From contig CAMKTS010000005.1 in NCBI GenBank assembly GCA_946415755.1, positions 1-64,000 on the forward strand: a DNA stretch of 64,000 bases, read 5' to 3'. This document shows positions 1 through 64,000 of this stretch, in pieces. How positions within the stretch are numbered: position 1 is the first letter of the stretch; each line of letters starts with the position of its first letter. The notes under the pieces were generated by a model, which ran no database searches, was not told the DNA's origin, and saw nothing but the letters and a program-made list of their open reading frames with translations. The DNA comes from an uncultured Prevotella sp. (GTDB lineage Bacteria > Bacteroidota > Bacteroidia > Bacteroidales > Bacteroidaceae). A program made the position numbers and the translations under genes.

Positions 1-49
1 AAAAAATAAAAATCTAAAAATCAATTTCAGTGTCTACTGAAAAGGGGCA

Positions 50-721
50 GTGCAGAAGGCTCTTTTTCATAGCGGTCATAAACGTGCAAAGCTCTATGAC
101 CAGAAGGAGTTTGAGCGTGGCGTAAAGGCCGTGCTGAAAGGTAAGTTCCTTGTGAAGGCAACCAATGAGGCCATTGAAATGTTCAAAGAGCAGCAGGCAC
201 TTCTGGACAACGTTCCCCTCGATGCAATGAGGAACAACAGTAACAAGCTCCTCAATCAGGACATGGACGTCGTGCCGTTGGAAAAGATGAACCAGACTGC
301 GGAGGATATTCTTCATCAGGTGGCCGGGAACATCTATGATTCCAGCCTCATGAAGCGTTACGTCAACGATCTGGACAAGGCTGAGCGTGAGAAGTGCACA
401 CTCTCTGAGATTGACAAGTCTAAGGTGGAAGGTGCAGACAAAGCTTGCAATTACATTGAGGCCAAAGCTGAGGAGCATCTCATCGGCCTGACCTCATGCA
501 TGGAGTGGTTCCCCGTCGCCTATCATCTGGCCGACAAGGTGGCACTGGTCGTCTTTCCAGTCCTTGGCTATTACACAGGCAAGTACCATCTGAACGACAC
601 CATGACGTTCCTATGGGCGATGGCCTTTATGCCGATCTTTGTCATGTCGGCCATCTGGGGAATCAATGAACTGACGGCGTACTTGGAACGCAGAAAGAAG
701 AAGCCGAAGTCACGACGATAA
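50..721 (+). CDS. hypothetical protein with C-terminal transmembrane segments (GTG start, in-frame stop just upstream)
   Basis: 223 aa ORF; hydrophobic stretches near the C-terminus and basic tail RRKKKPKSRR. Confidence 0.6.
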   Translation: MQKALFHSGHKRAKLYDQKEFERGVKAVLKGKFLVKATNEAIEMFKEQQALLDNVPLDAMRNNSNKLLNQDMDVVPLEKMNQTAEDILHQVAGNIYDSSLMKRYVNDLDKAEREKCTLSEIDKSKVEGADKACNYIEAKAEEHLIGLTSCMEWFPVAYHLADKVALVVFPVLGYYTGKYHLNDTMTFLWAMAFMPIFVMSAIWGINELTAYLERRKKKPKSRR

Positions 722-790
722 TGCCCTCCTGCATCTAAATTCTCTGTAAAGAAACGAGGGGCAAAACAAGCCTCTCGTTTCTTCCTGGCG

Positions 791-2227
791 CTACTTGAAC
801 AAGTCTTTCAGCGTTACCACATTTTGGAAAATACTACTATATTGATTGTTAGCAAGTCCGTATGTGGTAACAAGCACAGGATGAATCGCCTGACGGATTC
901 CATTGGTTGTTCGGAATGCTCGTACCCTACGCTCAATATCTTCATGATCCTTCTTCTTCATGACATAGTCACCATCATAGAATTTCATCTCGCAGACATT
1001 GATGACCTTATCAGCTCGTTTGATGATCAAGTCTATCTGTGCCTTTTCCTCTGCTGACTGTGGAGTCGTCCATGAATAAACCTTGGTGCTGATGACTGCT
1101 ATGCCCAAAGCCTGTTCTATCTGTTTGTGGTGGTTCAGACAGAGTTGTTCAAAGGCTAACCCTGCCCAAGTGTCGTGCTGACGGGTGCCAATTTGGAATT
1201 GCCAAAAGGGTTTGTCCGTCTTGCCGTTATTCTTGATAAACTTATAATAGAACAGGGAGAAAGGGTCTGTCAGTTGGTAGATGCTCATCTTTGATTTGTT
1301 GCCATAGCCCCTATAACATCGAATGAAATCACAATTTATGAGGTCTTGCAATATCGTTGTGAAATGACCATTACTTTCAAGTTTCGTTGCTTTTAGGATT
1401 TCATCGCGAGTTAAACCCTTGTTCTTTGTACTTAAGGCTTGGACAACTTTGATATAATTGTCCGACTTCTTAAACAAGGAGGTGTACAAGGCATTAAACT
1501 CGTCGTCAAGCCTCCCCTTGTCAGCAAAGAACATCTCGTCAACATTTTGGGAAAGACTGGCACCACGCCTAACGTTCTTCAGGTAGAAAGGGATGCCGCC
1601 CATTATCATATAGCATTCGGCAATATCCTTATCAGCCATAATGATGTCGCGACTCTTGAGATATTCCTTGCATTCTGCCAATGTGAACGGACGGATATAT
1701 ATCCTTTGTGTTACGCGGTTATGCAGTCCACCCCTGTTCTTCAGAATCTTCTTGGTGATCCATGATGTAGCCGAGCCACAAACAATTAGGATGATCTCGT
1801 TTTGTGTGACAGCCCAGTCGTTCCAGAAATGCTCCAAGGCAGAAACAAGGTTGCTCCCTCTGGAATCCATCCAAGGCAGTTCGTCAATGAAGACCACGTG
1901 CTTTCCCTTGACATGAACCTGCTCCAAAAGCGTACGAAGCATGTTAAAGGCCTCATACCATGTACGAGGTTTCTTGTATTTGGTGCCACCGCCATACCTG
2001 TTGAGGGAAACTGCGAAGTTTGCCAATTGTTCGCGCTTGCTTTTCTTGGCAAGTCCTGTCAATTTGAACGCATAGTTGTCGCTGAAGAAAGTATTGACAA
2101 GAAACGTCTTGCCGACACGTCTTCTGCCATAGACGACCACAAACTCTGCTTCCTTTGATTGTACGATGGACTCCAGATGTTTTTTTTCCGCATCACGTCC
2201 TATCAATATGTCCTGCTTCTGCTCCAT
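791..2227 (-). CDS. AAA ATP-binding protein, archaeal-ATPase/DUF234-like
   Basis: Walker A YGRRRVGKTFLV, FIDELPWMD Walker B-like, C-terminal nuclease-like region (QIDLIIKRADKVINVCEMKFYDG). Confidence 0.85.
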   Translation of the reverse strand: MEQKQDILIGRDAEKKHLESIVQSKEAEFVVVYGRRRVGKTFLVNTFFSDNYAFKLTGLAKKSKREQLANFAVSLNRYGGGTKYKKPRTWYEAFNMLRTLLEQVHVKGKHVVFIDELPWMDSRGSNLVSALEHFWNDWAVTQNEIILIVCGSATSWITKKILKNRGGLHNRVTQRIYIRPFTLAECKEYLKSRDIIMADKDIAECYMIMGGIPFYLKNVRRGASLSQNVDEMFFADKGRLDDEFNALYTSLFKKSDNYIKVVQALSTKNKGLTRDEILKATKLESNGHFTTILQDLINCDFIRCYRGYGNKSKMSIYQLTDPFSLFYYKFIKNNGKTDKPFWQFQIGTRQHDTWAGLAFEQLCLNHHKQIEQALGIAVISTKVYSWTTPQSAEEKAQIDLIIKRADKVINVCEMKFYDGDYVMKKKDHEDIERRVRAFRTTNGIRQAIHPVLVTTYGLANNQYSSIFQNVVTLKDLFK

Positions 2228-2291
2228 ACCTGTGATTATTTGTTTGGTGCAAAAGTAACAAGAATTTTTGAATCAGCAAAAGAAAATACAT

Positions 2292-2338
2292 ACTTTCGGG
2301 CCAAAAGTCTAATTTTTCTTTTGATTTGGCCCTAAAGT
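2292..2338. repeat. inverted repeat actttcgggccaaa / tttggccctaaagt (copy 1)
   Basis: arms 2292-2305 and 2325-2338, 13/14 complementary, upstream of the AAA ATPase start. Confidence 0.8.
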
Positions 2339-2407
2339 CTGCAAAATATTGATGTTTTGATAAGAGATTAGAGCTATAATCTTATGATATATCACTAAAA
2401 AATGCAT

Positions 2408-2454
2408 ACTTTCGGGCCAAATGCAGGTATTTTTATGAGATTTAGCCCCAAAGT
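2408..2454. repeat. inverted repeat actttcgggccaaa / tttagccccaaagt (copy 2)
   Basis: left arm identical to copy 1; same 47 bp span; both copies followed by ctgcaaaa. Confidence 0.75.
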
Positions 2455-2512
2455 CTGCAAAAACTGCTGAGAAAGATAGTAATTAACGGCTATACTATAT
2501 CGATGAACGGCC

Positions 2513-3967
2513 TTGCGGCACTTCTGTTTCCACCGTGTTGCCTCTTTTCTCTGCCTCTTCCCGCATGATGCTGTAGGCGCAACCGCGTCAATGAATCAAT
2601 ATGTTTCATTCAATCTTTGTAGAGGCTTAAACACCATAGATGTAGAGAAAGGAAACACTGTTTTTGACTCCCGAGATAATTGCAATGCAATTATTAACAC
2701 AAAAGACAATGAGCTAATTCTAGGAAGTAAAAACACAGTAATCCCTAACAATTTGACGTCGATTGGTAATCATGCTTTCTATGGCTGCAGCGGCTTAACC
2801 TCCATCACCATTCCTAACAGCGTGACATCCATCGGACAGCATGCTTTCTATGGCTGTAGCGGCTTAACCTCTGTGACCATCCCCAACAGTGTGACATCCA
2901 TTGGCGATTATGTTTTCTATGGCGGCTGTAGCGGCTTAACCTCTGTGACCATCCCCAACAGCGTGACATCCATCGGCAAATCCGCTTTCAATGGCTGTAG
3001 CGGCTTAACCTCCATTACCATCCCCAACAGCGTGACATCAATTGGCGCTTTGGCTTTCAATGGCTGTAGAGGCTTAACCTCCGTAACCATTGGCAACGGA
3101 GTGACTAAAATTGGGTCTCAGGCATTCCAGGATTGCAACCGTCTTCAAAAGGTAATAGTTCCTGATATTACAGTTTGGTGCGGAATCACCTTTGATGACG
3201 ATGATGCGAATCCTTTGTATTATGCTCATCATTTGTATAGTAATGAAGACACTGAAATCACAGAACTCACTATTCCAGAAGGTGTGACATCTATCTGCAA
3301 TAATGCTTTCTTGGGCTGTAGCGGCTTAACCTCCGTGAGCATCGGCAACAGCGTGACATCAATCGAAGATGAGGCTTTCAGAGGCTGCAGCGGCTTAACC
3401 TCCGTAACCATCCCTAATAGCGTGACTTTAATCCGTCCTAATGCCTTCAGAGGCTGCAGAGGCTTAACCTACGTCAGCATTGGTAGCAGTGTAAAAAGAA
3501 TTGGTATGTATACGTTTTATAGTTGTTCAAATCTATCTGATGTTTACTGCTATGCTGATAATGTGCCAGAAGCTCAGGTCGCTTTCGATTTCTCTATTAT
3601 AAAGAATGTCACGCTACATGTTCCCACTGCTTCTATTGATGCTTATAAGGCAATGGGACCTTGGAGTTACTTCAAAGCTATTGTGGCCATAATGGATCCG
3701 TTTGTAGGCATCACCAAGGGTGATGCCAACGGCGACGGCACTGTGGACGTAGCTGACGTGGTGGCTATCGTGAATAAGATTCTGGAGAAGCCTGGTGATA
3801 ACTTTGATGAAAAAGCTGCCGACGTGAATGGCGACGGAGTGATAGATGTCAGTGACGTGGTAGCTGTGGTGAACATCATATTGAAAGACGGCAGTGCGAA
3901 CAGCCCAGAAGCGCAGGCTCGTGTACGAGCCTACCTCAAGAGTCACGGCTTCATCGTAAAAGAATAA
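2513..3967 (+). CDS. BspA-like leucine-rich repeat protein with C-terminal dockerin-like module; probably 5'-truncated
   Basis: tandem SVTSIGxxAFxGCSGLTSVTIPN units; GDANGDGTVDVADVV...DVNGDGVIDVSDVV; no convincing signal peptide. Confidence 0.75.
   Translation: MRHFCFHRVASFLCLFPHDAVGATASMNQYVSFNLCRGLNTIDVEKGNTVFDSRDNCNAIINTKDNELILGSKNTVIPNNLTSIGNHAFYGCSGLTSITIPNSVTSIGQHAFYGCSGLTSVTIPNSVTSIGDYVFYGGCSGLTSVTIPNSVTSIGKSAFNGCSGLTSITIPNSVTSIGALAFNGCRGLTSVTIGNGVTKIGSQAFQDCNRLQKVIVPDITVWCGITFDDDDANPLYYAHHLYSNEDTEITELTIPEGVTSICNNAFLGCSGLTSVSIGNSVTSIEDEAFRGCSGLTSVTIPNSVTLIRPNAFRGCRGLTYVSIGSSVKRIGMYTFYSCSNLSDVYCYADNVPEAQVAFDFSIIKNVTLHVPTASIDAYKAMGPWSYFKAIVAIMDPFVGITKGDANGDGTVDVADVVAIVNKILEKPGDNFDEKAADVNGDGVIDVSDVVAVVNIILKDGSANSPEAQARVRAYLKSHGFIVKE
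2751..3480 (+). repeat. tandem ~69 bp (23 aa) LRR-coding repeats
   Basis: recurring ggctgtagcggcttaacctccgtgaccatccccaacagcgtgacatccatcgg. Confidence 0.85.
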
Positions 3968-3985
3968 ATCAGACTATCTTAACGG

Positions 3986-4028
3986 TATTCGCCAGCCTCC
4001 GTTTTTTCGAGGCTGGCGAATATTTTTT
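3986..4028 (+). terminator. intrinsic terminator
   Basis: perfect 14 bp stem tattcgccagcctc/gaggctggcgaata followed by a T run. Confidence 0.9.
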
Positions 4029-4093
4029 CAGATATGTGAGGCTGTCCATGCTTGCTCTTGAACAGCCGTTGTTCAGATGTTTAGTGTTTAAGC

Positions 4094-4849
4094 CTACTTT
4101 TTCTCCTCATCGCACTCGTGGGGCTTGGGAACGACGGCGTTGATGCCCATCTTCTGGATTTCCTCCAGCAGCTTCTCGGCACTTACCTCTTCCTTGAAGT
4201 AGGTGACGGCCAGTGACTTGCGCTTCGCGTTGGCGTTGACATCCTCCACACCGTCCAGGGCCAGTATGCCGTCGAGCGTCTCCTGGGTGGCCTGCTCGGC
4301 AGGGATGTTGTAGTATGCCCATGCTATCTTGTCGCTGGTGTAGTAGTTGACGGGTGTGTAGCCTATCTTGTTGAGCAGGGCACGGATGTCAGCCTTGCAG
4401 GTGCGGTTGGCATCGTAGCGGATAAACATGTAGTGCTTGTCAAGATGGGGAGCCAGCGAGTCGATGCCCTCCATCTTGCCCAGACGCTCCATGATGCGGT
4501 CGGAGCATTTCTTGCAGTGCATGTCGTCGATGCGCTGGCCATAGCCTCTGCGGATGACATCGGTGGGACTGTATGCCGAAGCCTTGTAGCGACCGGTGGC
4601 TGCCAACCGTGCATTGATAGTGTCGGTACAGGTCTTGGCAGGGTCGTAGGCGATGGTGGCCGTGCGGCGCTCCAGGTTGAACTGGATGCCTCCCACACCG
4701 TCAATCTTCCGCAGGGCGGTCTTTACTTTGTGGGCGCACTCCTCGCAGCGCATACCCTTGATACGTACGGTCAGCGTGTCGCTGGCCTGTGCCGCGCCAC
4801 TGCACATGGCAGCGAGCAGCAAAGATAGAATCAGTTTCTTCATTCTCAA
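4094..4849 (-). CDS. secreted heavy-metal-associated (HMA) domain protein, three tandem HMA-like units
   Basis: signal peptide; GMRCEEC and DMHCKKC motifs; third unit lacks the Cys pair. Confidence 0.8.
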   Translation of the reverse strand: MRMKKLILSLLLAAMCSGAAQASDTLTVRIKGMRCEECAHKVKTALRKIDGVGGIQFNLERRTATIAYDPAKTCTDTINARLAATGRYKASAYSPTDVIRRGYGQRIDDMHCKKCSDRIMERLGKMEGIDSLAPHLDKHYMFIRYDANRTCKADIRALLNKIGYTPVNYYTSDKIAWAYYNIPAEQATQETLDGILALDGVEDVNANAKRKSLAVTYFKEEVSAEKLLEEIQKMGINAVVPKPHECDEEKK

Positions 4850-4880
4850 TTTTTAATTTTTCATTTTTAATTTTCAATTT

Positions 4881-6083
4881 TCAATTCTTCAGGATGATAT
4901 TAACCACTGCCACCACGTCACCGACATCGATATTGCCGTCGCCATTCACGTCGGCAGCCTTCTCGTTGAAGTTGGCCGACGGCTTCTCGAGAATCTTGTT
5001 GACGATGGCCACCACGTCCGACACGTCGACCGTACCGTCGCCATTGGCATCGCCGACCATCACCGTGCCAGCACTATGGTTCTCAAAGTCCTCAATCTTC
5101 TTGCCTGCCCACGTGATCCACTTCTTGTCGGCGGTCTCCCACGCGTAGTTGCCGCCGAAGTGGGTATCGTTGTTGTTCACTTCCAGATAGATCTCATCTT
5201 TGGAGTCGAGGATGACGGTGCTGTTGTCATCGCTGTTGCGCTCGAAGCCGGTTTGGCTGCCGTTGCAAACAAAGCGGAACCACCATCGCTCATCTTTGTT
5301 TTTGGCGGTGCCGACATTCGTCCCGGCCTGTGTGCCACCTTTTAGTCCGTTGCTGTTGATTTGCTCGTAGTAGTCGGCACTCAGCACGAAGTCGTAGCTG
5401 CCGTCATAGGCCAGCAGCACCAGGGCAGTGCTCTTATTGATGACGTAGTCTTTCTCGGCACCGTCGTATTCTCCATAGTTAATGGATGCGCCCTTCGCCT
5501 TAGTATAATTAGAGTTGACGCGCGAGGCCACCATCTCCTTGGGAAGCAGATAAGAGGCTGGGAAGTGGAAGCCGCGCATGCCGTTCTTGATCTCTACCTT
5601 GAGGGCACCGTGCAGCTCACCAATCGAGAAGTGGTTGCCGCTGACCACGTCTTTCTCATAGTCTGTTGCGTACTGTGGATAGGTTGAGTTGCCGTGAGGA
5701 TGGCCTGTGGTGCCATAGTTGACGGAGAGGAGCAGGTCTTTTGTATTCGTCAGGTCGCTCATGTTCAGATCGCTCAGTATCTGGTAGCTATAGGCTACGA
5801 AGGTGTCTGTGGCATCGCCGAAGAGGGCCGCCATGTGCCTGACGGTCTTGCCGTTGCCATCCTCAGTGTCGGCATTATCGGTCTTCGTGCCGTCCTCGCC
5901 CAGTCCTTTCAGGTCGGCCTTCACCCATACGGTGTTCCCTGAGGCAGCCAGTGCCTCCTTCTGTGCGTTCAGCTCGCCGACGGTGTATGGATTTGCTTTC
6001 GTGCCGTCACCGGCCATCGCGTTGCTGCTCAACAGCATACCGGCACATACGGCCAGCATCTTGATTGTCGTAATCGTCTTCAT
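4881..6083 (-). CDS. secreted DUF6359-like protein with C-terminal dockerin-like module
   Basis: signal peptide; GDGTKANPYTVGELNAQKEALAASGNTVWVKADLKG; GDANGDGTVDVSDVV...DVNGDGNIDVGDVV. Confidence 0.75.
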   Translation of the reverse strand: MKTITTIKMLAVCAGMLLSSNAMAGDGTKANPYTVGELNAQKEALAASGNTVWVKADLKGLGEDGTKTDNADTEDGNGKTVRHMAALFGDATDTFVAYSYQILSDLNMSDLTNTKDLLLSVNYGTTGHPHGNSTYPQYATDYEKDVVSGNHFSIGELHGALKVEIKNGMRGFHFPASYLLPKEMVASRVNSNYTKAKGASINYGEYDGAEKDYVINKSTALVLLAYDGSYDFVLSADYYEQINSNGLKGGTQAGTNVGTAKNKDERWWFRFVCNGSQTGFERNSDDNSTVILDSKDEIYLEVNNNDTHFGGNYAWETADKKWITWAGKKIEDFENHSAGTVMVGDANGDGTVDVSDVVAIVNKILEKPSANFNEKAADVNGDGNIDVGDVVAVVNIILKN

Positions 6084-6139
6084 CCTTAATTTTTAATTCT
6101 TAATTTTTAATTTTTAATTTTCATTTTTCATCATCTTCT

Positions 6140-7684
6140 TCAGAAGTACATCCCAATGCTCATTCCTGCACAGCGGCCGTTGAGGCTGTTGTTGGTGCGC
6201 AGGTAGCTGCCATAGAGCTTGGCAAACCACAGGGTGCGTACCTTCTTGATGACCACTGGCAGCTGGTAGGCCACTTCCAGCCGTCCCTGCCAGTAGTTGG
6301 CACGATAATACTCCATATCAGGGAGCAGCACGTTGCAGGCATAGTCGCCAGTGGGGTCTGACAGCTGGAGGTCGGCCTGGTGGCTGATGTGGAAGTTGAT
6401 GTCGGCCTTTGCCCATAGTCGCTTTTTCAGGAATCCATAGCCGCCCTCCAAGCCGATGAGCGAGCTGCTGTATTTCAGCTGTGAGGTACGCAGCAGGTGC
6501 TTGTTCGACACCGTCTGCAGGGTATAGCTCATGCCAGCGTATGCTGCCACAGCGTCGTCGTCGGTCACCGTCAGCCGGTAGTGGATGTTCAGGTCGGTCT
6601 TCTTCAGCTGGTAGCGCTTCTCGTAGGTCATCTTGGTCTGCCAGTAGGTGGTGGTATAGGCTCCGTCGCGCACGGTGATCTGTTCCTGGTTGTACTGATC
6701 GGCATAGCCCTCTTCGTAGCAGGCCTTGATGTCGATGCTGTGCAGCAGCCGTCCGCTGCTGATGCGGTTCTGCGTTGTCAGTGCGTAGCGGTTGGTATAG
6801 TATCGTCCAGGCTCGTATTTGTACTGTCCGTAGGCATATTCCGTTCCGTGGTCGAAGGCCAGTGCCGTGACGCTGTGCCATGTGTTGCCCTTGTAGCCAT
6901 AGCTCAGTTCTCCTCCAAATTCGTGGTTGACGTATTCCCGCTGGTAGGCACTATAGCCGTTCACCGTGCCGCGTGCATATTCCAGTCCCGACATGACATA
7001 GTATTTCAGGTTGGGATTGTTCTGTACGGTGGTAAGTCCTGTCAGCTTCTCCTTGTAGCGGTGGTAGTGTGCCGACAGTCCGATGGTGTGTTGCCGGATG
7101 GAGTAGGTGGCCGATGGCGTCAGCGTATAGTCGGCCAGCCTGATGCGTGAGCGGGGGTCGCGCAGTCGGCTGAGGTCTCCCACCTGATAGCTCAGACTGG
7201 CTCCGTAGTGGAAGTGTCCCAGCTGTACGGTGGCCACCTTGGCCTGCAGCGTGAAGTTCTGGAAGTCGTAGCTGCCGAATACGGAGCTGCCCGAGATGAA
7301 GGGGTTGGCATTGTATGTGCGCAGCACGTCGCTCCATGCCCGCTGTTTGATGCGCCCCATGTCGAAGTCGAACGAGCCGTAGCCGTAGAGCCACTTGCCG
7401 ATCTTCTGATAGCGTTCTGTGAAGAAGCGCAGCTGGTTGGTCTGGTTGCCCTCCTGCACGCGGTGGTAGTCGCCGCTTTGGTGTCGCAGGTCGAAGAATG
7501 CCACGCCACGGTTGACTGCCGAGTCCTGGATCTCCATGTCGAGGGCGATGCCTGCCGCATTCTGGCTGTTGCGCCACAGTGCCTGCTCATCGGCCAGCTG
7601 GTATTTCTCCTGTGTGATATCTTGCGCCATAGCAGACAGGCTACCTACGGCGATGAAGGTGCATGCGATGATTCTTAGTTTCAT
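6140..7684 (-). CDS. DUF6850-like outer-membrane protein
   Basis: start set at MKLRIIACTFIAVGSLSAMA; alternating beta-barrel-like sequence; follows the DUF4876 gene with an overlap. Confidence 0.7.
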   Translation of the reverse strand: MKLRIIACTFIAVGSLSAMAQDITQEKYQLADEQALWRNSQNAAGIALDMEIQDSAVNRGVAFFDLRHQSGDYHRVQEGNQTNQLRFFTERYQKIGKWLYGYGSFDFDMGRIKQRAWSDVLRTYNANPFISGSSVFGSYDFQNFTLQAKVATVQLGHFHYGASLSYQVGDLSRLRDPRSRIRLADYTLTPSATYSIRQHTIGLSAHYHRYKEKLTGLTTVQNNPNLKYYVMSGLEYARGTVNGYSAYQREYVNHEFGGELSYGYKGNTWHSVTALAFDHGTEYAYGQYKYEPGRYYTNRYALTTQNRISSGRLLHSIDIKACYEEGYADQYNQEQITVRDGAYTTTYWQTKMTYEKRYQLKKTDLNIHYRLTVTDDDAVAAYAGMSYTLQTVSNKHLLRTSQLKYSSSLIGLEGGYGFLKKRLWAKADINFHISHQADLQLSDPTGDYACNVLLPDMEYYRANYWQGRLEVAYQLPVVIKKVRTLWFAKLYGSYLRTNNSLNGRCAGMSIGMYF

Positions 7685-8892
7685 GGTTCCAAGTATTCTC
7701 TGGGGTTGATGTTGTCGTTGCATACGAAGTCGTTGGTAGAGTTGTTGGTGTCCTGCAGCACCTTGCGACCGTCGCTGGTGATGGATGCCGTCTTGCGAAC
7801 CAGTCGCTCGCCCGTCGTTCCCGTCGTACTTTCCACGTTGGTATAGCCGGCATCAATGTCTTGGAACAGTCGTTTGCTGTTGATGTCCACGCCCGTCTGT
7901 GCCTTGTTCTTCAGGATGTCCACGCCGTCGAGCACGTAGGAGGCAGGCATCGCCAGAAAGAGGGTGCCGCTGGTCTTTCCGTCGGCATAGACGGTGGGCC
8001 AGCTGGTCACATCCTCACCCGTTCTGAAGATGACCAGCGAGGAAGGTCCTCCCTGTGTGATGTTCATGTTTGAGACGTTTGACATATTGGTGTAAACCTG
8101 AAGCAGGGCAGGCACGTTCTCGTTGTTGGGCACCTTCTTGTTGATGTCTTTCGCCTCGAAGTCGGCCCCTGTCAGGTCGCGCTCGTAGTCGTTCTGTGTC
8201 GAGTGGTTGGTGGCACTGTTCACCAGTAGCAGCGTACCTCCCGGAGCCACGATGACGGGTGTGGTCTCTGGTATGCGGAACACCTGCTTCAGGTGTAGTA
8301 TGCCCGGTGTGGCAGCCTGTTCGTAGGGGTACACCTGGTAAGCGATGGTGCTGTTGCTCTCCAGCAGTCCGATGTAGAGTCCTGCGGCGTCTACCTCCTC
8401 GTCGCTGTTGTTGTACAGCTCGATATACTTTCCCGCGGAGTAGGCCGTATTGCCTCGGCTGTTGGAGGGGTAAACCTTTCCGATGATGAGCGACTGCTTG
8501 AGGAATACCGTCAGCGGCAGGCTGACGTGGGTGTCGTGCGACATGGTCTGCTGGTTCAGCGTACCCGTCAGTGTGAAGTGCTGCTTGCTGTCGGGTGTCA
8601 TCCCCGTGTATGCCTTGTATTGCTCGGCTGTCAGTTCTGTGGCCACGCTGATGTCGTAGACGTCGGGTGCCAGGTCGCTGAACACGGCCTTTCCGCTGGC
8701 ATCCGTCACAGCCGTTGCCGTCTCTGTTTCCGACTGTAGGGTGACGGTCATTCCCGCCATGTCGTTCATGTTGCTGAATCCGTCAGGTGCCAGCAGCTGT
8801 ATGGTGGCCGTAACGGGTTGTGTGGTGTCGTTCATATCCATGCAGCCCGTCAGCAGGCAGATGGTGGTGAACAATAGGAATATCTTCTTCAT
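7681..8892 (-). CDS. DUF4876-like lipoprotein
   Basis: lipobox LLTGC; Ig-like N-terminus; next to a TonB receptor. Confidence 0.75.
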   Translation of the reverse strand: MKKIFLLFTTICLLTGCMDMNDTTQPVTATIQLLAPDGFSNMNDMAGMTVTLQSETETATAVTDASGKAVFSDLAPDVYDISVATELTAEQYKAYTGMTPDSKQHFTLTGTLNQQTMSHDTHVSLPLTVFLKQSLIIGKVYPSNSRGNTAYSAGKYIELYNNSDEEVDAAGLYIGLLESNSTIAYQVYPYEQAATPGILHLKQVFRIPETTPVIVAPGGTLLLVNSATNHSTQNDYERDLTGADFEAKDINKKVPNNENVPALLQVYTNMSNVSNMNITQGGPSSLVIFRTGEDVTSWPTVYADGKTSGTLFLAMPASYVLDGVDILKNKAQTGVDINSKRLFQDIDAGYTNVESTTGTTGERLVRKTASITSDGRKVLQDTNNSTNDFVCNDNINPREYLEP

Positions 8893-8901
8893 AGCGTTGT
8901 G

Positions 8902-11643
8902 TTATAAGTTAAAGAACAGTTCCACGCCGAACGAGAAGCTGCTGGTGTTGCGCTGTGTCAGCGTACCGCTGGTGCTGCTGCTCATAAACGGCTCGTAGTA
9001 CAATACGTTGTTGGCATAGAACGACAGGCCAGCAAACTTGCCGAACTCCTTGGTCAGTCGTGCCGAGAGGTTCCACGTGATGGGTTCTTTCACAGGGTCG
9101 TTGTCGTTGGGTCTGCGCTTCTGTGCCTCCACGTCGATGCCCACGTTGGTGGCAGTAGGTGACCACTTTCCCTGGTTGTCTATCCAGATGGTGGTCATAT
9201 CGGGTGCGATGCGGTGCCACTGCAGGTCGGTGGTGATGAATGCATAGGGGTCTTTCGGTGCCGTATAGCTATAGGTCGAGCTGTGCCAGATGACCTGTCC
9301 TGTGAACGATGCCACCATGCGCAGTGCCGGTATGTTGGTGACGAGTCTGAGCGTATTGACGAATCGTCGGCTGCGGCTGTAGTCCAGTCCGCTGGGGAAT
9401 ACCAGTTTGATGGGTGTTGTCTTCGACGTATAGGGTGTTGGCAGACTTTCCGGATTGGCGGTGTTCAGACCCTCCGACCAGCTCTTGCTTTCCTGCCATG
9501 CTCCTGAGAAGTATATCGATGTGTTGAGGGGCTTGATGCGTCCGAGGTCGCAGTCGAACTCCACGCCACGGTTTTGCAGCACGTTGTCGTTGCCCACCAG
9601 TCCTGTCGTTGTCCAGTAGATGCTGGGCACGTTGGCTGCTGTTCGCTGCTCCCAGTCGGCCACGCTGGCATACTGCAGCGACTCGTAGGTGACGGGCCAG
9701 AGGTCGCTGCTGAATCCGTTGGGTGTACGGTCTTGGTAGGCGGTGATGCTCAGTTTGCGGTTGCCGGGCAGCTTGACATCAAGTCCTGCCTCTATCTTCG
9801 TGGTGGTGGCGTTCTTCAGGTTTCGCGAGTATTCCACCTGCTGTACGTAGGTGTGTACCACCACACGGCTCTGTGGGTAGAGCGTTGGGCTGGTATTGCC
9901 GTTGGCATACGATGCCAGAGCGATGTGGTCGTTATAGTTGTTGTCAGGATAGAGGTAGTTCAGTCCTGGTGTCTTCGAGTTAAGTCCGATGCCTCCTCTG
10001 ATGTTCAGCCACTTGGTGACTTCGAGTGTGAGGTTCAGTCGTGGCGAGAGGGCAAAGGTGCGTATGTCGCTGAAGGGCTGCATGGCAGTGAAGCGCGCTC
10101 CGGCCATCACGCGCAGGTGACGGCCCTTGGCATATTCCCAGCTGAGGTTGTCTTCCAGGTAGGCGGCTATCTGGTGCAGTCCCGGCACATCGCTGAATGC
10201 CCTGGGGCGACCGTTCTCGTTGGGTTGCAAGGGCAGTTGGTCGTCGGCGTTGTAGTAGCCCTTTCCGCTGTTCCAGTCGTAGTGGTAGTCGATGCCCATC
10301 TTGAATCGCTGGTTGACCTTTTTGCTTTTCAGGAAGAAGGCGTTGCTCACCTTTGCGAAGAGGTTGCCCGGCCGGCTTTCAGTATGTCCTGTAGCCTGGT
10401 ATTCCTTATCGAGCCAGGGTACCTCGTAGTACCCCGTCTGGCGTGCCGTGATGAGGTGTACCACCTTGTTGCTGGTGGGCACGAATTTGGTCTGGCTGTT
10501 GTCGATGGCTGTGAGCGACAGTCCTACGGTATAATTAATGGTACGCGAGAAGAGCCGGTCGACGCTGATTTTTCCATTATGTGTCAGCGAGAACTGCCGG
10601 TTGCTGTTCTTCGTCTCGTTGCCGTCTTGCTGTGCGTCGGGGTCATTGCCGTTCCAGTCTCTGGCATACAGGTAGCGCACCTTCGTGTCGGTATGCCAGC
10701 GTCTGGTGATGTCTATGCCGTAGCCTACCGACATGGTCAGTCGGTGGAACGAGCGTGTCTTCTCCCTGGGGTCTCCCCACGCCTGTGCATAGTCGGCGTT
10801 GAAGTTCAGCACGCCGTAGCGGTTCATCCTCAGTCCCTTTCCCAGCGAGTAGTTCATCAGTCCGGGGTTCACCTTTCCCTTGATTTGCCAGGGGGTGACG
10901 CCAATCTTCGAGCGTACCACCATGAGTCCGCTGGTCAGGTCGCCGTATTCTGCCGATGGGATGCCTCTTATCACCTCCACCTCGTCGATGTCGTCGGCCG
11001 AGAAGTTTCTGAGGTCCGTGCCGGTGAATGCCGTTGCCGAGAAGCTGCCCTGGTCTACGTTGCCATTGTTCGATACGGGCATGCCGTCGAGTATGACGCT
11101 CGATCCGAATGCCGCCGTGTTGTTGTTGGTCAGCGTGCGTATCTGCAGGTTCGACTGTGCCGTCAGGTCGGTGTTGGTCATCAGGTTGCCGGGTATGAGC
11201 TGCATGATGTCGGCGAGGCTTGATGCCTGCAGGTGGTCGATGGCCTGTCGGCCGATGATGCTGCTGGTGGCTGCTCCGCTGGCGTTCTGCTTGGCGGTGA
11301 CGTGTACCTCTCTTAGTGCGAGTGTGGTGGGTGTCAGCTGGCATTTCATGTGCAGCGGTTTGCTCACCCTGACCTGTGTGGTCTGCGGCTCATAGCCCAC
11401 GTAGGTGATCTGCAGCTGGTAGTTGCCTGCCGCTACGTTGCGCAGCGTGGCGTGTCCGTCGGCATTGGTGACGGCAATGATGCCTGCCGGCTGCAGCTGT
11501 ACGGTGGCCATGATGATGGGTTCCCGCGTGTCGCGGTCGGTCACCAGTACGTCGACGGTGTAGGCGGTGTGTGTGTCCTGCTGGGCGTGCATTGCTGTCG
11601 CCATGCAGATAAGTGCTGTCAATAGGTTTAGTCTGAATCTCAT
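8902..11643 (-). CDS. TonB-dependent receptor with carboxypeptidase-regulatory-like N-terminal domain
   Basis: start set at MRFRLNLLTALICMATAMHA; plug-like region (SSVILDGMPVSN...IDEVEVIRGIPSAEYGDLTSGLMVV); C-terminal SFGVELFFNL. Confidence 0.92.
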   Translation of the reverse strand: MRFRLNLLTALICMATAMHAQQDTHTAYTVDVLVTDRDTREPIIMATVQLQPAGIIAVTNADGHATLRNVAAGNYQLQITYVGYEPQTTQVRVSKPLHMKCQLTPTTLALREVHVTAKQNASGAATSSIIGRQAIDHLQASSLADIMQLIPGNLMTNTDLTAQSNLQIRTLTNNNTAAFGSSVILDGMPVSNNGNVDQGSFSATAFTGTDLRNFSADDIDEVEVIRGIPSAEYGDLTSGLMVVRSKIGVTPWQIKGKVNPGLMNYSLGKGLRMNRYGVLNFNADYAQAWGDPREKTRSFHRLTMSVGYGIDITRRWHTDTKVRYLYARDWNGNDPDAQQDGNETKNSNRQFSLTHNGKISVDRLFSRTINYTVGLSLTAIDNSQTKFVPTSNKVVHLITARQTGYYEVPWLDKEYQATGHTESRPGNLFAKVSNAFFLKSKKVNQRFKMGIDYHYDWNSGKGYYNADDQLPLQPNENGRPRAFSDVPGLHQIAAYLEDNLSWEYAKGRHLRVMAGARFTAMQPFSDIRTFALSPRLNLTLEVTKWLNIRGGIGLNSKTPGLNYLYPDNNYNDHIALASYANGNTSPTLYPQSRVVVHTYVQQVEYSRNLKNATTTKIEAGLDVKLPGNRKLSITAYQDRTPNGFSSDLWPVTYESLQYASVADWEQRTAANVPSIYWTTTGLVGNDNVLQNRGVEFDCDLGRIKPLNTSIYFSGAWQESKSWSEGLNTANPESLPTPYTSKTTPIKLVFPSGLDYSRSRRFVNTLRLVTNIPALRMVASFTGQVIWHSSTYSYTAPKDPYAFITTDLQWHRIAPDMTTIWIDNQGKWSPTATNVGIDVEAQKRRPNDNDPVKEPITWNLSARLTKEFGKFAGLSFYANNVLYYEPFMSSSTSGTLTQRNTSSFSFGVELFFNL

Positions 11644-12683
11644 TGCTGATGTAGTGTGTTGAGTCGTTCGTTCAGGTCGGCTGTTATTCTCTTGAAGGGT
11701 TCCGACTCCGTAAATGCGGTATTTTTTCTCAGTGTCTGTTTGATGTCCTGTTGCGAGTGTTCGTAGCACGCCATCTCGTTGCTTTTCTGCATGAAGTGTC
11801 GTGCCGTGCGTTCTATCTCCTGCTCTCGCTCCTGCCTCAGTTTGTTGCATACCTTGTTGAGGATGGGCACTACGACGTTGTCGAACAGCGAGTGGCCTTG
11901 AATGTACAGGTAGGCGGCACGTGCCGTGATGCCCAATGCGCGCAGGTCGTTCTTGGTCTTGAGATACTCATCCTTGTTGTTGGGAAATTCGGCCTGCAGC
12001 TGTTTCACCTTGGTATTCACCTTGTGTCGCAGGTGGTCGATGGATGTCTGCGGGTTCTCCAGGTTGAAGTTGCCAGGGTCGATGATGCGGTTCATGTCGA
12101 CGAGCGAGAACTTGTTGTGGCATCCCTTGCGGTAGGCCCATACCGACCAGGTGAGCAGTGGCGAGATGGCCTCGCTGTACTGGCTGAGGTAGTCTTCGAA
12201 GTCGAAGATGCGGTGGTCGTTCAGCGTGACGGCAACGCAGACGTCGTGCAGCGATGGTGCGTAGCATTGCATATTCTCGATGGCGTAGGCGTAGGTATGA
12301 AAGACGTAGGGGCTGTCGAGCACCATTCTCGACTGTTCCGTAGCCCTCTGCAGCAAGTAGTCGTAGTCGGCATCCACGCAGGCTATCATCGACGGCCCCA
12401 GCCTGTCGCCGCCGTCAGACTTCTCCCCTTTGGCGGACGGGAGAGGATTCAGGAAGTTCAGCAGCACGGCTTTCTTTCCTCTGTCCAGCTTCTTGTGCGA
12501 AGGCAGCATCACCTCGAAGTAGCGTGTCTCGTTCTCGAACTGTCTGAGCACGGTACGCCAGAAGAAGATGTCGTCGTAGCTCTCCACGTATGCCACGATG
12601 CGCCTTCTGGCCTGTTTGCTCTTCAGTGCATTCGCCGCCTCGAAGTATCTGCTGTTGAGATTATCCTTCAGCTGCTTCCCCAT
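11640..12683 (-). CDS. DUF4435 domain protein (TOPRIM-like; AriB-type partner of an AAA ATPase)
   Basis: AYVESYDDIFFW, ACVDADYDYL and YAIENM motifs; directly downstream of the AAA ATPase. Confidence 0.75.
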   Translation of the reverse strand: MGKQLKDNLNSRYFEAANALKSKQARRRIVAYVESYDDIFFWRTVLRQFENETRYFEVMLPSHKKLDRGKKAVLLNFLNPLPSAKGEKSDGGDRLGPSMIACVDADYDYLLQRATEQSRMVLDSPYVFHTYAYAIENMQCYAPSLHDVCVAVTLNDHRIFDFEDYLSQYSEAISPLLTWSVWAYRKGCHNKFSLVDMNRIIDPGNFNLENPQTSIDHLRHKVNTKVKQLQAEFPNNKDEYLKTKNDLRALGITARAAYLYIQGHSLFDNVVVPILNKVCNKLRQEREQEIERTARHFMQKSNEMACYEHSQQDIKQTLRKNTAFTESEPFKRITADLNERLNTLHQQ

Positions 12684-12693
12684 TCCTCATTAC

Positions 12694-13515
12694 TCATTTC
12701 TCATTCCTCATTTCGACAGTGATGTCGCTCACTTCCGTCACGTGGTCGGCCCATCCGTTCATGATGACGGCAGGCGAGTGCGTGGTCAGTATCACCTGCA
12801 CGTTGGGGTTCAGCTCGGTGATGAGGTCTATCAGGCGCTTTTGCCATTCGATGTGCAGGCTCACCTCCGGCTCGTCCATGAAGAGCACGTGGGGCAGCTG
12901 GTTCTGCACGAGCACCGTGAGCAGTATCACCAGCATCTGCTTCTCTCCCGAACTGAGTTGGTAGGGCACCAGTGTCTCCCCCATCTGCGAGAACCGTATC
13001 TCGTTCTCCGTGCGTATCATCTTCTTTCCCGTGTCGTCGAACAGCTCGTCCACCATGTCCTGGAACCTCGTCTTGGCCTGCGACAGCTGCTGCGCAGCAT
13101 TGGCGTTGCCCTTTTGCAGTTCGGCGATGATGCGGTTGCCGATGTTCACCTGGTAGTCCAGGTATTTGCGTTGCAGGTGGTACAGCTCGAAGTCAAGTGC
13201 CGATGTGATGCGCGAGTCTACGAGGCTCATGGTGTCAGCGTCGAGCATGGGTGAGTCGAGCGAGCGTATGATGTCGAACCTCACGTGTGTGGCATCCTCC
13301 GGTTCTGCCGTGATGTGTACTCCCTTGAGCAGGTGGTTGATCAGGTCGCCGTTGGTGTTGATGCTCTTAAACACCTTGTTCAGGATGGTCGACTTTCCCA
13401 CCCCGTTGATGCCGCTGAGTATGTTTACGTGTGCATCCAGCGTCCATACGATGTGTTTCTTGCCGCTCCACAGTGCGTCAATCTCTATCTTCTTGATGTA
13501 GTCTGCATACTTCAT
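12694..13515 (-). CDS. AAA/ABC-type ATPase (AriA/OLD-like)
   Basis: Walker A GINGVGKST, signature LSSGEKQ, Walker B HVLFMDEPEVSLH, TTHSP H-loop. Confidence 0.85.
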   Translation of the reverse strand: MKYADYIKKIEIDALWSGKKHIVWTLDAHVNILSGINGVGKSTILNKVFKSINTNGDLINHLLKGVHITAEPEDATHVRFDIIRSLDSPMLDADTMSLVDSRITSALDFELYHLQRKYLDYQVNIGNRIIAELQKGNANAAQQLSQAKTRFQDMVDELFDDTGKKMIRTENEIRFSQMGETLVPYQLSSGEKQMLVILLTVLVQNQLPHVLFMDEPEVSLHIEWQKRLIDLITELNPNVQVILTTHSPAVIMNGWADHVTEVSDITVEMRNEK

Positions 13516-13537
13516 GGTGCTCTGCTGTTTTGGGCTA

Positions 13538-13569
13538 CAAAGTTACTGATTCTTGAGCGAAAAACCAAA
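13538..13569 (-). promoter_or_regulatory. Bacteroidota-type promoter for the AAA-DUF4435-TBDR operon
   Basis: minus strand TTTGG - 19 nt - TAACTTTG, ~22 nt before the ATPase ATG. Confidence 0.65.
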
Positions 13570-13602
13570 TATAATTGAGTGTTTTTACTTTCAAGTTTTT
13601 TG

Positions 13603-13965
13603 CTAATATCCCAACATGGCAGCTGGTGTTATTCCTAAAGTGGCACAAAGCAGACGGGCTATCTTCAGCGTAGGTTCTGCCCTACCTGAAACATAGTCGC
13701 TTATGCGTGAAGGACTGACACCAATCTCTGTAGCCAATTGTTTCTGGCTCATCTTCTTCTCATCCAGAGAAAGCTGTATCAGCTGGGCTACAGTAGGTTT
13801 TCCAATGGGATAGTACACCTTCTCGTAGTCTATTACGACATTCGACATCATTGTCAACTCTACCGCATTACGGTCGTTGGAAGGTGTGTTGTCATCCACC
13901 ATCGGCAACAGTTCTTCTATCCGTGCCAATGCAAATTCATATTGCTCTTTTGTAATCTTTGCCAT
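13603..13965 (-). CDS. higA: HigA-like XRE-family antitoxin
   Basis: HTH KKMSQKQLATEIGVSPSRISDYVSGRAEPTL; follows a HigB-like gene. Confidence 0.8.
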   Translation of the reverse strand: MAKITKEQYEFALARIEELLPMVDDNTPSNDRNAVELTMMSNVVIDYEKVYYPIGKPTVAQLIQLSLDEKKMSQKQLATEIGVSPSRISDYVSGRAEPTLKIARLLCATLGITPAAMLGY

Positions 13966-13983
13966 ATTCGTACCTCCTTATAT

Positions 13984-14283
13984 TTATATCGTTGAAACGT
14001 CAATCTTGTCGTATTCACTATGAGTGCCCACAAATCGGATGAAGATATGTCCGATTGTGAACTTTACAACCACAACTAGACGATATTTGTTGCCCCTGAT
14101 GTCAAAGACATAATGTTGGTTCCCAACGTAGTCTGTCGATGGGAAGTCAGCCTTTATATCCGACAGGTTCTTCCACTCTGCCTTTTCTGCAATGTCATAC
14201 CATCGTTCAAGTGCAGCTTGAGCGTCTCCATGTCCTTTCGAACTATAGAACTCAACTAATCGTCTATGTGACACTATTCTCAT
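13984..14283 (-). CDS. higB: HigB-like mRNA interferase toxin
   Basis: 99 aa; NQHYVFDIRGNKYRLVVVVKFTIGHIFIRFVGTHSEYDKID matches the HigB family pattern. Confidence 0.85.
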   Translation of the reverse strand: MRIVSHRRLVEFYSSKGHGDAQAALERWYDIAEKAEWKNLSDIKADFPSTDYVGNQHYVFDIRGNKYRLVVVVKFTIGHIFIRFVGTHSEYDKIDVSTI

Positions 14284-14504
14284 ATCGGGTGCAAAAATAC
14301 ATAATTATTTTGAATTGCAAAAGAATATCAATAGAAAATTCTGTTTTTTAGAACTTTTCCTTAGATTTTCTTTGTTGTCTCTTGATTAAAGAACACAGCG
14401 GAACCAACCCGTTTGTGTTCGCAATCCGTTTCTTCCTGCAAGTTTTTTTGCTAATTTCACATAAACTTTTGAGTCATTATAGCTTGTTTTTGAAATTAAT
14501 GTTG

Positions 14505-14880
14505 TAATTTTGCAACTGCTAACTCACGCCGAGCCGCCTCGTAAGAGGTAGGGCGCGGCTATAGGTAGGGAGCACTACATATTGGAAATGCGTCGCTGAC
14601 GCTTTGTTTTTGGCCGTATTGAAACTTCCACAATCAAATTTAGTAGTCAAGAACATTGCAGAGGTTGGTGCTGCGGGTAGGTATATAACCGTCCCGTCCG
14701 GCGTGACGAAGGCTAATCATGCCTTCATGCACGCTTTTCCGGGCGTACTATATATACCAACGGCGTGGGTATCAATTCTGTTCTGTTCACTCTACAGGCT
14801 TTCTCAGGGTCTCAACGGCGGACAGGCAGAAGCCAGATACCCCGCTTTTCTTTTGTAGTCACCGAAATAACAACTTTGCG
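14505..14880 (+). ncRNA. candidate structured non-coding RNA/leader
   Basis: no credible ORF; nested stems agccgc-cctc-GTAA-gagg-gcggct, gcgtc-gct-gacgc, ggtatata/tatatacc enclosing gaaggc/gccttc. Confidence 0.4.
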
Positions 14881-14882
14881 CC

Positions 14883-14936
14883 ATGTTCCCACGTAAGAAG
14901 AAAAACAGAACTGGCACCGTTAGTGTGAGTGGTTGA
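14883..14936 (+). pseudogene. 5' remnant of an IS1634-like transposase
   Basis: ATG reads MFPRKKKNRTGTVSVSG then stop; resembles the N-terminus (MFxRKKKNxSGxxSV) of IS1634-type transposases. Confidence 0.45.
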
Positions 14937-14939
14937 CGA

Positions 14940-15002
14940 TTCACGGAGCTGAGGAGCCTCTTCACGACCGTGAGTGGCCTCTTCACCGAGCTGAGTGGCC
15001 CA
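14940..15002. repeat. three degenerate 21 bp tandem repeats
   Basis: ttcacggagctgaggagcctc / ttcacgaccgtgagtggcctc / ttcaccgagctgagtggccca. Confidence 0.7.
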
Positions 15003-15126
15003 CTCACGGAAATCCCGCACGCTGGGATTTTCCGTACCCATCAAATCATCATTTTTCAAAATGTCACTTTCGCTGATGTAACATTCTTTCGCGCACGCGC
15101 ATGTATATAGCGAAACGTCTTTTTAT

Positions 15127-15206
15127 GTGACCCTTCCGACCCTTCTGACCCGTAAAAGACTTTCGACAATATCCCGGTTACGGGTCAGAAGGGTCAGAAG
15201 GGTCAC
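15127..15206. repeat. long hairpin 1
   Basis: 29 bp stem (15127-15155 / 15178-15206), 28/29 complementary, followed by a T run. Confidence 0.9.
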
Positions 15207-15273
15207 GTTTTTTTGCGTTTGCCTACTACGTACGCACGCGCGTATATATGCGAAAGGCTAAAACACGTGTCAT

Positions 15274-15326
15274 ACGTGTCCTACCCGTCCAATCCGTTAT
15301 GGACACATAGGACGGGTAGGACACAT
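15274..15326. repeat. long hairpin 2
   Basis: 17 bp stem (15274-15290 / 15310-15326), 16/17 complementary, followed by a T run; stem sequence differs from hairpin 1. Confidence 0.9.
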
Positions 15327-15475
15327 GTTTTTGGCATATAGCAAGTATGTTATTTGCTTCTGCGAATGCACAGAACCGCCTAGTTTGTGTAACAAATTCC
15401 AACGTGGACTGGCAGAACAATTCTTCTCTCTATTCCGTGTCCTTTTCTCTTTAAAAACGGATCAGGGAACCGTCC

Positions 15476-15497
15476 CGCGATCACTCCGCGATCACTC
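15476..15497. repeat. 11 bp perfect tandem duplication cgcgatcactc x2
   Basis: read directly. Confidence 0.85.
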
Positions 15498-15835
15498 AAC
15501 CAAAGGACTAAAGGCGGCTGTTCTTTTCGAGAAATAGCCGCTTGGTATATAATAATGTGTAACCCCTAAAAACGGAACTGCCTATGGGCTGAGATAATGT
15601 AACCAAAGGACATATAGGAAAAGCGTTAGCTTTTCATTCTGGTCTCTGAAAATCGGCAAATTAGATGAGGCACCAAGAGTGAAAGTTAATGCTCACGTTG
15701 TAAGGCGTGGGCATTTTACTCGGATATGGTGGTGCATAGGTGTTTGCCGATACCTCAGAGACGTAGACGAAGTAATTGTCCACGTTTTCTTTTTGTGTAT
15801 ATTCAATCAACATTAACAACAACTTAAACAAACTT

Positions 15836-16306
15836 ATGAAAAAAGTATTATTGTTGCTATTATTAGCGTTTCCCATGACACCAATTTATGCAGATTTTTA
15901 TCATGGTGTCGGTCGTGATTTGAATCTCACTGTATATCAATTTGACAATGAGAAGCTTTTTATTATTAAGTATGATTCAAAAGGAAAATATTTGGTTCGG
16001 GATAATACCATTATTAAACTTTTGCTCAAAAACGGAGAAGTTGTCAGACTGGAGGAGAATTCTAAAGTAGAGAATACGAAAAATAAATCTACAAGCTGGA
16101 TTTCTGGAATTGAAACGATAAAGAACCAGACAACGTATACTTTCTGTTTTGAAATCACGCCAGAAATCTTGAAAATTTTCGATATTGGAATAAAGAAAAT
16201 TGCTATTAACACACTACCAGAGGTTTTCATGTATGTAGGAGATGATTTGGAACGGGTTCATGAGGTGTTAAAAGAAGACTATGACAATTTGAAGGACGAA
16301 TTCTAG
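15836..16306 (+). CDS. secreted hypothetical protein
   Basis: start set at MKKVLLLLLLAFPMTPIYA signal peptide. Confidence 0.65.
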   Translation: MKKVLLLLLLAFPMTPIYADFYHGVGRDLNLTVYQFDNEKLFIIKYDSKGKYLVRDNTIIKLLLKNGEVVRLEENSKVENTKNKSTSWISGIETIKNQTTYTFCFEITPEILKIFDIGIKKIAINTLPEVFMYVGDDLERVHEVLKEDYDNLKDEF

Positions 16307-16317
16307 ATTCGTCCTTT
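16292..16317 (+). terminator. terminator-like hairpin overlapping the stop codon
   Basis: aaggacgaat-tctag-attcgtcctt then t. Confidence 0.55.
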
Positions 16318-16466
16318 AGCTGTAGCTATTTCTCCTTAAATTTCATGTCCCGTTTCCCTTCAGAGGGGGGGGCATGTTTTCTTTTGGGCACTATTACCCC
16401 TTGTGTGTTAATTTTCTCTGTAATTCCTTTGGGAGTTGCGGAGTTTTTTGTAATTTTGCCGTCGTA

Positions 16467-17486
16467 ATGAAACGTGAAGTTTACGAGAGCCAGAAGGCCT
16501 TTGCGGGCGAGAAGAAGCCCTCGATGCAGCGACGCTGTGTAGGTCACGACTACACGGAGCGCATGATGTATATGGTGACGATGGTGACCGAAGGCCGCCG
16601 TCCGCTCTTCGGGCAGGTGGTGGGAAACAGCGAAGAGCCTGAAGGCAGTCCTGATGCCCCACGCATAGTGCTAACGGAGCTGGGGCAGCGGGTGAGCGAT
16701 GAGTGGTGGGGCATTCCCCGTTATTACCCGCAGGTAGAAATCAAGGCTCTGCAGATGATGCCCGACCACTTGCATGGCATCATCTTTGTCAGAGAAGTGA
16801 TGGAGAAAGACCTCAGCCGCATCATTCGTGGTTTTAAGACCGGCTGCAATCACCATTACCGCGAGCTTTTCCCCTCCGTTCCGTATGTTGCGACTCAGTC
16901 GCAACAAACAGGACATTACGACCGCACCCACGGTCTTCTTTTTGCCCCGGGTTTCAACGACAAGCTGCTCCTGCGCCAGGGCCAGCTACAGCGATGGCTC
17001 GACTACCTGCGCGACAACCCGCGCCGTCTCCTGATGAAGCGCGAACATCCCGACCTCTTCCGCGTACAGCGAGGCCTCGTGGTGGCAGGCCGGCAGTTCT
17101 CTGCCATTGGCAACCGCTTCCTACTGCAACGTCCCGTGCGCCTGCAGGTGCAGTGCTCGCGCCGCCTCACCGATGAGGAGATAGCCGAGAAACAGGCGTG
17201 GTGGCTACAGCAGGCCCGCAGCGGTGCCGTGCTCGTCTCTCCCTGCATCTCCAAGGGCGAGAAACAGGTGATGCGCGCCGCCTTCAATGAGGATCTTCCG
17301 CTCATTGTACTTCAGGAGAACGGCTTTACTGACCTTGCCAAGCCCGGCGGTCAGCGCATGGAGGCCTGCGCCTGCGGCCAGCTGCTCCTACTTGCTCCCT
17401 GGGAGCACCATAATGAGCACCTCGCCATCCGTCGCGACCAGTGCCTAGCCCTGAACGACATGGCAAGAATAATTTGTGAAAGATAA
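16467..17486 (+). CDS. Y1/HUH transposase-like (RAYT-type) protein with extra C-terminal domain
   Basis: MPDHLHGIIFV HUH motif, DYLRDNPRRLL; C-terminal GAVLVSPCISKGEKQVMRAAFNEDLPLIVLQENGF. Confidence 0.75.
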   Translation: MKREVYESQKAFAGEKKPSMQRRCVGHDYTERMMYMVTMVTEGRRPLFGQVVGNSEEPEGSPDAPRIVLTELGQRVSDEWWGIPRYYPQVEIKALQMMPDHLHGIIFVREVMEKDLSRIIRGFKTGCNHHYRELFPSVPYVATQSQQTGHYDRTHGLLFAPGFNDKLLLRQGQLQRWLDYLRDNPRRLLMKREHPDLFRVQRGLVVAGRQFSAIGNRFLLQRPVRLQVQCSRRLTDEEIAEKQAWWLQQARSGAVLVSPCISKGEKQVMRAAFNEDLPLIVLQENGFTDLAKPGGQRMEACACGQLLLLAPWEHHNEHLAIRRDQCLALNDMARIICER

Positions 17487-17701
17487 AAGGAGTGTCGCGT
17501 GGACGAAAAGATGAAAGTTATCTTAATTTTATTTCCGCATCAATAATAAAGATGTCTCCACTCTCGTCTTTCAGTACATTCCAGAGATGGTGGCTTCAAG
17601 AGTTGCAATAAAGGAGAAAAGGTTTGTAGAATCATGGTTTTATTATTTTGCCTCTACTAAAATTGAGGTAAATGCTTGTAAATATGTTGATTAGCGATAT
17701 T

Positions 17702-17976
17702 TTTGCCTCTACTTTGCTTCTACTTTGCCTCTACTAAAGTCCTGTTTGTGAGGGTGGGGTGTAGGTGAAAAATGATATGCTATGCGGGAGTTTCTCAATG
17801 AGATAAATTTGTAAAGCTATGCTTTAGGAAATTATCTGATAGAGTTACTGGAATAAAGAGGCAGTTTACTGAGCTAAAGTGCCTACTTGTGGAGCCGAAG
17901 AGGCTGTGGCATTCGTAAAGTGGCAGAGTTTGGTAGAAGCAAAGTAGAGGCAAAGTAGAAGCAAAGTAGAGGCAAA
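17702..17976. mobile_element. MITE-like element bounded by perfect 34 bp inverted repeats
   Basis: 17702-17735 is the exact reverse complement of 17943-17976; each arm is three 11-mers TTTGC(C/T)TCTAC; no ORF inside. Confidence 0.5.
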
Positions 17977-18246
17977 TTTTTAGCAAGCTGATTTACAAGT
18001 GGCAGTAAATCAGCGTATTGCAAGTGCAAAGTGGGTAAATTAGTAGAGGGAAACTGAAAATTGAACTTTTTCTTGCTTGAAATTCATGAATTCTTCCTTC
18101 GTCATATGCAGTTTCCTTTATAGATACTAAAAAAAATCTCAAGATTTTTATGTAAAACCTTTGCAACATGATAATAATTTTGTAAATTTGCAGACGATTA
18201 GGGATGAACAAAATGATAAATGCTAAATATTAAAACTTAAAGACTT

Positions 18247-21042
18247 ATGAAAAACTTAAAACTTTTCTTTGCAGTATTGCTGACTGCAATCGTCCCCTTG
18301 ACCGCATTTGGGGGGGGTGGTTCTTCCGGCTATATCACGGACAGTGGTTCGGGCGTGGTCTATCTCTACGACGATAAGTTCGACACCATCTGCGTGGCTC
18401 CTGGAAAAAAGTATGAGTCGGATCTGCTACCACAGACATCCACTTACAAAAATACGATTGCCAACGAGGTGACTCTCTGGGAAACCGTTGAGTTAAATGG
18501 CAAGAAATACGATGTGACGGCTATTGGTGCAGTAGCCTTTGCCATGCTCTCTAACATCCGAACCATTACCATTCCCAAGACTATCCGATTCATTGGTGAC
18601 TATGCTTTTGCCAGTTGCAGCGGAGTGACCGATGTCTACTGCTATGCCAATCCCAATAAACTGACATGGACACCTACACCGCTTTCTTCAGGCTATATTG
18701 ATTTCATGCCCGGCCGTGTTACCCGCTGCCACGTCATCCGAGGCTATCTGGAGACCTACCAGGACAAGTTTGCAGACATGAACGTGGTCTTCGTGGGCGA
18801 CCTGGCTGGAGAGGTGGAGCCGGAGGCCACCATGGTATCCACCTTTAGCGGCTGGCAACAGGAGGAAATCATAGGAACCGTGAAAATTGGCACGCTGCTC
18901 TCGCAGGAGGGCCGTCGGTGGAAGACCTACTTCGAAGGCCCTGACGGTGCCAGTACTGATGTCGCTATGGAGACGCTGACATCACCTGACGGCAGCATAA
19001 ACATGATGCGACTGGGACAGGCCGGCACCGAGATGCACATCACCATGAGCAGCGCAGAGTTTGAGACATCGGGTACAATAAAGAGTATCATCGTGCGCGG
19101 GGGCGACGGACTCCGCTTTATCAAGGCCAGGGTGATTGACAGAAATACCGGGAACGTCATCAAGGACGTAGAGAAATACCTGCAAGCGTTGGATGGTTTT
19201 TATGTCGTGGACTTCGGCGATGATCCTACGGAGTATGAAAGCCTTACCATCGAACTGATCATGGAGGGCCTTGCTCCCGTCTACCTGCACAGCATCACCA
19301 TCGTACAGAAAGAAGAGCCGATAGAGAGCGGCCACTGCGGCGACAACCTGCAGTATACGCTGGAGGGACTGCCCTTTGCTGCCCGCTACTGGCGCAGCAG
19401 CGGCAACATACAAGCCATGAAACTGGCCATCACGGGTACGGGCGATATGTACGACTATAATTATGGAATCTTCAACAACGGGATACAAGAGACGACACCT
19501 TGGGAAAAGTACAAGGAGAACATCGTAGAGGCAGAAATCTCTGACGGCATTACGCACATCGGTCCCACAGCCTTCCAGCATTTAAGGGTCACGTGGCAGC
19601 GTCTGCCCAGTTCGTTGAAGAGTGTGGACGATAAAGCTTTCTATGGCTGTGGATTCAACAATGAACTGCGGTTGCCAGAGGGTCTGACCAGCATTGGCAC
19701 GGAGAGTTTCTTCGGCATCAGCGGCATCAAGGATCTGTACGTGCCGAAGAGCCTGACCGACATCGGCGAGCAGGCCCTGGCAGGTATCAGAAGCCTGGAG
19801 AACTTCCACGTGGATGCTGCCAACCCGAACTATAGCGACAAGGGCAACAGCATTATCAACAAAAACTCTCACCAGCTGATAGCCGCCTGTAAGAACACGG
19901 TCATCCCTGATGACGTCACCTCCATTGGCCGTACCGCTTTTTACGGACAGAGCATTGAAAGCATCAACCTGCCGAAGGGGCTCAAAACCATCATGATGCA
20001 GGCCTTCTCCCACTCCAAACTGAAAGAGGTGACCATTCCCGACCAGGTGAAGACCATCCACGATATGGCGTTCGACCATTGCACCGCCCTGCTCGCCGTG
20101 ACTATCGGCAGCAGCGTCGACTCCATTGGCCAAAATCCCTTCTACTACAGCAGTAACATCCTGGATGTCTACTGCTATGCTGATCCTGACAAGCTGAAAT
20201 GGAAAGAGGCATCAGCCTCCTACGAGAATAGCTCGTTCAAGGCCAACAAGATGACGCAGATGCACGTGCTTGAAGCAGACTTGACCAAGTGGCAGACGAA
20301 GTTTGGCTTCCTCAACGTCACCTTCGTGGGTGACCTGGGGTCGCACATCGTGCCCATTACCGAGGAGACCACCGTGACCGCCGAGGCCGTGAAGAGCGAA
20401 GACCTGACGGACAACAGCGTGGACAATGTCTACTACAACCTCGACGATACCAAGGGCTGTGGCTATGATGCCTCGCAAGGATGCCTGGTCATCGGTCAGA
20501 CCACCGACATGTCGGCTATCGGCAGCGGTGAGCCTGGCAGCAGCGACGTGCGCGACAACTTCAACGGCATGATCGTGAAGGTGGGGCCCGGCAAGGGTAC
20601 CATTGCCGTCGACCTGAAGTCCAGCGGTACGCTCCGGCTGGCTGTGCGTATCGGCAACGGCACACCAACCTATGCCGTTCGTAACGAGCGAGACCGTGTG
20701 TTCGTCAGCTACAACGTCACGGAGGAGACCTACGTCTATATCTACGCCGTCAGCGATGGCTCGCTGGCTCCCGCATTCGGTCGCCGTACCCTCGGAGAGG
20801 GTGAGGACGTACTGCTCATCTACGGCATCACCGTTACGCCCGCCTCGTCCGGCAACCTGCCTGGCGATGCCAACGGCGACGGTGTGGTGGATGTGGCCGA
20901 CGTGGTGGCCATTGTCAACAAGATTCTGGAAAAGCCTGCTGACAACTTCAACGAACAGGCTGCCGACGTGAACGGTGACGGTGTGATAGACGTCAGCGAT
21001 GTCGTGGGCGTGGTGAACATCATCCTGAAGGGGCAGGACTAA
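18247..21042 (+). CDS. secreted BspA-like LRR protein with dockerin-like C-terminus
   Basis: signal peptide; LRR_5 type repeats; GDANGDGVVDVADVV...DVNGDGVIDVSDVV. Confidence 0.85.
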   Translation: MKNLKLFFAVLLTAIVPLTAFGGGGSSGYITDSGSGVVYLYDDKFDTICVAPGKKYESDLLPQTSTYKNTIANEVTLWETVELNGKKYDVTAIGAVAFAMLSNIRTITIPKTIRFIGDYAFASCSGVTDVYCYANPNKLTWTPTPLSSGYIDFMPGRVTRCHVIRGYLETYQDKFADMNVVFVGDLAGEVEPEATMVSTFSGWQQEEIIGTVKIGTLLSQEGRRWKTYFEGPDGASTDVAMETLTSPDGSINMMRLGQAGTEMHITMSSAEFETSGTIKSIIVRGGDGLRFIKARVIDRNTGNVIKDVEKYLQALDGFYVVDFGDDPTEYESLTIELIMEGLAPVYLHSITIVQKEEPIESGHCGDNLQYTLEGLPFAARYWRSSGNIQAMKLAITGTGDMYDYNYGIFNNGIQETTPWEKYKENIVEAEISDGITHIGPTAFQHLRVTWQRLPSSLKSVDDKAFYGCGFNNELRLPEGLTSIGTESFFGISGIKDLYVPKSLTDIGEQALAGIRSLENFHVDAANPNYSDKGNSIINKNSHQLIAACKNTVIPDDVTSIGRTAFYGQSIESINLPKGLKTIMMQAFSHSKLKEVTIPDQVKTIHDMAFDHCTALLAVTIGSSVDSIGQNPFYYSSNILDVYCYADPDKLKWKEASASYENSSFKANKMTQMHVLEADLTKWQTKFGFLNVTFVGDLGSHIVPITEETTVTAEAVKSEDLTDNSVDNVYYNLDDTKGCGYDASQGCLVIGQTTDMSAIGSGEPGSSDVRDNFNGMIVKVGPGKGTIAVDLKSSGTLRLAVRIGNGTPTYAVRNERDRVFVSYNVTEETYVYIYAVSDGSLAPAFGRRTLGEGEDVLLIYGITVTPASSGNLPGDANGDGVVDVADVVAIVNKILEKPADNFNEQAADVNGDGVIDVSDVVGVVNIILKGQD

Positions 21043-21091
21043 GTCATAAAAGGAACAAGCCGCGATTTTACAAATAATAAAAACGACCGAT

Positions 21092-23779
21092 ATGAGACAA
21101 TGTAAATGGTTCAGCGTATTGCTGGTATGGATGCTGCTGCCAATAGCCACACGGGCACAGACTGGCACCACAGAACTGATAGTCGTAAAGTCGACCTTTA
21201 CGGGCGTAAAGGATGTGAACTACCAGGAGTCGTATTCTACAGGAACGTTGGTGACGGATGAGGGCAACGACTGGAAATACATAGGGCCAGGAAACCCCAA
21301 CTGGCCCCGACTGGGAACTGCAGCGCTGGGGGGAGAGTCGTGCCTTTCCATGTCACTACATAGTACGGATCTCAGCATTGTCTCTGATGCCAAGCTTAAC
21401 GGCACCATCAGGAAAGTTACCGTCAGGGCCGGCGGCAATCTGGCGAGTATCAGTGTGATTACCAACGAGACGAAGGCGTTGGAAGCCAGCACCACCAGTA
21501 GCCTGCAGGACTATGTCTTCAATCTGGACAGCGAGGAAGGACGGCTGTACAATGACCCGGTGATGGTGAAGTTCACCCTCAAGGAGAAATCCTCCGTCAA
21601 TCCTGCCTACGTAAAGAGTGTCGTCATCGAGTATGAAGCGGCACCCACCTATGAGGGTAAGACCTCGACACTCATAGACTTTGACACCACGACGAAGACG
21701 CTGAAAGCGCAGGAAACCGACAGCGACTGGCTGCTGGAATGGCCCGACGACGGCACAACGGCCGAGGTGGCTGGCACAACCATTGACGGCGAAAGATATG
21801 TCTACATGCGACTGACCGGCGGCACTGCCAGCTACCCCATGCTGACGCTGACATCGGCATTCAACATCAAGGGAAAGGTAAAGAACATCGTGGTTCAGGC
21901 ACGTGGCGACATCCGCATGCTGTACTATTCGAATCCCTACGGTGCGAATTACATGAGCGAACAGGCTACCAGTACCGTGACCAACTTCCGCGATTTCGTG
22001 CTCGACTTCGGCGACGGCATCCAGGTGGACGGTCCACTCAGCTTTAACCTCTATGCGGGCAGGAATACCTGGGTGCGCAGCATCGTCGTCGTAATGGAAG
22101 AAGTGGAAGGCGGCGGCGAGGTGCTGCTCACCGGCAAGTGCGGCTACAGTCTGAATTACGAGGTGACACGCTTGACATACACCGTGGAGAAATTTGATAT
22201 GACGACTCAAGCATGGGTGACGGTGCCGGCCTGCAAACTCACTATTACCGGTGACGGTGAAATGTTCGACTACAACGACTATGACAGTCCGACACCCTGG
22301 AATGACTATCTGTCTGACATCACGGAGATAGAATTGCCGGAAGGCATCATCAGCATAGGCAGCAATGCGTTTGCTCTCATGAACAATGCCAATGTGAAAC
22401 TGCCGCTGCCCAACAGCCTGATTATCATCGGCGAGCGTGCATTCTTCAACGTGATGGGATGGAAGGACAAGGACCTGCGACTGCCCGGCAGACTGGAAGT
22501 CATCGGGGCTAGTGCGTTCGAATACTGCAGCGGTTTCAAAAACCTGTATTTGCCAGCCAGCGTGAGCTATCTCGGCAGCTTGGCACTAAACGGCATCTAT
22601 AGGTTGGAAAACTTCTATGTCGACGAGGCTAACACCACCTTCAAGGTGGAGAAGAACTGCATCATAGAGAAAGCCACCAACACGCTGATAGCTGCCAACA
22701 AGAACTCGGTTATCCCCAACGGTGTTGTTACCATCGGCGAAAATGCCTTCTATCAGGCTGATGTCACCGATGTCGTCATTCCCTCCAGCGTGCAGACCGT
22801 CAATAGCAATGCTTTTGCCAGCTGTAGCAAGCTGAAGACCATTACTGTCGGCAGCGGTGTCACTTCCATTGGCAGGTATGTGTTTAATGCCACCAAAAAC
22901 ATCACCGATGTCTACTGCTATGCCAATCCCGACAACCTGACATGGACTGCCGGCACCACGAGTGGTGAGAAGAACTCGTTCAAAGCCGACAAGGCAACGC
23001 TGATGCATGTGCTGGCTGCAGATGTGGACAAGTGGCAGGAAAAATTCGGGTTCCTCAACGTCACCTTCGTAGGCGACCTGGTATCGACCATTGAACCCAT
23101 CGTTGAGGAAACTACCGTCACCGCCGAGGCCGTAAAGGACGAAGACCTGACGGACAACAGCGTGGACAATGTCTACTACAACCTCGACGATACCAAGGGC
23201 TGCGGCTATGATGCCTCGCAGGGATGCCTGGTCATCGGACAGGCCACCGACATGTCGAAGATTGGCGATGGTGAGCCGGGCAGCAGCGACGTGCGCGACA
23301 ACTTCAACGGCATGATCGTGAAGGTAGGACCTGGCAAGGGTGTCATCACGCTTGACGTGAAATCCAGCGGCAAGATCCGACTGGCCGTGCGCATCGGTAA
23401 CGGCACACCCGCCTATGCCGTTCGTAACGAGCGCGGCAATGTCTCCGTCAGCTATAACGTCGCGGAGGAGACCTACGTCTATATCTACGCCGTCAGCGAT
23501 GGCTCGCTGGCTCCCGCATTCGGTCGCCGTACCCTTGCAGAGGGTGAGGACGTACTGCTCATCTACGGCATCACCGTTACGCCTGCCTCATCTGGTAACC
23601 TGCCTGGCGATGCCAACGGCGACGGCATGGTGGATGTGGCCGACGTGGTGGCCATCGTCAACAAGATATTGGAGAAGCCTGCCGACAACTTCAACGAGCA
23701 GGCTGCCGACGTGAACGGTGACGGCGTGATAGACGTCAGCGATGTCGTGGGCGTGGTGAACATTATCTTGGGGAAATGA
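21092..23779 (+). CDS. secreted BspA-like LRR protein with dockerin-like C-terminus (paralogue of the preceding gene)
   Basis: signal peptide; LRR repeats; C-terminal ~240 aa nearly identical to the neighbour. Confidence 0.85.
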   Translation: MRQCKWFSVLLVWMLLPIATRAQTGTTELIVVKSTFTGVKDVNYQESYSTGTLVTDEGNDWKYIGPGNPNWPRLGTAALGGESCLSMSLHSTDLSIVSDAKLNGTIRKVTVRAGGNLASISVITNETKALEASTTSSLQDYVFNLDSEEGRLYNDPVMVKFTLKEKSSVNPAYVKSVVIEYEAAPTYEGKTSTLIDFDTTTKTLKAQETDSDWLLEWPDDGTTAEVAGTTIDGERYVYMRLTGGTASYPMLTLTSAFNIKGKVKNIVVQARGDIRMLYYSNPYGANYMSEQATSTVTNFRDFVLDFGDGIQVDGPLSFNLYAGRNTWVRSIVVVMEEVEGGGEVLLTGKCGYSLNYEVTRLTYTVEKFDMTTQAWVTVPACKLTITGDGEMFDYNDYDSPTPWNDYLSDITEIELPEGIISIGSNAFALMNNANVKLPLPNSLIIIGERAFFNVMGWKDKDLRLPGRLEVIGASAFEYCSGFKNLYLPASVSYLGSLALNGIYRLENFYVDEANTTFKVEKNCIIEKATNTLIAANKNSVIPNGVVTIGENAFYQADVTDVVIPSSVQTVNSNAFASCSKLKTITVGSGVTSIGRYVFNATKNITDVYCYANPDNLTWTAGTTSGEKNSFKADKATLMHVLAADVDKWQEKFGFLNVTFVGDLVSTIEPIVEETTVTAEAVKDEDLTDNSVDNVYYNLDDTKGCGYDASQGCLVIGQATDMSKIGDGEPGSSDVRDNFNGMIVKVGPGKGVITLDVKSSGKIRLAVRIGNGTPAYAVRNERGNVSVSYNVAEETYVYIYAVSDGSLAPAFGRRTLAEGEDVLLIYGITVTPASSGNLPGDANGDGMVDVADVVAIVNKILEKPADNFNEQAADVNGDGVIDVSDVVGVVNIILGK

Positions 23780-23793
23780 GAGAATGACCTCCT

Positions 23794-24711
23794 TCAGGAT
23801 TTCTGCTCCATATCGCGGCGCGACTTGGACTTGGTGACCAGCCAGACACCACCGAAAACCAGCACGACGGCCAGCACATGCGTGGGCTTCAGCACGCCAA
23901 CACCCATCAGCAGCGAGGCCGCCACCGATACGATGGGCTGCACGTAATTGTATACTGATACTACGGTGGGACGCAGCGTGCGCTGACCTATCATGGTGAG
24001 GATATACCCCAGGAAGGTGCCCACCACTACCACGTAGGCCACCTCCCACCACGTACTGGCGGGGATGGGCTGGCTTACGGTATCCTTAACGTGGCTGAAC
24101 GTAAACGGTAACAGCAGCAGCGTGGCCCATGAGAACATGTACTTGTTGATGGTGAATACGTTGTAGCGGCGTATCAGCGGATTGAAGAGCGACAAGTAGA
24201 GTGCGAAGGAGAACTGCGCAAACAGGGCCAGCAGGTCGCCACGGATGTCGCCCACCTTGTCGCTGGCATGGGCGGCCGACGTGAGTATCAGGATGAGCGC
24301 CCCGCTGCAGCCCATCAGCACGCCCATCGCTTTCTTGCCTGTGATGGGTTCCTTTAGTATCAGGGCGGCCAGCAGCATGGCAAAGATGGGCATCGACGTG
24401 GTGACGATGGAGGCATTGATGGGCGACGTGATGCTCAGCCCCAGCGTGTAGCAGCATTGGTTGCACAGCAGTCCGAACACTGCCGCACCGATAAACATCA
24501 GCTTGTCCCTTGTGGGTACGTGCTCCTTCTTGGCTGCCAACGAGGCTAGCCAGAACAGCACACATGCACCAGCCACGCGGAATGTCACCAACGAGATGCC
24601 GTCGAAGCCATTCATCATGGCATCCTTGCCAATGGGAGCCATCAGCCCCCAACCGGCACAGGCACCAAACATACTCAGATGGGCTATCAGTGGCCGACGG
24701 CTGTTCGTCAT
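23794..24711 (-). CDS. DMT-superfamily (EamA) transporter
   Basis: multi-TM protein, internal EamA-like duplication. Confidence 0.88.
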   Translation of the reverse strand: MTNSRRPLIAHLSMFGACAGWGLMAPIGKDAMMNGFDGISLVTFRVAGACVLFWLASLAAKKEHVPTRDKLMFIGAAVFGLLCNQCCYTLGLSITSPINASIVTTSMPIFAMLLAALILKEPITGKKAMGVLMGCSGALILILTSAAHASDKVGDIRGDLLALFAQFSFALYLSLFNPLIRRYNVFTINKYMFSWATLLLLPFTFSHVKDTVSQPIPASTWWEVAYVVVVGTFLGYILTMIGQRTLRPTVVSVYNYVQPIVSVAASLLMGVGVLKPTHVLAVVLVFGGVWLVTKSKSRRDMEQKS

Positions 24712-24718
24712 ATTCAGA

Positions 24719-25378
24719 TCAGTCTTCGTCTCTATCGCCTCGGACTTTCCGCCAGAAGTCTACCAGCGTCACGTCGAAGATGAGCGTGCTGTAGGCAGGG
24801 ATGTTGGAGTAGTCGGTGGAGCCGTAGCCCAGCTGGTAGGGCACGTAGATGCGCCAGTAGTCGCCACGGTGCATGTAGAGCATGGCGGTGGCAAAGCCCT
24901 TGGTCATGTCTCCGACGGCAAACCTGACGGGCGACGATGCCTCTGCGTCGTAGGGCAGCTCGTAGCTGTAGTCGAAAATTTTGCCAGTGGCATAGCTCTC
25001 CGACGGCAGCAGGCGACCGATGTAATGCACTTCTACAGAGTCGGTAACGTAGGGGGTGTTGCCGGTGCCGATGTATGTGTTGGGTGTCAGCTCTTCGGCT
25101 ACCACATAGTCGTAATACTGGTAGACGTACTCCTGAGTGGGTTTGTTGAAGGCAGGCATCAGCTTCCATGTCGTGCTGCCGGCATTGATTTTGGCCGTGG
25201 CTTCCGACACCAGGTTGCTGAAATAGCTGTCGTTCTTGCTCTGCCAGTAGGGGTATTCCACCTTCTGGGTATCGTCTTCTTCCTTGCAGGAAGTGAATAA
25301 AGGCGAAAGGGCAAAAAGGTAAAAAGGTAAGACACCTGTTACCAGCCTTAGTACCCAACGATTACTTGCTTTTCTCAT
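24719..25378 (-). CDS. FKBP-type peptidyl-prolyl isomerase-like lipoprotein
   Basis: lipobox LFTSC; VEVHYIGRLL...GMxxGDYWRIYVPYQLGYG-like FKBP pattern. Confidence 0.85.
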   Translation of the reverse strand: MRKASNRWVLRLVTGVLPFYLFALSPLFTSCKEEDDTQKVEYPYWQSKNDSYFSNLVSEATAKINAGSTTWKLMPAFNKPTQEYVYQYYDYVVAEELTPNTYIGTGNTPYVTDSVEVHYIGRLLPSESYATGKIFDYSYELPYDAEASSPVRFAVGDMTKGFATAMLYMHRGDYWRIYVPYQLGYGSTDYSNIPAYSTLIFDVTLVDFWRKVRGDRDED

Positions 25379-25421
25379 TGTTTTTTTGCTTTTTTGCTTT
25401 TTTACCTTTTTACCTTTTCTG

Positions 25422-26963
25422 TTACTGAAGTTTCTTCAGCAGGCTGGCAATGCTCACCTTGTCCTCGATGATGCTGTTGAGGTCGCTGATGTTCACGCGC
25501 TCCTGCTCCATCGTATCGCGGAAACGGAGTGTTACCTTGCCGTCGTTGAGCGAGTCGTGGTCAACAGTTACGCAGTAAGGAGTTCCAATGGCATCCTGAC
25601 GGCGGTAGCGCTTGCCGATAGAGTCCTTCTCGTCGTACTGACAGGTAAAGTGGTACTTGAGGCTGTCGATAATCTCGCGGGCCTTCTCAGGCAGACCGTC
25701 TTTCTTCACCAACGGCATGACGGCGCACTTCACAGGAGCAAGGGCGGCAGGCAGGCGCAGCACGGTGCGCGTCTCGCCATTCTCCAGCTTCTCCTCGTCG
25801 AAAGCGTGGCACATAATGCTCAGGAACATACGGTCAACACCGATTGATGTCTCGATGACATACGGCGTATAGCTCTCGCCGGTCTGCGGGTCGAAATATT
25901 TGATGCTCTTGCCGCTGTACTTCTCATGCTGCGAGAGGTCGAAGTTGGTACGAGAGTGGATGCCCTCTACCTCCTTGAAGCCGAATGGCATCTTGAACTC
26001 GATATCGGTAGCAGCGTTGGCATAGTGAGCCAGCTTGTCGTGATCGTGGAAACGATAGTTCTCAGCACCGAAGCCCAGCGCCTGGTGCCACTTCATACGT
26101 GTCTCCTTCCACTTGGGGAACCACTCCAACTCTGTGCCAGGCTGTACGAAGAACTGCATCTCCATCTGCTCGAACTCACGCATGCGGAAGATGAACTGAC
26201 GGGCCACGATCTCGTTACGGAAAGCCTTACCGATCTGGGCGATACCGAAAGGAATCTTCATGCGGCCCGTCTTCTGCACATTCAGGTAATTGACAAAAAT
26301 ACCCTGAGCGGTCTCAGGACGCAGGTAAACCTTCATGGAAGCATCAGCCGAGGCACCCATCTCGGTAGCGAACATCAGGTTGAACTGACGGACATCAGTC
26401 CAGTTCTTGGTACCGCTGATGGGGTCAACAATCTCCTCGTCGAGGATAATCTGCTTCAGTGCCTCCAAATCCGGACCCTGCATGGCCTCGGCATAACGGG
26501 CGTGCAGTGCGTCGCGCTTCTCCTTGGTATCCTTGACACGCTCGCTGGTCTCCATATATTTTGCCTCGTCGAAGCTGTCGCCAAAGCGCTTGCGGGCCTT
26601 CTCTACTTCCTTCTGAATCTTCTCGTCGTACTTGGCAATCTGATCCTCGATCAGCACGTCAGCACGATAGCGCTTCTTAGAGTCGCGGTTGTCAATCAAG
26701 GGGTCGTTGAAAGCATCAACGTGACCAGAAGCCTTCCATATCGTTGGGTGCATAAAGATGGCACTGTCGATACCCACGATGTTCTCGTGCAGCATCGTCA
26801 TAGCCTTCCACCAATACTGCTTAATGTTATTCTTCAACTCTACGCCGTTCTGTCCGTAGTCATACACGGCGCCCAAACCATCGTAAATCTCACTTGAGGG
26901 GAACACAAAGCCATACTCCTTACAGTGGCTCACGATTTTCTTAAATACATCTTCTTGTGCCAT
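25422..26963 (-). CDS. glyS: glycine--tRNA ligase
   Basis: class II aaRS motifs (YLRPETAQGIFVNY, FRNEI, ETSIGVDR); start set at MAQEDVFKK. Confidence 0.95.
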   Translation of the reverse strand: MAQEDVFKKIVSHCKEYGFVFPSSEIYDGLGAVYDYGQNGVELKNNIKQYWWKAMTMLHENIVGIDSAIFMHPTIWKASGHVDAFNDPLIDNRDSKKRYRADVLIEDQIAKYDEKIQKEVEKARKRFGDSFDEAKYMETSERVKDTKEKRDALHARYAEAMQGPDLEALKQIILDEEIVDPISGTKNWTDVRQFNLMFATEMGASADASMKVYLRPETAQGIFVNYLNVQKTGRMKIPFGIAQIGKAFRNEIVARQFIFRMREFEQMEMQFFVQPGTELEWFPKWKETRMKWHQALGFGAENYRFHDHDKLAHYANAATDIEFKMPFGFKEVEGIHSRTNFDLSQHEKYSGKSIKYFDPQTGESYTPYVIETSIGVDRMFLSIMCHAFDEEKLENGETRTVLRLPAALAPVKCAVMPLVKKDGLPEKAREIIDSLKYHFTCQYDEKDSIGKRYRRQDAIGTPYCVTVDHDSLNDGKVTLRFRDTMEQERVNISDLNSIIEDKVSIASLLKKLQ

Positions 26964-27054
26964 ATTTGCTTGTAATTTTTGCTTTTTTTCGTCATTTTGG
27001 CTGCAAAGGTACAAAATATTTCCCAAAAATCTTGCATAATTTAGAATTTATTAG

Positions 27055-27062
27055 TACCTTTG
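27055..27062 (+). promoter_or_regulatory. -7 box TACCTTTG upstream of the tRNA
   Basis: matches TAnnTTTG; a divergent TACCTTTG lies on the minus strand at 27004-27011 for glyS. Confidence 0.6.
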
Positions 27063-27081
27063 CATCCGCTTAACAAAAGTT

Positions 27082-27159
27082 AGGGGCGTAGCCCAGTTGG
27101 TTTAGAGCGCTGCAGTCACATTGCAGAGGTCATCGGTTCGAGCCCGATCGTCCCTACCA
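27082..27159 (+). tRNA. tRNA, anticodon read as CAC (Val), CCA encoded
   Basis: acceptor AGGGGCG/CGTCCCT, anticodon arm CTGCA-GTCACAT-TGCAG, T arm ATCGG-TTCGAGC-CCGAT. Confidence 0.85.
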
Positions 27160-27166
27160 ACAAGGA

Positions 27167-27194
27167 AGAGCTGAGAGATTTCTCGGCTCTTTTT
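27167..27194 (+). terminator. intrinsic terminator after the tRNA
   Basis: agagctgaga-gatt-tctcggctct-tttt. Confidence 0.8.
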
Positions 27195-27308
27195 CTTTGT
27201 CGTTTTTGTCTCTTTAAAGGCATTTCGCGATGAAAAAAAGAATTTTTTTTTGCTTTCTCGCTTTTTTTTCGTATTTTTGCAGGAAATTTGGAAATTACTA
27301 CATAATCT

Positions 27309-30053
27309 ATGGATGACGAGATAAAAGAAGACGGTGGTGTGTACCAACCGTCAGAGACCTTGGAGCAGGATGTTTCAGAAGAACAGAAGGGCAGTACGGA
27401 GGATGAAGAGTTGACGGCTGCAGAGGGACACTCTGACTACCAGCCCGTGAACCGGTTTGACGCTGCTGCCGTGCATCATCTGAGTGGGATGTATCAGAAC
27501 TGGTTCCTGGATTACGCCTCGTACGTAATCCTCGATCGTGCCGTGCCGCATATCGAGGACGGACTGAAACCTGTTCAGCGGCGCATCCTACACTCGATGA
27601 AGCGCATGGATGACGGCAGATATAATAAGGTGGCCAATATCGTGGGGCATACCATGCAGTTTCATCCACACGGAGATGCCTCCATCGGCGACGCACTGGT
27701 GCAGATGGGGCAGAAAGACCTGCTCATAGATACGCAGGGCAACTGGGGAAATATCCTCACGGGCAACAAGGCCGCAGCCCCCCGTTATATCGAGGCCCGA
27801 TTGTCTAAGTTTGCCTTAGACACCGTCTTCAATCCCAAGACCACCGAATGGCAGATGTCATACGACGGTCGTAACAAGGAACCGATCACGCTACCGGTGA
27901 AGTATCCGCTGCTGCTGGCACAGGGTGCCGACGGCATTGCCGTGGGACTGTCGACAAAGATACTGCCGCACAACTTCGTGGAAATCTGCGATGCCGCCAT
28001 AGCCTATCTGCATGGAGAGGATTTCCAGCTGTATCCTGACTTTCCCACAGGTGGCAGCATCGATGTCAGCAAGTATAACGACGGACAGCGTGGCGGGGTG
28101 CTGAAGGTAAGGGCCAAAATTGAGAAACAAGACCCCAAGACGCTGGTGATTCGTGAGATTCCTTTCTCGAAGACTACGGAGACCATCATAGACTCTATCC
28201 TGAAAGCCGTTGAGAAGGGGAAAATCAAGGCCCGCCATGTGGAGGATTTGACGGCTGCCAAGGTGGAGATACAGGTGCAGCTGGCACCTGGCGTTTCGTC
28301 GGACAAGACGCTTGATGCCCTCTACGCCTTCTCTGACTGTGAAATCAATATCTCGCCAAACTGTTGTGTTATCGAAGACAACAAACCCCAGTTCCTCACC
28401 ATCAGCGATGTGCTGCGCCACTCTACAGACCGCACCAAAGACCTGATACGGCAGGAGCTGGAAATCCGCAAGAACGAACTGCTTGAGCAATTGCATTTCT
28501 GCTCCTTGGAGAAGATATTTATCGAAGAGCGTATCTACAAGGATAAGAAGTTTGAGCAGGCACCAGATATCGACAGTGTCTGCGAGCATATCGACGACAG
28601 GCTGACACCCTACTATCCGCAGATGGTGCGTGAGGTGACGAAGGACGACATCCTGAAGCTGTTGGAAATAAAGATGCAGCGCATCCTGAAGTTCAACAAG
28701 GACAAGGCCGACGAGCTGATGGCACGCATTAAAGCCGAGATAGAACAGATTGACCGTGACCTGAATAACCTTGTGGAGGTGACGGCTGAGTGGTTCCAGT
28801 TCCTGAAGGATAAATACGGTAAAGACCATCCGCGCCTGACGGAAATCCGCAACTTCGACACCATCGAGGCTACGAAGGTGGTCGAGGCCAACCAGAAACT
28901 GTACATCAACCGGCAGGACGGATTCATCGGCACAGGTCTGAAGAAGGATGAGTTTGTATGCAACTGCTCGGATATCGATGACATCATCATCTTCTACAAG
29001 GACGGTAAATTCAAAGTGGTGCGTGTGGCCGACAAACTGTTCGTCGGCAAGAATGTGATGTGGCTCGGCGTGTTCAAGAAGAACGACCAGCGCACTATCT
29101 ACAATGCTGTCTATCGCGACGGCCGCAAGGGCTTCTACTATATCAAGCGCTTCAACGTGTCGGCTATCACCCGCGATCGCGAATACGACATCACGGCAGG
29201 TACGGAAGGCTCGCGCGTACTCTATTTTACTGCCAACCCCAACGGTGAGGCAGAAGTCATTAAGGTGACTCTTGACCCGGCTCCCAAGTTGAAACGCATC
29301 TTCTTTGACAAGGACTTCTCGGAGATTATGATCAAGGGACGTGCCGCCAAGGGTAACCTGCTGACGAAGTTCCAGGTGCATCGCATAGGACTGAAGAGTC
29401 ATGGGCATTCTACCTTGGGCGGTAGAAAGGTATGGTATGATCCAGACGTGAACCGTCTGAACTACGATGAGCACGGACGGCTGCTGGGCGAGTTCAACGA
29501 TGGCGACAGCATCCTGGTTATTCTGCAGAATGGCGACTATTACCTGACAGGCTTCGACCCCAATATCCACTTTGAGGACAACATCCTGCACATAGAGAAA
29601 TATGAGCTGGAGAAGGTGTGGAGCTGTGTGCTCTACGATGCCGATAATCAGGGATACCCCTACGTGAAACGCTTCCTCATGGAGGCCACGAAACGGAAGC
29701 AGAACTATCTGGGCGAGAACCCCAGTTCACAACAGCTGATACTTACTGATACCGTATATCCAAGGCTGTTGGTAACATATGGCGGACAGGACGAGTATCG
29801 AGGCAATGAAGAGGTAGACGTGGAACAGTTTATTACCGTCAAGGGATTCAAGGCAAAAGGTAAGCGGCTGACTACCTGGCAGATTGCCTCTATCGAGGAA
29901 CTGGAGCCTACATGCTTCCCGGAAATTCCAGAGAATCCGGAAAATACGGAAGAAGAGGAAGAGGAAAATCTGGACCCTGATGCCGGCAAGAGCCAGCAAC
30001 AGGTGTTTGATGAATTGACAGGACAATTAAATCTATTCCCCGATGAAATTTAA
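27309..30053 (+). CDS. parC: DNA topoisomerase IV subunit A
   Basis: YASYVILDRAVPHIEDGLKPVQRRILHSM; GNILTGNKAAAPRYIEARLS. Confidence 0.92.
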   Translation: MDDEIKEDGGVYQPSETLEQDVSEEQKGSTEDEELTAAEGHSDYQPVNRFDAAAVHHLSGMYQNWFLDYASYVILDRAVPHIEDGLKPVQRRILHSMKRMDDGRYNKVANIVGHTMQFHPHGDASIGDALVQMGQKDLLIDTQGNWGNILTGNKAAAPRYIEARLSKFALDTVFNPKTTEWQMSYDGRNKEPITLPVKYPLLLAQGADGIAVGLSTKILPHNFVEICDAAIAYLHGEDFQLYPDFPTGGSIDVSKYNDGQRGGVLKVRAKIEKQDPKTLVIREIPFSKTTETIIDSILKAVEKGKIKARHVEDLTAAKVEIQVQLAPGVSSDKTLDALYAFSDCEINISPNCCVIEDNKPQFLTISDVLRHSTDRTKDLIRQELEIRKNELLEQLHFCSLEKIFIEERIYKDKKFEQAPDIDSVCEHIDDRLTPYYPQMVREVTKDDILKLLEIKMQRILKFNKDKADELMARIKAEIEQIDRDLNNLVEVTAEWFQFLKDKYGKDHPRLTEIRNFDTIEATKVVEANQKLYINRQDGFIGTGLKKDEFVCNCSDIDDIIIFYKDGKFKVVRVADKLFVGKNVMWLGVFKKNDQRTIYNAVYRDGRKGFYYIKRFNVSAITRDREYDITAGTEGSRVLYFTANPNGEAEVIKVTLDPAPKLKRIFFDKDFSEIMIKGRAAKGNLLTKFQVHRIGLKSHGHSTLGGRKVWYDPDVNRLNYDEHGRLLGEFNDGDSILVILQNGDYYLTGFDPNIHFEDNILHIEKYELEKVWSCVLYDADNQGYPYVKRFLMEATKRKQNYLGENPSSQQLILTDTVYPRLLVTYGGQDEYRGNEEVDVEQFITVKGFKAKGKRLTTWQIASIEELEPTCFPEIPENPENTEEEEEENLDPDAGKSQQQVFDELTGQLNLFPDEI

Positions 30054-30840
30054 AGTCCTGTTCTTTGCCCTCATGTCTTGTGCCACGGCACAGGCACAGT
30101 CCGCAGACTCTGCCAAGGTAATCTACCGTAGTCACATGGTGGGTATTGGTGGTACGGATGTGCTTGACACCTATCTCTCGGAAGAGCATTTCAGAGGATG
30201 GGGTGTGTCTTTTCTAAGTACCGTAGAACGAAAACGGCCAGGACGACGGTGGTCGACACTGGTAGAACATGAAGCCAACCTCTCCGTAGCCAGTGACCGT
30301 GCCAACACCCATCGCGAAATGGAAGGTGCCTATAACTTCTACTGGGGAAGGCTGCGTGGCTGGAAATTCTTCAACGAGCGGCTTACACTACAGGCTGGTG
30401 CAGTAGGAACAGCCTCGCTGGGCTTTATATATCATGCCAGCAACGGCAACAACCCTGCACAAGGACGCTTCCACCTGAATGTGATGCCTACGGCCGTTGC
30501 TGCCTACCGTTTTAAGCTGTTTCGCAAGCCCTGCATGGCACGCTATGAGATCAACCTGCCGCTGGCAGGAGTGATGTTTTCGCCCAATTACGGACAGTCG
30601 TACTATGAAATCTTTTCACGTGGGAACTACGACCACAACATCGTGTTCACTACTTTCGTCTCAGCTCCGGAATGGCGACAAATGCTGACACTGGATGCTG
30701 CCCTTTCGCGCTCCTTTACGCTGCGAATCGGCTATCTGGGTAATATCCAACAGTCGAAGGTCAACAACCTGCGACAGCATATCTGGACACACCGGTTCCT
30801 GATTGGCATCACCAAACAGTTCTCTGTCGTTAGAAGGTAA
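30043..30840 (+). CDS. DUF3316-like secreted protein
   Basis: signal peptide; DTYLSEEHFRGWGVSFLSTVER; overlaps the end of parC. Confidence 0.75.
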   Translation: MKFKVLFFALMSCATAQAQSADSAKVIYRSHMVGIGGTDVLDTYLSEEHFRGWGVSFLSTVERKRPGRRWSTLVEHEANLSVASDRANTHREMEGAYNFYWGRLRGWKFFNERLTLQAGAVGTASLGFIYHASNGNNPAQGRFHLNVMPTAVAAYRFKLFRKPCMARYEINLPLAGVMFSPNYGQSYYEIFSRGNYDHNIVFTTFVSAPEWRQMLTLDAALSRSFTLRIGYLGNIQQSKVNNLRQHIWTHRFLIGITKQFSVVRR

Positions 30841-30864
30841 GCAACATAAAAGTAAAAAAGAAAG

Positions 30865-31911
30865 ATGAAGAAAACAGATATGTCAATCATGATACAAAAG
30901 GTGAAGGCGACTGCTTTGTTGCCTTTTTGCCTTTTTGTTTTTTTTCTTTTACAAGCCTGTGTGAATACAGAGGAACGTGAGGACACACCGACGGGAAACT
31001 TTGAAGCACTATGGCATATCATTGACGAGCGATATTGCTTCTTCGACTATAAGCAGAAAGAGTACGGACTGGACTGGAATGCCGTCTATAATAAATATAA
31101 GGTACGCGTGAGCGACAAGATGACGGAAACGCAGCTTTTTGAGGTGATGTGTGACATGCTGGCAGAACTACGCGATGGTCACGTCAACCTTGTCAGTTCA
31201 TACGACTATGGAAGGTACTGGAAGTGGGAGGAGAACTACCCCAAGAATTTCAGTGATACGCTGTCACGGCGCTATATGGGTACTCATTACCAGATAGCCT
31301 CCAGCCTTTCATATCTCGTGTTTGATGACAATATCGGCTATCTGAGGTGTGCCACCTTTGAGAATCCCATCGGAGAAGGAAACCTGGATGAAGTCCTTTC
31401 TTACTTGTCTCTCTGCCGTGGACTCATTATCGACATCCGTAACAATGGCGGTGGCGACCTTACGATGGCAGAACGGTTGGCAGGACGATTTGTTCAGGAG
31501 AAGACCCTTGTGGGATATCTACAGCATAAGACGGGAACGGGACATCATGACTTTTCTGAGATGGACCCCATCTACTTGGAACCATCCAGCAATGTGCGGT
31601 GGCATAAACCTGTTTGTGTGCTTACCAACCGTTCGGTATACAGCGCTGCTAACGAGTTTGCAGTCATGATGCGTAGCCTGCCTCATGTCACTATTGTCGG
31701 TGACCATACCGGTGGTGGCAGTGGCATGCCGATGAGCAGCTCGCTACCCAACGGATGGAGCGTGCGTTATTCGGCCTGTCCCATGTATGATGCCCAGCGG
31801 CAGCATACAGAGTTTGGCATAGACCCAGATGTGAGGGCAGCACTGACAGATGAGGCTACTGCAAAGGGAATTGACCTTATTATAGAGAAAGCCCGCCAGT
31901 TGTTGAAATAA
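30865..31911 (+). CDS. S41-family peptidase, lipoprotein
   Basis: lipobox LLQAC; LRDGHVNL; LIIDIRNNGGGD; NRSVYSAANEFA. Confidence 0.88.
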   Translation: MKKTDMSIMIQKVKATALLPFCLFVFFLLQACVNTEEREDTPTGNFEALWHIIDERYCFFDYKQKEYGLDWNAVYNKYKVRVSDKMTETQLFEVMCDMLAELRDGHVNLVSSYDYGRYWKWEENYPKNFSDTLSRRYMGTHYQIASSLSYLVFDDNIGYLRCATFENPIGEGNLDEVLSYLSLCRGLIIDIRNNGGGDLTMAERLAGRFVQEKTLVGYLQHKTGTGHHDFSEMDPIYLEPSSNVRWHKPVCVLTNRSVYSAANEFAVMMRSLPHVTIVGDHTGGGSGMPMSSSLPNGWSVRYSACPMYDAQRQHTEFGIDPDVRAALTDEATAKGIDLIIEKARQLLK

Positions 31912-32019
31912 AAACAAAGGTACCGTTGCTCGGCAACAAAAACAAAAAAGTGGTTTTTTGTTTTGTATTGTCCGTGCTTATTTGTACCTTTGCAGGCATT
32001 AAAATAACAGCAAGAAAAT

Positions 32020-33783
32020 ATGGAAGAAAAGAACATGATGAAAAACGAGGAGAAGAGAACCGCGAGTGCTGTTCCTCAGAGCCTCAGTTTCGTAGAACAA
32101 TTCGTGAAGGAAGACTTGGAAGCAGGCAAGAACGGCGGTCGCCTACAAACTCGATTCCCACCAGAGCCCAACGGATATATTCACATCGGACACGCAAAGG
32201 CCATCTGCATGGACTTTGGTGTTGCAGAGGAGTTTGGGGGTATCTGTAACCTGCGCTTTGACGATACCAATCCCACCAAGGAGAATACGGAATACGTGGA
32301 GAACATTATGAGCGACATCAAGTGGCTGGGTTTCCATTGGGAGAACGTGTACTATGCCTCTGACTACTTTGAAAAGCTGTGGGACTTTGCCGTATGGCTT
32401 ATCAAGAAGGGCTTGGCATACGTTGATGAGCAGACTTCAGAACAGATTGCCGAACAGAAAGGTACGCCCACACAGCCCGGACGTCCCAGTCCGTTCCGTG
32501 ACCGCCCCGTCGAAGAGAATCTGTGTCTGTTTGAGCAGATGAACACTCCAGAAGCAGTGGAGGGAAGCATGGTGTTGCGTGCCAAGTTGGATATGGCTAA
32601 TCCTAATATGCACTTCCGCGACCCCATCATCTACCGCATTATACACATTCCACACCACCGTACAGGAACAAAATGGCACTGTTACCCGATGTACGACTTT
32701 GCCCACGGACAGAGCGACTACTTCGAGGGGGTGACACACAGCATCTGTACTTTGGAGTTTGTGCCTCACCGTCCGTTGTATGACAAGTTTGTAGACTTGC
32801 TGCGTGAATACATGGAAGAGCAGAAGGCCGAAGGCAAGGCCAATGAGTATAACCCCGACATCCTGGAGAAGTACGATGGTACACGACAGATAGAGTTCAA
32901 CCGCCTGAACCTGACCTATACCGTGATGTCGAAGCGCAAGCTGAAGGCACTGGTGGATGAAAAACTCGTCAGCGGTTGGGACGACCCCCGTATGCCGACA
33001 GTCTGTGGCATGCGTCGTCGTGGATACTCTTCGCAGAGTGTTCGCAATTTCATCGATTCCATCGGCTATACCAAGTTCGATGCCCTGAACGATTATGCCC
33101 TGTTGGAGGCCAGTGTTCGCGAGGACTTGAACAAGAAAGCCACCCGTGTATCGGCAGTGCTGAACCCCGTCAAGCTTATCATCACCAATTATCCTGAGGG
33201 GAAAACGGAGGAGATGGAGGCCGTGAATAATCCTGAGAACGAGGCCAACGGAACACATAAGATCACGTTCTCTCGTGAACTGTGGATAGAACGTGATGAC
33301 TTCATGGAGGTGGCTGAAAAGAAATTTATGCGACTGGCTCCAGGCAAGGAGGTGCGTCTGAAGAACGCATATATCATCAAGTGCGACGAGGAACATCCCT
33401 GTGACAAAGACAGCGAGGGCAACGTGACAACCATCTATGCCACCTATGACCCAGAAACCCGTAGCGGACTGCCTGGGGCTGACCGTAAAATTAAGGGAAA
33501 GACACTCCATTGGCTGAACAGTCAGGATGCGGTGAAGGCAGAGGTACGTCTGTACGACCGCCTGTTCAACATTGAGAATCCTGGTGCTGATGAGCGTGAC
33601 TTCCGTGAACTGCTGAATCCTGCTTCGCTGAGAGTGTTGGACAATTGCTTTGTCGAGCCTTATCTGAAAGAGAAGAAAGCAGGCGATTTCCTGCAGTTCC
33701 AGCGCATCGGATATTTTACGCCAGATCTTGATTCGACATCCGAACATCTGGTGTTTAACAAAACTGTGGGGCTGAAATCATAA
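32020..33783 (+). CDS. glnS: glutamine--tRNA ligase
   Basis: RFPPEPNGYIHIGHAKAIC, LRFDDTNP, VMSKRKL (KMSKS equivalent). Confidence 0.95.
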   Translation: MEEKNMMKNEEKRTASAVPQSLSFVEQFVKEDLEAGKNGGRLQTRFPPEPNGYIHIGHAKAICMDFGVAEEFGGICNLRFDDTNPTKENTEYVENIMSDIKWLGFHWENVYYASDYFEKLWDFAVWLIKKGLAYVDEQTSEQIAEQKGTPTQPGRPSPFRDRPVEENLCLFEQMNTPEAVEGSMVLRAKLDMANPNMHFRDPIIYRIIHIPHHRTGTKWHCYPMYDFAHGQSDYFEGVTHSICTLEFVPHRPLYDKFVDLLREYMEEQKAEGKANEYNPDILEKYDGTRQIEFNRLNLTYTVMSKRKLKALVDEKLVSGWDDPRMPTVCGMRRRGYSSQSVRNFIDSIGYTKFDALNDYALLEASVREDLNKKATRVSAVLNPVKLIITNYPEGKTEEMEAVNNPENEANGTHKITFSRELWIERDDFMEVAEKKFMRLAPGKEVRLKNAYIIKCDEEHPCDKDSEGNVTTIYATYDPETRSGLPGADRKIKGKTLHWLNSQDAVKAEVRLYDRLFNIENPGADERDFRELLNPASLRVLDNCFVEPYLKEKKAGDFLQFQRIGYFTPDLDSTSEHLVFNKTVGLKS

Positions 33784-33803
33784 TATCAGGATTCTGCAAA
33801 GAA

Positions 33804-35231
33804 GTGGGGTACGACGAGGAGTATTTCAAAGGCGAAGAGTTTCAAGAACTGCTGGAAAGCTATGAGATGGCCGTCCAGTCGGGAGAGTTACCGTTTATGG
33901 ATGCCGACGACTTGGTGGACATTGCCGATTACTATAGCATGCAAGGGTCCCTTGAAGAGGCTATGAAGGCTGTTGACTATGCCCTCGACTTCTATCCAGG
34001 TGCCACATTGCCCAATGTGTTCAAAGCCCGAGAGGCCCTGATGGCAGATGACATCCCTACAGCCCACTTCTATGCAGATCAGATAGACGATCATGATGCC
34101 CCGGACTACCACTACCTGCAGGCAGAAATCTGGATTGCCGAGAACCGAATCGACGAGGCAGACAATTATCTGCGCCAATATGCCCATAGTGTTCCTCCTG
34201 ACGAATGCCAGGACTTTGTAAAAGACTGTGCCAACCTGTATATTAACTATGGTATCAGTGACAAGGCATACGAATGGCTCATGCGCAGCAAGGGTGATGA
34301 CAGCGATGACTATAAGGAACTGATGGCACACATCCTTTTCGGACTGGGTAAGTACAAGGATTCGGAACGTATCTTTAACGAGTTGATAGATCACGACCCT
34401 TATTCGAAATACTATTGGAACGCATTGGCCAACGCGCAATTTATGAATGAAGACTATGCCGGAGCCATCACCAGTAGCGAATATGCAATTGCCATCGACC
34501 CCAGTGACGCAGAAGGTATCATCAGTAAGGCCAATGGGCTGTTCAGGCTTGGCAACTACGAGGAAGCGCTCAAATACTATCGCCGCTATTCAGAAAATAT
34601 CCCTGATGACGAGGTGGCATTGTTGCATCAAGGTGTCTGCCTGGTCAACATTGAGCACACTGAGGAGGCATTGGACGTGCTGCAAGAGGCGTTGGAATTG
34701 GCGCTTCCCGACTCTGAGCACCTCGTGGCAATCTATCAGGAACTGGCATTCTGTTACAGCCACCTGAAACAGCCTGAGAAGGCCATGGAAATGATGGAGA
34801 AAACAGAGACCCTGCCCTGTGACCATATCGAGATGCTGGTGGTGAAGGGACATCTGCAATTGGAGAATGGACTTGTAGATGAAGCCTTGGAATGTTTCAA
34901 GAATGCTATCGTCCGCTCCGACAATATGCCTGCCGTCATCTTGCGTGTTATCGTCTCTCTTTACGACAACCATTATGTCAATGCATGCTATGAGATGTTC
35001 CAGCGTTTCTTCAGGTACGTGAGACAGACAGAACAGGACTACAATGAGGGCTATGCCTATATGGCTCTATGCTGCTATGACTTAGGACGTACCGCTGAGT
35101 TCCTGACTTATCTCAGAGAGGCCGCACGGCGCAATGCCTACGAAGCCCGGCTGGTGCTTGGTTTCTTGTTCCCGGATGGTATGGAACCGAAAGACTATTA
35201 TCAATACATGAAGGATAAACTGAATCAATAA
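33804..35231 (+). CDS. tetratricopeptide repeat protein
   Basis: multiple TPR-like helices; GTG start. Confidence 0.85.
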   Translation: MGYDEEYFKGEEFQELLESYEMAVQSGELPFMDADDLVDIADYYSMQGSLEEAMKAVDYALDFYPGATLPNVFKAREALMADDIPTAHFYADQIDDHDAPDYHYLQAEIWIAENRIDEADNYLRQYAHSVPPDECQDFVKDCANLYINYGISDKAYEWLMRSKGDDSDDYKELMAHILFGLGKYKDSERIFNELIDHDPYSKYYWNALANAQFMNEDYAGAITSSEYAIAIDPSDAEGIISKANGLFRLGNYEEALKYYRRYSENIPDDEVALLHQGVCLVNIEHTEEALDVLQEALELALPDSEHLVAIYQELAFCYSHLKQPEKAMEMMEKTETLPCDHIEMLVVKGHLQLENGLVDEALECFKNAIVRSDNMPAVILRVIVSLYDNHYVNACYEMFQRFFRYVRQTEQDYNEGYAYMALCCYDLGRTAEFLTYLREAARRNAYEARLVLGFLFPDGMEPKDYYQYMKDKLNQ

Positions 35232-35235
35232 AGAT

Positions 35236-35868
35236 ATGAATTTCATTACATCCCTACTCGGCAATCTCAACTACGGCACCATCTTGTTTCTGATGCTGTT
35301 GGAAAGTACCGTAGTGCCTGTACCCTCAGAATTTGTAGTAACCCCTGCTGCCTACCATGCAGCCAGCGGACAGCTTGACGTGTGGCTGGTCATCCTCTTT
35401 GCCACCATTGGTGCTGACCTCGGAGCCTCTATCAACTATGTTGTGGCACTATATGTAGGCCGTCCCGTCATTTATAAATTTGCCAACAGTCGATGGGGCA
35501 AGATGTGTCTGCTCAATCAGGAAAAGGTGGAGAAGAGTGAACGCTACTTTGACGACCACGGTGTGGCAGCCACCCTTACCGGACGTCTCATTCCCGGTAT
35601 CCGTCACCTTATCAGTATTCCTGCTGGACTGGCTCGTATGAACTATTGGAAATTCCTGCTATATACCACTCTTGGAGCTGGTGCATGGCACAGTATCCTG
35701 GCAGCCCTTGGCTGGTATCTGCACGCCATCGTTCCCGAAGACCAGTTAAACGACAAAATCGGTGAGTATGCTGAATATATCAAACTCGCCATCGTTGCTA
35801 TCGTCGTTATTGGCGTAGTCTGGTTTGTCATTAAGACCTGGCTGAAGAAAAAAGAAAAAACGGAATAG
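35236..35868 (+). CDS. DedA-family membrane protein
   Basis: ESTVVPVPSEFVV; FTGRLIPGIRH-like GRLIPGIRHLISIPAG. Confidence 0.9.
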   Translation: MNFITSLLGNLNYGTILFLMLLESTVVPVPSEFVVTPAAYHAASGQLDVWLVILFATIGADLGASINYVVALYVGRPVIYKFANSRWGKMCLLNQEKVEKSERYFDDHGVAATLTGRLIPGIRHLISIPAGLARMNYWKFLLYTTLGAGAWHSILAALGWYLHAIVPEDQLNDKIGEYAEYIKLAIVAIVVIGVVWFVIKTWLKKKEKTE

Positions 35869-35959
35869 AAGTGGAATAAACAGATTATTTCCCAAATCAT
35901 TTTGCTATGTCAACGATTATTCGTATCTTTGCCGCATCATTATAGCTATTCATAACAAT

Positions 35960-37030
35960 ATGTCAAGAATTAACAACCATCTGGTCATCATGGCTGGCGG
36001 TGTGGGAAGCCGTTTCTGGCCTATGAGCACTACAGAGAGACCCAAGCAGTTTATAGATGTGCTGGGAACTGGCAAATCACTGCTGCAATTGACCGTTGAC
36101 CGGTTCCAATCCATTGTGGATAACCAGAATATTTGGGTGGTAACAAACCAGAAATATGCTGACATCGTGGCAAGTCAACTGCCCGACATGCCTCAAGATC
36201 ATATTCTCTGCGAACCGTGTCGTCGTAATACGGCTCCGTGTATAGCCTATGTGTCGTGGAAAATTAAGTCGAAAGACCCGAAAGCCAACATCGTCGTGAC
36301 TCCCAGCGATCATGTGGTGACCGATACTGTTGAGTTCCGGCGTGTCATCGGTGAATGCCTGAAGTTCACGGCAGACAGTGATGCCATCGTTACTCTGGGT
36401 ATGAAGCCTACTCGACCGGAAACCGGCTATGGATATATCGAGGCCAACCTCTCAGCAAATTCGCTGCGCAACAAGGAAATCTTCCGTGTAGATTCCTTCC
36501 GTGAGAAACCGGATATTGATACGGCCAAACAATACATTGCAAAGAACAACTACTATTGGAATGCAGGCATTTTCATCTGGAATGTCAGTACCATAGTCAA
36601 CGCTTTCCGCATCTACCAGCCGACAATGGCAAAATTGTTCGAGAGCTTGTTGCCGGTCTATGGTACCGAGCAAGAACAGGAACGCATCAACCTCTTGTTC
36701 CCGGAGTGTGAGAATATCAGTGTCGACTATGCTATTATGGAAAAAGCAGAGGAGATTTTTGTCTGTCCTGCTGACTTCGGGTGGAGCGACCTCGGAACAT
36801 GGGGCTCGCTGCAACAGCTTTCAAAGCATGACCTCTACGGCAATGCCTGCATCGGCCCGGACATCACTGCAGTTGAGTCACATAATTGCATTGTGCATAC
36901 CACTCAGGAGAAAAAGGTGGTCATTCAAGGATTAGACGGATATATTGTGGCTGAAAACGATGACACGTTGTTAATATGTAAGCTTTCAGAGGAACAACGT
37001 ATCAAACAGTTCTCAGGACAAGGCAAATAA
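35960..37030 (+). CDS. manC: mannose-1-phosphate guanylyltransferase
   Basis: [25 protein letters not shown]; upstream of gmd/fcl. Confidence 0.92.
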
Positions 37031-37088
37031 CAACGTCGATATCTCGAAATCCCCCAATCATATAATTCCGAAATTCCGAAAAAACAAT

Positions 37089-38183
37089 ATGAAAAAGATT
37101 GCTCTTATTACTGGTATTACAGGTCAGGACGGAAGCTATCTGGCAGAATTCCTGATAGAGAAAGGCTATGAAGTGCATGGACTGATGCGCCGTTCGTCTA
37201 GTTTTAATACAGGCCGTATTGAACACCTCTATTTGGATGAGTGGGTGCGCGACATGAAGAAGAAGCGCCTGGTGAACCTGCACTGGGCAGATATGACCGA
37301 TTCGTCGTCACTTATTCGCGTGATATCGAAAATTCGTCCTACAGAGATATATAACCTGGCAGCACAAAGTCACGTCAAGGTGTCTTTTGACGTTCCGGAA
37401 TATACGGCAGATACTGATGCCAATGGCGTACTTCGTCTATTGGAGGCGGTACGCATCTGTGGACTGGCAGACACCTGCCGCATTTATCAGGCCTCGACTT
37501 CGGAACTGTACGGTAAGGTGCAGGAGGTGCCACAGAGTGAGACGACTCCTTTCTACCCCCGCAGTCCGTATGCTGTTGCCAAGCTCTATGGTTTTTGGAT
37601 CATGAAGAACTATCGGGAGTCGTACAATATGTTTTGCTGCAACGGCATTCTCTTTAACCATGAGAGTGAGCGTCGTGGCGAGACCTTTGTAACCAGGAAG
37701 ATTACGCTGGCTGCTGCCCGTATTGCACAGGGCTATCAGGACAAGCTCTATCTGGGCAATCTGAACTCGCTGCGTGACTGGGGCTATGCCAAGGATTATA
37801 TCGAGTGCATGTGGCTCATTCTTCAGCAGCCAGAGCCTGATGACTTCGTAATAGCCACAGGAGAGTACCATACCGTTCGTGAGTTTGCCACCCTTGCCTT
37901 CAAAGAGGTGGGCATCGAACTGGAATGGCGTGGTGACGGAGTGGACGAGAAAGGTTACGACAAGACTACGGGTAAGTCACTTGTCGAGGTCGATCCCAAG
38001 TATTTCCGTCCTGCTGAAGTCGACCAGCTACTAGGTAACCCTGCCAAGGCAAAAGCCAAGCTGGGATGGAATCCGCAGAAGACCTCTTTCGAGGACCTCG
38101 TTAAGTTGATGGTTCGTCACGACATGAAGTTCGTGAAGAAACTATTCCTCAAAGCACAGATGGATAAAGAAGATGCTGAATAA
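37089..38183 (+). CDS. gmd: GDP-mannose 4,6-dehydratase
   Basis: [29 protein letters not shown]. Confidence 0.95.
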
Positions 38184-39342
38184 AGACAGTAAGATATACA
38201 TAGCAGGGCACCGAGGACTCGTGGGTTCTGCTATTTGGAACAACCTGTTGCAGCGAGAGTATACCAACCTGAGAGGTAGAAGCCACAAGGAACTCGACCT
38301 TACAGACCAGGTGGCTGTCAGGAAGTTTTTCGACGAGGAACGGCCCAATGCTGTTGTGTTGGCTGCAGCTTTTGTAGGTGGTATCATGGCCAACTCGCTT
38401 TATCGTGCAGACTTTATCATGATGAACATGAAGATTCAGTGTAATGTCATCAGTGAAGCCTATGCACATGGAGTGGAGAAACTGTTATTCCTCGGCTCTA
38501 CCTGCATATATCCGAAGAATGCCCCCCAGCCGATGAAAGAAGACTGCTTGTTGACATCGCCCTTGGAATATACCAATGAAGAATATGCTATTGCGAAAAT
38601 TGCAGGACTGAAGATGTGCGAAAGCTACAATCTGCAATACGGTACTAACTACATTGCAGTGATGCCCACCAACCTCTATGGTCCTAACGACAATTTCCAT
38701 CTGGAGAATAGTCATGTGATGCCAGCCATGATGCGTAAGGTGTATCTCGCAAAACTCATCCACGACGGTGCCTGGGACAAGATAGCTGTTGACCTCAATA
38801 AGCGTCCTGTTGAGGGTGTCACAGGCGAGGCTGGCAGAAACGACATCCTTGCGGTATTACGAAAGTATGGTATCTCAGATAATAAGGTGGTGCTTTGGGG
38901 AACAGGCACCCCGCTGCGCGAGTTCCTGTGGAGTGAGGATATGGCCGATGCCAGTGTCCACGTACTGCTGAACGTCAACTTTAGCGACATCATAGGCATG
39001 GAGAAATATAGCAGTGTCCATTATGGAACGAAAGCCGATGGAGCTGTAGACCGTAACCACAGCACTGGTCGTGGTGGTGCTATTCCCTCCTTGGGAGAAA
39101 TACGTAACTGCCACATCAATGTGGGTACGGGAAAGGAACTTACCATTCGTCAACTTTCGGAACTGGTCGTCAAGGCTGTGGGCTTTGAAGGAACGGTAGA
39201 ATTCGATGATACTAAACCTGACGGTACCATGCGTAAGCTCATAGATGTATCCAAACTACATTCACTGGGGTGGAAACATAAGGTGGATATCAACGAGGGG
39301 GTTCTGCGCTTGTTCAAGTGGTATCAGTCGAGCCTGCAATAG
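38173..39342 (+). CDS. fcl: GDP-L-fucose synthase
   Basis: [28 protein letters not shown]; after gmd. Confidence 0.95.
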
Positions 39343-39394
39343 GGAGCCGCAGAGAACTCGATCAGTTGGGTGAATTGGTTTCTGAATAATAAAA

Positions 39395-39418
39395 GCCGTT
39401 GTCCCTGCAGACAACGGC
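39395..39418. terminator. bidirectional terminator between convergent genes
   Basis: gccgttgtc-cctgca-gacaacggc flanked by A/T. Confidence 0.75.
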
Positions 39419-39423
39419 CTTAA

Positions 39424-39636
39424 TTATTTAGTCTTGGGAAACACTTCTTCGGATAGTTCCTTGAAGAAGTCATATTCCAAAATGGCACTGATTCTCATCA
39501 GCAAACGCACGTCCAAACTTTTACGCTTGAAGATGTTGTAAACGTTTGTACGCTCACAAGGAATCTCTGATGCTAACCATGCAGCCGATTTCCCCTGCTT
39601 TCTCAAGATTTCTTCAATGTGCTTACCTATATTCAT
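39424..39636 (-). CDS. small XRE-like HTH protein
   Basis: 70 aa; KQGKSAAWLASEIPCERTNVYNIFKRKSLDVRLLMRIS. Confidence 0.65.
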   Translation of the reverse strand: MNIGKHIEEILRKQGKSAAWLASEIPCERTNVYNIFKRKSLDVRLLMRISAILEYDFFKELSEEVFPKTK

Positions 39637-39808
39637 ACGTCCTGCCAGTGTAAATAGTTTATACCACTCTATCTATTTCGGTTGCAAAGTTACACATTAA
39701 ATCTCAATATATCAGCACATTATTGTAGAAATTGTTTCGCCAACACTCATTTAAATGCACAACTGCCACTAAACAGGAGTTTGCTTGTTGAATGTTTTTG
39801 TATAAACG

Positions 39809-41116
39809 CTAACATTCCCGTTCCATTATCTCCATGCACATCCGTCCATTATGGTATGGACACTTCCAGAATCCAGCTTTGTCATCGGTGGTATTCAGCG
39901 TTCCATCAGGGTGGCGGCTCCAGAACCATTCACCATTTTGATAGTCTATTAGGTTGTCTTTGATGTACTGCCAGCATCGCTTTGCATTTACTAAAGCATC
40001 CTCATCATGGAAGTATTGGTAGAGATTTATCCAGCCGACAACATTCTCAGCCTGTACCCACCAATGCAAATCATCGTCAACATGTCCGGTGTCAAGATTT
40101 GCTTCGTGGATCATGGAGCCGTCGGTGCGTAGTCCTTTTTTACTGGCCTTGGCAACTATTCGGACGATAGGCTCTACCTTCTTCAATACGTCTTCATCGC
40201 CCAGCACCAGTGCAGCCTCATGCATCAACCACGAGCACTCAATGTCATGGCCGTAGCTTTCCAGCTGTCCGGCTCCTCGTGTCCAGTCCAAATCGAAGAA
40301 GAGGTCAAGATGATGAGTTTCAGGATTCAGAATCCTGTCTGTAAAGATGTCGATGAGATTGCGCAGGGAGGCTTCCACGCGTATGAGTGTCTCATAAGGT
40401 ACACTCACGCCGACAGGCAGCACTGAACCAATGGCTGGCACATAGTCACACGACTCCTGTGCATGCATCTCCTTCAGACATCTTAGCAGATTGGTGTAGG
40501 GTTCGATGATGTGCAGATGTGTGTTCTGTGACTTGGGATAATTGGCATCGAACTCCGAGAGTCGCATGTCAGCAATCTCTCCCCATTCTCGAGTACATGC
40601 TTCGATATAGCCATTAAATTTGCGGTCAAGGGCATGCTCCTCAATACAGTCATATAACTGTAGTGCATAGTCTAATGCCTCCCTGTCGCCCGTAGCACGT
40701 GCGTACTCCGTCAAGCCATAGATAGCGAAACCGATAGCATAGAACTGTTTCTTGGTGTCGAGTGGTCTGCCTTTATAGTCAACGCTCCAGTACACTCCAC
40801 CATATTCTTTGTCGATGAAGTGTTCCAAGATATATTCTTTGGCACGGGTTGCCATGTCTAGGTATTCAGAGAGGTGAGTAGTGGCAGGTGAGAGGTGGGA
40901 GAGCAACCGGTAGGCAGACGAAAACGTCCATAGGATACGGGCATTCAGGATGGCACCTTTCTCAGCCTCAGGATGCAGCATGCCACCGCCGTCCATGCGT
41001 CCGTAGAATCCGCCATTCTCACGGTCTATCATGTTGTCAATCCAGAAACGCAGGATGTTGTTTTCCAATACGTCTCGCATTTCACGTTTCATTTCTTGTA
41101 TCATATCAGTCTTCAA
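39809..41116 (-). CDS. AGE-family cellobiose 2-epimerase
   Basis: ENGGFYGRMDGGG; GGVYWSVDYKGRPLDTKKQFYAIGFAIYGL; next to GH130. Confidence 0.88.
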   Translation of the reverse strand: MKTDMIQEMKREMRDVLENNILRFWIDNMIDRENGGFYGRMDGGGMLHPEAEKGAILNARILWTFSSAYRLLSHLSPATTHLSEYLDMATRAKEYILEHFIDKEYGGVYWSVDYKGRPLDTKKQFYAIGFAIYGLTEYARATGDREALDYALQLYDCIEEHALDRKFNGYIEACTREWGEIADMRLSEFDANYPKSQNTHLHIIEPYTNLLRCLKEMHAQESCDYVPAIGSVLPVGVSVPYETLIRVEASLRNLIDIFTDRILNPETHHLDLFFDLDWTRGAGQLESYGHDIECSWLMHEAALVLGDEDVLKKVEPIVRIVAKASKKGLRTDGSMIHEANLDTGHVDDDLHWWVQAENVVGWINLYQYFHDEDALVNAKRCWQYIKDNLIDYQNGEWFWSRHPDGTLNTTDDKAGFWKCPYHNGRMCMEIMEREC

Positions 41117-42506
41117 CAGCTCGTATTTTCCTTAATTCTTCATTAATCTCCTTGATGCGCTCGGTGGTCAGGGGGTAGAACCATACGACACAAATAGATA
41201 GCAGGGCGACGCATGCTGGTATGAAGCTCATCAGCCACCACAAACAAGTCAATGCACTATCGGGCTGGACGACATTTCCTTGGGCCAACAGTTCTGGGTC
41301 GGTAACATAGCCAAATCCAGACAGCAGCCATAGGACAGCGGCACCACCGATGGCTCCGCCAAATTTCTGCGCCATCGATGATGACGAGAAGATGAGTCCC
41401 GTCGAAGCGGTCTTGAACTTCAGTTCAGCAAAGTCGGAAACGTCGGCATACATACTCCATACCAATGGTGACATGATACCTGTCAATATTGAAATCAGTA
41501 TCTGCGATATCAACATCAGCCAATAGCCTGTCGGCGTACAGGGAATGAAGAAAAACAACACGCTCAGCACCACCAGAGAGGCGTTGACGAGTATGAAGGT
41601 TGTCTTTTTGCCCAGATTGTTGGAGATGGGTACACATGAGGCTACGCCAACCATGTTGGAAACTTCTCCGATACCCAGGAACAGGCCAGCATAGAAGGCA
41701 AACATCATCCCAAAGAACACAAGACTGACGTGAGAACCGATAATGTCCTGGAAGAAATAGGCCACCGTAGCACCTCGAACGGTATTAAACAGGTTGAAAC
41801 AGAGTGCTGCTCCAATAAGCAGCCACCAAGGCTTGTTAGAAAGCAGGGCCTTGAAGTCACTGCCCACCGAAACGGTCGAGACGGTCTTTAGGTGCTCCTT
41901 GGTCATCGTGAAACAGAGAATAAACATCACGAAGCAGGCAGCAGCAATAGTCACCATGGCCCAAAACCATCCCCCTGGTGTGTTATATCCTCCCATCAGA
42001 TTGGTCAGAGGCTCCCATAGGAACAGCGAGATAAACGAACCGCCGTATGCAAAGAACATGCGGAACGACGAATAGACGGTTTTCTCATTGGAATCATCGG
42101 TCATGACACCGAGCATGGCACCATATGGTACATTGATGCCCGTATAGACGGTCATCATCAAAATATATGTAACATAGGCCCATATCAGCTTGCCTCCATA
42201 GTTCAGGTCAGGTGTGGTAAACAGCAGGATACCACAAATGCTGAAGAATGGAGCCACCCACAATAGGTAAGGACGGTACTTGCCCCATTTGGTATTGGTA
42301 CGGTCGGAAATAATACCCATCATAGGGTCTGAGACGGCATCCCAGATACGGGTGACGAGCACCAGTACGCCAGCATCCACCAGTGACAGGCCGAAGATAT
42401 TGCTATAGAAGAAGGGCAGGTAGTAGCTGAATATCTTCCAGAACATACTGGATGACATGTCGCCAAAGCCATAGCCGATTTTTTCTTTTAGGGTTGTTCT
42501 TGCCAT
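41106..42506 (-). CDS. MFS/GPH-family sugar transporter
   Basis: KIGYGFGDMSSSMFWKIFSYYLPFFYSNIFGLS; multi-TM. Confidence 0.88.
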   Translation of the reverse strand: MARTTLKEKIGYGFGDMSSSMFWKIFSYYLPFFYSNIFGLSLVDAGVLVLVTRIWDAVSDPMMGIISDRTNTKWGKYRPYLLWVAPFFSICGILLFTTPDLNYGGKLIWAYVTYILMMTVYTGINVPYGAMLGVMTDDSNEKTVYSSFRMFFAYGGSFISLFLWEPLTNLMGGYNTPGGWFWAMVTIAAACFVMFILCFTMTKEHLKTVSTVSVGSDFKALLSNKPWWLLIGAALCFNLFNTVRGATVAYFFQDIIGSHVSLVFFGMMFAFYAGLFLGIGEVSNMVGVASCVPISNNLGKKTTFILVNASLVVLSVLFFFIPCTPTGYWLMLISQILISILTGIMSPLVWSMYADVSDFAELKFKTASTGLIFSSSSMAQKFGGAIGGAAVLWLLSGFGYVTDPELLAQGNVVQPDSALTCLWWLMSFIPACVALLSICVVWFYPLTTERIKEINEELRKIRAVED

Positions 42507-42545
42507 AATAGAAGTATGATGAAGATTCTTTTAAGACCGGTAAGC

Positions 42546-43709
42546 CTACTTGCCGCGATTCTTGCGCACAAGTTTCTTGATGGTCTCGACCGAAGCAGCA
42601 GTGTAAAGACCGTCCTCCGGCGTGTTCATACAATAGTCCACCAACTTTTCAACTGTCGATGTAGCCACATGCATACGGGTATCGGCCGAGGCATAGTAGA
42701 TGAATACGCGTCCGTCATCATCAGCAATCCAGCCGTTGGCAAAAGCCACGTTCATAACATCCCCCAGGTACTCATCGCCTTCTGGCACCAGGAAGAAACC
42801 GCCAGGACGCGCAATAACCTTTGTGGGGTCGTCAAGTGCCGTCATGTACATATACAGCACATAGCGCAGGCCATCGGCCGTAGCCCTCACACCATGAGCC
42901 AGATGCAGCCATCCCTTGGCCGTCTTGATGGGGTGGGGGCCCTCACCGTTCTTCACCTCTGTTATGGTATGGTATTGGCGGGAGTAGATAATCTTTTCCT
43001 CTTTTATCTCGGCATGGGTGATGTCATCCACCAGTGCCCAACCGATACCGCCACCGCTTCCAGTATCAATAAACCCATCTTGCGGGCGTGTATAGAAAGC
43101 GTATTTCCCATCGACAAACTCTGGGTGTAGTACTACGTTGCGCTGTTGCGATTTCGTCTTCAGGTCGGGTAGGCGCTCCCAGGTCTTCAAGTCCTTAGTA
43201 CGGGCTATGGCTGCCGTAGCAGTGGCAGCACTGAGATTGCCAGGCTGTGAGTCGTCGTGACGCTCTGCACAGAATACGCCGTAGATCCAACCGTCTTCAT
43301 GGCGGGTGATACGCATGTCGTAGATGTTGGTGGCGGGAATCACATCATCGGGCATGGTGATAGGCTCCTCCCAGAAACGGAAGTTGTCCACACCGTTCGG
43401 ACTCTCTGCCACGGCAAAGAATGATTTGCGGTCGGCTCCCTCCACACGTACTACCAGCACGTATTTGCCATTCCATTTGATAGCTCCGCTGTTCAGCGTC
43501 GCATTCATCATGATACGCTGCATCAGGTAGGGATTGTCTTGCTCGTTGAAGTCGTATTTCCATTCCAGTGGCGTATGCTCGGCTGTCAGGATGGGGTTCT
43601 GATACTTCTCATAGATGCCGTTACCCCCTACTACGGGGTGATTCTTGCGCATCAGCAGTGCCTCGTGGCGAGCACGAAGTGCTTCTACTCTCTCTTGAAA
43701 ATTGCTCAT
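42546..43709 (-). CDS. GH130 4-O-beta-D-mannosyl-D-glucose phosphorylase
   Basis: KNHPVVGGNGIYEKYQNPILTAEHTP; adjacent to 2-epimerase and mannanase. Confidence 0.88.
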   Translation of the reverse strand: MSNFQERVEALRARHEALLMRKNHPVVGGNGIYEKYQNPILTAEHTPLEWKYDFNEQDNPYLMQRIMMNATLNSGAIKWNGKYVLVVRVEGADRKSFFAVAESPNGVDNFRFWEEPITMPDDVIPATNIYDMRITRHEDGWIYGVFCAERHDDSQPGNLSAATATAAIARTKDLKTWERLPDLKTKSQQRNVVLHPEFVDGKYAFYTRPQDGFIDTGSGGGIGWALVDDITHAEIKEEKIIYSRQYHTITEVKNGEGPHPIKTAKGWLHLAHGVRATADGLRYVLYMYMTALDDPTKVIARPGGFFLVPEGDEYLGDVMNVAFANGWIADDDGRVFIYYASADTRMHVATSTVEKLVDYCMNTPEDGLYTAASVETIKKLVRKNRGK

Positions 43710-43731
43710 AAATACTAATTGTTATTGCTTG

Positions 43732-44838
43732 TTATTCTTGTATGTCTTTTAGGAACAGGGTGTTCTCTGCCTCATATAGTTTCTTGAAGTCAGTAGCACA
43801 GGGCAACTCTGGAGAAGGAGCAAAATACTCCTCTTTATAGTTGCGCCATAGCAGGAAATAGCTGATAGGGTACTGGTCCATAATGGGTTTCAGTACGCGG
43901 GTGTACCATGTGGAGTCGGGCATGTTCTTCATTCCACACTCCGTGATGGCCAGCAGTTTTCCGTTTTTCTTGGCAAAGTCGCTGAGGAAAGCGAGGTCGG
44001 CCGTCAGCTGTGTCTTGAAGTCCTGCTCTGTGCCCCATTGGTATGAATCCTCGCCAATAAGTGTAACACGGTCATTGCCGGGATAACGTGCTATGAATCG
44101 CTCTTCCGTCCATTTTCCATCAAGGTTGGGTGAATAGCTCCACAGCAGGTTGTTGAGCTTGCGTGTCTTCAACTCGTCCTGCAGTAGATCCCATAGGCCA
44201 TGGAATTCATTGTCGCTGCAAAGTTTTTGTCCCCACCAGAACCACGAGCCGTTATTCTCATGCCAGGGACGGAAGATGATGGGTACGGGCTTGCCGTCTT
44301 CGGTCTTCAGTGTCAGCAGGAAGTCGCCCACCCTCTTCATCCACAGTTGGAACTTCTCAAACTGTGAGCCGCCAGGCAGAACGCTGGCCACCACCGTCGA
44401 GTCGGTGACATCCCAAGCTGTACCGCCAGTCAGCGGATTACGTGGATGCCAGCTGATAGTAACGATGCCGCCCCGCTTATGGTGGGCTATCAATTCGTCG
44501 TGAATACGTGTGAATGGCACGCTGTCGAGATTTTTCTCATCGCCCATCTCAATGCCTCCCAGGTCGAATCCCATTACGGCAGGATAGTCGCCAACGGTAG
44601 CCAGCACGTCGCTTTTCCCTAATTCTGGACGTTGCGGGTCTTCTATTCCCGACCATGTCACGCCATAGAACGGGTCATCCTGATGGCCTGCCATATAGCC
44701 TTTCTGCTGCAGTGCCTGCAAGCGCTCTGCCAGTTGCTCACTCGGTGTCTTCACCGTCTCACTCTTTTTTCCACAGGCTGCCATCATGATGGCTATACCT
44801 ATTATATAAATAACATGCTTCATATTCTCTTGTTTCAT
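43732..44838 (-). CDS. GH26 beta-mannanase, lipoprotein
   Basis: lipobox AAC; FRPWHENNGSWFWWG; ITECGMK. Confidence 0.9.
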   Translation of the reverse strand: MKQENMKHVIYIIGIAIMMAACGKKSETVKTPSEQLAERLQALQQKGYMAGHQDDPFYGVTWSGIEDPQRPELGKSDVLATVGDYPAVMGFDLGGIEMGDEKNLDSVPFTRIHDELIAHHKRGGIVTISWHPRNPLTGGTAWDVTDSTVVASVLPGGSQFEKFQLWMKRVGDFLLTLKTEDGKPVPIIFRPWHENNGSWFWWGQKLCSDNEFHGLWDLLQDELKTRKLNNLLWSYSPNLDGKWTEERFIARYPGNDRVTLIGEDSYQWGTEQDFKTQLTADLAFLSDFAKKNGKLLAITECGMKNMPDSTWYTRVLKPIMDQYPISYFLLWRNYKEEYFAPSPELPCATDFKKLYEAENTLFLKDIQE

Positions 44839-44845
44839 GATTGTT

Positions 44846-46144
44846 TTACTCTTTTACTCCCAATTCCTTCAACAGCCAGTTCTCCCATTCGTCCCACTGC
44901 TCTTGAAACCAGAAATGCCAGGTGGCCTGATAGGGAGAGATGGCTTTGGGGCCTTTTACGGTATTATATGTGGCGTATGCCGTAGTAGGAGGTACCACGT
45001 CATCGTTATAGCCAAACGAGAACCACCCATGCTGTCGGTCTGTTATCAGTCTTGCAAAGTTGACTCCATCATAATAGCGAGACATTTCTATCTGTTTCTC
45101 CTGTCCCTTCCCTTTGTTCCAGTAGAAGTAGTGTGGCCATCCGCATGCCACCCCCTTGAGTGCAGCCGTGTAGTCGCACATGGCAGCATGCACGGCACCA
45201 TAGCACGTTATCCGCTTGTCGAGGCCAGCTGTTGCCAGAGACAGAAAACCTCCCTGACTCGATCCCGTAACCCCTAGTTCTTTGCCGTTCCATGGTGTGT
45301 ACTGCTCAATATAGTCAAGTGCGCGGATGCAGCCCAGTACCACCCGCTTGTAATAGTTCTTGTCACGGTCATCCATCCCCGTCTCCCAATAGCCCATCAA
45401 TGCTCCGTTAAAGATGTTGTCATAAACTTTCTGCTCCATGGTCACAGGTATGCCATGAATGCCAATCTCCAAAGTGATTGCTCCTTGCGAGGCTGTATAT
45501 ACATCGCCGCCATAAGGGCGCACACCGGCTCCTGGCACGCGTAGCAGGGCGGGATATTTCCCTTCCTTCACGGGTACACAGAGAATTCCAAAGGTGCGCC
45601 AGTTCTGCTGAATATTCTGGAACGACACCTCATAGACGTTGACATCTGCCGTGCAGCGCTCTGGCAGCAATCGCTTGGTCGGGTTAAGCACTGTCTTGCG
45701 TGCTTCTGCAATGGCATTGCTCCAGAATGACTCAAAGTCGGCAGGCATTACCGTCGTAGGTTGTAGCTGTTCCGGTGAGAAGGCTGCGGCACAGGCTCCT
45801 TTGTATTCCTTGCCGTTGACATAGGCTTTCACGTCAACACGGTAGAAGCCTGGTTTCGTCATCTTTCCCTTTATCGTCAGTGTGCCGTCCTTCAGTACCA
45901 CTCCTTGTTTCTTGACGTCCTGATACATCTCTGGTCCTGCCTGATAGTCGATGGTGACATTGTCCAGCAATGTCGATGACTTGGTAACACTCACTTTGAA
46001 TACAGCGGTCTGCCCTACCTCATAGTGCCAGTCTTGATGGTCTGGTACTACGTTTACCTGAATGCCGGTTCCGATAATCTGGGCGGCAACTGGGCACATG
46101 CTCTGTAAAGCTGTGAGCAGTAGGAAAATACAGAATTTCTTCAT
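44846..46144 (-). CDS. acetyl xylan esterase-like (CE7)
   Basis: signal peptide; GVTGSSQGG nucleophile motif; start set at MKKFCIF. Confidence 0.85.
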   Translation of the reverse strand: MKKFCIFLLLTALQSMCPVAAQIIGTGIQVNVVPDHQDWHYEVGQTAVFKVSVTKSSTLLDNVTIDYQAGPEMYQDVKKQGVVLKDGTLTIKGKMTKPGFYRVDVKAYVNGKEYKGACAAAFSPEQLQPTTVMPADFESFWSNAIAEARKTVLNPTKRLLPERCTADVNVYEVSFQNIQQNWRTFGILCVPVKEGKYPALLRVPGAGVRPYGGDVYTASQGAITLEIGIHGIPVTMEQKVYDNIFNGALMGYWETGMDDRDKNYYKRVVLGCIRALDYIEQYTPWNGKELGVTGSSQGGFLSLATAGLDKRITCYGAVHAAMCDYTAALKGVACGWPHYFYWNKGKGQEKQIEMSRYYDGVNFARLITDRQHGWFSFGYNDDVVPPTTAYATYNTVKGPKAISPYQATWHFWFQEQWDEWENWLLKELGVKE

Positions 46145-46185
46145 ATTAGTATGGTTTTTAGTAATCATTCAGTTCAAAATCGTTG

Positions 46186-46193
46186 CAAAGTTA
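46186..46193 (-). promoter_or_regulatory. -7 box TAACTTTG upstream of the mannan operon
   Basis: matches TAnnTTTG. Confidence 0.55.
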
Positions 46194-46301
46194 GCACTAT
46201 TTTCTGAATTAATACGATACTATTTTGTCTAACTCATATACTTTTACAAAATGATATTTTTAAAAAAACTTAAAACACGCAGAATGCTTGTATAAAATAT
46301 G

Positions 46302-46309
46302 TATCTTTG
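46302..46309 (+). promoter_or_regulatory. -7 box TATCTTTG upstream of DUF6057 gene A
   Basis: matches TAnnTTTG, 17 nt before the ATG. Confidence 0.6.
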
Positions 46310-46326
46310 CAAAAAAATATAGAAGG

Positions 46327-47742
46327 ATGGATGAATATGTAAAGAGACCGGCACGATATGTTTTGCTATCATTGGGAGCACTATGGACAGTAGCCTGTTT
46401 TGCTTTCTATCAGTGGTGCTATCCCTACCATTTTTTCTATAAGGAACAGAACCAACTGTTTCTGTGGTCGTCTGATTACATAGCTTCTTACTTTCAGGAG
46501 TCAGCGTGGCTGTCCTCATTAGTGGGCGACTTCCTCACACAGTTTTATTATTATCTCTATGCAGGTGCTACAATCCTCACCCTCACATTGGTAATCGTGC
46601 TGTGGCTGACCTATATCGTGCTCCGACGATTCGGCATGGGGCGTTGGTGGGCCTTTGCCGTTGCCCTGCTGATAGCCACCGTGGAAGCCGTATTCCATTT
46701 GCGCTACGATTTCAAACTCTCAGCAACCATGTCACTCCTTGGGTGGCTCTGCTTGATAGGACTCTTAAGTTGCTGGGTGCAGAATCGCCGACGGCTATGG
46801 AGGACAGTGCTGGCATTGGCCGTTGCAGTTCCACTTGGTTTTTGGGTGTTTGGCATTCCTTCCTTTGGCCGGTTCACTCTGCCCAATTGGTATCTTGAAC
46901 GGCAGTTAGCCGTTGACAGCGAGTATTATTTCGGCAACTGGGACAAGGTGACCCAGATAGTGGAGGAGGATACAGGACGTACACCGGAGATGTTGTTCTT
47001 TTACAACCTTGTGAAGGCACAGCGTGGTCAGTTGCCCGATGTCCTGCTGAAATATACGCCCAACAATTTAGGTACCTTTTATCATATCGGACCGGAAACC
47101 CCCTTGCTCATTATTAAGAATATGAACGAGTTGTACTATGCCTTAGGCGACATGACCTTCACGGAGCGGGCTGCCTTGATGGCAAATGTGTTCTCCCCCG
47201 ACAACCGCAACAACCGCATGGTGAAACGACTTGCCGAGTGTGCCATTGTCAGCGGTGACTCCCTGGCGGCTTGTAAATTCCTGCGACAGCTGGAGCAGAC
47301 CTTCGTTTGGCGAGATTGGGCACGTAACGCCCCCTCTTCCGTGTACTATGCTGAGAAGGCCAGATACAACAACCGTCAGGATACCGTTTCCGTCAACGAT
47401 AATACCCACTTCATCATGGTGCAGCTGCTCGACTCCAATCCCGATAATGAGGTGGCTCTCGACTATATCCTGTGCAGCACGCTGCTGTTGAAGGATATTA
47501 CCAACTTCAAGCGCGACTACGATCGATATTGTTCAGCACGTCCGCGACTTAAAAAGCTCTATCAGGAAGCCCTCTGCATCTGGTTGGCAGGTACGAAAGC
47601 CTCTGAGGAGGAGTGGCTTCGCTATATCCGACAGAACGATGTCCTTCAACGCTTTGCACAGTATAACCAACAACGTGGCAGTGCTGCCTTCCGCGACACC
47701 TATTGGTACTATTTTGATACAGCTAAAGTTCCACAGCCATGA
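46327..47742 (+). CDS. DUF6057-like membrane protein A
   Basis: multi-TM N-terminal half with YKEQNQLFLW; helical soluble C-terminal half; two paralogues in the window. Confidence 0.75.
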   Translation: MDEYVKRPARYVLLSLGALWTVACFAFYQWCYPYHFFYKEQNQLFLWSSDYIASYFQESAWLSSLVGDFLTQFYYYLYAGATILTLTLVIVLWLTYIVLRRFGMGRWWAFAVALLIATVEAVFHLRYDFKLSATMSLLGWLCLIGLLSCWVQNRRRLWRTVLALAVAVPLGFWVFGIPSFGRFTLPNWYLERQLAVDSEYYFGNWDKVTQIVEEDTGRTPEMLFFYNLVKAQRGQLPDVLLKYTPNNLGTFYHIGPETPLLIIKNMNELYYALGDMTFTERAALMANVFSPDNRNNRMVKRLAECAIVSGDSLAACKFLRQLEQTFVWRDWARNAPSSVYYAEKARYNNRQDTVSVNDNTHFIMVQLLDSNPDNEVALDYILCSTLLLKDITNFKRDYDRYCSARPRLKKLYQEALCIWLAGTKASEEEWLRYIRQNDVLQRFAQYNQQRGSAAFRDTYWYYFDTAKVPQP

Positions 47743-49220
47743 GAATAATCCTGACATACCTGTACGTCCTTACCATCCTATTGGTGCTTTCTTCCTGTAC
47801 TCCAACTCCACAGGATGTGAAGAAGAGTAATCTGTTGCCTCCCATCTATCCCGACTACTGTGACGTCACCATTCCAGCCAATATTGCTCCGCTGAATTTT
47901 CTTGTCCGTGACGAGGCCATAGAGGCCGTGCAAGTTGATGTGGAACCAGAGGAACAGGGGAAGACTCCTTCCATGAGTGTCAATGCCAGGGGAAACAAGG
48001 TGGTTTTTGATATGGATGAGTGGAAACGCATGACCAGTCGTCAGGGTAGGGTAAAGGTCACAGTTACTGTACTGAAAGATGGCCAATGGACGGCATACCG
48101 CATCTTCCATTGGCAGATAGTGAGTGACTTGATTGATCCCTATCTCACCTATCGCCTCATAGAGCCTGACTATGAGATATGGAACCGTTTGCAAATCAGA
48201 CAGCGCTGTATAGAGAATTATGATGAGAAGACACTTAGCGACTATCAGCATGCCGACAACCAGTGCATGAACTGTCATACCACCGCCAGTCAGAATCCCA
48301 ACCTCTCCATGATGTATGTCAGAGGTCCAAGGGGTGGTGCCTTCCTCAACCAGCACGGCAAGCTGCGCAAACTGGCTCTCAAGGCCGATGATATGGTTAG
48401 TGGCTCTGTCTACTTCGGCTTTTCCCCGTCAGGGCGTTACATCACCTTCTCCACCAATGTCATCATTCCCGGTTTCCACTCCAAGGCCGGCAAGCGCTTA
48501 GAGGTGTACGACTCCAAGTCCGATGTCTACGTGGCCGACCTGCAGGAGCACCGTTTCATCCGCTCTCCGCTGCTCAGCGACAGCACCGTCCTCGAGACGT
48601 TCCCCACCTTCTCGCCCGACGGCAAGTACATCTATTATTGTGCTGCCCGCGCCGTTCGTCTGCCACAGGAGTTGAAGCAGCTACAGTATGCCTTGGTACG
48701 CATCCCCTTCGACGAGAAGACCGGCACCGTCGGCACCACCGTTGACACCCTGATACACCGTGCCGCCACTGCATCACAGCATACCAAGCAAAGTGTCTGC
48801 CACCCCCGAATATCTCCCGACGGGCACCATCTGCTGTTCACCGTACAGGCCTATGGCACCTTCCCCATCTGGCACCAAGAGTCAGACCTACGCATGATGG
48901 ACTTGCAGACGGGTGCTGTCGACTCGCTGACACTGGTGAATAGCGACAAGAGCGACACCTACCATTCCTGGTCAAGCAACAGCCGTTGGTTCGTCTTTGC
49001 CTCCAAGCGTGACGACGGGCTCTTTGGCAAGCCGTACTTCTGCTATGTCGACCGTAACGGAAAGGCTCACAAGCCGTTCTGTCTGCCACAGAAGTCTCCC
49101 ACTTTCTACGACAACACACTCAAGTCGTTCAATACGCCGGAACTGTCGAAAGGCGAGATACCCTTCGACGCTACAGACATCGAAAAAGCCCTGCGACAAG
49201 AAGCAGAGCCTTTTCAATGA
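47739..49220 (+). CDS. TolB/PD40-propeller-like lipoprotein A with one CxxCH motif
   Basis: lipobox LSSC; NQCMNCHT; FSPDGKYIYY repeats; ATGA overlap with upstream gene. Confidence 0.8.
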   Translation: MRIILTYLYVLTILLVLSSCTPTPQDVKKSNLLPPIYPDYCDVTIPANIAPLNFLVRDEAIEAVQVDVEPEEQGKTPSMSVNARGNKVVFDMDEWKRMTSRQGRVKVTVTVLKDGQWTAYRIFHWQIVSDLIDPYLTYRLIEPDYEIWNRLQIRQRCIENYDEKTLSDYQHADNQCMNCHTTASQNPNLSMMYVRGPRGGAFLNQHGKLRKLALKADDMVSGSVYFGFSPSGRYITFSTNVIIPGFHSKAGKRLEVYDSKSDVYVADLQEHRFIRSPLLSDSTVLETFPTFSPDGKYIYYCAARAVRLPQELKQLQYALVRIPFDEKTGTVGTTVDTLIHRAATASQHTKQSVCHPRISPDGHHLLFTVQAYGTFPIWHQESDLRMMDLQTGAVDSLTLVNSDKSDTYHSWSSNSRWFVFASKRDDGLFGKPYFCYVDRNGKAHKPFCLPQKSPTFYDNTLKSFNTPELSKGEIPFDATDIEKALRQEAEPFQ

Positions 49221-49229
49221 TTGAATGAT

Positions 49230-50723
49230 TTACTTCATTTTCGTTTCCACCCGCCTGTCACTCATCACCTCGCGGGCGGCAGCATGACTGTCAAACTCCA
49301 CCTTGCGTTTGGCAAAGTCGGGGGTGTTATAGGAATAGAGGCTGCGTTCGTAATACTCCTGCGGATTGCGCTGAGGCAGCATGAAGGGTTTCGAGAAACG
49401 GCCCTTGTCATCCACGCTGGCCATATACAGCCGTGAGTAGAGGCCGTCGTCGCGGCGACTGGTGAAGACTATCCAGTGGCTGTTGACATTCCAGTTATGA
49501 TAGCTGTCAGCCCTAGGACTGTTGATTTCCTTCACTTCCCGTGCCTCGCCGGTCTGCACATCGAGCAGCCACTGCTCGCTCTCCTCGTGCCAGATGGAGA
49601 AATAGCCGTAGTCCGTCAGCGTAAAGAGGATGTAGTGGCCGTCATAGGAGGGGCGCGGCCATGTCAGGCTCTTCCCCATAGCCACCGCGTTGAACACCGT
49701 GTCCACCCGCTCACCGAAGGTGCCTGTCTCCGGATTAAAGGCTATCTTGCAGAGGTTATACTTCTCGTCCTTGTAGTGGGCGGGATACTCCTGTTGCTTG
49801 CAGGTCATGTAGTAGAGCGTCTTGCCGTCGGGCGAGAACACCGGCGAGTTCTCCGACCAGTCGGCAGTCATCAGCAGCGAGTCGGTCAGCAGCTCATGGG
49901 TTACAGGATTATAGACGAATACGTCCGACGACAGGTCGAACACCTCTATCCTTTCGTCTTTCACCATGTGGAATCCCTGGCGCGTCTGGTTGGTCGAGAA
50001 GGCGCAGTATTTTCCTGACGGGTGCCAATACGGGTACACCATCGAACCGCCCAACAGGTCGTTTTTCGCCTTCAGCCACTCGCGCTTGCCATCCATCTGT
50101 ATCATCGTGGCACCGTGGGCGCCGCGCACATGGAACACAAAACGGCTGGGGTCGGTGCGGTTCGACATGTGGCAGTTCACACACTGTCCCGGTATCTGCA
50201 GGTTGTCGATGATGGCTGTCTCATCGAAGTTCGACAGGTCACGCTGGTAGAGTCCCATGTGGCTGTACACCTCATAGCCAGGAGCTATCCGGCGATAGGT
50301 CAGCCCCCACTCTTCCAGCTCATACGGACTGACAGCAATTTGGAAATCCTTGTATTGTATCCACCGGCCGTCCTTTCGTATACAGACGGTGAAAGTCAGC
50401 TGTCCACCCTTGTTCTGCTGTGTCAGGGCGTGCCACTCGTCCACGTCGAAGTCGGCCCACTCACTCTGTGCATGCAGGCTTCCACCCTCAGAACCCTTGA
50501 CCGTCACATCAACCACTTCAGCATCCTTCACGTTGAAGTCCAACGGTGCCACACCGGCAGGAATGGTCACGCCGATATAGTCGGGGTAAATAAGTGGCAG
50601 CTGGTCTGTCTTTTGCACATTCGTCGGCCCCGACGAGCAGGAAAGGTAAAGGGGTAAAAGGGTGAAAAGGTAAAGCATGACCTTCGCCCAAGCCTTTCTA
50701 TGGATATTTCTTGACGGTATCAT
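49230..50723 (-). CDS. TolB/PD40-propeller-like lipoprotein B with one CxxCH motif
   Basis: lipobox YLSC; GQCVNCHM; FSPDGKTLYYMT; paralogue of A and C. Confidence 0.8.
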   Translation of the reverse strand: MIPSRNIHRKAWAKVMLYLFTLLPLYLSCSSGPTNVQKTDQLPLIYPDYIGVTIPAGVAPLDFNVKDAEVVDVTVKGSEGGSLHAQSEWADFDVDEWHALTQQNKGGQLTFTVCIRKDGRWIQYKDFQIAVSPYELEEWGLTYRRIAPGYEVYSHMGLYQRDLSNFDETAIIDNLQIPGQCVNCHMSNRTDPSRFVFHVRGAHGATMIQMDGKREWLKAKNDLLGGSMVYPYWHPSGKYCAFSTNQTRQGFHMVKDERIEVFDLSSDVFVYNPVTHELLTDSLLMTADWSENSPVFSPDGKTLYYMTCKQQEYPAHYKDEKYNLCKIAFNPETGTFGERVDTVFNAVAMGKSLTWPRPSYDGHYILFTLTDYGYFSIWHEESEQWLLDVQTGEAREVKEINSPRADSYHNWNVNSHWIVFTSRRDDGLYSRLYMASVDDKGRFSKPFMLPQRNPQEYYERSLYSYNTPDFAKRKVEFDSHAAAREVMSDRRVETKMK

Positions 50724-50758
50724 CTCCGCGTTTTCGTTTTAGCTTTAACTCTTAATTT

Positions 50759-52507
50759 TTAATCTCCCACCATTAAGTAATACCATACCGTATTTCTGAA
50801 ACGCAACAGTTCCGGCGACAGCTTGCCTGCTTGCGAGAAGATGCGGGCAAACTCGCTGAAGCCGCTCATGGTCTGATGGCTGACATAGCCTGCCGGCAAC
50901 TGTCTGTTCTGCTGGGCATAGACCAGGGCGACAGCCTCCTGACAGATGCGAGGCCGATAGGCTGGCTGTATCTTTCCGACATAGGCCATATAGCTCATGA
51001 ACTTCTCCACGTCACGCTCCAGCAGCGGACTGAGCAGCAGGTACTGCATGGCTAACGGATTCTGCGGGTTGTGCATCAGCAGCTGACCGAACATCTTGTC
51101 TATCTCCACGTCGCTGAACAGGAAGTCGTCTGTCAGTCGCAGCTGGCGCAGCTTGCCATAGACGGGATGTGCCGCTATCTGCTGCTCATTGCCCAGCAGT
51201 GCCAACGTGCGACGGGCCCACTTGCGGTAGGCCATCGTCTTCTCCAGCATCTTCAGGTATTTCCTTGACACCTCGTACTGTCCGTTTACCAGGTTGGTCT
51301 CTGCCAGTCGCTTGACGACACGGCAGCTCTTGGCATAGTTAGGTATTGCCTCCATGCTCTCAAAGGCATAGCGCTGGGCGGTGTTCACCAGTCCCAACTG
51401 CCAGTAAGCCTCACCTGTCAACTGTAGCGTAGAGAAGTTTCGCTCAAAGGCAGGCAGCAGTCCCTGCATGCCGTTCTGGTAGAACTCAAAGGCGCGGTTG
51501 CCCAGTTCTCCTTTCATGCCCAGTGCCAGATTGGTGGCGCAAACCGTCATGGGCAGGTCGGGTGTCTTGTGCTCTGCCTTGCTGATGATGTCATCCCAGC
51601 GGTTACAGCGCACCAGGAAGTCATACTCCATCACCTCGTATTTGCGGGCATCATAGAACGTGGGCATCAGCAGCAGGAAGATCACAGCAAGCACCACCGC
51701 CTCGGCAAGTCCCATTGCTACTTGCCGACGGCATTTTGCCGTGGGTTGCCAGCAGGCGGCAAAAGGTGTCACAGCCCCCAGCAGCATCACCAGGGCCAGC
51801 ATCTGGAAATATACTTCAGAGAAGCGGTAGTAGTCTATTCCCTGGAAAAGTCTCTGCAAGGGATGCGGCAACACGGCTCCGCTGGCTACGACCAGTCCTA
51901 TGCTGTATGCCATCACGAGTAGTACGCTGGCAATGCCTTTCAGTTTTGAACCACCGCCCAATAGTCTCAGGGCGATATAGCCGGTCGTCATCAGTACGAC
52001 GGGGCCTGCAGCCCAGTACAGGACAGGCAGTGCCACGATGATAAAGGCGATGCGGAAGCGTTGTGCTGTCAGCTCGTAGAGCCACATCGTCAGCACTCCT
52101 GCCACGATGGCGATGGCGAATGTCATCAGCACGCTCTCGTCACCCATTGTCAGCCAGAGTACCAGCGATGGCAGAAAGCTCAGTGCATAGTGGATGGCGG
52201 CATGTTGCTGCTTGATGACCAGCATGACGCGCCATGTCAGCCGTTGCACCAGTACCAGTACGACTGCCACTATCAAGGCACCGACCGCCTGGTTGATGAA
52301 TGTCTGTGTCAGGTATTCACCGATGCAGCGGGCAACTCCGTCGGGCACACTGAGCAGCTGACCGATATACGTATTGTCAGCCTGAAACAACTGATACTGT
52401 TCGTGATACGACAGCATGGCGGGGCGTACCAGCCACCAGAACAGGAAAGCTGCCAAACCATACAACAGCGAGACGGCCAGTTTCCAGTATTTATTCAACA
52501 GGTTCAT
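50759..52507 (-). CDS. DUF6057-like membrane protein B
   Basis: multi-TM; YHEQYQLFQADNTYI; start set at MNLLNKYWKL. Confidence 0.75.
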   Translation of the reverse strand: MNLLNKYWKLAVSLLYGLAAFLFWWLVRPAMLSYHEQYQLFQADNTYIGQLLSVPDGVARCIGEYLTQTFINQAVGALIVAVVLVLVQRLTWRVMLVIKQQHAAIHYALSFLPSLVLWLTMGDESVLMTFAIAIVAGVLTMWLYELTAQRFRIAFIIVALPVLYWAAGPVVLMTTGYIALRLLGGGSKLKGIASVLLVMAYSIGLVVASGAVLPHPLQRLFQGIDYYRFSEVYFQMLALVMLLGAVTPFAACWQPTAKCRRQVAMGLAEAVVLAVIFLLLMPTFYDARKYEVMEYDFLVRCNRWDDIISKAEHKTPDLPMTVCATNLALGMKGELGNRAFEFYQNGMQGLLPAFERNFSTLQLTGEAYWQLGLVNTAQRYAFESMEAIPNYAKSCRVVKRLAETNLVNGQYEVSRKYLKMLEKTMAYRKWARRTLALLGNEQQIAAHPVYGKLRQLRLTDDFLFSDVEIDKMFGQLLMHNPQNPLAMQYLLLSPLLERDVEKFMSYMAYVGKIQPAYRPRICQEAVALVYAQQNRQLPAGYVSHQTMSGFSEFARIFSQAGKLSPELLRFRNTVWYYLMVGD

Positions 52508-53117
52508 GTGTGTCGGCATCCATCGTGACTATTGTGCCATCGGGCATCTTCTGCTTGTAAGTCTGCGGGAACATGTTGTTCAGGAAGTCGTGCAACAAGC
52601 CTTCCTGCATGTTGGCAGCCAGCTGTCGCGAGAATCGCTTGTATGCGATGTGCAAGCTGTCGGCTTCGGCCGTCTTCTTGACCCGGCGCAGCTGTCCCAT
52701 GACCCTGTTGTGCTGCTCGGTCGCATCCTTCCACTTCTGCAGCGAGTCGTTCTGGGGCGTTCCCTTGGCACTGCTGATGCTGTCGATGACGACCTCCACT
52801 TCACCGGGTTCTGTAATCACCAACAACTGTTGCACCCCCATCCGGTAGTGGTAGTCCATCAGTATCTTGGCCATCATCACCGTGTCTTTGGTAAACTCAA
52901 ACTGTCCGTCCTTCACTTCCATGGAGTCCACATACTCAGCAGTCTGCGGACCATAGAGCGGCACGAGGAAGATACGCTTGCCATTATAGTCGGCAGGAAT
53001 GGTTCCGCTGATGTGGCAAATGCCCTCCGGCAGTGTTCCCTTTCTGTTGCAACCGGCCAGTACGATACCTGCTACGGCCAGACAAACATACATTAGTTTT
53101 CTCATCTTATTTTTCAT
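52491..53117 (-). CDS. DUF4369-like lipoprotein without a thioredoxin domain
   Basis: lipobox VLAGC; CHISGTIPADYNGKRIFLVPL; sits between the two minus-strand bicistrons; start may be the internal MRKLMYV (53105). Confidence 0.7.
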   Translation of the reverse strand: MKNKMRKLMYVCLAVAGIVLAGCNRKGTLPEGICHISGTIPADYNGKRIFLVPLYGPQTAEYVDSMEVKDGQFEFTKDTVMMAKILMDYHYRMGVQQLLVITEPGEVEVVIDSISSAKGTPQNDSLQKWKDATEQHNRVMGQLRRVKKTAEADSLHIAYKRFSRQLAANMQEGLLHDFLNNMFPQTYKQKMPDGTIVTMDADTHEPVE

Positions 53118-54592
53118 TTTTCATTTTTAATTTCCACCTGCACCCGCTCGTCACGGAACACCTGCCGGTGAGCCTCCCGCGTGTCGAATTCAACTTTTCT
53201 CAGCGTGAAGTCAGGCACGTTGTACGACTGCATCATCTCCCGATAGAATTTCTGGGGATTGCGCTGCGGCAGCAGGAAGGGCTTGCTGACGCGGCCCTGT
53301 TCGTCGATGCTGGCCAGGAACAGCTGGGCATACATGCCGTCCTCCCGTTTCGAGGAGAACACAAACCAGTGGCTGTTGCTCGACCAGTTGTGGTAGCTGT
53401 CGGCAGCGTTGCTGTTAGCCTCCGCCAAGGCCCGCGTCTCACCCGTCTTCAGGTCCATCAGCCAGAGGTCGGCATCAGGCTGGAACACGGGGAAGTTGCT
53501 GCGGCTGGTAACGCAGTACATCAGCCATCGTCCGTCGTATGAGGGCCTGACCAGCGTATAGCTGCAACTGTCCTTCGGGCCGTTCAGCAGGGTGTCTACT
53601 GCCGTGCCGAAGCGTCCCGCTTTGGCATCGAAGGGAATGCGGCAGACGCTGCATTTCACCTGTTCGTATTCCGCCGGCACGCGGCAGGCCTTCGACGTGC
53701 TGTAGTAGAGCCATTGCCCATCGTGTGAGAAGGCGGGGAATATCTCCAGGTCGGTCGTCGTCATCAGCTCTGGTGTTAGTATCAGCTCATTGCTGCGGGT
53801 GTCAAGCACGACGATGTTGCTGAACTCATGGTAGGCCTCGATGCGCTGTCCTCGCCCCACGAAGAAGCTCTGGTGTACAGAGTTGGTGGCGTAGGCACAG
53901 TAGTCGCCGTCGGGATGCCAGTAGGCATACGAGCCTGCGGCCTTCGTCGAGTCGGTCTTGGTATTGAGCCATTGTTGTCTGCCATTCTTCTGTACCATCG
54001 TGCCGCCGCCTTCGCCACGAATCTGCAGCGTCAGCTGGTCGGGATTGGTGCGGTTGGGGGTGTGACAGTTCATGCAGCGTCCTGGCACCGACGACTCTGT
54101 CAGCATGGCATACTCCCGGAAGGTATGGATGTCGCGCTGATACAGACCGATGTCACCGCCCACCTCGTAGCCGGGGGCTATACGGCGGTAGGTGACTCCC
54201 CAGTCGTCGAGGACGTAGCGGCTGACGTAGATGGCAAAGGGCTTGTACTGTTTCCATTGGCCGTTGCTCCTGGCACAGACGGTAACCGTCAGTTGTCCGT
54301 CCTTGTTCTGTTGTGTCAGCCCGTGCCACTCGTCGATGTCGAAGTCGGCCCACTCGCCGTCGGCATGCAGGCTGCCGCCCTTGCTGCCCGTCACACGGAC
54401 GCAGACGGCATCGGCATCCGCCACATTGAAATTGAGCGGTGCCATGCCGGCAGGAATGGTCACACCGATGTAGTCGGGGTAGATGTCGGGCAATGCGTCG
54501 ACCTGCGTGACGTTCGTCGGCTCCGACGAACAGCCCGTCAAGGCCAGGAGCACCATCAGCCCTGCCAGTACGGTCATGAACCACGTCCTCAT
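53114..54592 (-). CDS. TolB/PD40-propeller-like lipoprotein C with one CxxCH motif
   Basis: lipobox ALTGC; GRCMNCHT; ATGA overlap with upstream gene. Confidence 0.8.
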   Translation of the reverse strand: MRTWFMTVLAGLMVLLALTGCSSEPTNVTQVDALPDIYPDYIGVTIPAGMAPLNFNVADADAVCVRVTGSKGGSLHADGEWADFDIDEWHGLTQQNKDGQLTVTVCARSNGQWKQYKPFAIYVSRYVLDDWGVTYRRIAPGYEVGGDIGLYQRDIHTFREYAMLTESSVPGRCMNCHTPNRTNPDQLTLQIRGEGGGTMVQKNGRQQWLNTKTDSTKAAGSYAYWHPDGDYCAYATNSVHQSFFVGRGQRIEAYHEFSNIVVLDTRSNELILTPELMTTTDLEIFPAFSHDGQWLYYSTSKACRVPAEYEQVKCSVCRIPFDAKAGRFGTAVDTLLNGPKDSCSYTLVRPSYDGRWLMYCVTSRSNFPVFQPDADLWLMDLKTGETRALAEANSNAADSYHNWSSNSHWFVFSSKREDGMYAQLFLASIDEQGRVSKPFLLPQRNPQKFYREMMQSYNVPDFTLRKVEFDTREAHRQVFRDERVQVEIKNEK

Positions 54593-56100
54593 GGCTTACC
54601 TCCTTTCTGCATCATCCGACGCACATAGGCACCATACTTAGACCCACTGGCCTGCCCATGACTCTGGATGCAGCGCATGGCATCCTGATAGCCGGCGGGC
54701 ATATAGCGATAGCCGCCGTACTGCTCTGCCCACTGCATCGACTGCATGACTGCCTGCACGTCGCCTCTCAGCAACAGCTCGGCAATGAAATAGTCCAGGG
54801 CCATCTTGTTATCGTGGTTGTCCATAAACAACAGTCCGAAAATCTTGTCTTTCTCACCATGGCTGTACAGGAAGTCGTTCTTAAATCGCAGCTGGCGCAG
54901 CCTTCCCCATACGGGATGGCTGTTGATGCGCTCCTCGCGGATTGCACTGTCGGCAGTCACCACGCGCTCTGCCTCCTCGGCCCACGAGCGGTAGAAGAGA
55001 CTCTTCTTCAGCAGGCTGATATGCTTCACGACCGGCTTATAGTGGCCGTTGATGAGCATACACTCCACGATGCGCTTGGTGCAGCGGCCGCTCTTCTTGG
55101 CATTCAGTATCGACTCCTGGATATCAAACATGTAGCGCTGGGCTGAGTTGACCAGCCCCAGACGGAAGAAAGCCTCTGCCGACGGGAGGTTGCTGGTCAT
55201 GTCGCGCACGCTGGGCATGATCAGCGCATCGTCGCCGCTTTGGTAGAAGTCAAACTGCCGTTCTGCCAACTGTCGTTTCTGCGACAGGGCCAGGTTGACA
55301 CAGTTCGACCAGAAGGGAGTCTCCACCACATGCTCTCCGGCACGTTCGATGATGTCGTCCCACCGCTCGTTCCGCACCATATAGTCCTGTCTGACCAGCT
55401 CGTAGATGTCTGCGTCGAAACCCTTCAGCTGCGGATACTGCATCGGTATGCGGTAGTAGGTGATGCCTGAGAGCATGACCGACTGCATCGGCCATTGTGG
55501 CAGCAGCCATACGGCGGCAGCCCACTGCACGACAGGCAGCCATACCGCCAGCCACAGCCACCGCCAGCCCCGCTGCACCACGCGCAGCAGTACATAAAGC
55601 CAGACCAGAGGACCGATGAGCCAGTAGCCGACGGGGACTATCAGCACGTCTGCCCATTGCCAACGTCCCTTCAAGGGAATGCTGGCCATGGCCAATGCCA
55701 GCATGACAGCAACAACAAACGACAGCAGCAGATTGATGTCACCCATCATCCACCACAGCACCACGACAGGCAGCAGGCTCAACAGGTGAGCGGCAAGGGG
55801 TGAGAGACGGGCGGTAAGGGCAAGGCACAGCCGATGGATGGCCACAAAGAGCAAGGCTAACAGCAAGGCGCCAAGCCACGGCCAGTAATAGAACTGCACG
55901 ATGAACTCTCCTATCCAGTCGGCCAGGCCGCCTGCCACGCTACAGCGTTCTATGAAGTAGTCGCCCGTCCACTGAAACAACTGATACTGTTCCTGGTACG
56001 ACAGCGCATGCGGAAAGCCGATGGCCCAAAACACCCACACGCCGACGAACAGCAGCAGCGAGAGTGCGATATGACCATATTGAATAACCAGCCGTTTCAT
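54589..56100 (-). CDS. DUF6057-like membrane protein C
   Basis: multi-TM; YQEQYQLFQWTGDYF; start set at MKRLVIQYG. Confidence 0.75.
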   Translation of the reverse strand: MKRLVIQYGHIALSLLLFVGVWVFWAIGFPHALSYQEQYQLFQWTGDYFIERCSVAGGLADWIGEFIVQFYYWPWLGALLLALLFVAIHRLCLALTARLSPLAAHLLSLLPVVVLWWMMGDINLLLSFVVAVMLALAMASIPLKGRWQWADVLIVPVGYWLIGPLVWLYVLLRVVQRGWRWLWLAVWLPVVQWAAAVWLLPQWPMQSVMLSGITYYRIPMQYPQLKGFDADIYELVRQDYMVRNERWDDIIERAGEHVVETPFWSNCVNLALSQKRQLAERQFDFYQSGDDALIMPSVRDMTSNLPSAEAFFRLGLVNSAQRYMFDIQESILNAKKSGRCTKRIVECMLINGHYKPVVKHISLLKKSLFYRSWAEEAERVVTADSAIREERINSHPVWGRLRQLRFKNDFLYSHGEKDKIFGLLFMDNHDNKMALDYFIAELLLRGDVQAVMQSMQWAEQYGGYRYMPAGYQDAMRCIQSHGQASGSKYGAYVRRMMQKGGKP

Positions 56101-56206
56101 AAATCCTTGCAAAATTACTACAAAAATCGTAAACGGCCAAATTATTACGGAAAAAAGCTTGGATTCCGCTATTGTGCCTCGGCAAAAGCAGGCTCCAAGG
56201 GGCTTC

Positions 56207-57319
56207 TCATTGCAGGAAAAGCGGCTCGAAGGGGAGTCCGAAGACATCGGCAACGGCTTTGAAGACCACCTTCCCCTCTACGATATTCAAGCCTTTTGCC
56301 AGAGCGGCATCGTCCTTGCAGGCTTGCTGCCAGCCCTTGTCGGCCAGGGCGATGGCATAGCGCAGCGTGGCGTTGGTCAGCGCCAGTGTCGAGGTATTGG
56401 GAACGGCCCCGGGGATGTTGGCTACACAATAGTGTACGATGCCCTCTACCGTATAGACGGGGTCGCTGTGTGTGGTGGGCCTTGAAGTCTCAAAGCATCC
56501 GCCTTGGTCGATGGCTACGTCGACGAGCACGGTGCCCGGCTCCATCAGTTTCAGCATGTCACGGGTAATCAGGTGGGGGGCTTTGTCGCCCGGTACAAGT
56601 ACGGAGCCAACGACGATGTCCACTGTTGGCAACTGCTGGCGAATGTTATGCTCCGATGAATAGAGCGTATGCACATTGGCAGGTGTTTCGATGTCGAGCT
56701 GGCGCAGACGGGGCAGTGACACATCCGCAATGGTTACCTCGGCCCCCATGCCGGCAGCCATCCGTGCGGCAGCCTCTCCGACGACACCACCGCCCAGCAC
56801 CAGCACGCGCGTTGGCGATACGCCAGGTACGCCACTGATGAGCTTGCCCTTGCCGCCCTTCGTTTTTTGCAGGTAATACGCACCATTCAGCGTGGCCATG
56901 CGTCCGGCCACCTCACTCATCGGCTGCAACAGCGGCAGTGAGCCGTTAGGCAGCTGCACTGTCTCGTAGGCCAGACAGACGGCCCCGCTCTTCAGCATGG
57001 CATCCGTCAGTTCCCTCTCGCATGCGAAATGGAAATAGGTGAACACCAGCTGTCCCTTTCTCACCAGTGCATATTCTGGCTCGATAGGCTCCTTCACCTT
57101 TACAATCATGTCGGCCTCGCGGTACACGCTTTCGATGGCAGGCAGTATCTTGGCTCCGGCCTTCACGTAGTCATCGTCGCTGAATCCGCTGCCTTCGCCA
57201 GCCGTATGCTGTACGAACACCTCATGTCCGCGACGCGTCAGTTCTGCTACTCCCGCAGGGGTCATACCCACGCGGTTCTCGTTGTTCTTAATCTCCTTGG
57301 GAATACCTACCTTACACAT
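56207..57319 (-). CDS. ald: alanine dehydrogenase
   Basis: GIPKEIKNNENRVGMTPAGV; VLGGGVVGEAAARMA; VAIDQGGCFETSRPTTH. Confidence 0.95.
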   Translation of the reverse strand: MCKVGIPKEIKNNENRVGMTPAGVAELTRRGHEVFVQHTAGEGSGFSDDDYVKAGAKILPAIESVYREADMIVKVKEPIEPEYALVRKGQLVFTYFHFACERELTDAMLKSGAVCLAYETVQLPNGSLPLLQPMSEVAGRMATLNGAYYLQKTKGGKGKLISGVPGVSPTRVLVLGGGVVGEAAARMAAGMGAEVTIADVSLPRLRQLDIETPANVHTLYSSEHNIRQQLPTVDIVVGSVLVPGDKAPHLITRDMLKLMEPGTVLVDVAIDQGGCFETSRPTTHSDPVYTVEGIVHYCVANIPGAVPNTSTLALTNATLRYAIALADKGWQQACKDDAALAKGLNIVEGKVVFKAVADVFGLPFEPLFLQ

Positions 57320-57343
57320 AATCTGTTGGTTTTTAGTTACTAA

Positions 57344-58369
57344 CTATATGAGACGCTTCAGTTCGTCGATGTCTTCTTCTGTCGTGGCCCATGAGGTGAC
57401 GAAGCGGCAGATGGTGCGGTGCCCCTCTGCTTGTCCCCAGTGGGTGAACTCCATCTTCCCTGCCAGCTCGTCCACCTTGGCATCGGGCAGGATGATAAAC
57501 TGCTGGTTGGTGGGCGAGTCAAGCCAGAACGGGTAGCCCTTCTCCCTGAATACCTGCTTCATCCTCATCGCCATGTCGATGGCGTGGCGAGCCAGCTGGA
57601 AGTAGAGGTCATCGGTAAACAGTGCTTCAAACTGCAAACCGATGAGTGCCCCCTTGGCGATGACCGCCCCGTGCTGCTTCTGTATGCTGAAGAAGTGCTT
57701 GTGGGCCTGGCGGTTGGTAAACACCACCGCCTCGCCGCACAGCGCACCAATCTTAGTGCCGCCGATGTAGAACACGTCGCAGTGGTGGGCCAGATAGGGT
57801 AGGGTGACATCGCATCCGTCGGCCATTAGTCCGTAGCCCAGTCGCGCACCATCTATATAAAGAGGTATCTCGTAGCGTAGACATACCTGGTACAGGTCGT
57901 CCAGTTCCTTGGCGCTATAGAGGGTTCCCAACTCCGTGGGGAAGGTGATGTACACCAGTCCGGGATGTACGGCATGGTCTTTGTTGCCGTCGTGCATAAA
58001 GTCGTTCAGGTATTTGTCGAGCGTCTTGGCCTCCATCTTCCCCATGTTGTCAGGGATGGTGATGATTTTATGCTCCGTAAACTCCACGGCACCGGCCTCA
58101 TGCACGTTGATATGTCCGCTGCCTACGCAGATCACCCCCTCATACTGGTAGAGCATCGAGTCGATGGTGGTAGCGTTGGTCTGCGTGCCGCCTGTCAGAA
58201 AGAAGATCTGGGCATCGGGCATGCCGCAGGCCTTGCGTATCAGCTGTTTGGCGCGCTCGCTGTATTCATCGAAGCCGTAGGGCGTGGGCTTGGCATCGTT
58301 ATGGCGCACCAGGTTCTCCAGCACCTTGGGGTGTGCCCCGTTGTTATAGTCGCATTCAAATGATATCAT
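57344..58369 (-). CDS. low-specificity L-threonine aldolase / beta-eliminating lyase family
   Basis: MISFECDYNNGAHPKVLENL; YIDGARLGYGL; IGGTKIGALCGEAVVF PLP lysine region. Confidence 0.88.
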   Translation of the reverse strand: MISFECDYNNGAHPKVLENLVRHNDAKPTPYGFDEYSERAKQLIRKACGMPDAQIFFLTGGTQTNATTIDSMLYQYEGVICVGSGHINVHEAGAVEFTEHKIITIPDNMGKMEAKTLDKYLNDFMHDGNKDHAVHPGLVYITFPTELGTLYSAKELDDLYQVCLRYEIPLYIDGARLGYGLMADGCDVTLPYLAHHCDVFYIGGTKIGALCGEAVVFTNRQAHKHFFSIQKQHGAVIAKGALIGLQFEALFTDDLYFQLARHAIDMAMRMKQVFREKGYPFWLDSPTNQQFIILPDAKVDELAGKMEFTHWGQAEGHRTICRFVTSWATTEEDIDELKRLI

Positions 58370-58574
58370 AGCGTGGCTTTTTTTTGTTCTGCAGGCAAAG
58401 ATAGCAAAAAAATCTGATAATGCGAAGAGAAAACAGATAAATTTGCCCCCTTGGACGAAAAAAAGTAGGGAGAGGGCACGGTACTTTGCTGATTTTTCAT
58501 TATCTTTGCATCGTACAATAACTATCATTGAAAACCTACCCGACAGAGTCGGCTTTGAAATCAGATTGATTCGT

Positions 58575-60143
58575 ATGAAAAGACTTCAGGCATTCTTGTT
58601 GATGGTTTGCGCCATCATGCTGGCAGCAGACGTGCAGGGGCAGCCGCTCCTGAAGACCCATGTGGAAACTGGCGACGTAGAGGGCATCCTCGACGGACAG
58701 CTGGCCGTGTATAAAGCCATTCCCTATGCAGCACCGCCCGTGGGAGAGTTGCGTTGGCGGGAGCCGCAGCCTGCAAAAGCATGGGAGGGCGTGCTCAAGG
58801 CCGACGACTTCGGTCCGATGCCGCCGCAGCCTACGCGGCCGGGACGTACCGCCGATATGATGAGCGAAGACTGTCTCTATCTGGGTATCGCCACACCCGC
58901 CAAGAGTATCGCCGATTGTCTGCCTGTCATGGTATGGATTCATGGCGGCGGCTTCCAGACGGAGTGGTATGGCGGCGACCTCTGGACCTGTCTGGCCTCT
59001 CGTGGTGTCGTCATCGTCAGCGTGGAGTATCGCACGGGAGCCCTCGGATTCATGGCCCATCCCGAACTGACAAAGGAGTCGGCAGGCGGGCATTCCGGCA
59101 ATTATGGCATTCTTGACCAGATTTTCGCCCTCAAGTGGGTGCAGCGTAACATCGCCCAGTTCGGCGGCGACCCCTCGAATGTCACCATCTTCGGTGAGAG
59201 TGCAGGAGCCATCAGCTGTAGCATCCTCTGTGCTTCGCCTCTGGCCAAAGGACTCTTCCACCGTTGTATCAGTCAGAGCGGAGGCTCGTTTGCTCCTTGG
59301 AGAGACCAGCCGCGCACGTTGGGCATGGATGCCTCGCAGAAGGGTGCCGAGATGCAGGGCATTGCCTTCCAGCAGCATCTGAAGAAAAAGAATATCAAGC
59401 AGCTGCGCAAGATGGGTGCAATGGAGCTTTGCGACGGTGATGTGGGCTTTGCCGGCTTCTGGCCTTGTGTCGACGGTTATGTCATCAAGGACGACCAATA
59501 CCGTCTCTACGAGCGTGGCGAATATAACGATGTGCCCGTCATCGCGATGACCAACAGCGATGAGGGCGCGCTCTTCGCACCAGCCAATATCCAGCCCGAG
59601 GAATATCGGAAAATGGTGGACGGCATCTTTGGTTCCTTTGCCGATGAGGCCCTGAAGGTGTATCCCGGCAGCACAGCCGACGAGGCGTGGCACGGCTTTG
59701 GCGATGCTTTCCGCGACATGGGTTTCGCCTGGCCGTCGTTTGCCTGGGTCAGTCTGCAGGCCAAGACGGGCAAGAGTGGTGCCTACGCAGCCTATCTCGC
59801 CCAACCCTCTACCGTCAGCTTCTCACAGGATCCGCGCCGTCGGGGTGTCGCTCATGCCGATGATGTGATGTATCTGAACAGCACCTTCCTCGGTCAGTCC
59901 GAAAAGTATCCTCACGAGGCGGCTGTTGCCGAGATGATACAGCAATATTGGGTGAACTTTGCCCGGACAGGCAACCCCAACGGCAAGGGGCTGCCCTACT
60001 GGCCTACCTTCGACGATGCGAGGCCCACCACGATGCAGTTCTCTAACGGTGCCTCTCTTGTCATGCGCCCCCATCGCGAGCAGCTGGATTTCGTAGATCG
60101 CTTCTACAGAGCCAAGCGCGAAGAAACGGAGCGTGAGCATTAG
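58575..60143 (+). CDS. type-B carboxylesterase family protein, secreted
   Basis: signal peptide; EDCLYLGI; VMVWIHGGGF; FGESAGAIS. Confidence 0.9.
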   Translation: MKRLQAFLLMVCAIMLAADVQGQPLLKTHVETGDVEGILDGQLAVYKAIPYAAPPVGELRWREPQPAKAWEGVLKADDFGPMPPQPTRPGRTADMMSEDCLYLGIATPAKSIADCLPVMVWIHGGGFQTEWYGGDLWTCLASRGVVIVSVEYRTGALGFMAHPELTKESAGGHSGNYGILDQIFALKWVQRNIAQFGGDPSNVTIFGESAGAISCSILCASPLAKGLFHRCISQSGGSFAPWRDQPRTLGMDASQKGAEMQGIAFQQHLKKKNIKQLRKMGAMELCDGDVGFAGFWPCVDGYVIKDDQYRLYERGEYNDVPVIAMTNSDEGALFAPANIQPEEYRKMVDGIFGSFADEALKVYPGSTADEAWHGFGDAFRDMGFAWPSFAWVSLQAKTGKSGAYAAYLAQPSTVSFSQDPRRRGVAHADDVMYLNSTFLGQSEKYPHEAAVAEMIQQYWVNFARTGNPNGKGLPYWPTFDDARPTTMQFSNGASLVMRPHREQLDFVDRFYRAKREETEREH

Positions 60144-60190
60144 ATTTTTCTATCCGTGTCTTCACGGCTTAACTTAAGACTTGGAATGAA

Positions 60191-60228
60191 TACGTGGAGG
60201 CCACACATTGCGTGACCTCCACGTATTT
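60191..60228. terminator. terminator hairpin
   Basis: 14 bp stem tacgtggaggccac / gtgacctccacgta followed by ttt. Confidence 0.8.
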
Positions 60229-60353
60229 CTTTGGTTGTTCGAAGGATTACTTCGACTTAGTTGTCGTCATCGTCTAAGCCATTAGTCCAAACAAAGCCAT
60301 CGTCATTAGTGAGACTGCGGGCACCAGCGTCTGGGCTCATGGAGCTGCCGGAG

Positions 60354-60479
60354 TTATCCGAGATCGTAGGGAAATTCAGGATTGGTACTTCCATACGGAT
60401 TGGGACTGGCGCAAAGTATCTGCGACGGCTTGATGTCGTAAACCTGCGACTCGGGCTTGATATATTGTTTCTTTTTCAT
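60354..60479 (-). CDS. small ORF (41 aa), possibly frameshifted
   Basis: MKKKQYIKPESQVYDIKPSQILCASPNPYGSTNPEFPYDLG; an alternate frame stays open to 60257. Confidence 0.45.
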   Translation of the reverse strand: MKKKQYIKPESQVYDIKPSQILCASPNPYGSTNPEFPYDLG

Positions 60480-60492
60480 ATTTTTCTTTTTA

Positions 60493-61905
60493 TTATGGTT
60501 GCACGGTGTAGGTCTGCTGGCTGTTGGCCTTCACGGTGACGGCCTCGCCGCCAAGGTCGAAGGTCATCTGCGTGGCAGTGGGCATGAAGAGGTAGGGCGT
60601 GTGCGCCTGCAGCGAGCCACTGACGCGGTTCACCTCCTGCATCACCACTTCCCACTCTGCACCGCTCTTATCCACGCCGATGAAGCTGTAGAATGTGCCG
60701 CCACTGACTTTCGACACAGCAATATCGAAGGGCAGCATAATGGTAGCCGCCTTGCCCACGGTGAAGGTGCGCTCCATGGTGATGCTGTTCACGTCGATGT
60801 CGGCCGGGATGCTGATGTCGTCAGTCGCCGTGCCGTCGCTCTCGCCGATGGTGAGGCTGGCGTCGGTGGCCGAGGTGGTGGTCACGGCGAGACATCCGTA
60901 GTTGACGGTGGCGGCATTGATGGTGGCTGTGCCTGCCAGGGTGGAGGCGATGTCAGTGTGGTTCTGATCAGCGTCGACACGGTAATAGACGTCGTAGGAG
61001 CCTGTGGCGGTGGCGGTGGGCACGTCAGCGCTCCACGTCGTGCCGCCGTCGATGGAGTACATCAGCGTGCCGCCCGTACAGGTAGCCCCACTGCAGAGGG
61101 GCTGTGCCGTGCCGTTATAGTCAACAGTGGCCGGTGTCGGCGCAGTCACGGTGGCTGCCACCTTATTGATGGTGAAATCTACGGTCTTAGTGCCGGTGTA
61201 GTCGCCCTGTCCCGTCAGCGTCACGGTGGCGGTACCGGCATTGGTGTTGTTCTGGTAACTGACGGTGTAGTCGCTACTCGACAGAGAGATAGCAGGCGTC
61301 GTGCCGTTGTTGAGCGTCACACTGCTGATGGCAGGCGTGATGGCACTGCCCGTATAGTCGTAACTGTCGGCGATGCCGCTGACGGTGGCATTGGCTATGT
61401 CGAGCACGGGCTTCGTATCGCTCAGCGTCACGTCAATCTTATAGACATTCCAAAACTTATCGATCTGCACGGAACATGACTTCGTATTGTTGTCGGCATC
61501 CTGCTCCCAATTGTAATCAGTCCATGTCCAATATACCTTGACATGGCTGATGTACTTGCTGGCGCTGAACGACAGAGTGAAGGGGAAATTTTGGTTGAGC
61601 TGGTATCTGTACCCGTCAGCGAATGCTTTATGGCTGTTGGACATCTCGACCACAGCGCCATAAGCCGAGGGGCTATAGTCTATCGTCACTGTCATGCCGC
61701 CCACCGTGGTGGTTGCAGTGGTGAACGTGTCTGTGTTGTCGGCGTTCAACTTGTAGTTGGTGCCGCTATAGACAAGATAGGAATTATAATAATAGTTTTC
61801 GTAGGCCCTAAGGAACGTAAACGTGACGGTCTCGTCGGCCCATGCCGTGATGTTGCCCACGAGCATGAGGGCAAGGATGATGAACTGTTTGATATTGTGT
61901 CTCAT
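60493..61905 (-). CDS. secreted surface protein with Ig/MBG-like repeats
   Basis: signal peptide; YDYTGSAITPAISSVTLNNGT, VDYNGTAQPLCSGATCTGGTLMYSIDGG. Confidence 0.7.
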   Translation of the reverse strand: MRHNIKQFIILALMLVGNITAWADETVTFTFLRAYENYYYNSYLVYSGTNYKLNADNTDTFTTATTTVGGMTVTIDYSPSAYGAVVEMSNSHKAFADGYRYQLNQNFPFTLSFSASKYISHVKVYWTWTDYNWEQDADNNTKSCSVQIDKFWNVYKIDVTLSDTKPVLDIANATVSGIADSYDYTGSAITPAISSVTLNNGTTPAISLSSSDYTVSYQNNTNAGTATVTLTGQGDYTGTKTVDFTINKVAATVTAPTPATVDYNGTAQPLCSGATCTGGTLMYSIDGGTTWSADVPTATATGSYDVYYRVDADQNHTDIASTLAGTATINAATVNYGCLAVTTTSATDASLTIGESDGTATDDISIPADIDVNSITMERTFTVGKAATIMLPFDIAVSKVSGGTFYSFIGVDKSGAEWEVVMQEVNRVSGSLQAHTPYLFMPTATQMTFDLGGEAVTVKANSQQTYTVQP

Positions 61906-61923
61906 TGTTGTGTCCTCCTTCCT

Positions 61924-63981
61924 TTACTTAATAACGACTTTCTTACCTTTATTAATATACAATCCCTTCTGCGTCGGCTCGCCCTGTAGCTTCCGTCCAT
62001 CGAGGGTATACCAAACCCCATCCAAACCTTCGCGAGGGAAGGCTTCTGTACCCTCCCCATCGGGGGAGATGGAGAGGGGTATGATACCAGTAGTTACTCC
62101 GTCCGTTCCTATCAGCCTAACCTTCAGCGTTGTCGGAGCGTTTTCGCCCGCACGTCGTGCAGGAGCAGCCTTCGGTGTGCCGCCGGGAGCCACGAGGTAT
62201 GCCCTCATGGGTTTTACGCGGACGTAGCCGCCCACCTGTACGAAGGTGCCCAGTTCGGTGCCAGTGCCTTCCGTGCCCACGAAACCATAGTATTTGGTGT
62301 CAGCAGCTGTGAAGTTCTGCGTCTTGTAGGTGCCTACGAATGTCCAGCCCGGCTCAATGATGCCCGCGAATGCCACCACATTGACGGCAGAGGCGGGCAT
62401 GGTGAACGTATAGCTGCCGTTACCAAGGTCGGTCAGGGCTACGGTATGGCTGTTGGCATCGGTCACGGTGATGCTACCCGTCAGCGTGTAGCCGCTCTTA
62501 ATGGTCAGCGTCACCGTCTGGCCCATGGTGGCAGTGGTGGCAGCACTGCCGCCCACGGTAACCTCGAAGCTTGCAGGTGCAGTGATGGTAAACGGTGTCA
62601 GAGTCCACTTGGCGTAGAGCGTCAGAGCAGTGATCACTGGCGTTGAGAAGTCGTAGGCCGTGCCGTCGGTGCAATCGCTGACGGTAAACCATCCGCCGAA
62701 GGTATAGCCCGTACGGGTGGGAGCTGTCGGCTCGGTGGCTGTGCTGTTGTTCTCAATATATTGAGTCGATACCCAGCTGCCACCCTGCGAGTTGAAGACG
62801 ACGGTCCATTTACCGCCTGATCCTGGTATCAGCTTCTGGCCATTCATGTTATTCTGGGAAGCTATGACCTCGTGATTGCTGTCGAGCACGAAATCTTTGG
62901 TGAATGTCACTGTGCCGTTGTAACTGCTGGCCTGAATGAAGTCTGTCGTGGCGTTCTTCCATCCGAGACTGATGGTAGAGGCGGAATTATCATGTCCTGA
63001 ACCGATGCCGTAGCAGCCTTCTCCGCTTGAGAATGCTGTGGCAGTCATCTGACCACCGTTGATGATGACCGTTCCTGCACCATTATTGCCACCGCCTATC
63101 GCAGCAGCATTCATTCCGCCCGTGGCATTCACCACGCCGCCATTGATAGTGACGGTGCCGCCACTCCTCCAAATTGTTCCACCGATGCCAGCTGCATATT
63201 TTCCACCTTGAGCTGTAATCATGCCACCGTTGATGGTAATGGTGCCGCAGTCGTTGTGATATGTTGTATAGTTGGCGTAGGTGGTATTTGCGCCGATGCC
63301 AGCACATTCCATAGGGGTGTTCGTTGCTTGAAGCGCACCTGTTCCTGCCGTCTGACCATAGATATTGAGCGTATTCCCGCCGTTGACGACGATTCTGCTA
63401 TTCATCGTCGTGCCGTCGGCAAGTATCAGGTGTGCCGTACCGCTGACGGCGGGTGGCGTACTGAAGGAGACGTTGTCAGCTACGAGATACCAACCAGTCA
63501 GTGTTCCAGGCAGGTCATCGCGAGTGGTGAGGAGCGTGAGATCGTCCAGCGTCTTTGTCCGCGTCACACCATTTTCGTCAACATATTCCAGCGTACCGAC
63601 GAGGAAGTGGTATGTCTTGGTAAAGCTGTAGCTGCCCTTGCCTGTGACAGTGACCGAATAGACGCCCTTGTCCCTGACAACAGTGGGACTGAAGGTCAGG
63701 TCGTAGTCAGTACCGCTGGTCAGCGTCTTGTTCTGGTCGGCATCCCTGACGGTCGGATTAACGTTAATCACACTGCCTGTGTATGCGTATAATTTTTCCA
63801 CGCTGACACGGATAGGGTCGGCCTTCATTCTGACGTTGAGCGTAAGGGCTCCACAAATTCCATTGTGAGAGCATGTAATCGTCAGGCTGCTGCCCGACGT
63901 AGTCGTCTCATTGATGGTTGTGTTATTATTTCCACTGTACTTGGTGGTTGCGCCTTCTTTAATTGAGTATGAACAGTCCAA
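61924..63981 (-). CDS. secreted surface protein with Listeria-Bacteroides (InlB B) repeat, possibly continuing past the window
   Basis: WTVVFNSQGGSWVSTQYIENNSTATEPTAPTRTGYTFGGWFT...LYAKWT; C-terminal YTLDGRKLQGEPTQKGLYINKGKKVVIK. Confidence 0.75.
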   Translation of the reverse strand: MDCSYSIKEGATTKYSGNNNTTINETTTSGSSLTITCSHNGICGALTLNVRMKADPIRVSVEKLYAYTGSVINVNPTVRDADQNKTLTSGTDYDLTFSPTVVRDKGVYSVTVTGKGSYSFTKTYHFLVGTLEYVDENGVTRTKTLDDLTLLTTRDDLPGTLTGWYLVADNVSFSTPPAVSGTAHLILADGTTMNSRIVVNGGNTLNIYGQTAGTGALQATNTPMECAGIGANTTYANYTTYHNDCGTITINGGMITAQGGKYAAGIGGTIWRSGGTVTINGGVVNATGGMNAAAIGGGNNGAGTVIINGGQMTATAFSSGEGCYGIGSGHDNSASTISLGWKNATTDFIQASSYNGTVTFTKDFVLDSNHEVIASQNNMNGQKLIPGSGGKWTVVFNSQGGSWVSTQYIENNSTATEPTAPTRTGYTFGGWFTVSDCTDGTAYDFSTPVITALTLYAKWTLTPFTITAPASFEVTVGGSAATTATMGQTVTLTIKSGYTLTGSITVTDANSHTVALTDLGNGSYTFTMPASAVNVVAFAGIIEPGWTFVGTYKTQNFTAADTKYYGFVGTEGTGTELGTFVQVGGYVRVKPMRAYLVAPGGTPKAAPARRAGENAPTTLKVRLIGTDGVTTGIIPLSISPDGEGTEAFPREGLDGVWYTLDGRKLQGEPTQKGLYINKGKKVVIK

Positions 63982-64000
63982 ACTGGAAGCGGAGCCGTTA

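Follow-up and report, generated by a model that had tools for sequence, protein, structure and literature searches.

A dispersed palindromic repeat of Prevotella genomes recurs beside the gene for a short VapE helicase

The window analysed here, a stretch of 64,000 nucleotides of an uncultured Prevotella sp. (GenBank assembly GCA_946415755.1, contig CAMKTS010000005.1), carries two long hairpins flanked by boxes, both of which had been described in an earlier note on this DNA and were recovered by sequence analysis and with a repeat finder. The arms of unit 1 (29 nt each) are 97% complementary, and this unit ranks first among the close inverted repeats of the 64-kb window; those of unit 2 (18 nt each) are 94% complementary. 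Upon comparison with dinucleotide shuffles, unit 1 had a folding z-score of -10.3 and unit 2 one of -5.3; in either case, 0/200 shuffles equalled the real sequence. The interval of 15085-15335 originally assigned to the pair holds for the hairpins but falls short of the repeat as a whole, which spans ~14913-15354 and includes an array of 21-nt repeats. The features are as follows.

14913..15354, plus strand: whole repeat, comprising array, small hairpin, box, unit 1, shared box and unit 2; BLAST comparison with loci of the own genome gave 94.6% identity to the contig C13 locus
14940..15002, plus strand: three 21-nt direct repeats whose sequence type matches that of the in-frame repeat in the VapE gene of contig C16 (repeat finder, array comparison, VapE N-terminus)
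15006..15035, plus strand: small hairpin ACGGAAATCCC..GGGATTTTCCGT in the interval between array and box, seen in several own-genome copies (read from sequence; folds)
15092..15115, plus strand: left box of unit 1 (15092-15108) plus the start of the left foot (to 15115), CGCACGCGCATGTATATAGCGAAA (own-genome pattern search)
15106..15240, plus strand: unit 1, family covariance-model match (106 bits, E 2.7e-18)
15127..15155, plus strand: left arm of unit 1, made of 9-nt repeats (repeat finder, folding)
15178..15206, plus strand: right arm of unit 1 (repeat finder, folding)
15233..15249, no strand assigned: CGCGCG/TATATA box common to both units, forming the right end of unit 1 on the plus strand and the end of unit 2 on the minus strand
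15233..15349, minus strand: unit 2, opposite-strand family member (covariance model, 52 bits, E 2.8e-7)
15276-15293 and 15307-15324: arms of unit 2

Both units were recognized by the covariance model as members of one repeat family. Since unit 1 lies on the plus strand and unit 2 on the minus strand, with overlapping feet, what had been taken for twin paralogous units in tandem is instead an inverted doublet built around a common box. The same doublet is present at the contig C13 locus, a copy related to unit 2 stands solo on contig C15, and, in other species, several loci (L230, L107, L079 and L097) have opposite-strand matches at a short distance from each other.

Among the neighboring genes of the window, AriB and AriA on the minus strand (11640-13515) constitute a PARIS anti-phage defence system (PADLOC, 1.3e-62 and 1.7e-57, respectively) and are adjoined by a gene pair for a HigB-like toxin and an HTH antitoxin (13603-14283, minus strand). 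On the plus strand, positions 16374-17486 encode a RAYT-like (Y1 HUH) protein that is divergent, contains DHLHG and YLRDNP motifs and has no Pfam match; it is 39% identical to a second such protein encoded on contig C16.

The earlier note had recommended a search with a covariance model and an inspection of the genes beside other copies; the linkage of the family to a short VapE helicase gene, described below, had escaped it. The own genome, a 2.99-Mb draft, contains ~16 copies of the family, 14 of which were found by the covariance model and two further by BLAST. A model built from diverse copies detected the family in 28/300 genomes of the genus, a count for which ten candidates at most were scored per genome; some of the matches represent one and the same place read on either strand, and in a few genomes all matches were weak. 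The family was absent from the 245 other genomes of the order searched with the model, plasmid and phage records gave no match to the repeat, and viral contigs gave none to its foot. Forty of 43 placed copies were intergenic, crude ORF calls situating 15 of them between convergent, 14 between tandem and 11 between divergent genes. The copies share the features of MITEs in being short, non-coding, multi-copy and intergenic, with related inverted ends. Their canonical order is a genome-specific 21-nt array; a CGCGCG/TATATA box; the foot TATAGTTGTYATATCCACTTTTTAT or a variant thereof; a left arm of three 9-nt repeats; a loop; a right arm carrying three such repeats in inverted order; the foot TTGTTTTTCTGTTTCCCTACTA; and a CGCGCG box. 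In own-genome copies, the loop occurs in both orientations and its sequence is not conserved. The proposal that the region might be simple decayed IS sequence finds no support, as feet and 9-nt repeats recur across species and no transposase remnant was seen in the window element. In the open-access literature (subscription journals being outside the scope of the search), we found no published account matching Prevotella REPs or MITEs, or VapE hairpins.

A gene for a Zn-ribbon protein of 58-60 aa and a VapE gene flank the hairpin on contig C16 of the own genome, as they do in two other species. This arrangement, with the hairpin between the Zn-ribbon gene and a short (~440 aa) VapE and directly upstream of the latter, was found in 13/13 usable loci from a scan of named genomes that overlap the 300-genome set, and about ten loci encoding long VapE (most ~700 aa) harbored neither hairpin nor array. 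All named loci with the linked helicase come from Prevotella or Prevotellaceae MAGs, the legible sources of which include yak, goat and deer. The constant neighbors at VapE loci were a peptidase M15 gene (12/14) and the Zn-ribbon gene (14/14), no others being conserved throughout. As read from the sequences, the right foot coincides in most of these loci with the 3′ end of the Zn-ribbon gene, where CGCGCGCGT reads as RARV codons, and the left foot coincides in some with the VapE start (MKYDNY). Of the 300 genus genomes, ten encode a close short VapE, and all ten are hairpin-positive with copies away from VapE (Fisher p 9e-12); two VapE-side hairpins were included in the training of the model, and each VapE genome also matches away from VapE. 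A close short VapE was not found in 18 of the 28 hairpin-positive genomes, which may reflect incomplete MAGs, a lost source or weak hits. None of the 53 dispersed loci examined (479 kb) had a helicase of the short VapE type nearby. Viral contigs contained no VapE relative of the short kind, and PADLOC returned no match linking VapE or the Zn-ribbon protein to a defence system.

The gene and the dispersed copies further share the 21-nt repeat. In L039 (9720-9800), as in other short VapE genes, an otherwise well-conserved helicase sequence is interrupted by a 21-nt minisatellite that is in frame and hypervariable. The corresponding protein block lies between 'EEFR' and 'W.QLTDR' and usually consists of 7-aa repeats (ATQLREE, EGHLYDA, KAPGFAK and others). 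When the DNA of the VapE repeat blocks was compared to the dispersed arrays, the mean local score was 31 for arrays of the same genome and 13 for those of other genomes; the same-genome array was the row maximum in 5/8 genomes, the remaining three (G291, G258 and G031) forming one related block.

Short VapE carries PF05272 and is a Rep-type (D5/primase C-terminal) helicase. It matches SaPI PriRep1 (PDB 7pds) both in sequence (2.8e-9) and in fold (8e-7), and is devoid of the N-terminal part present in long VapE. The helix and strand order of its confidently predicted C-terminal domain suggests a winged helix; over much of its remaining length the model is poor. In SaPI Rep proteins and in the SCCmec helicase Cch2, the C-terminal domain is what binds short iterons located beside the helicase's own gene, and Cch2 requires AAGTG (PMC7581432). 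In the VapE-side left arms, lag 9 gave the best self-match in 15/15 cases, and the 9-nt repeats conform to the consensus YGAC[CA]CTTC. Position 4 is C in 45/45 repeats and position 6 in 42/45, the third repeat of the arm deviating at its end. Reverse-complemented, the Prevotella core CNCTT reads AAGNG, to be compared with the AAGTG of Cch2; this correspondence provides no more than a lead. The two systems thus have in common a homologous helicase and short repeats adjoining the helicase gene (PMC7581432; PDB 7pds). They differ in position, the known iterons of SaPI and SCCmec being found downstream of the helicase gene and the 9-nt repeats directly upstream of it (13/13 named loci), and in that the Prevotella repeats form a hairpin copied to many chromosomal sites. 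The Prevotella gene is further set apart by its in-frame minisatellite and by the lack of the N-terminal portion that long VapE has. Of the three functions suggested earlier for the hairpins, a hairpin origin or recognition site of a linked element comes closest, the linked element being the short VapE helicase locus and the role as an origin a putative one.

The earlier note had also argued from compensatory divergence of the stems to selection on structure, which holds only in part. Across the family the compensatory divergence was borne out, with double changes at 18/24 pairs and 103 double-change cells against 32.9 in shuffles, 0/500 of which reached the observed score. At single dispersed sites, in contrast, changes were mostly uncompensated, the outcome that the earlier note had named as refuting its reading, here at the level of single copies: 3/3 stem differences between the sister species G142 and G245 at an orthologous dispersed site were one-sided, as were stem changes in several own-genome copies. 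Five orthologous copies in the sister species G074 and G320 were too alike to show how the stems evolve. Both arms consist of a single 9-nt motif, arrayed in inverted order and evolving in concert, and paired and unpaired repeats were therefore compared. Using an alignment fitted to structure and hence biased towards pairing, paired repeats of dispersed copies had 0.88 mismatches and unpaired ones 1.85 (17/21 lineages, p 4e-5), whereas the corresponding values at VapE loci, 1.64 and 1.43, did not differ significantly in a small sample. Pairing is thus characteristic of the dispersed form, individual copies of which drift afterwards. Stems were also better paired in dispersed than in VapE-side copies, so that the former may not have been templated directly by the VapE site.

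We give roughly even chances to the reading that the inverted doublet of the window belongs to a non-autonomous, MITE/REP-like dispersed repeat of the short VapE locus of rumen Prevotella, in which the 9-nt repeats are putative VapE iterons and hairpin and array would be copied by VapE. The VapE-side hairpin would be an origin-like site of inverted iterons bound by the VapE protein; VapE, perhaps together with the Zn-ribbon protein, would open or copy the folded strand, and hairpin and array would thereby be copied to intergenic sites as non-autonomous elements. Copying might require or produce the foldback, and the copies would decay after their arrival. Helicase binding and mobilisation by VapE are what we infer from these data, which may equally fit a VapE locus that spreads the repeat and one that merely hosts it. 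More tentatively, and less probably than not, dispersal could be transposase-free, with short VapE recognizing the inverted-iteron hairpin by its own gene and copying it to scattered sites along with a minisatellite that its own coding sequence shares, and with 9-nt and 21-nt repeats changing in concert between species. Mobility as such is supported by the scattered positions, the species-specific sets of copies and one gene end at which two sister species differ in the presence of a copy; flank searches in two sister-species pairs returned this one-sided case, and no two-sided empty site or target duplication.

An ordinary MITE driven by a DDE transposase, an early copy of which was by chance acquired and kept by the VapE locus, would account for the intergenic and palindromic nature of the copies, for the CGCGCG/TATATA boxes at both ends and for the inverted doublets, and has a precedent in BrickBuilt of Porphyromonas gingivalis. 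As far as the accessible part of its description goes (PMC4596501), BrickBuilt is likewise a short, intergenic element of the Bacteroidales, present in multiple copies and bearing a minisatellite array as well as small inverted ends; its repeats measure 23 nt and its ends are reported to be IS5-like, and that part mentions no helicase link, long stem of 9-nt repeats or in-gene array. Searches aimed at other questions turned up no transposase or IS with such ends, and an ordinary MITE leaves unexplained why each short VapE gene should carry the repeat type of its genome as well as the hairpin. We consider this explanation unlikely.

Rather less probable still are REP-like elements mobilised by a RAYT (Y1 HUH) transposase, such as the protein encoded at 16374-17486. 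RAYT-like genes do lie ~1 kb from the window copy (contig C5) and ~1 kb from the C16 copy, the window protein matches NF047646 (E 4e-11, under the curated cut-off), and Bacteroidetes RAYTs of subclass 2.6 are described with flanking atypical secondary structures that have copies elsewhere (PMC6006769). REPs, BIMEs and REPINs associated with RAYTs (PMC3733652, PMC6006769) are, moreover, also dispersed intergenic palindromes that form inverted doublets and whose stems differ between families by complementary changes. RAYT genes, however, do not track the hairpins (17/28 positive versus 142/272 negative genomes, p 0.43); no RAYT was matched at 1e-20 in some positive genomes, G222 and G142 among them, and a RAYT was found within 2/53 dispersed loci (479 kb). 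In known REPs, a GTAG-type tetranucleotide directly adjoins the base of a stem of 5-13 bp, whereas the Prevotella stems are 25-29 bp long and made of 9-nt repeats, GTAG/GTTG-like strings lying ~20 nt off, and the gene linked to them is a helicase gene.

That the hairpins are transcription terminators or 3′-end RNA elements kept for their RNA structure appears improbable. Long stems followed by a T run, 15/40 classifiable intergenic copies between convergent genes and several copies close behind a stop codon speak for it, but the window copy lies between divergent genes, as do the 11 copies so classed by crude ORF calls, T runs precede the stem as well, and single-site stem changes are one-sided. 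Nor would termination call for arrays, boxes or linkage to VapE. Searches of Rfam at the gathering score yielded a tRNA as the sole match in the window, and paired small RNAs, the remaining suggestion of the earlier note, gain no support from this result or from a loop that is unconserved and found in both orientations. RAYT transposases, terminators and small RNAs fit the data less well than a MITE/REP-like repeat linked to the helicase, and the recurrent VapE linkage with matching arrays is unexplained by a RAYT, by a MITE with an unseen transposase or by a terminator.

An orphan family of bacterial palindromic repeats is here tied to a replication-type helicase gene rather than to a transposase, two genome-specific repeat sequences being common to the gene and the dispersed copies. 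As a consequence, what moves or maintains such repeats becomes directly testable, and the VapE loci offer a natural series of helicase-iteron pairs for the study of origin recognition.

Two individual copies bear on exchange and insertion within the family. One on contig C1 of the own genome (L038:110-260) is chimeric, its left arm representing one stem type and its right arm, for the most part, the other, a pattern suggestive of blocks having been exchanged between copies. Another, in G074 (L235:3009-3189), contains within its loop a different repeat, CACTGACCCCACCCCCAACCCCTCCCC..., indicating that other dispersed repeats insert into these hairpins.
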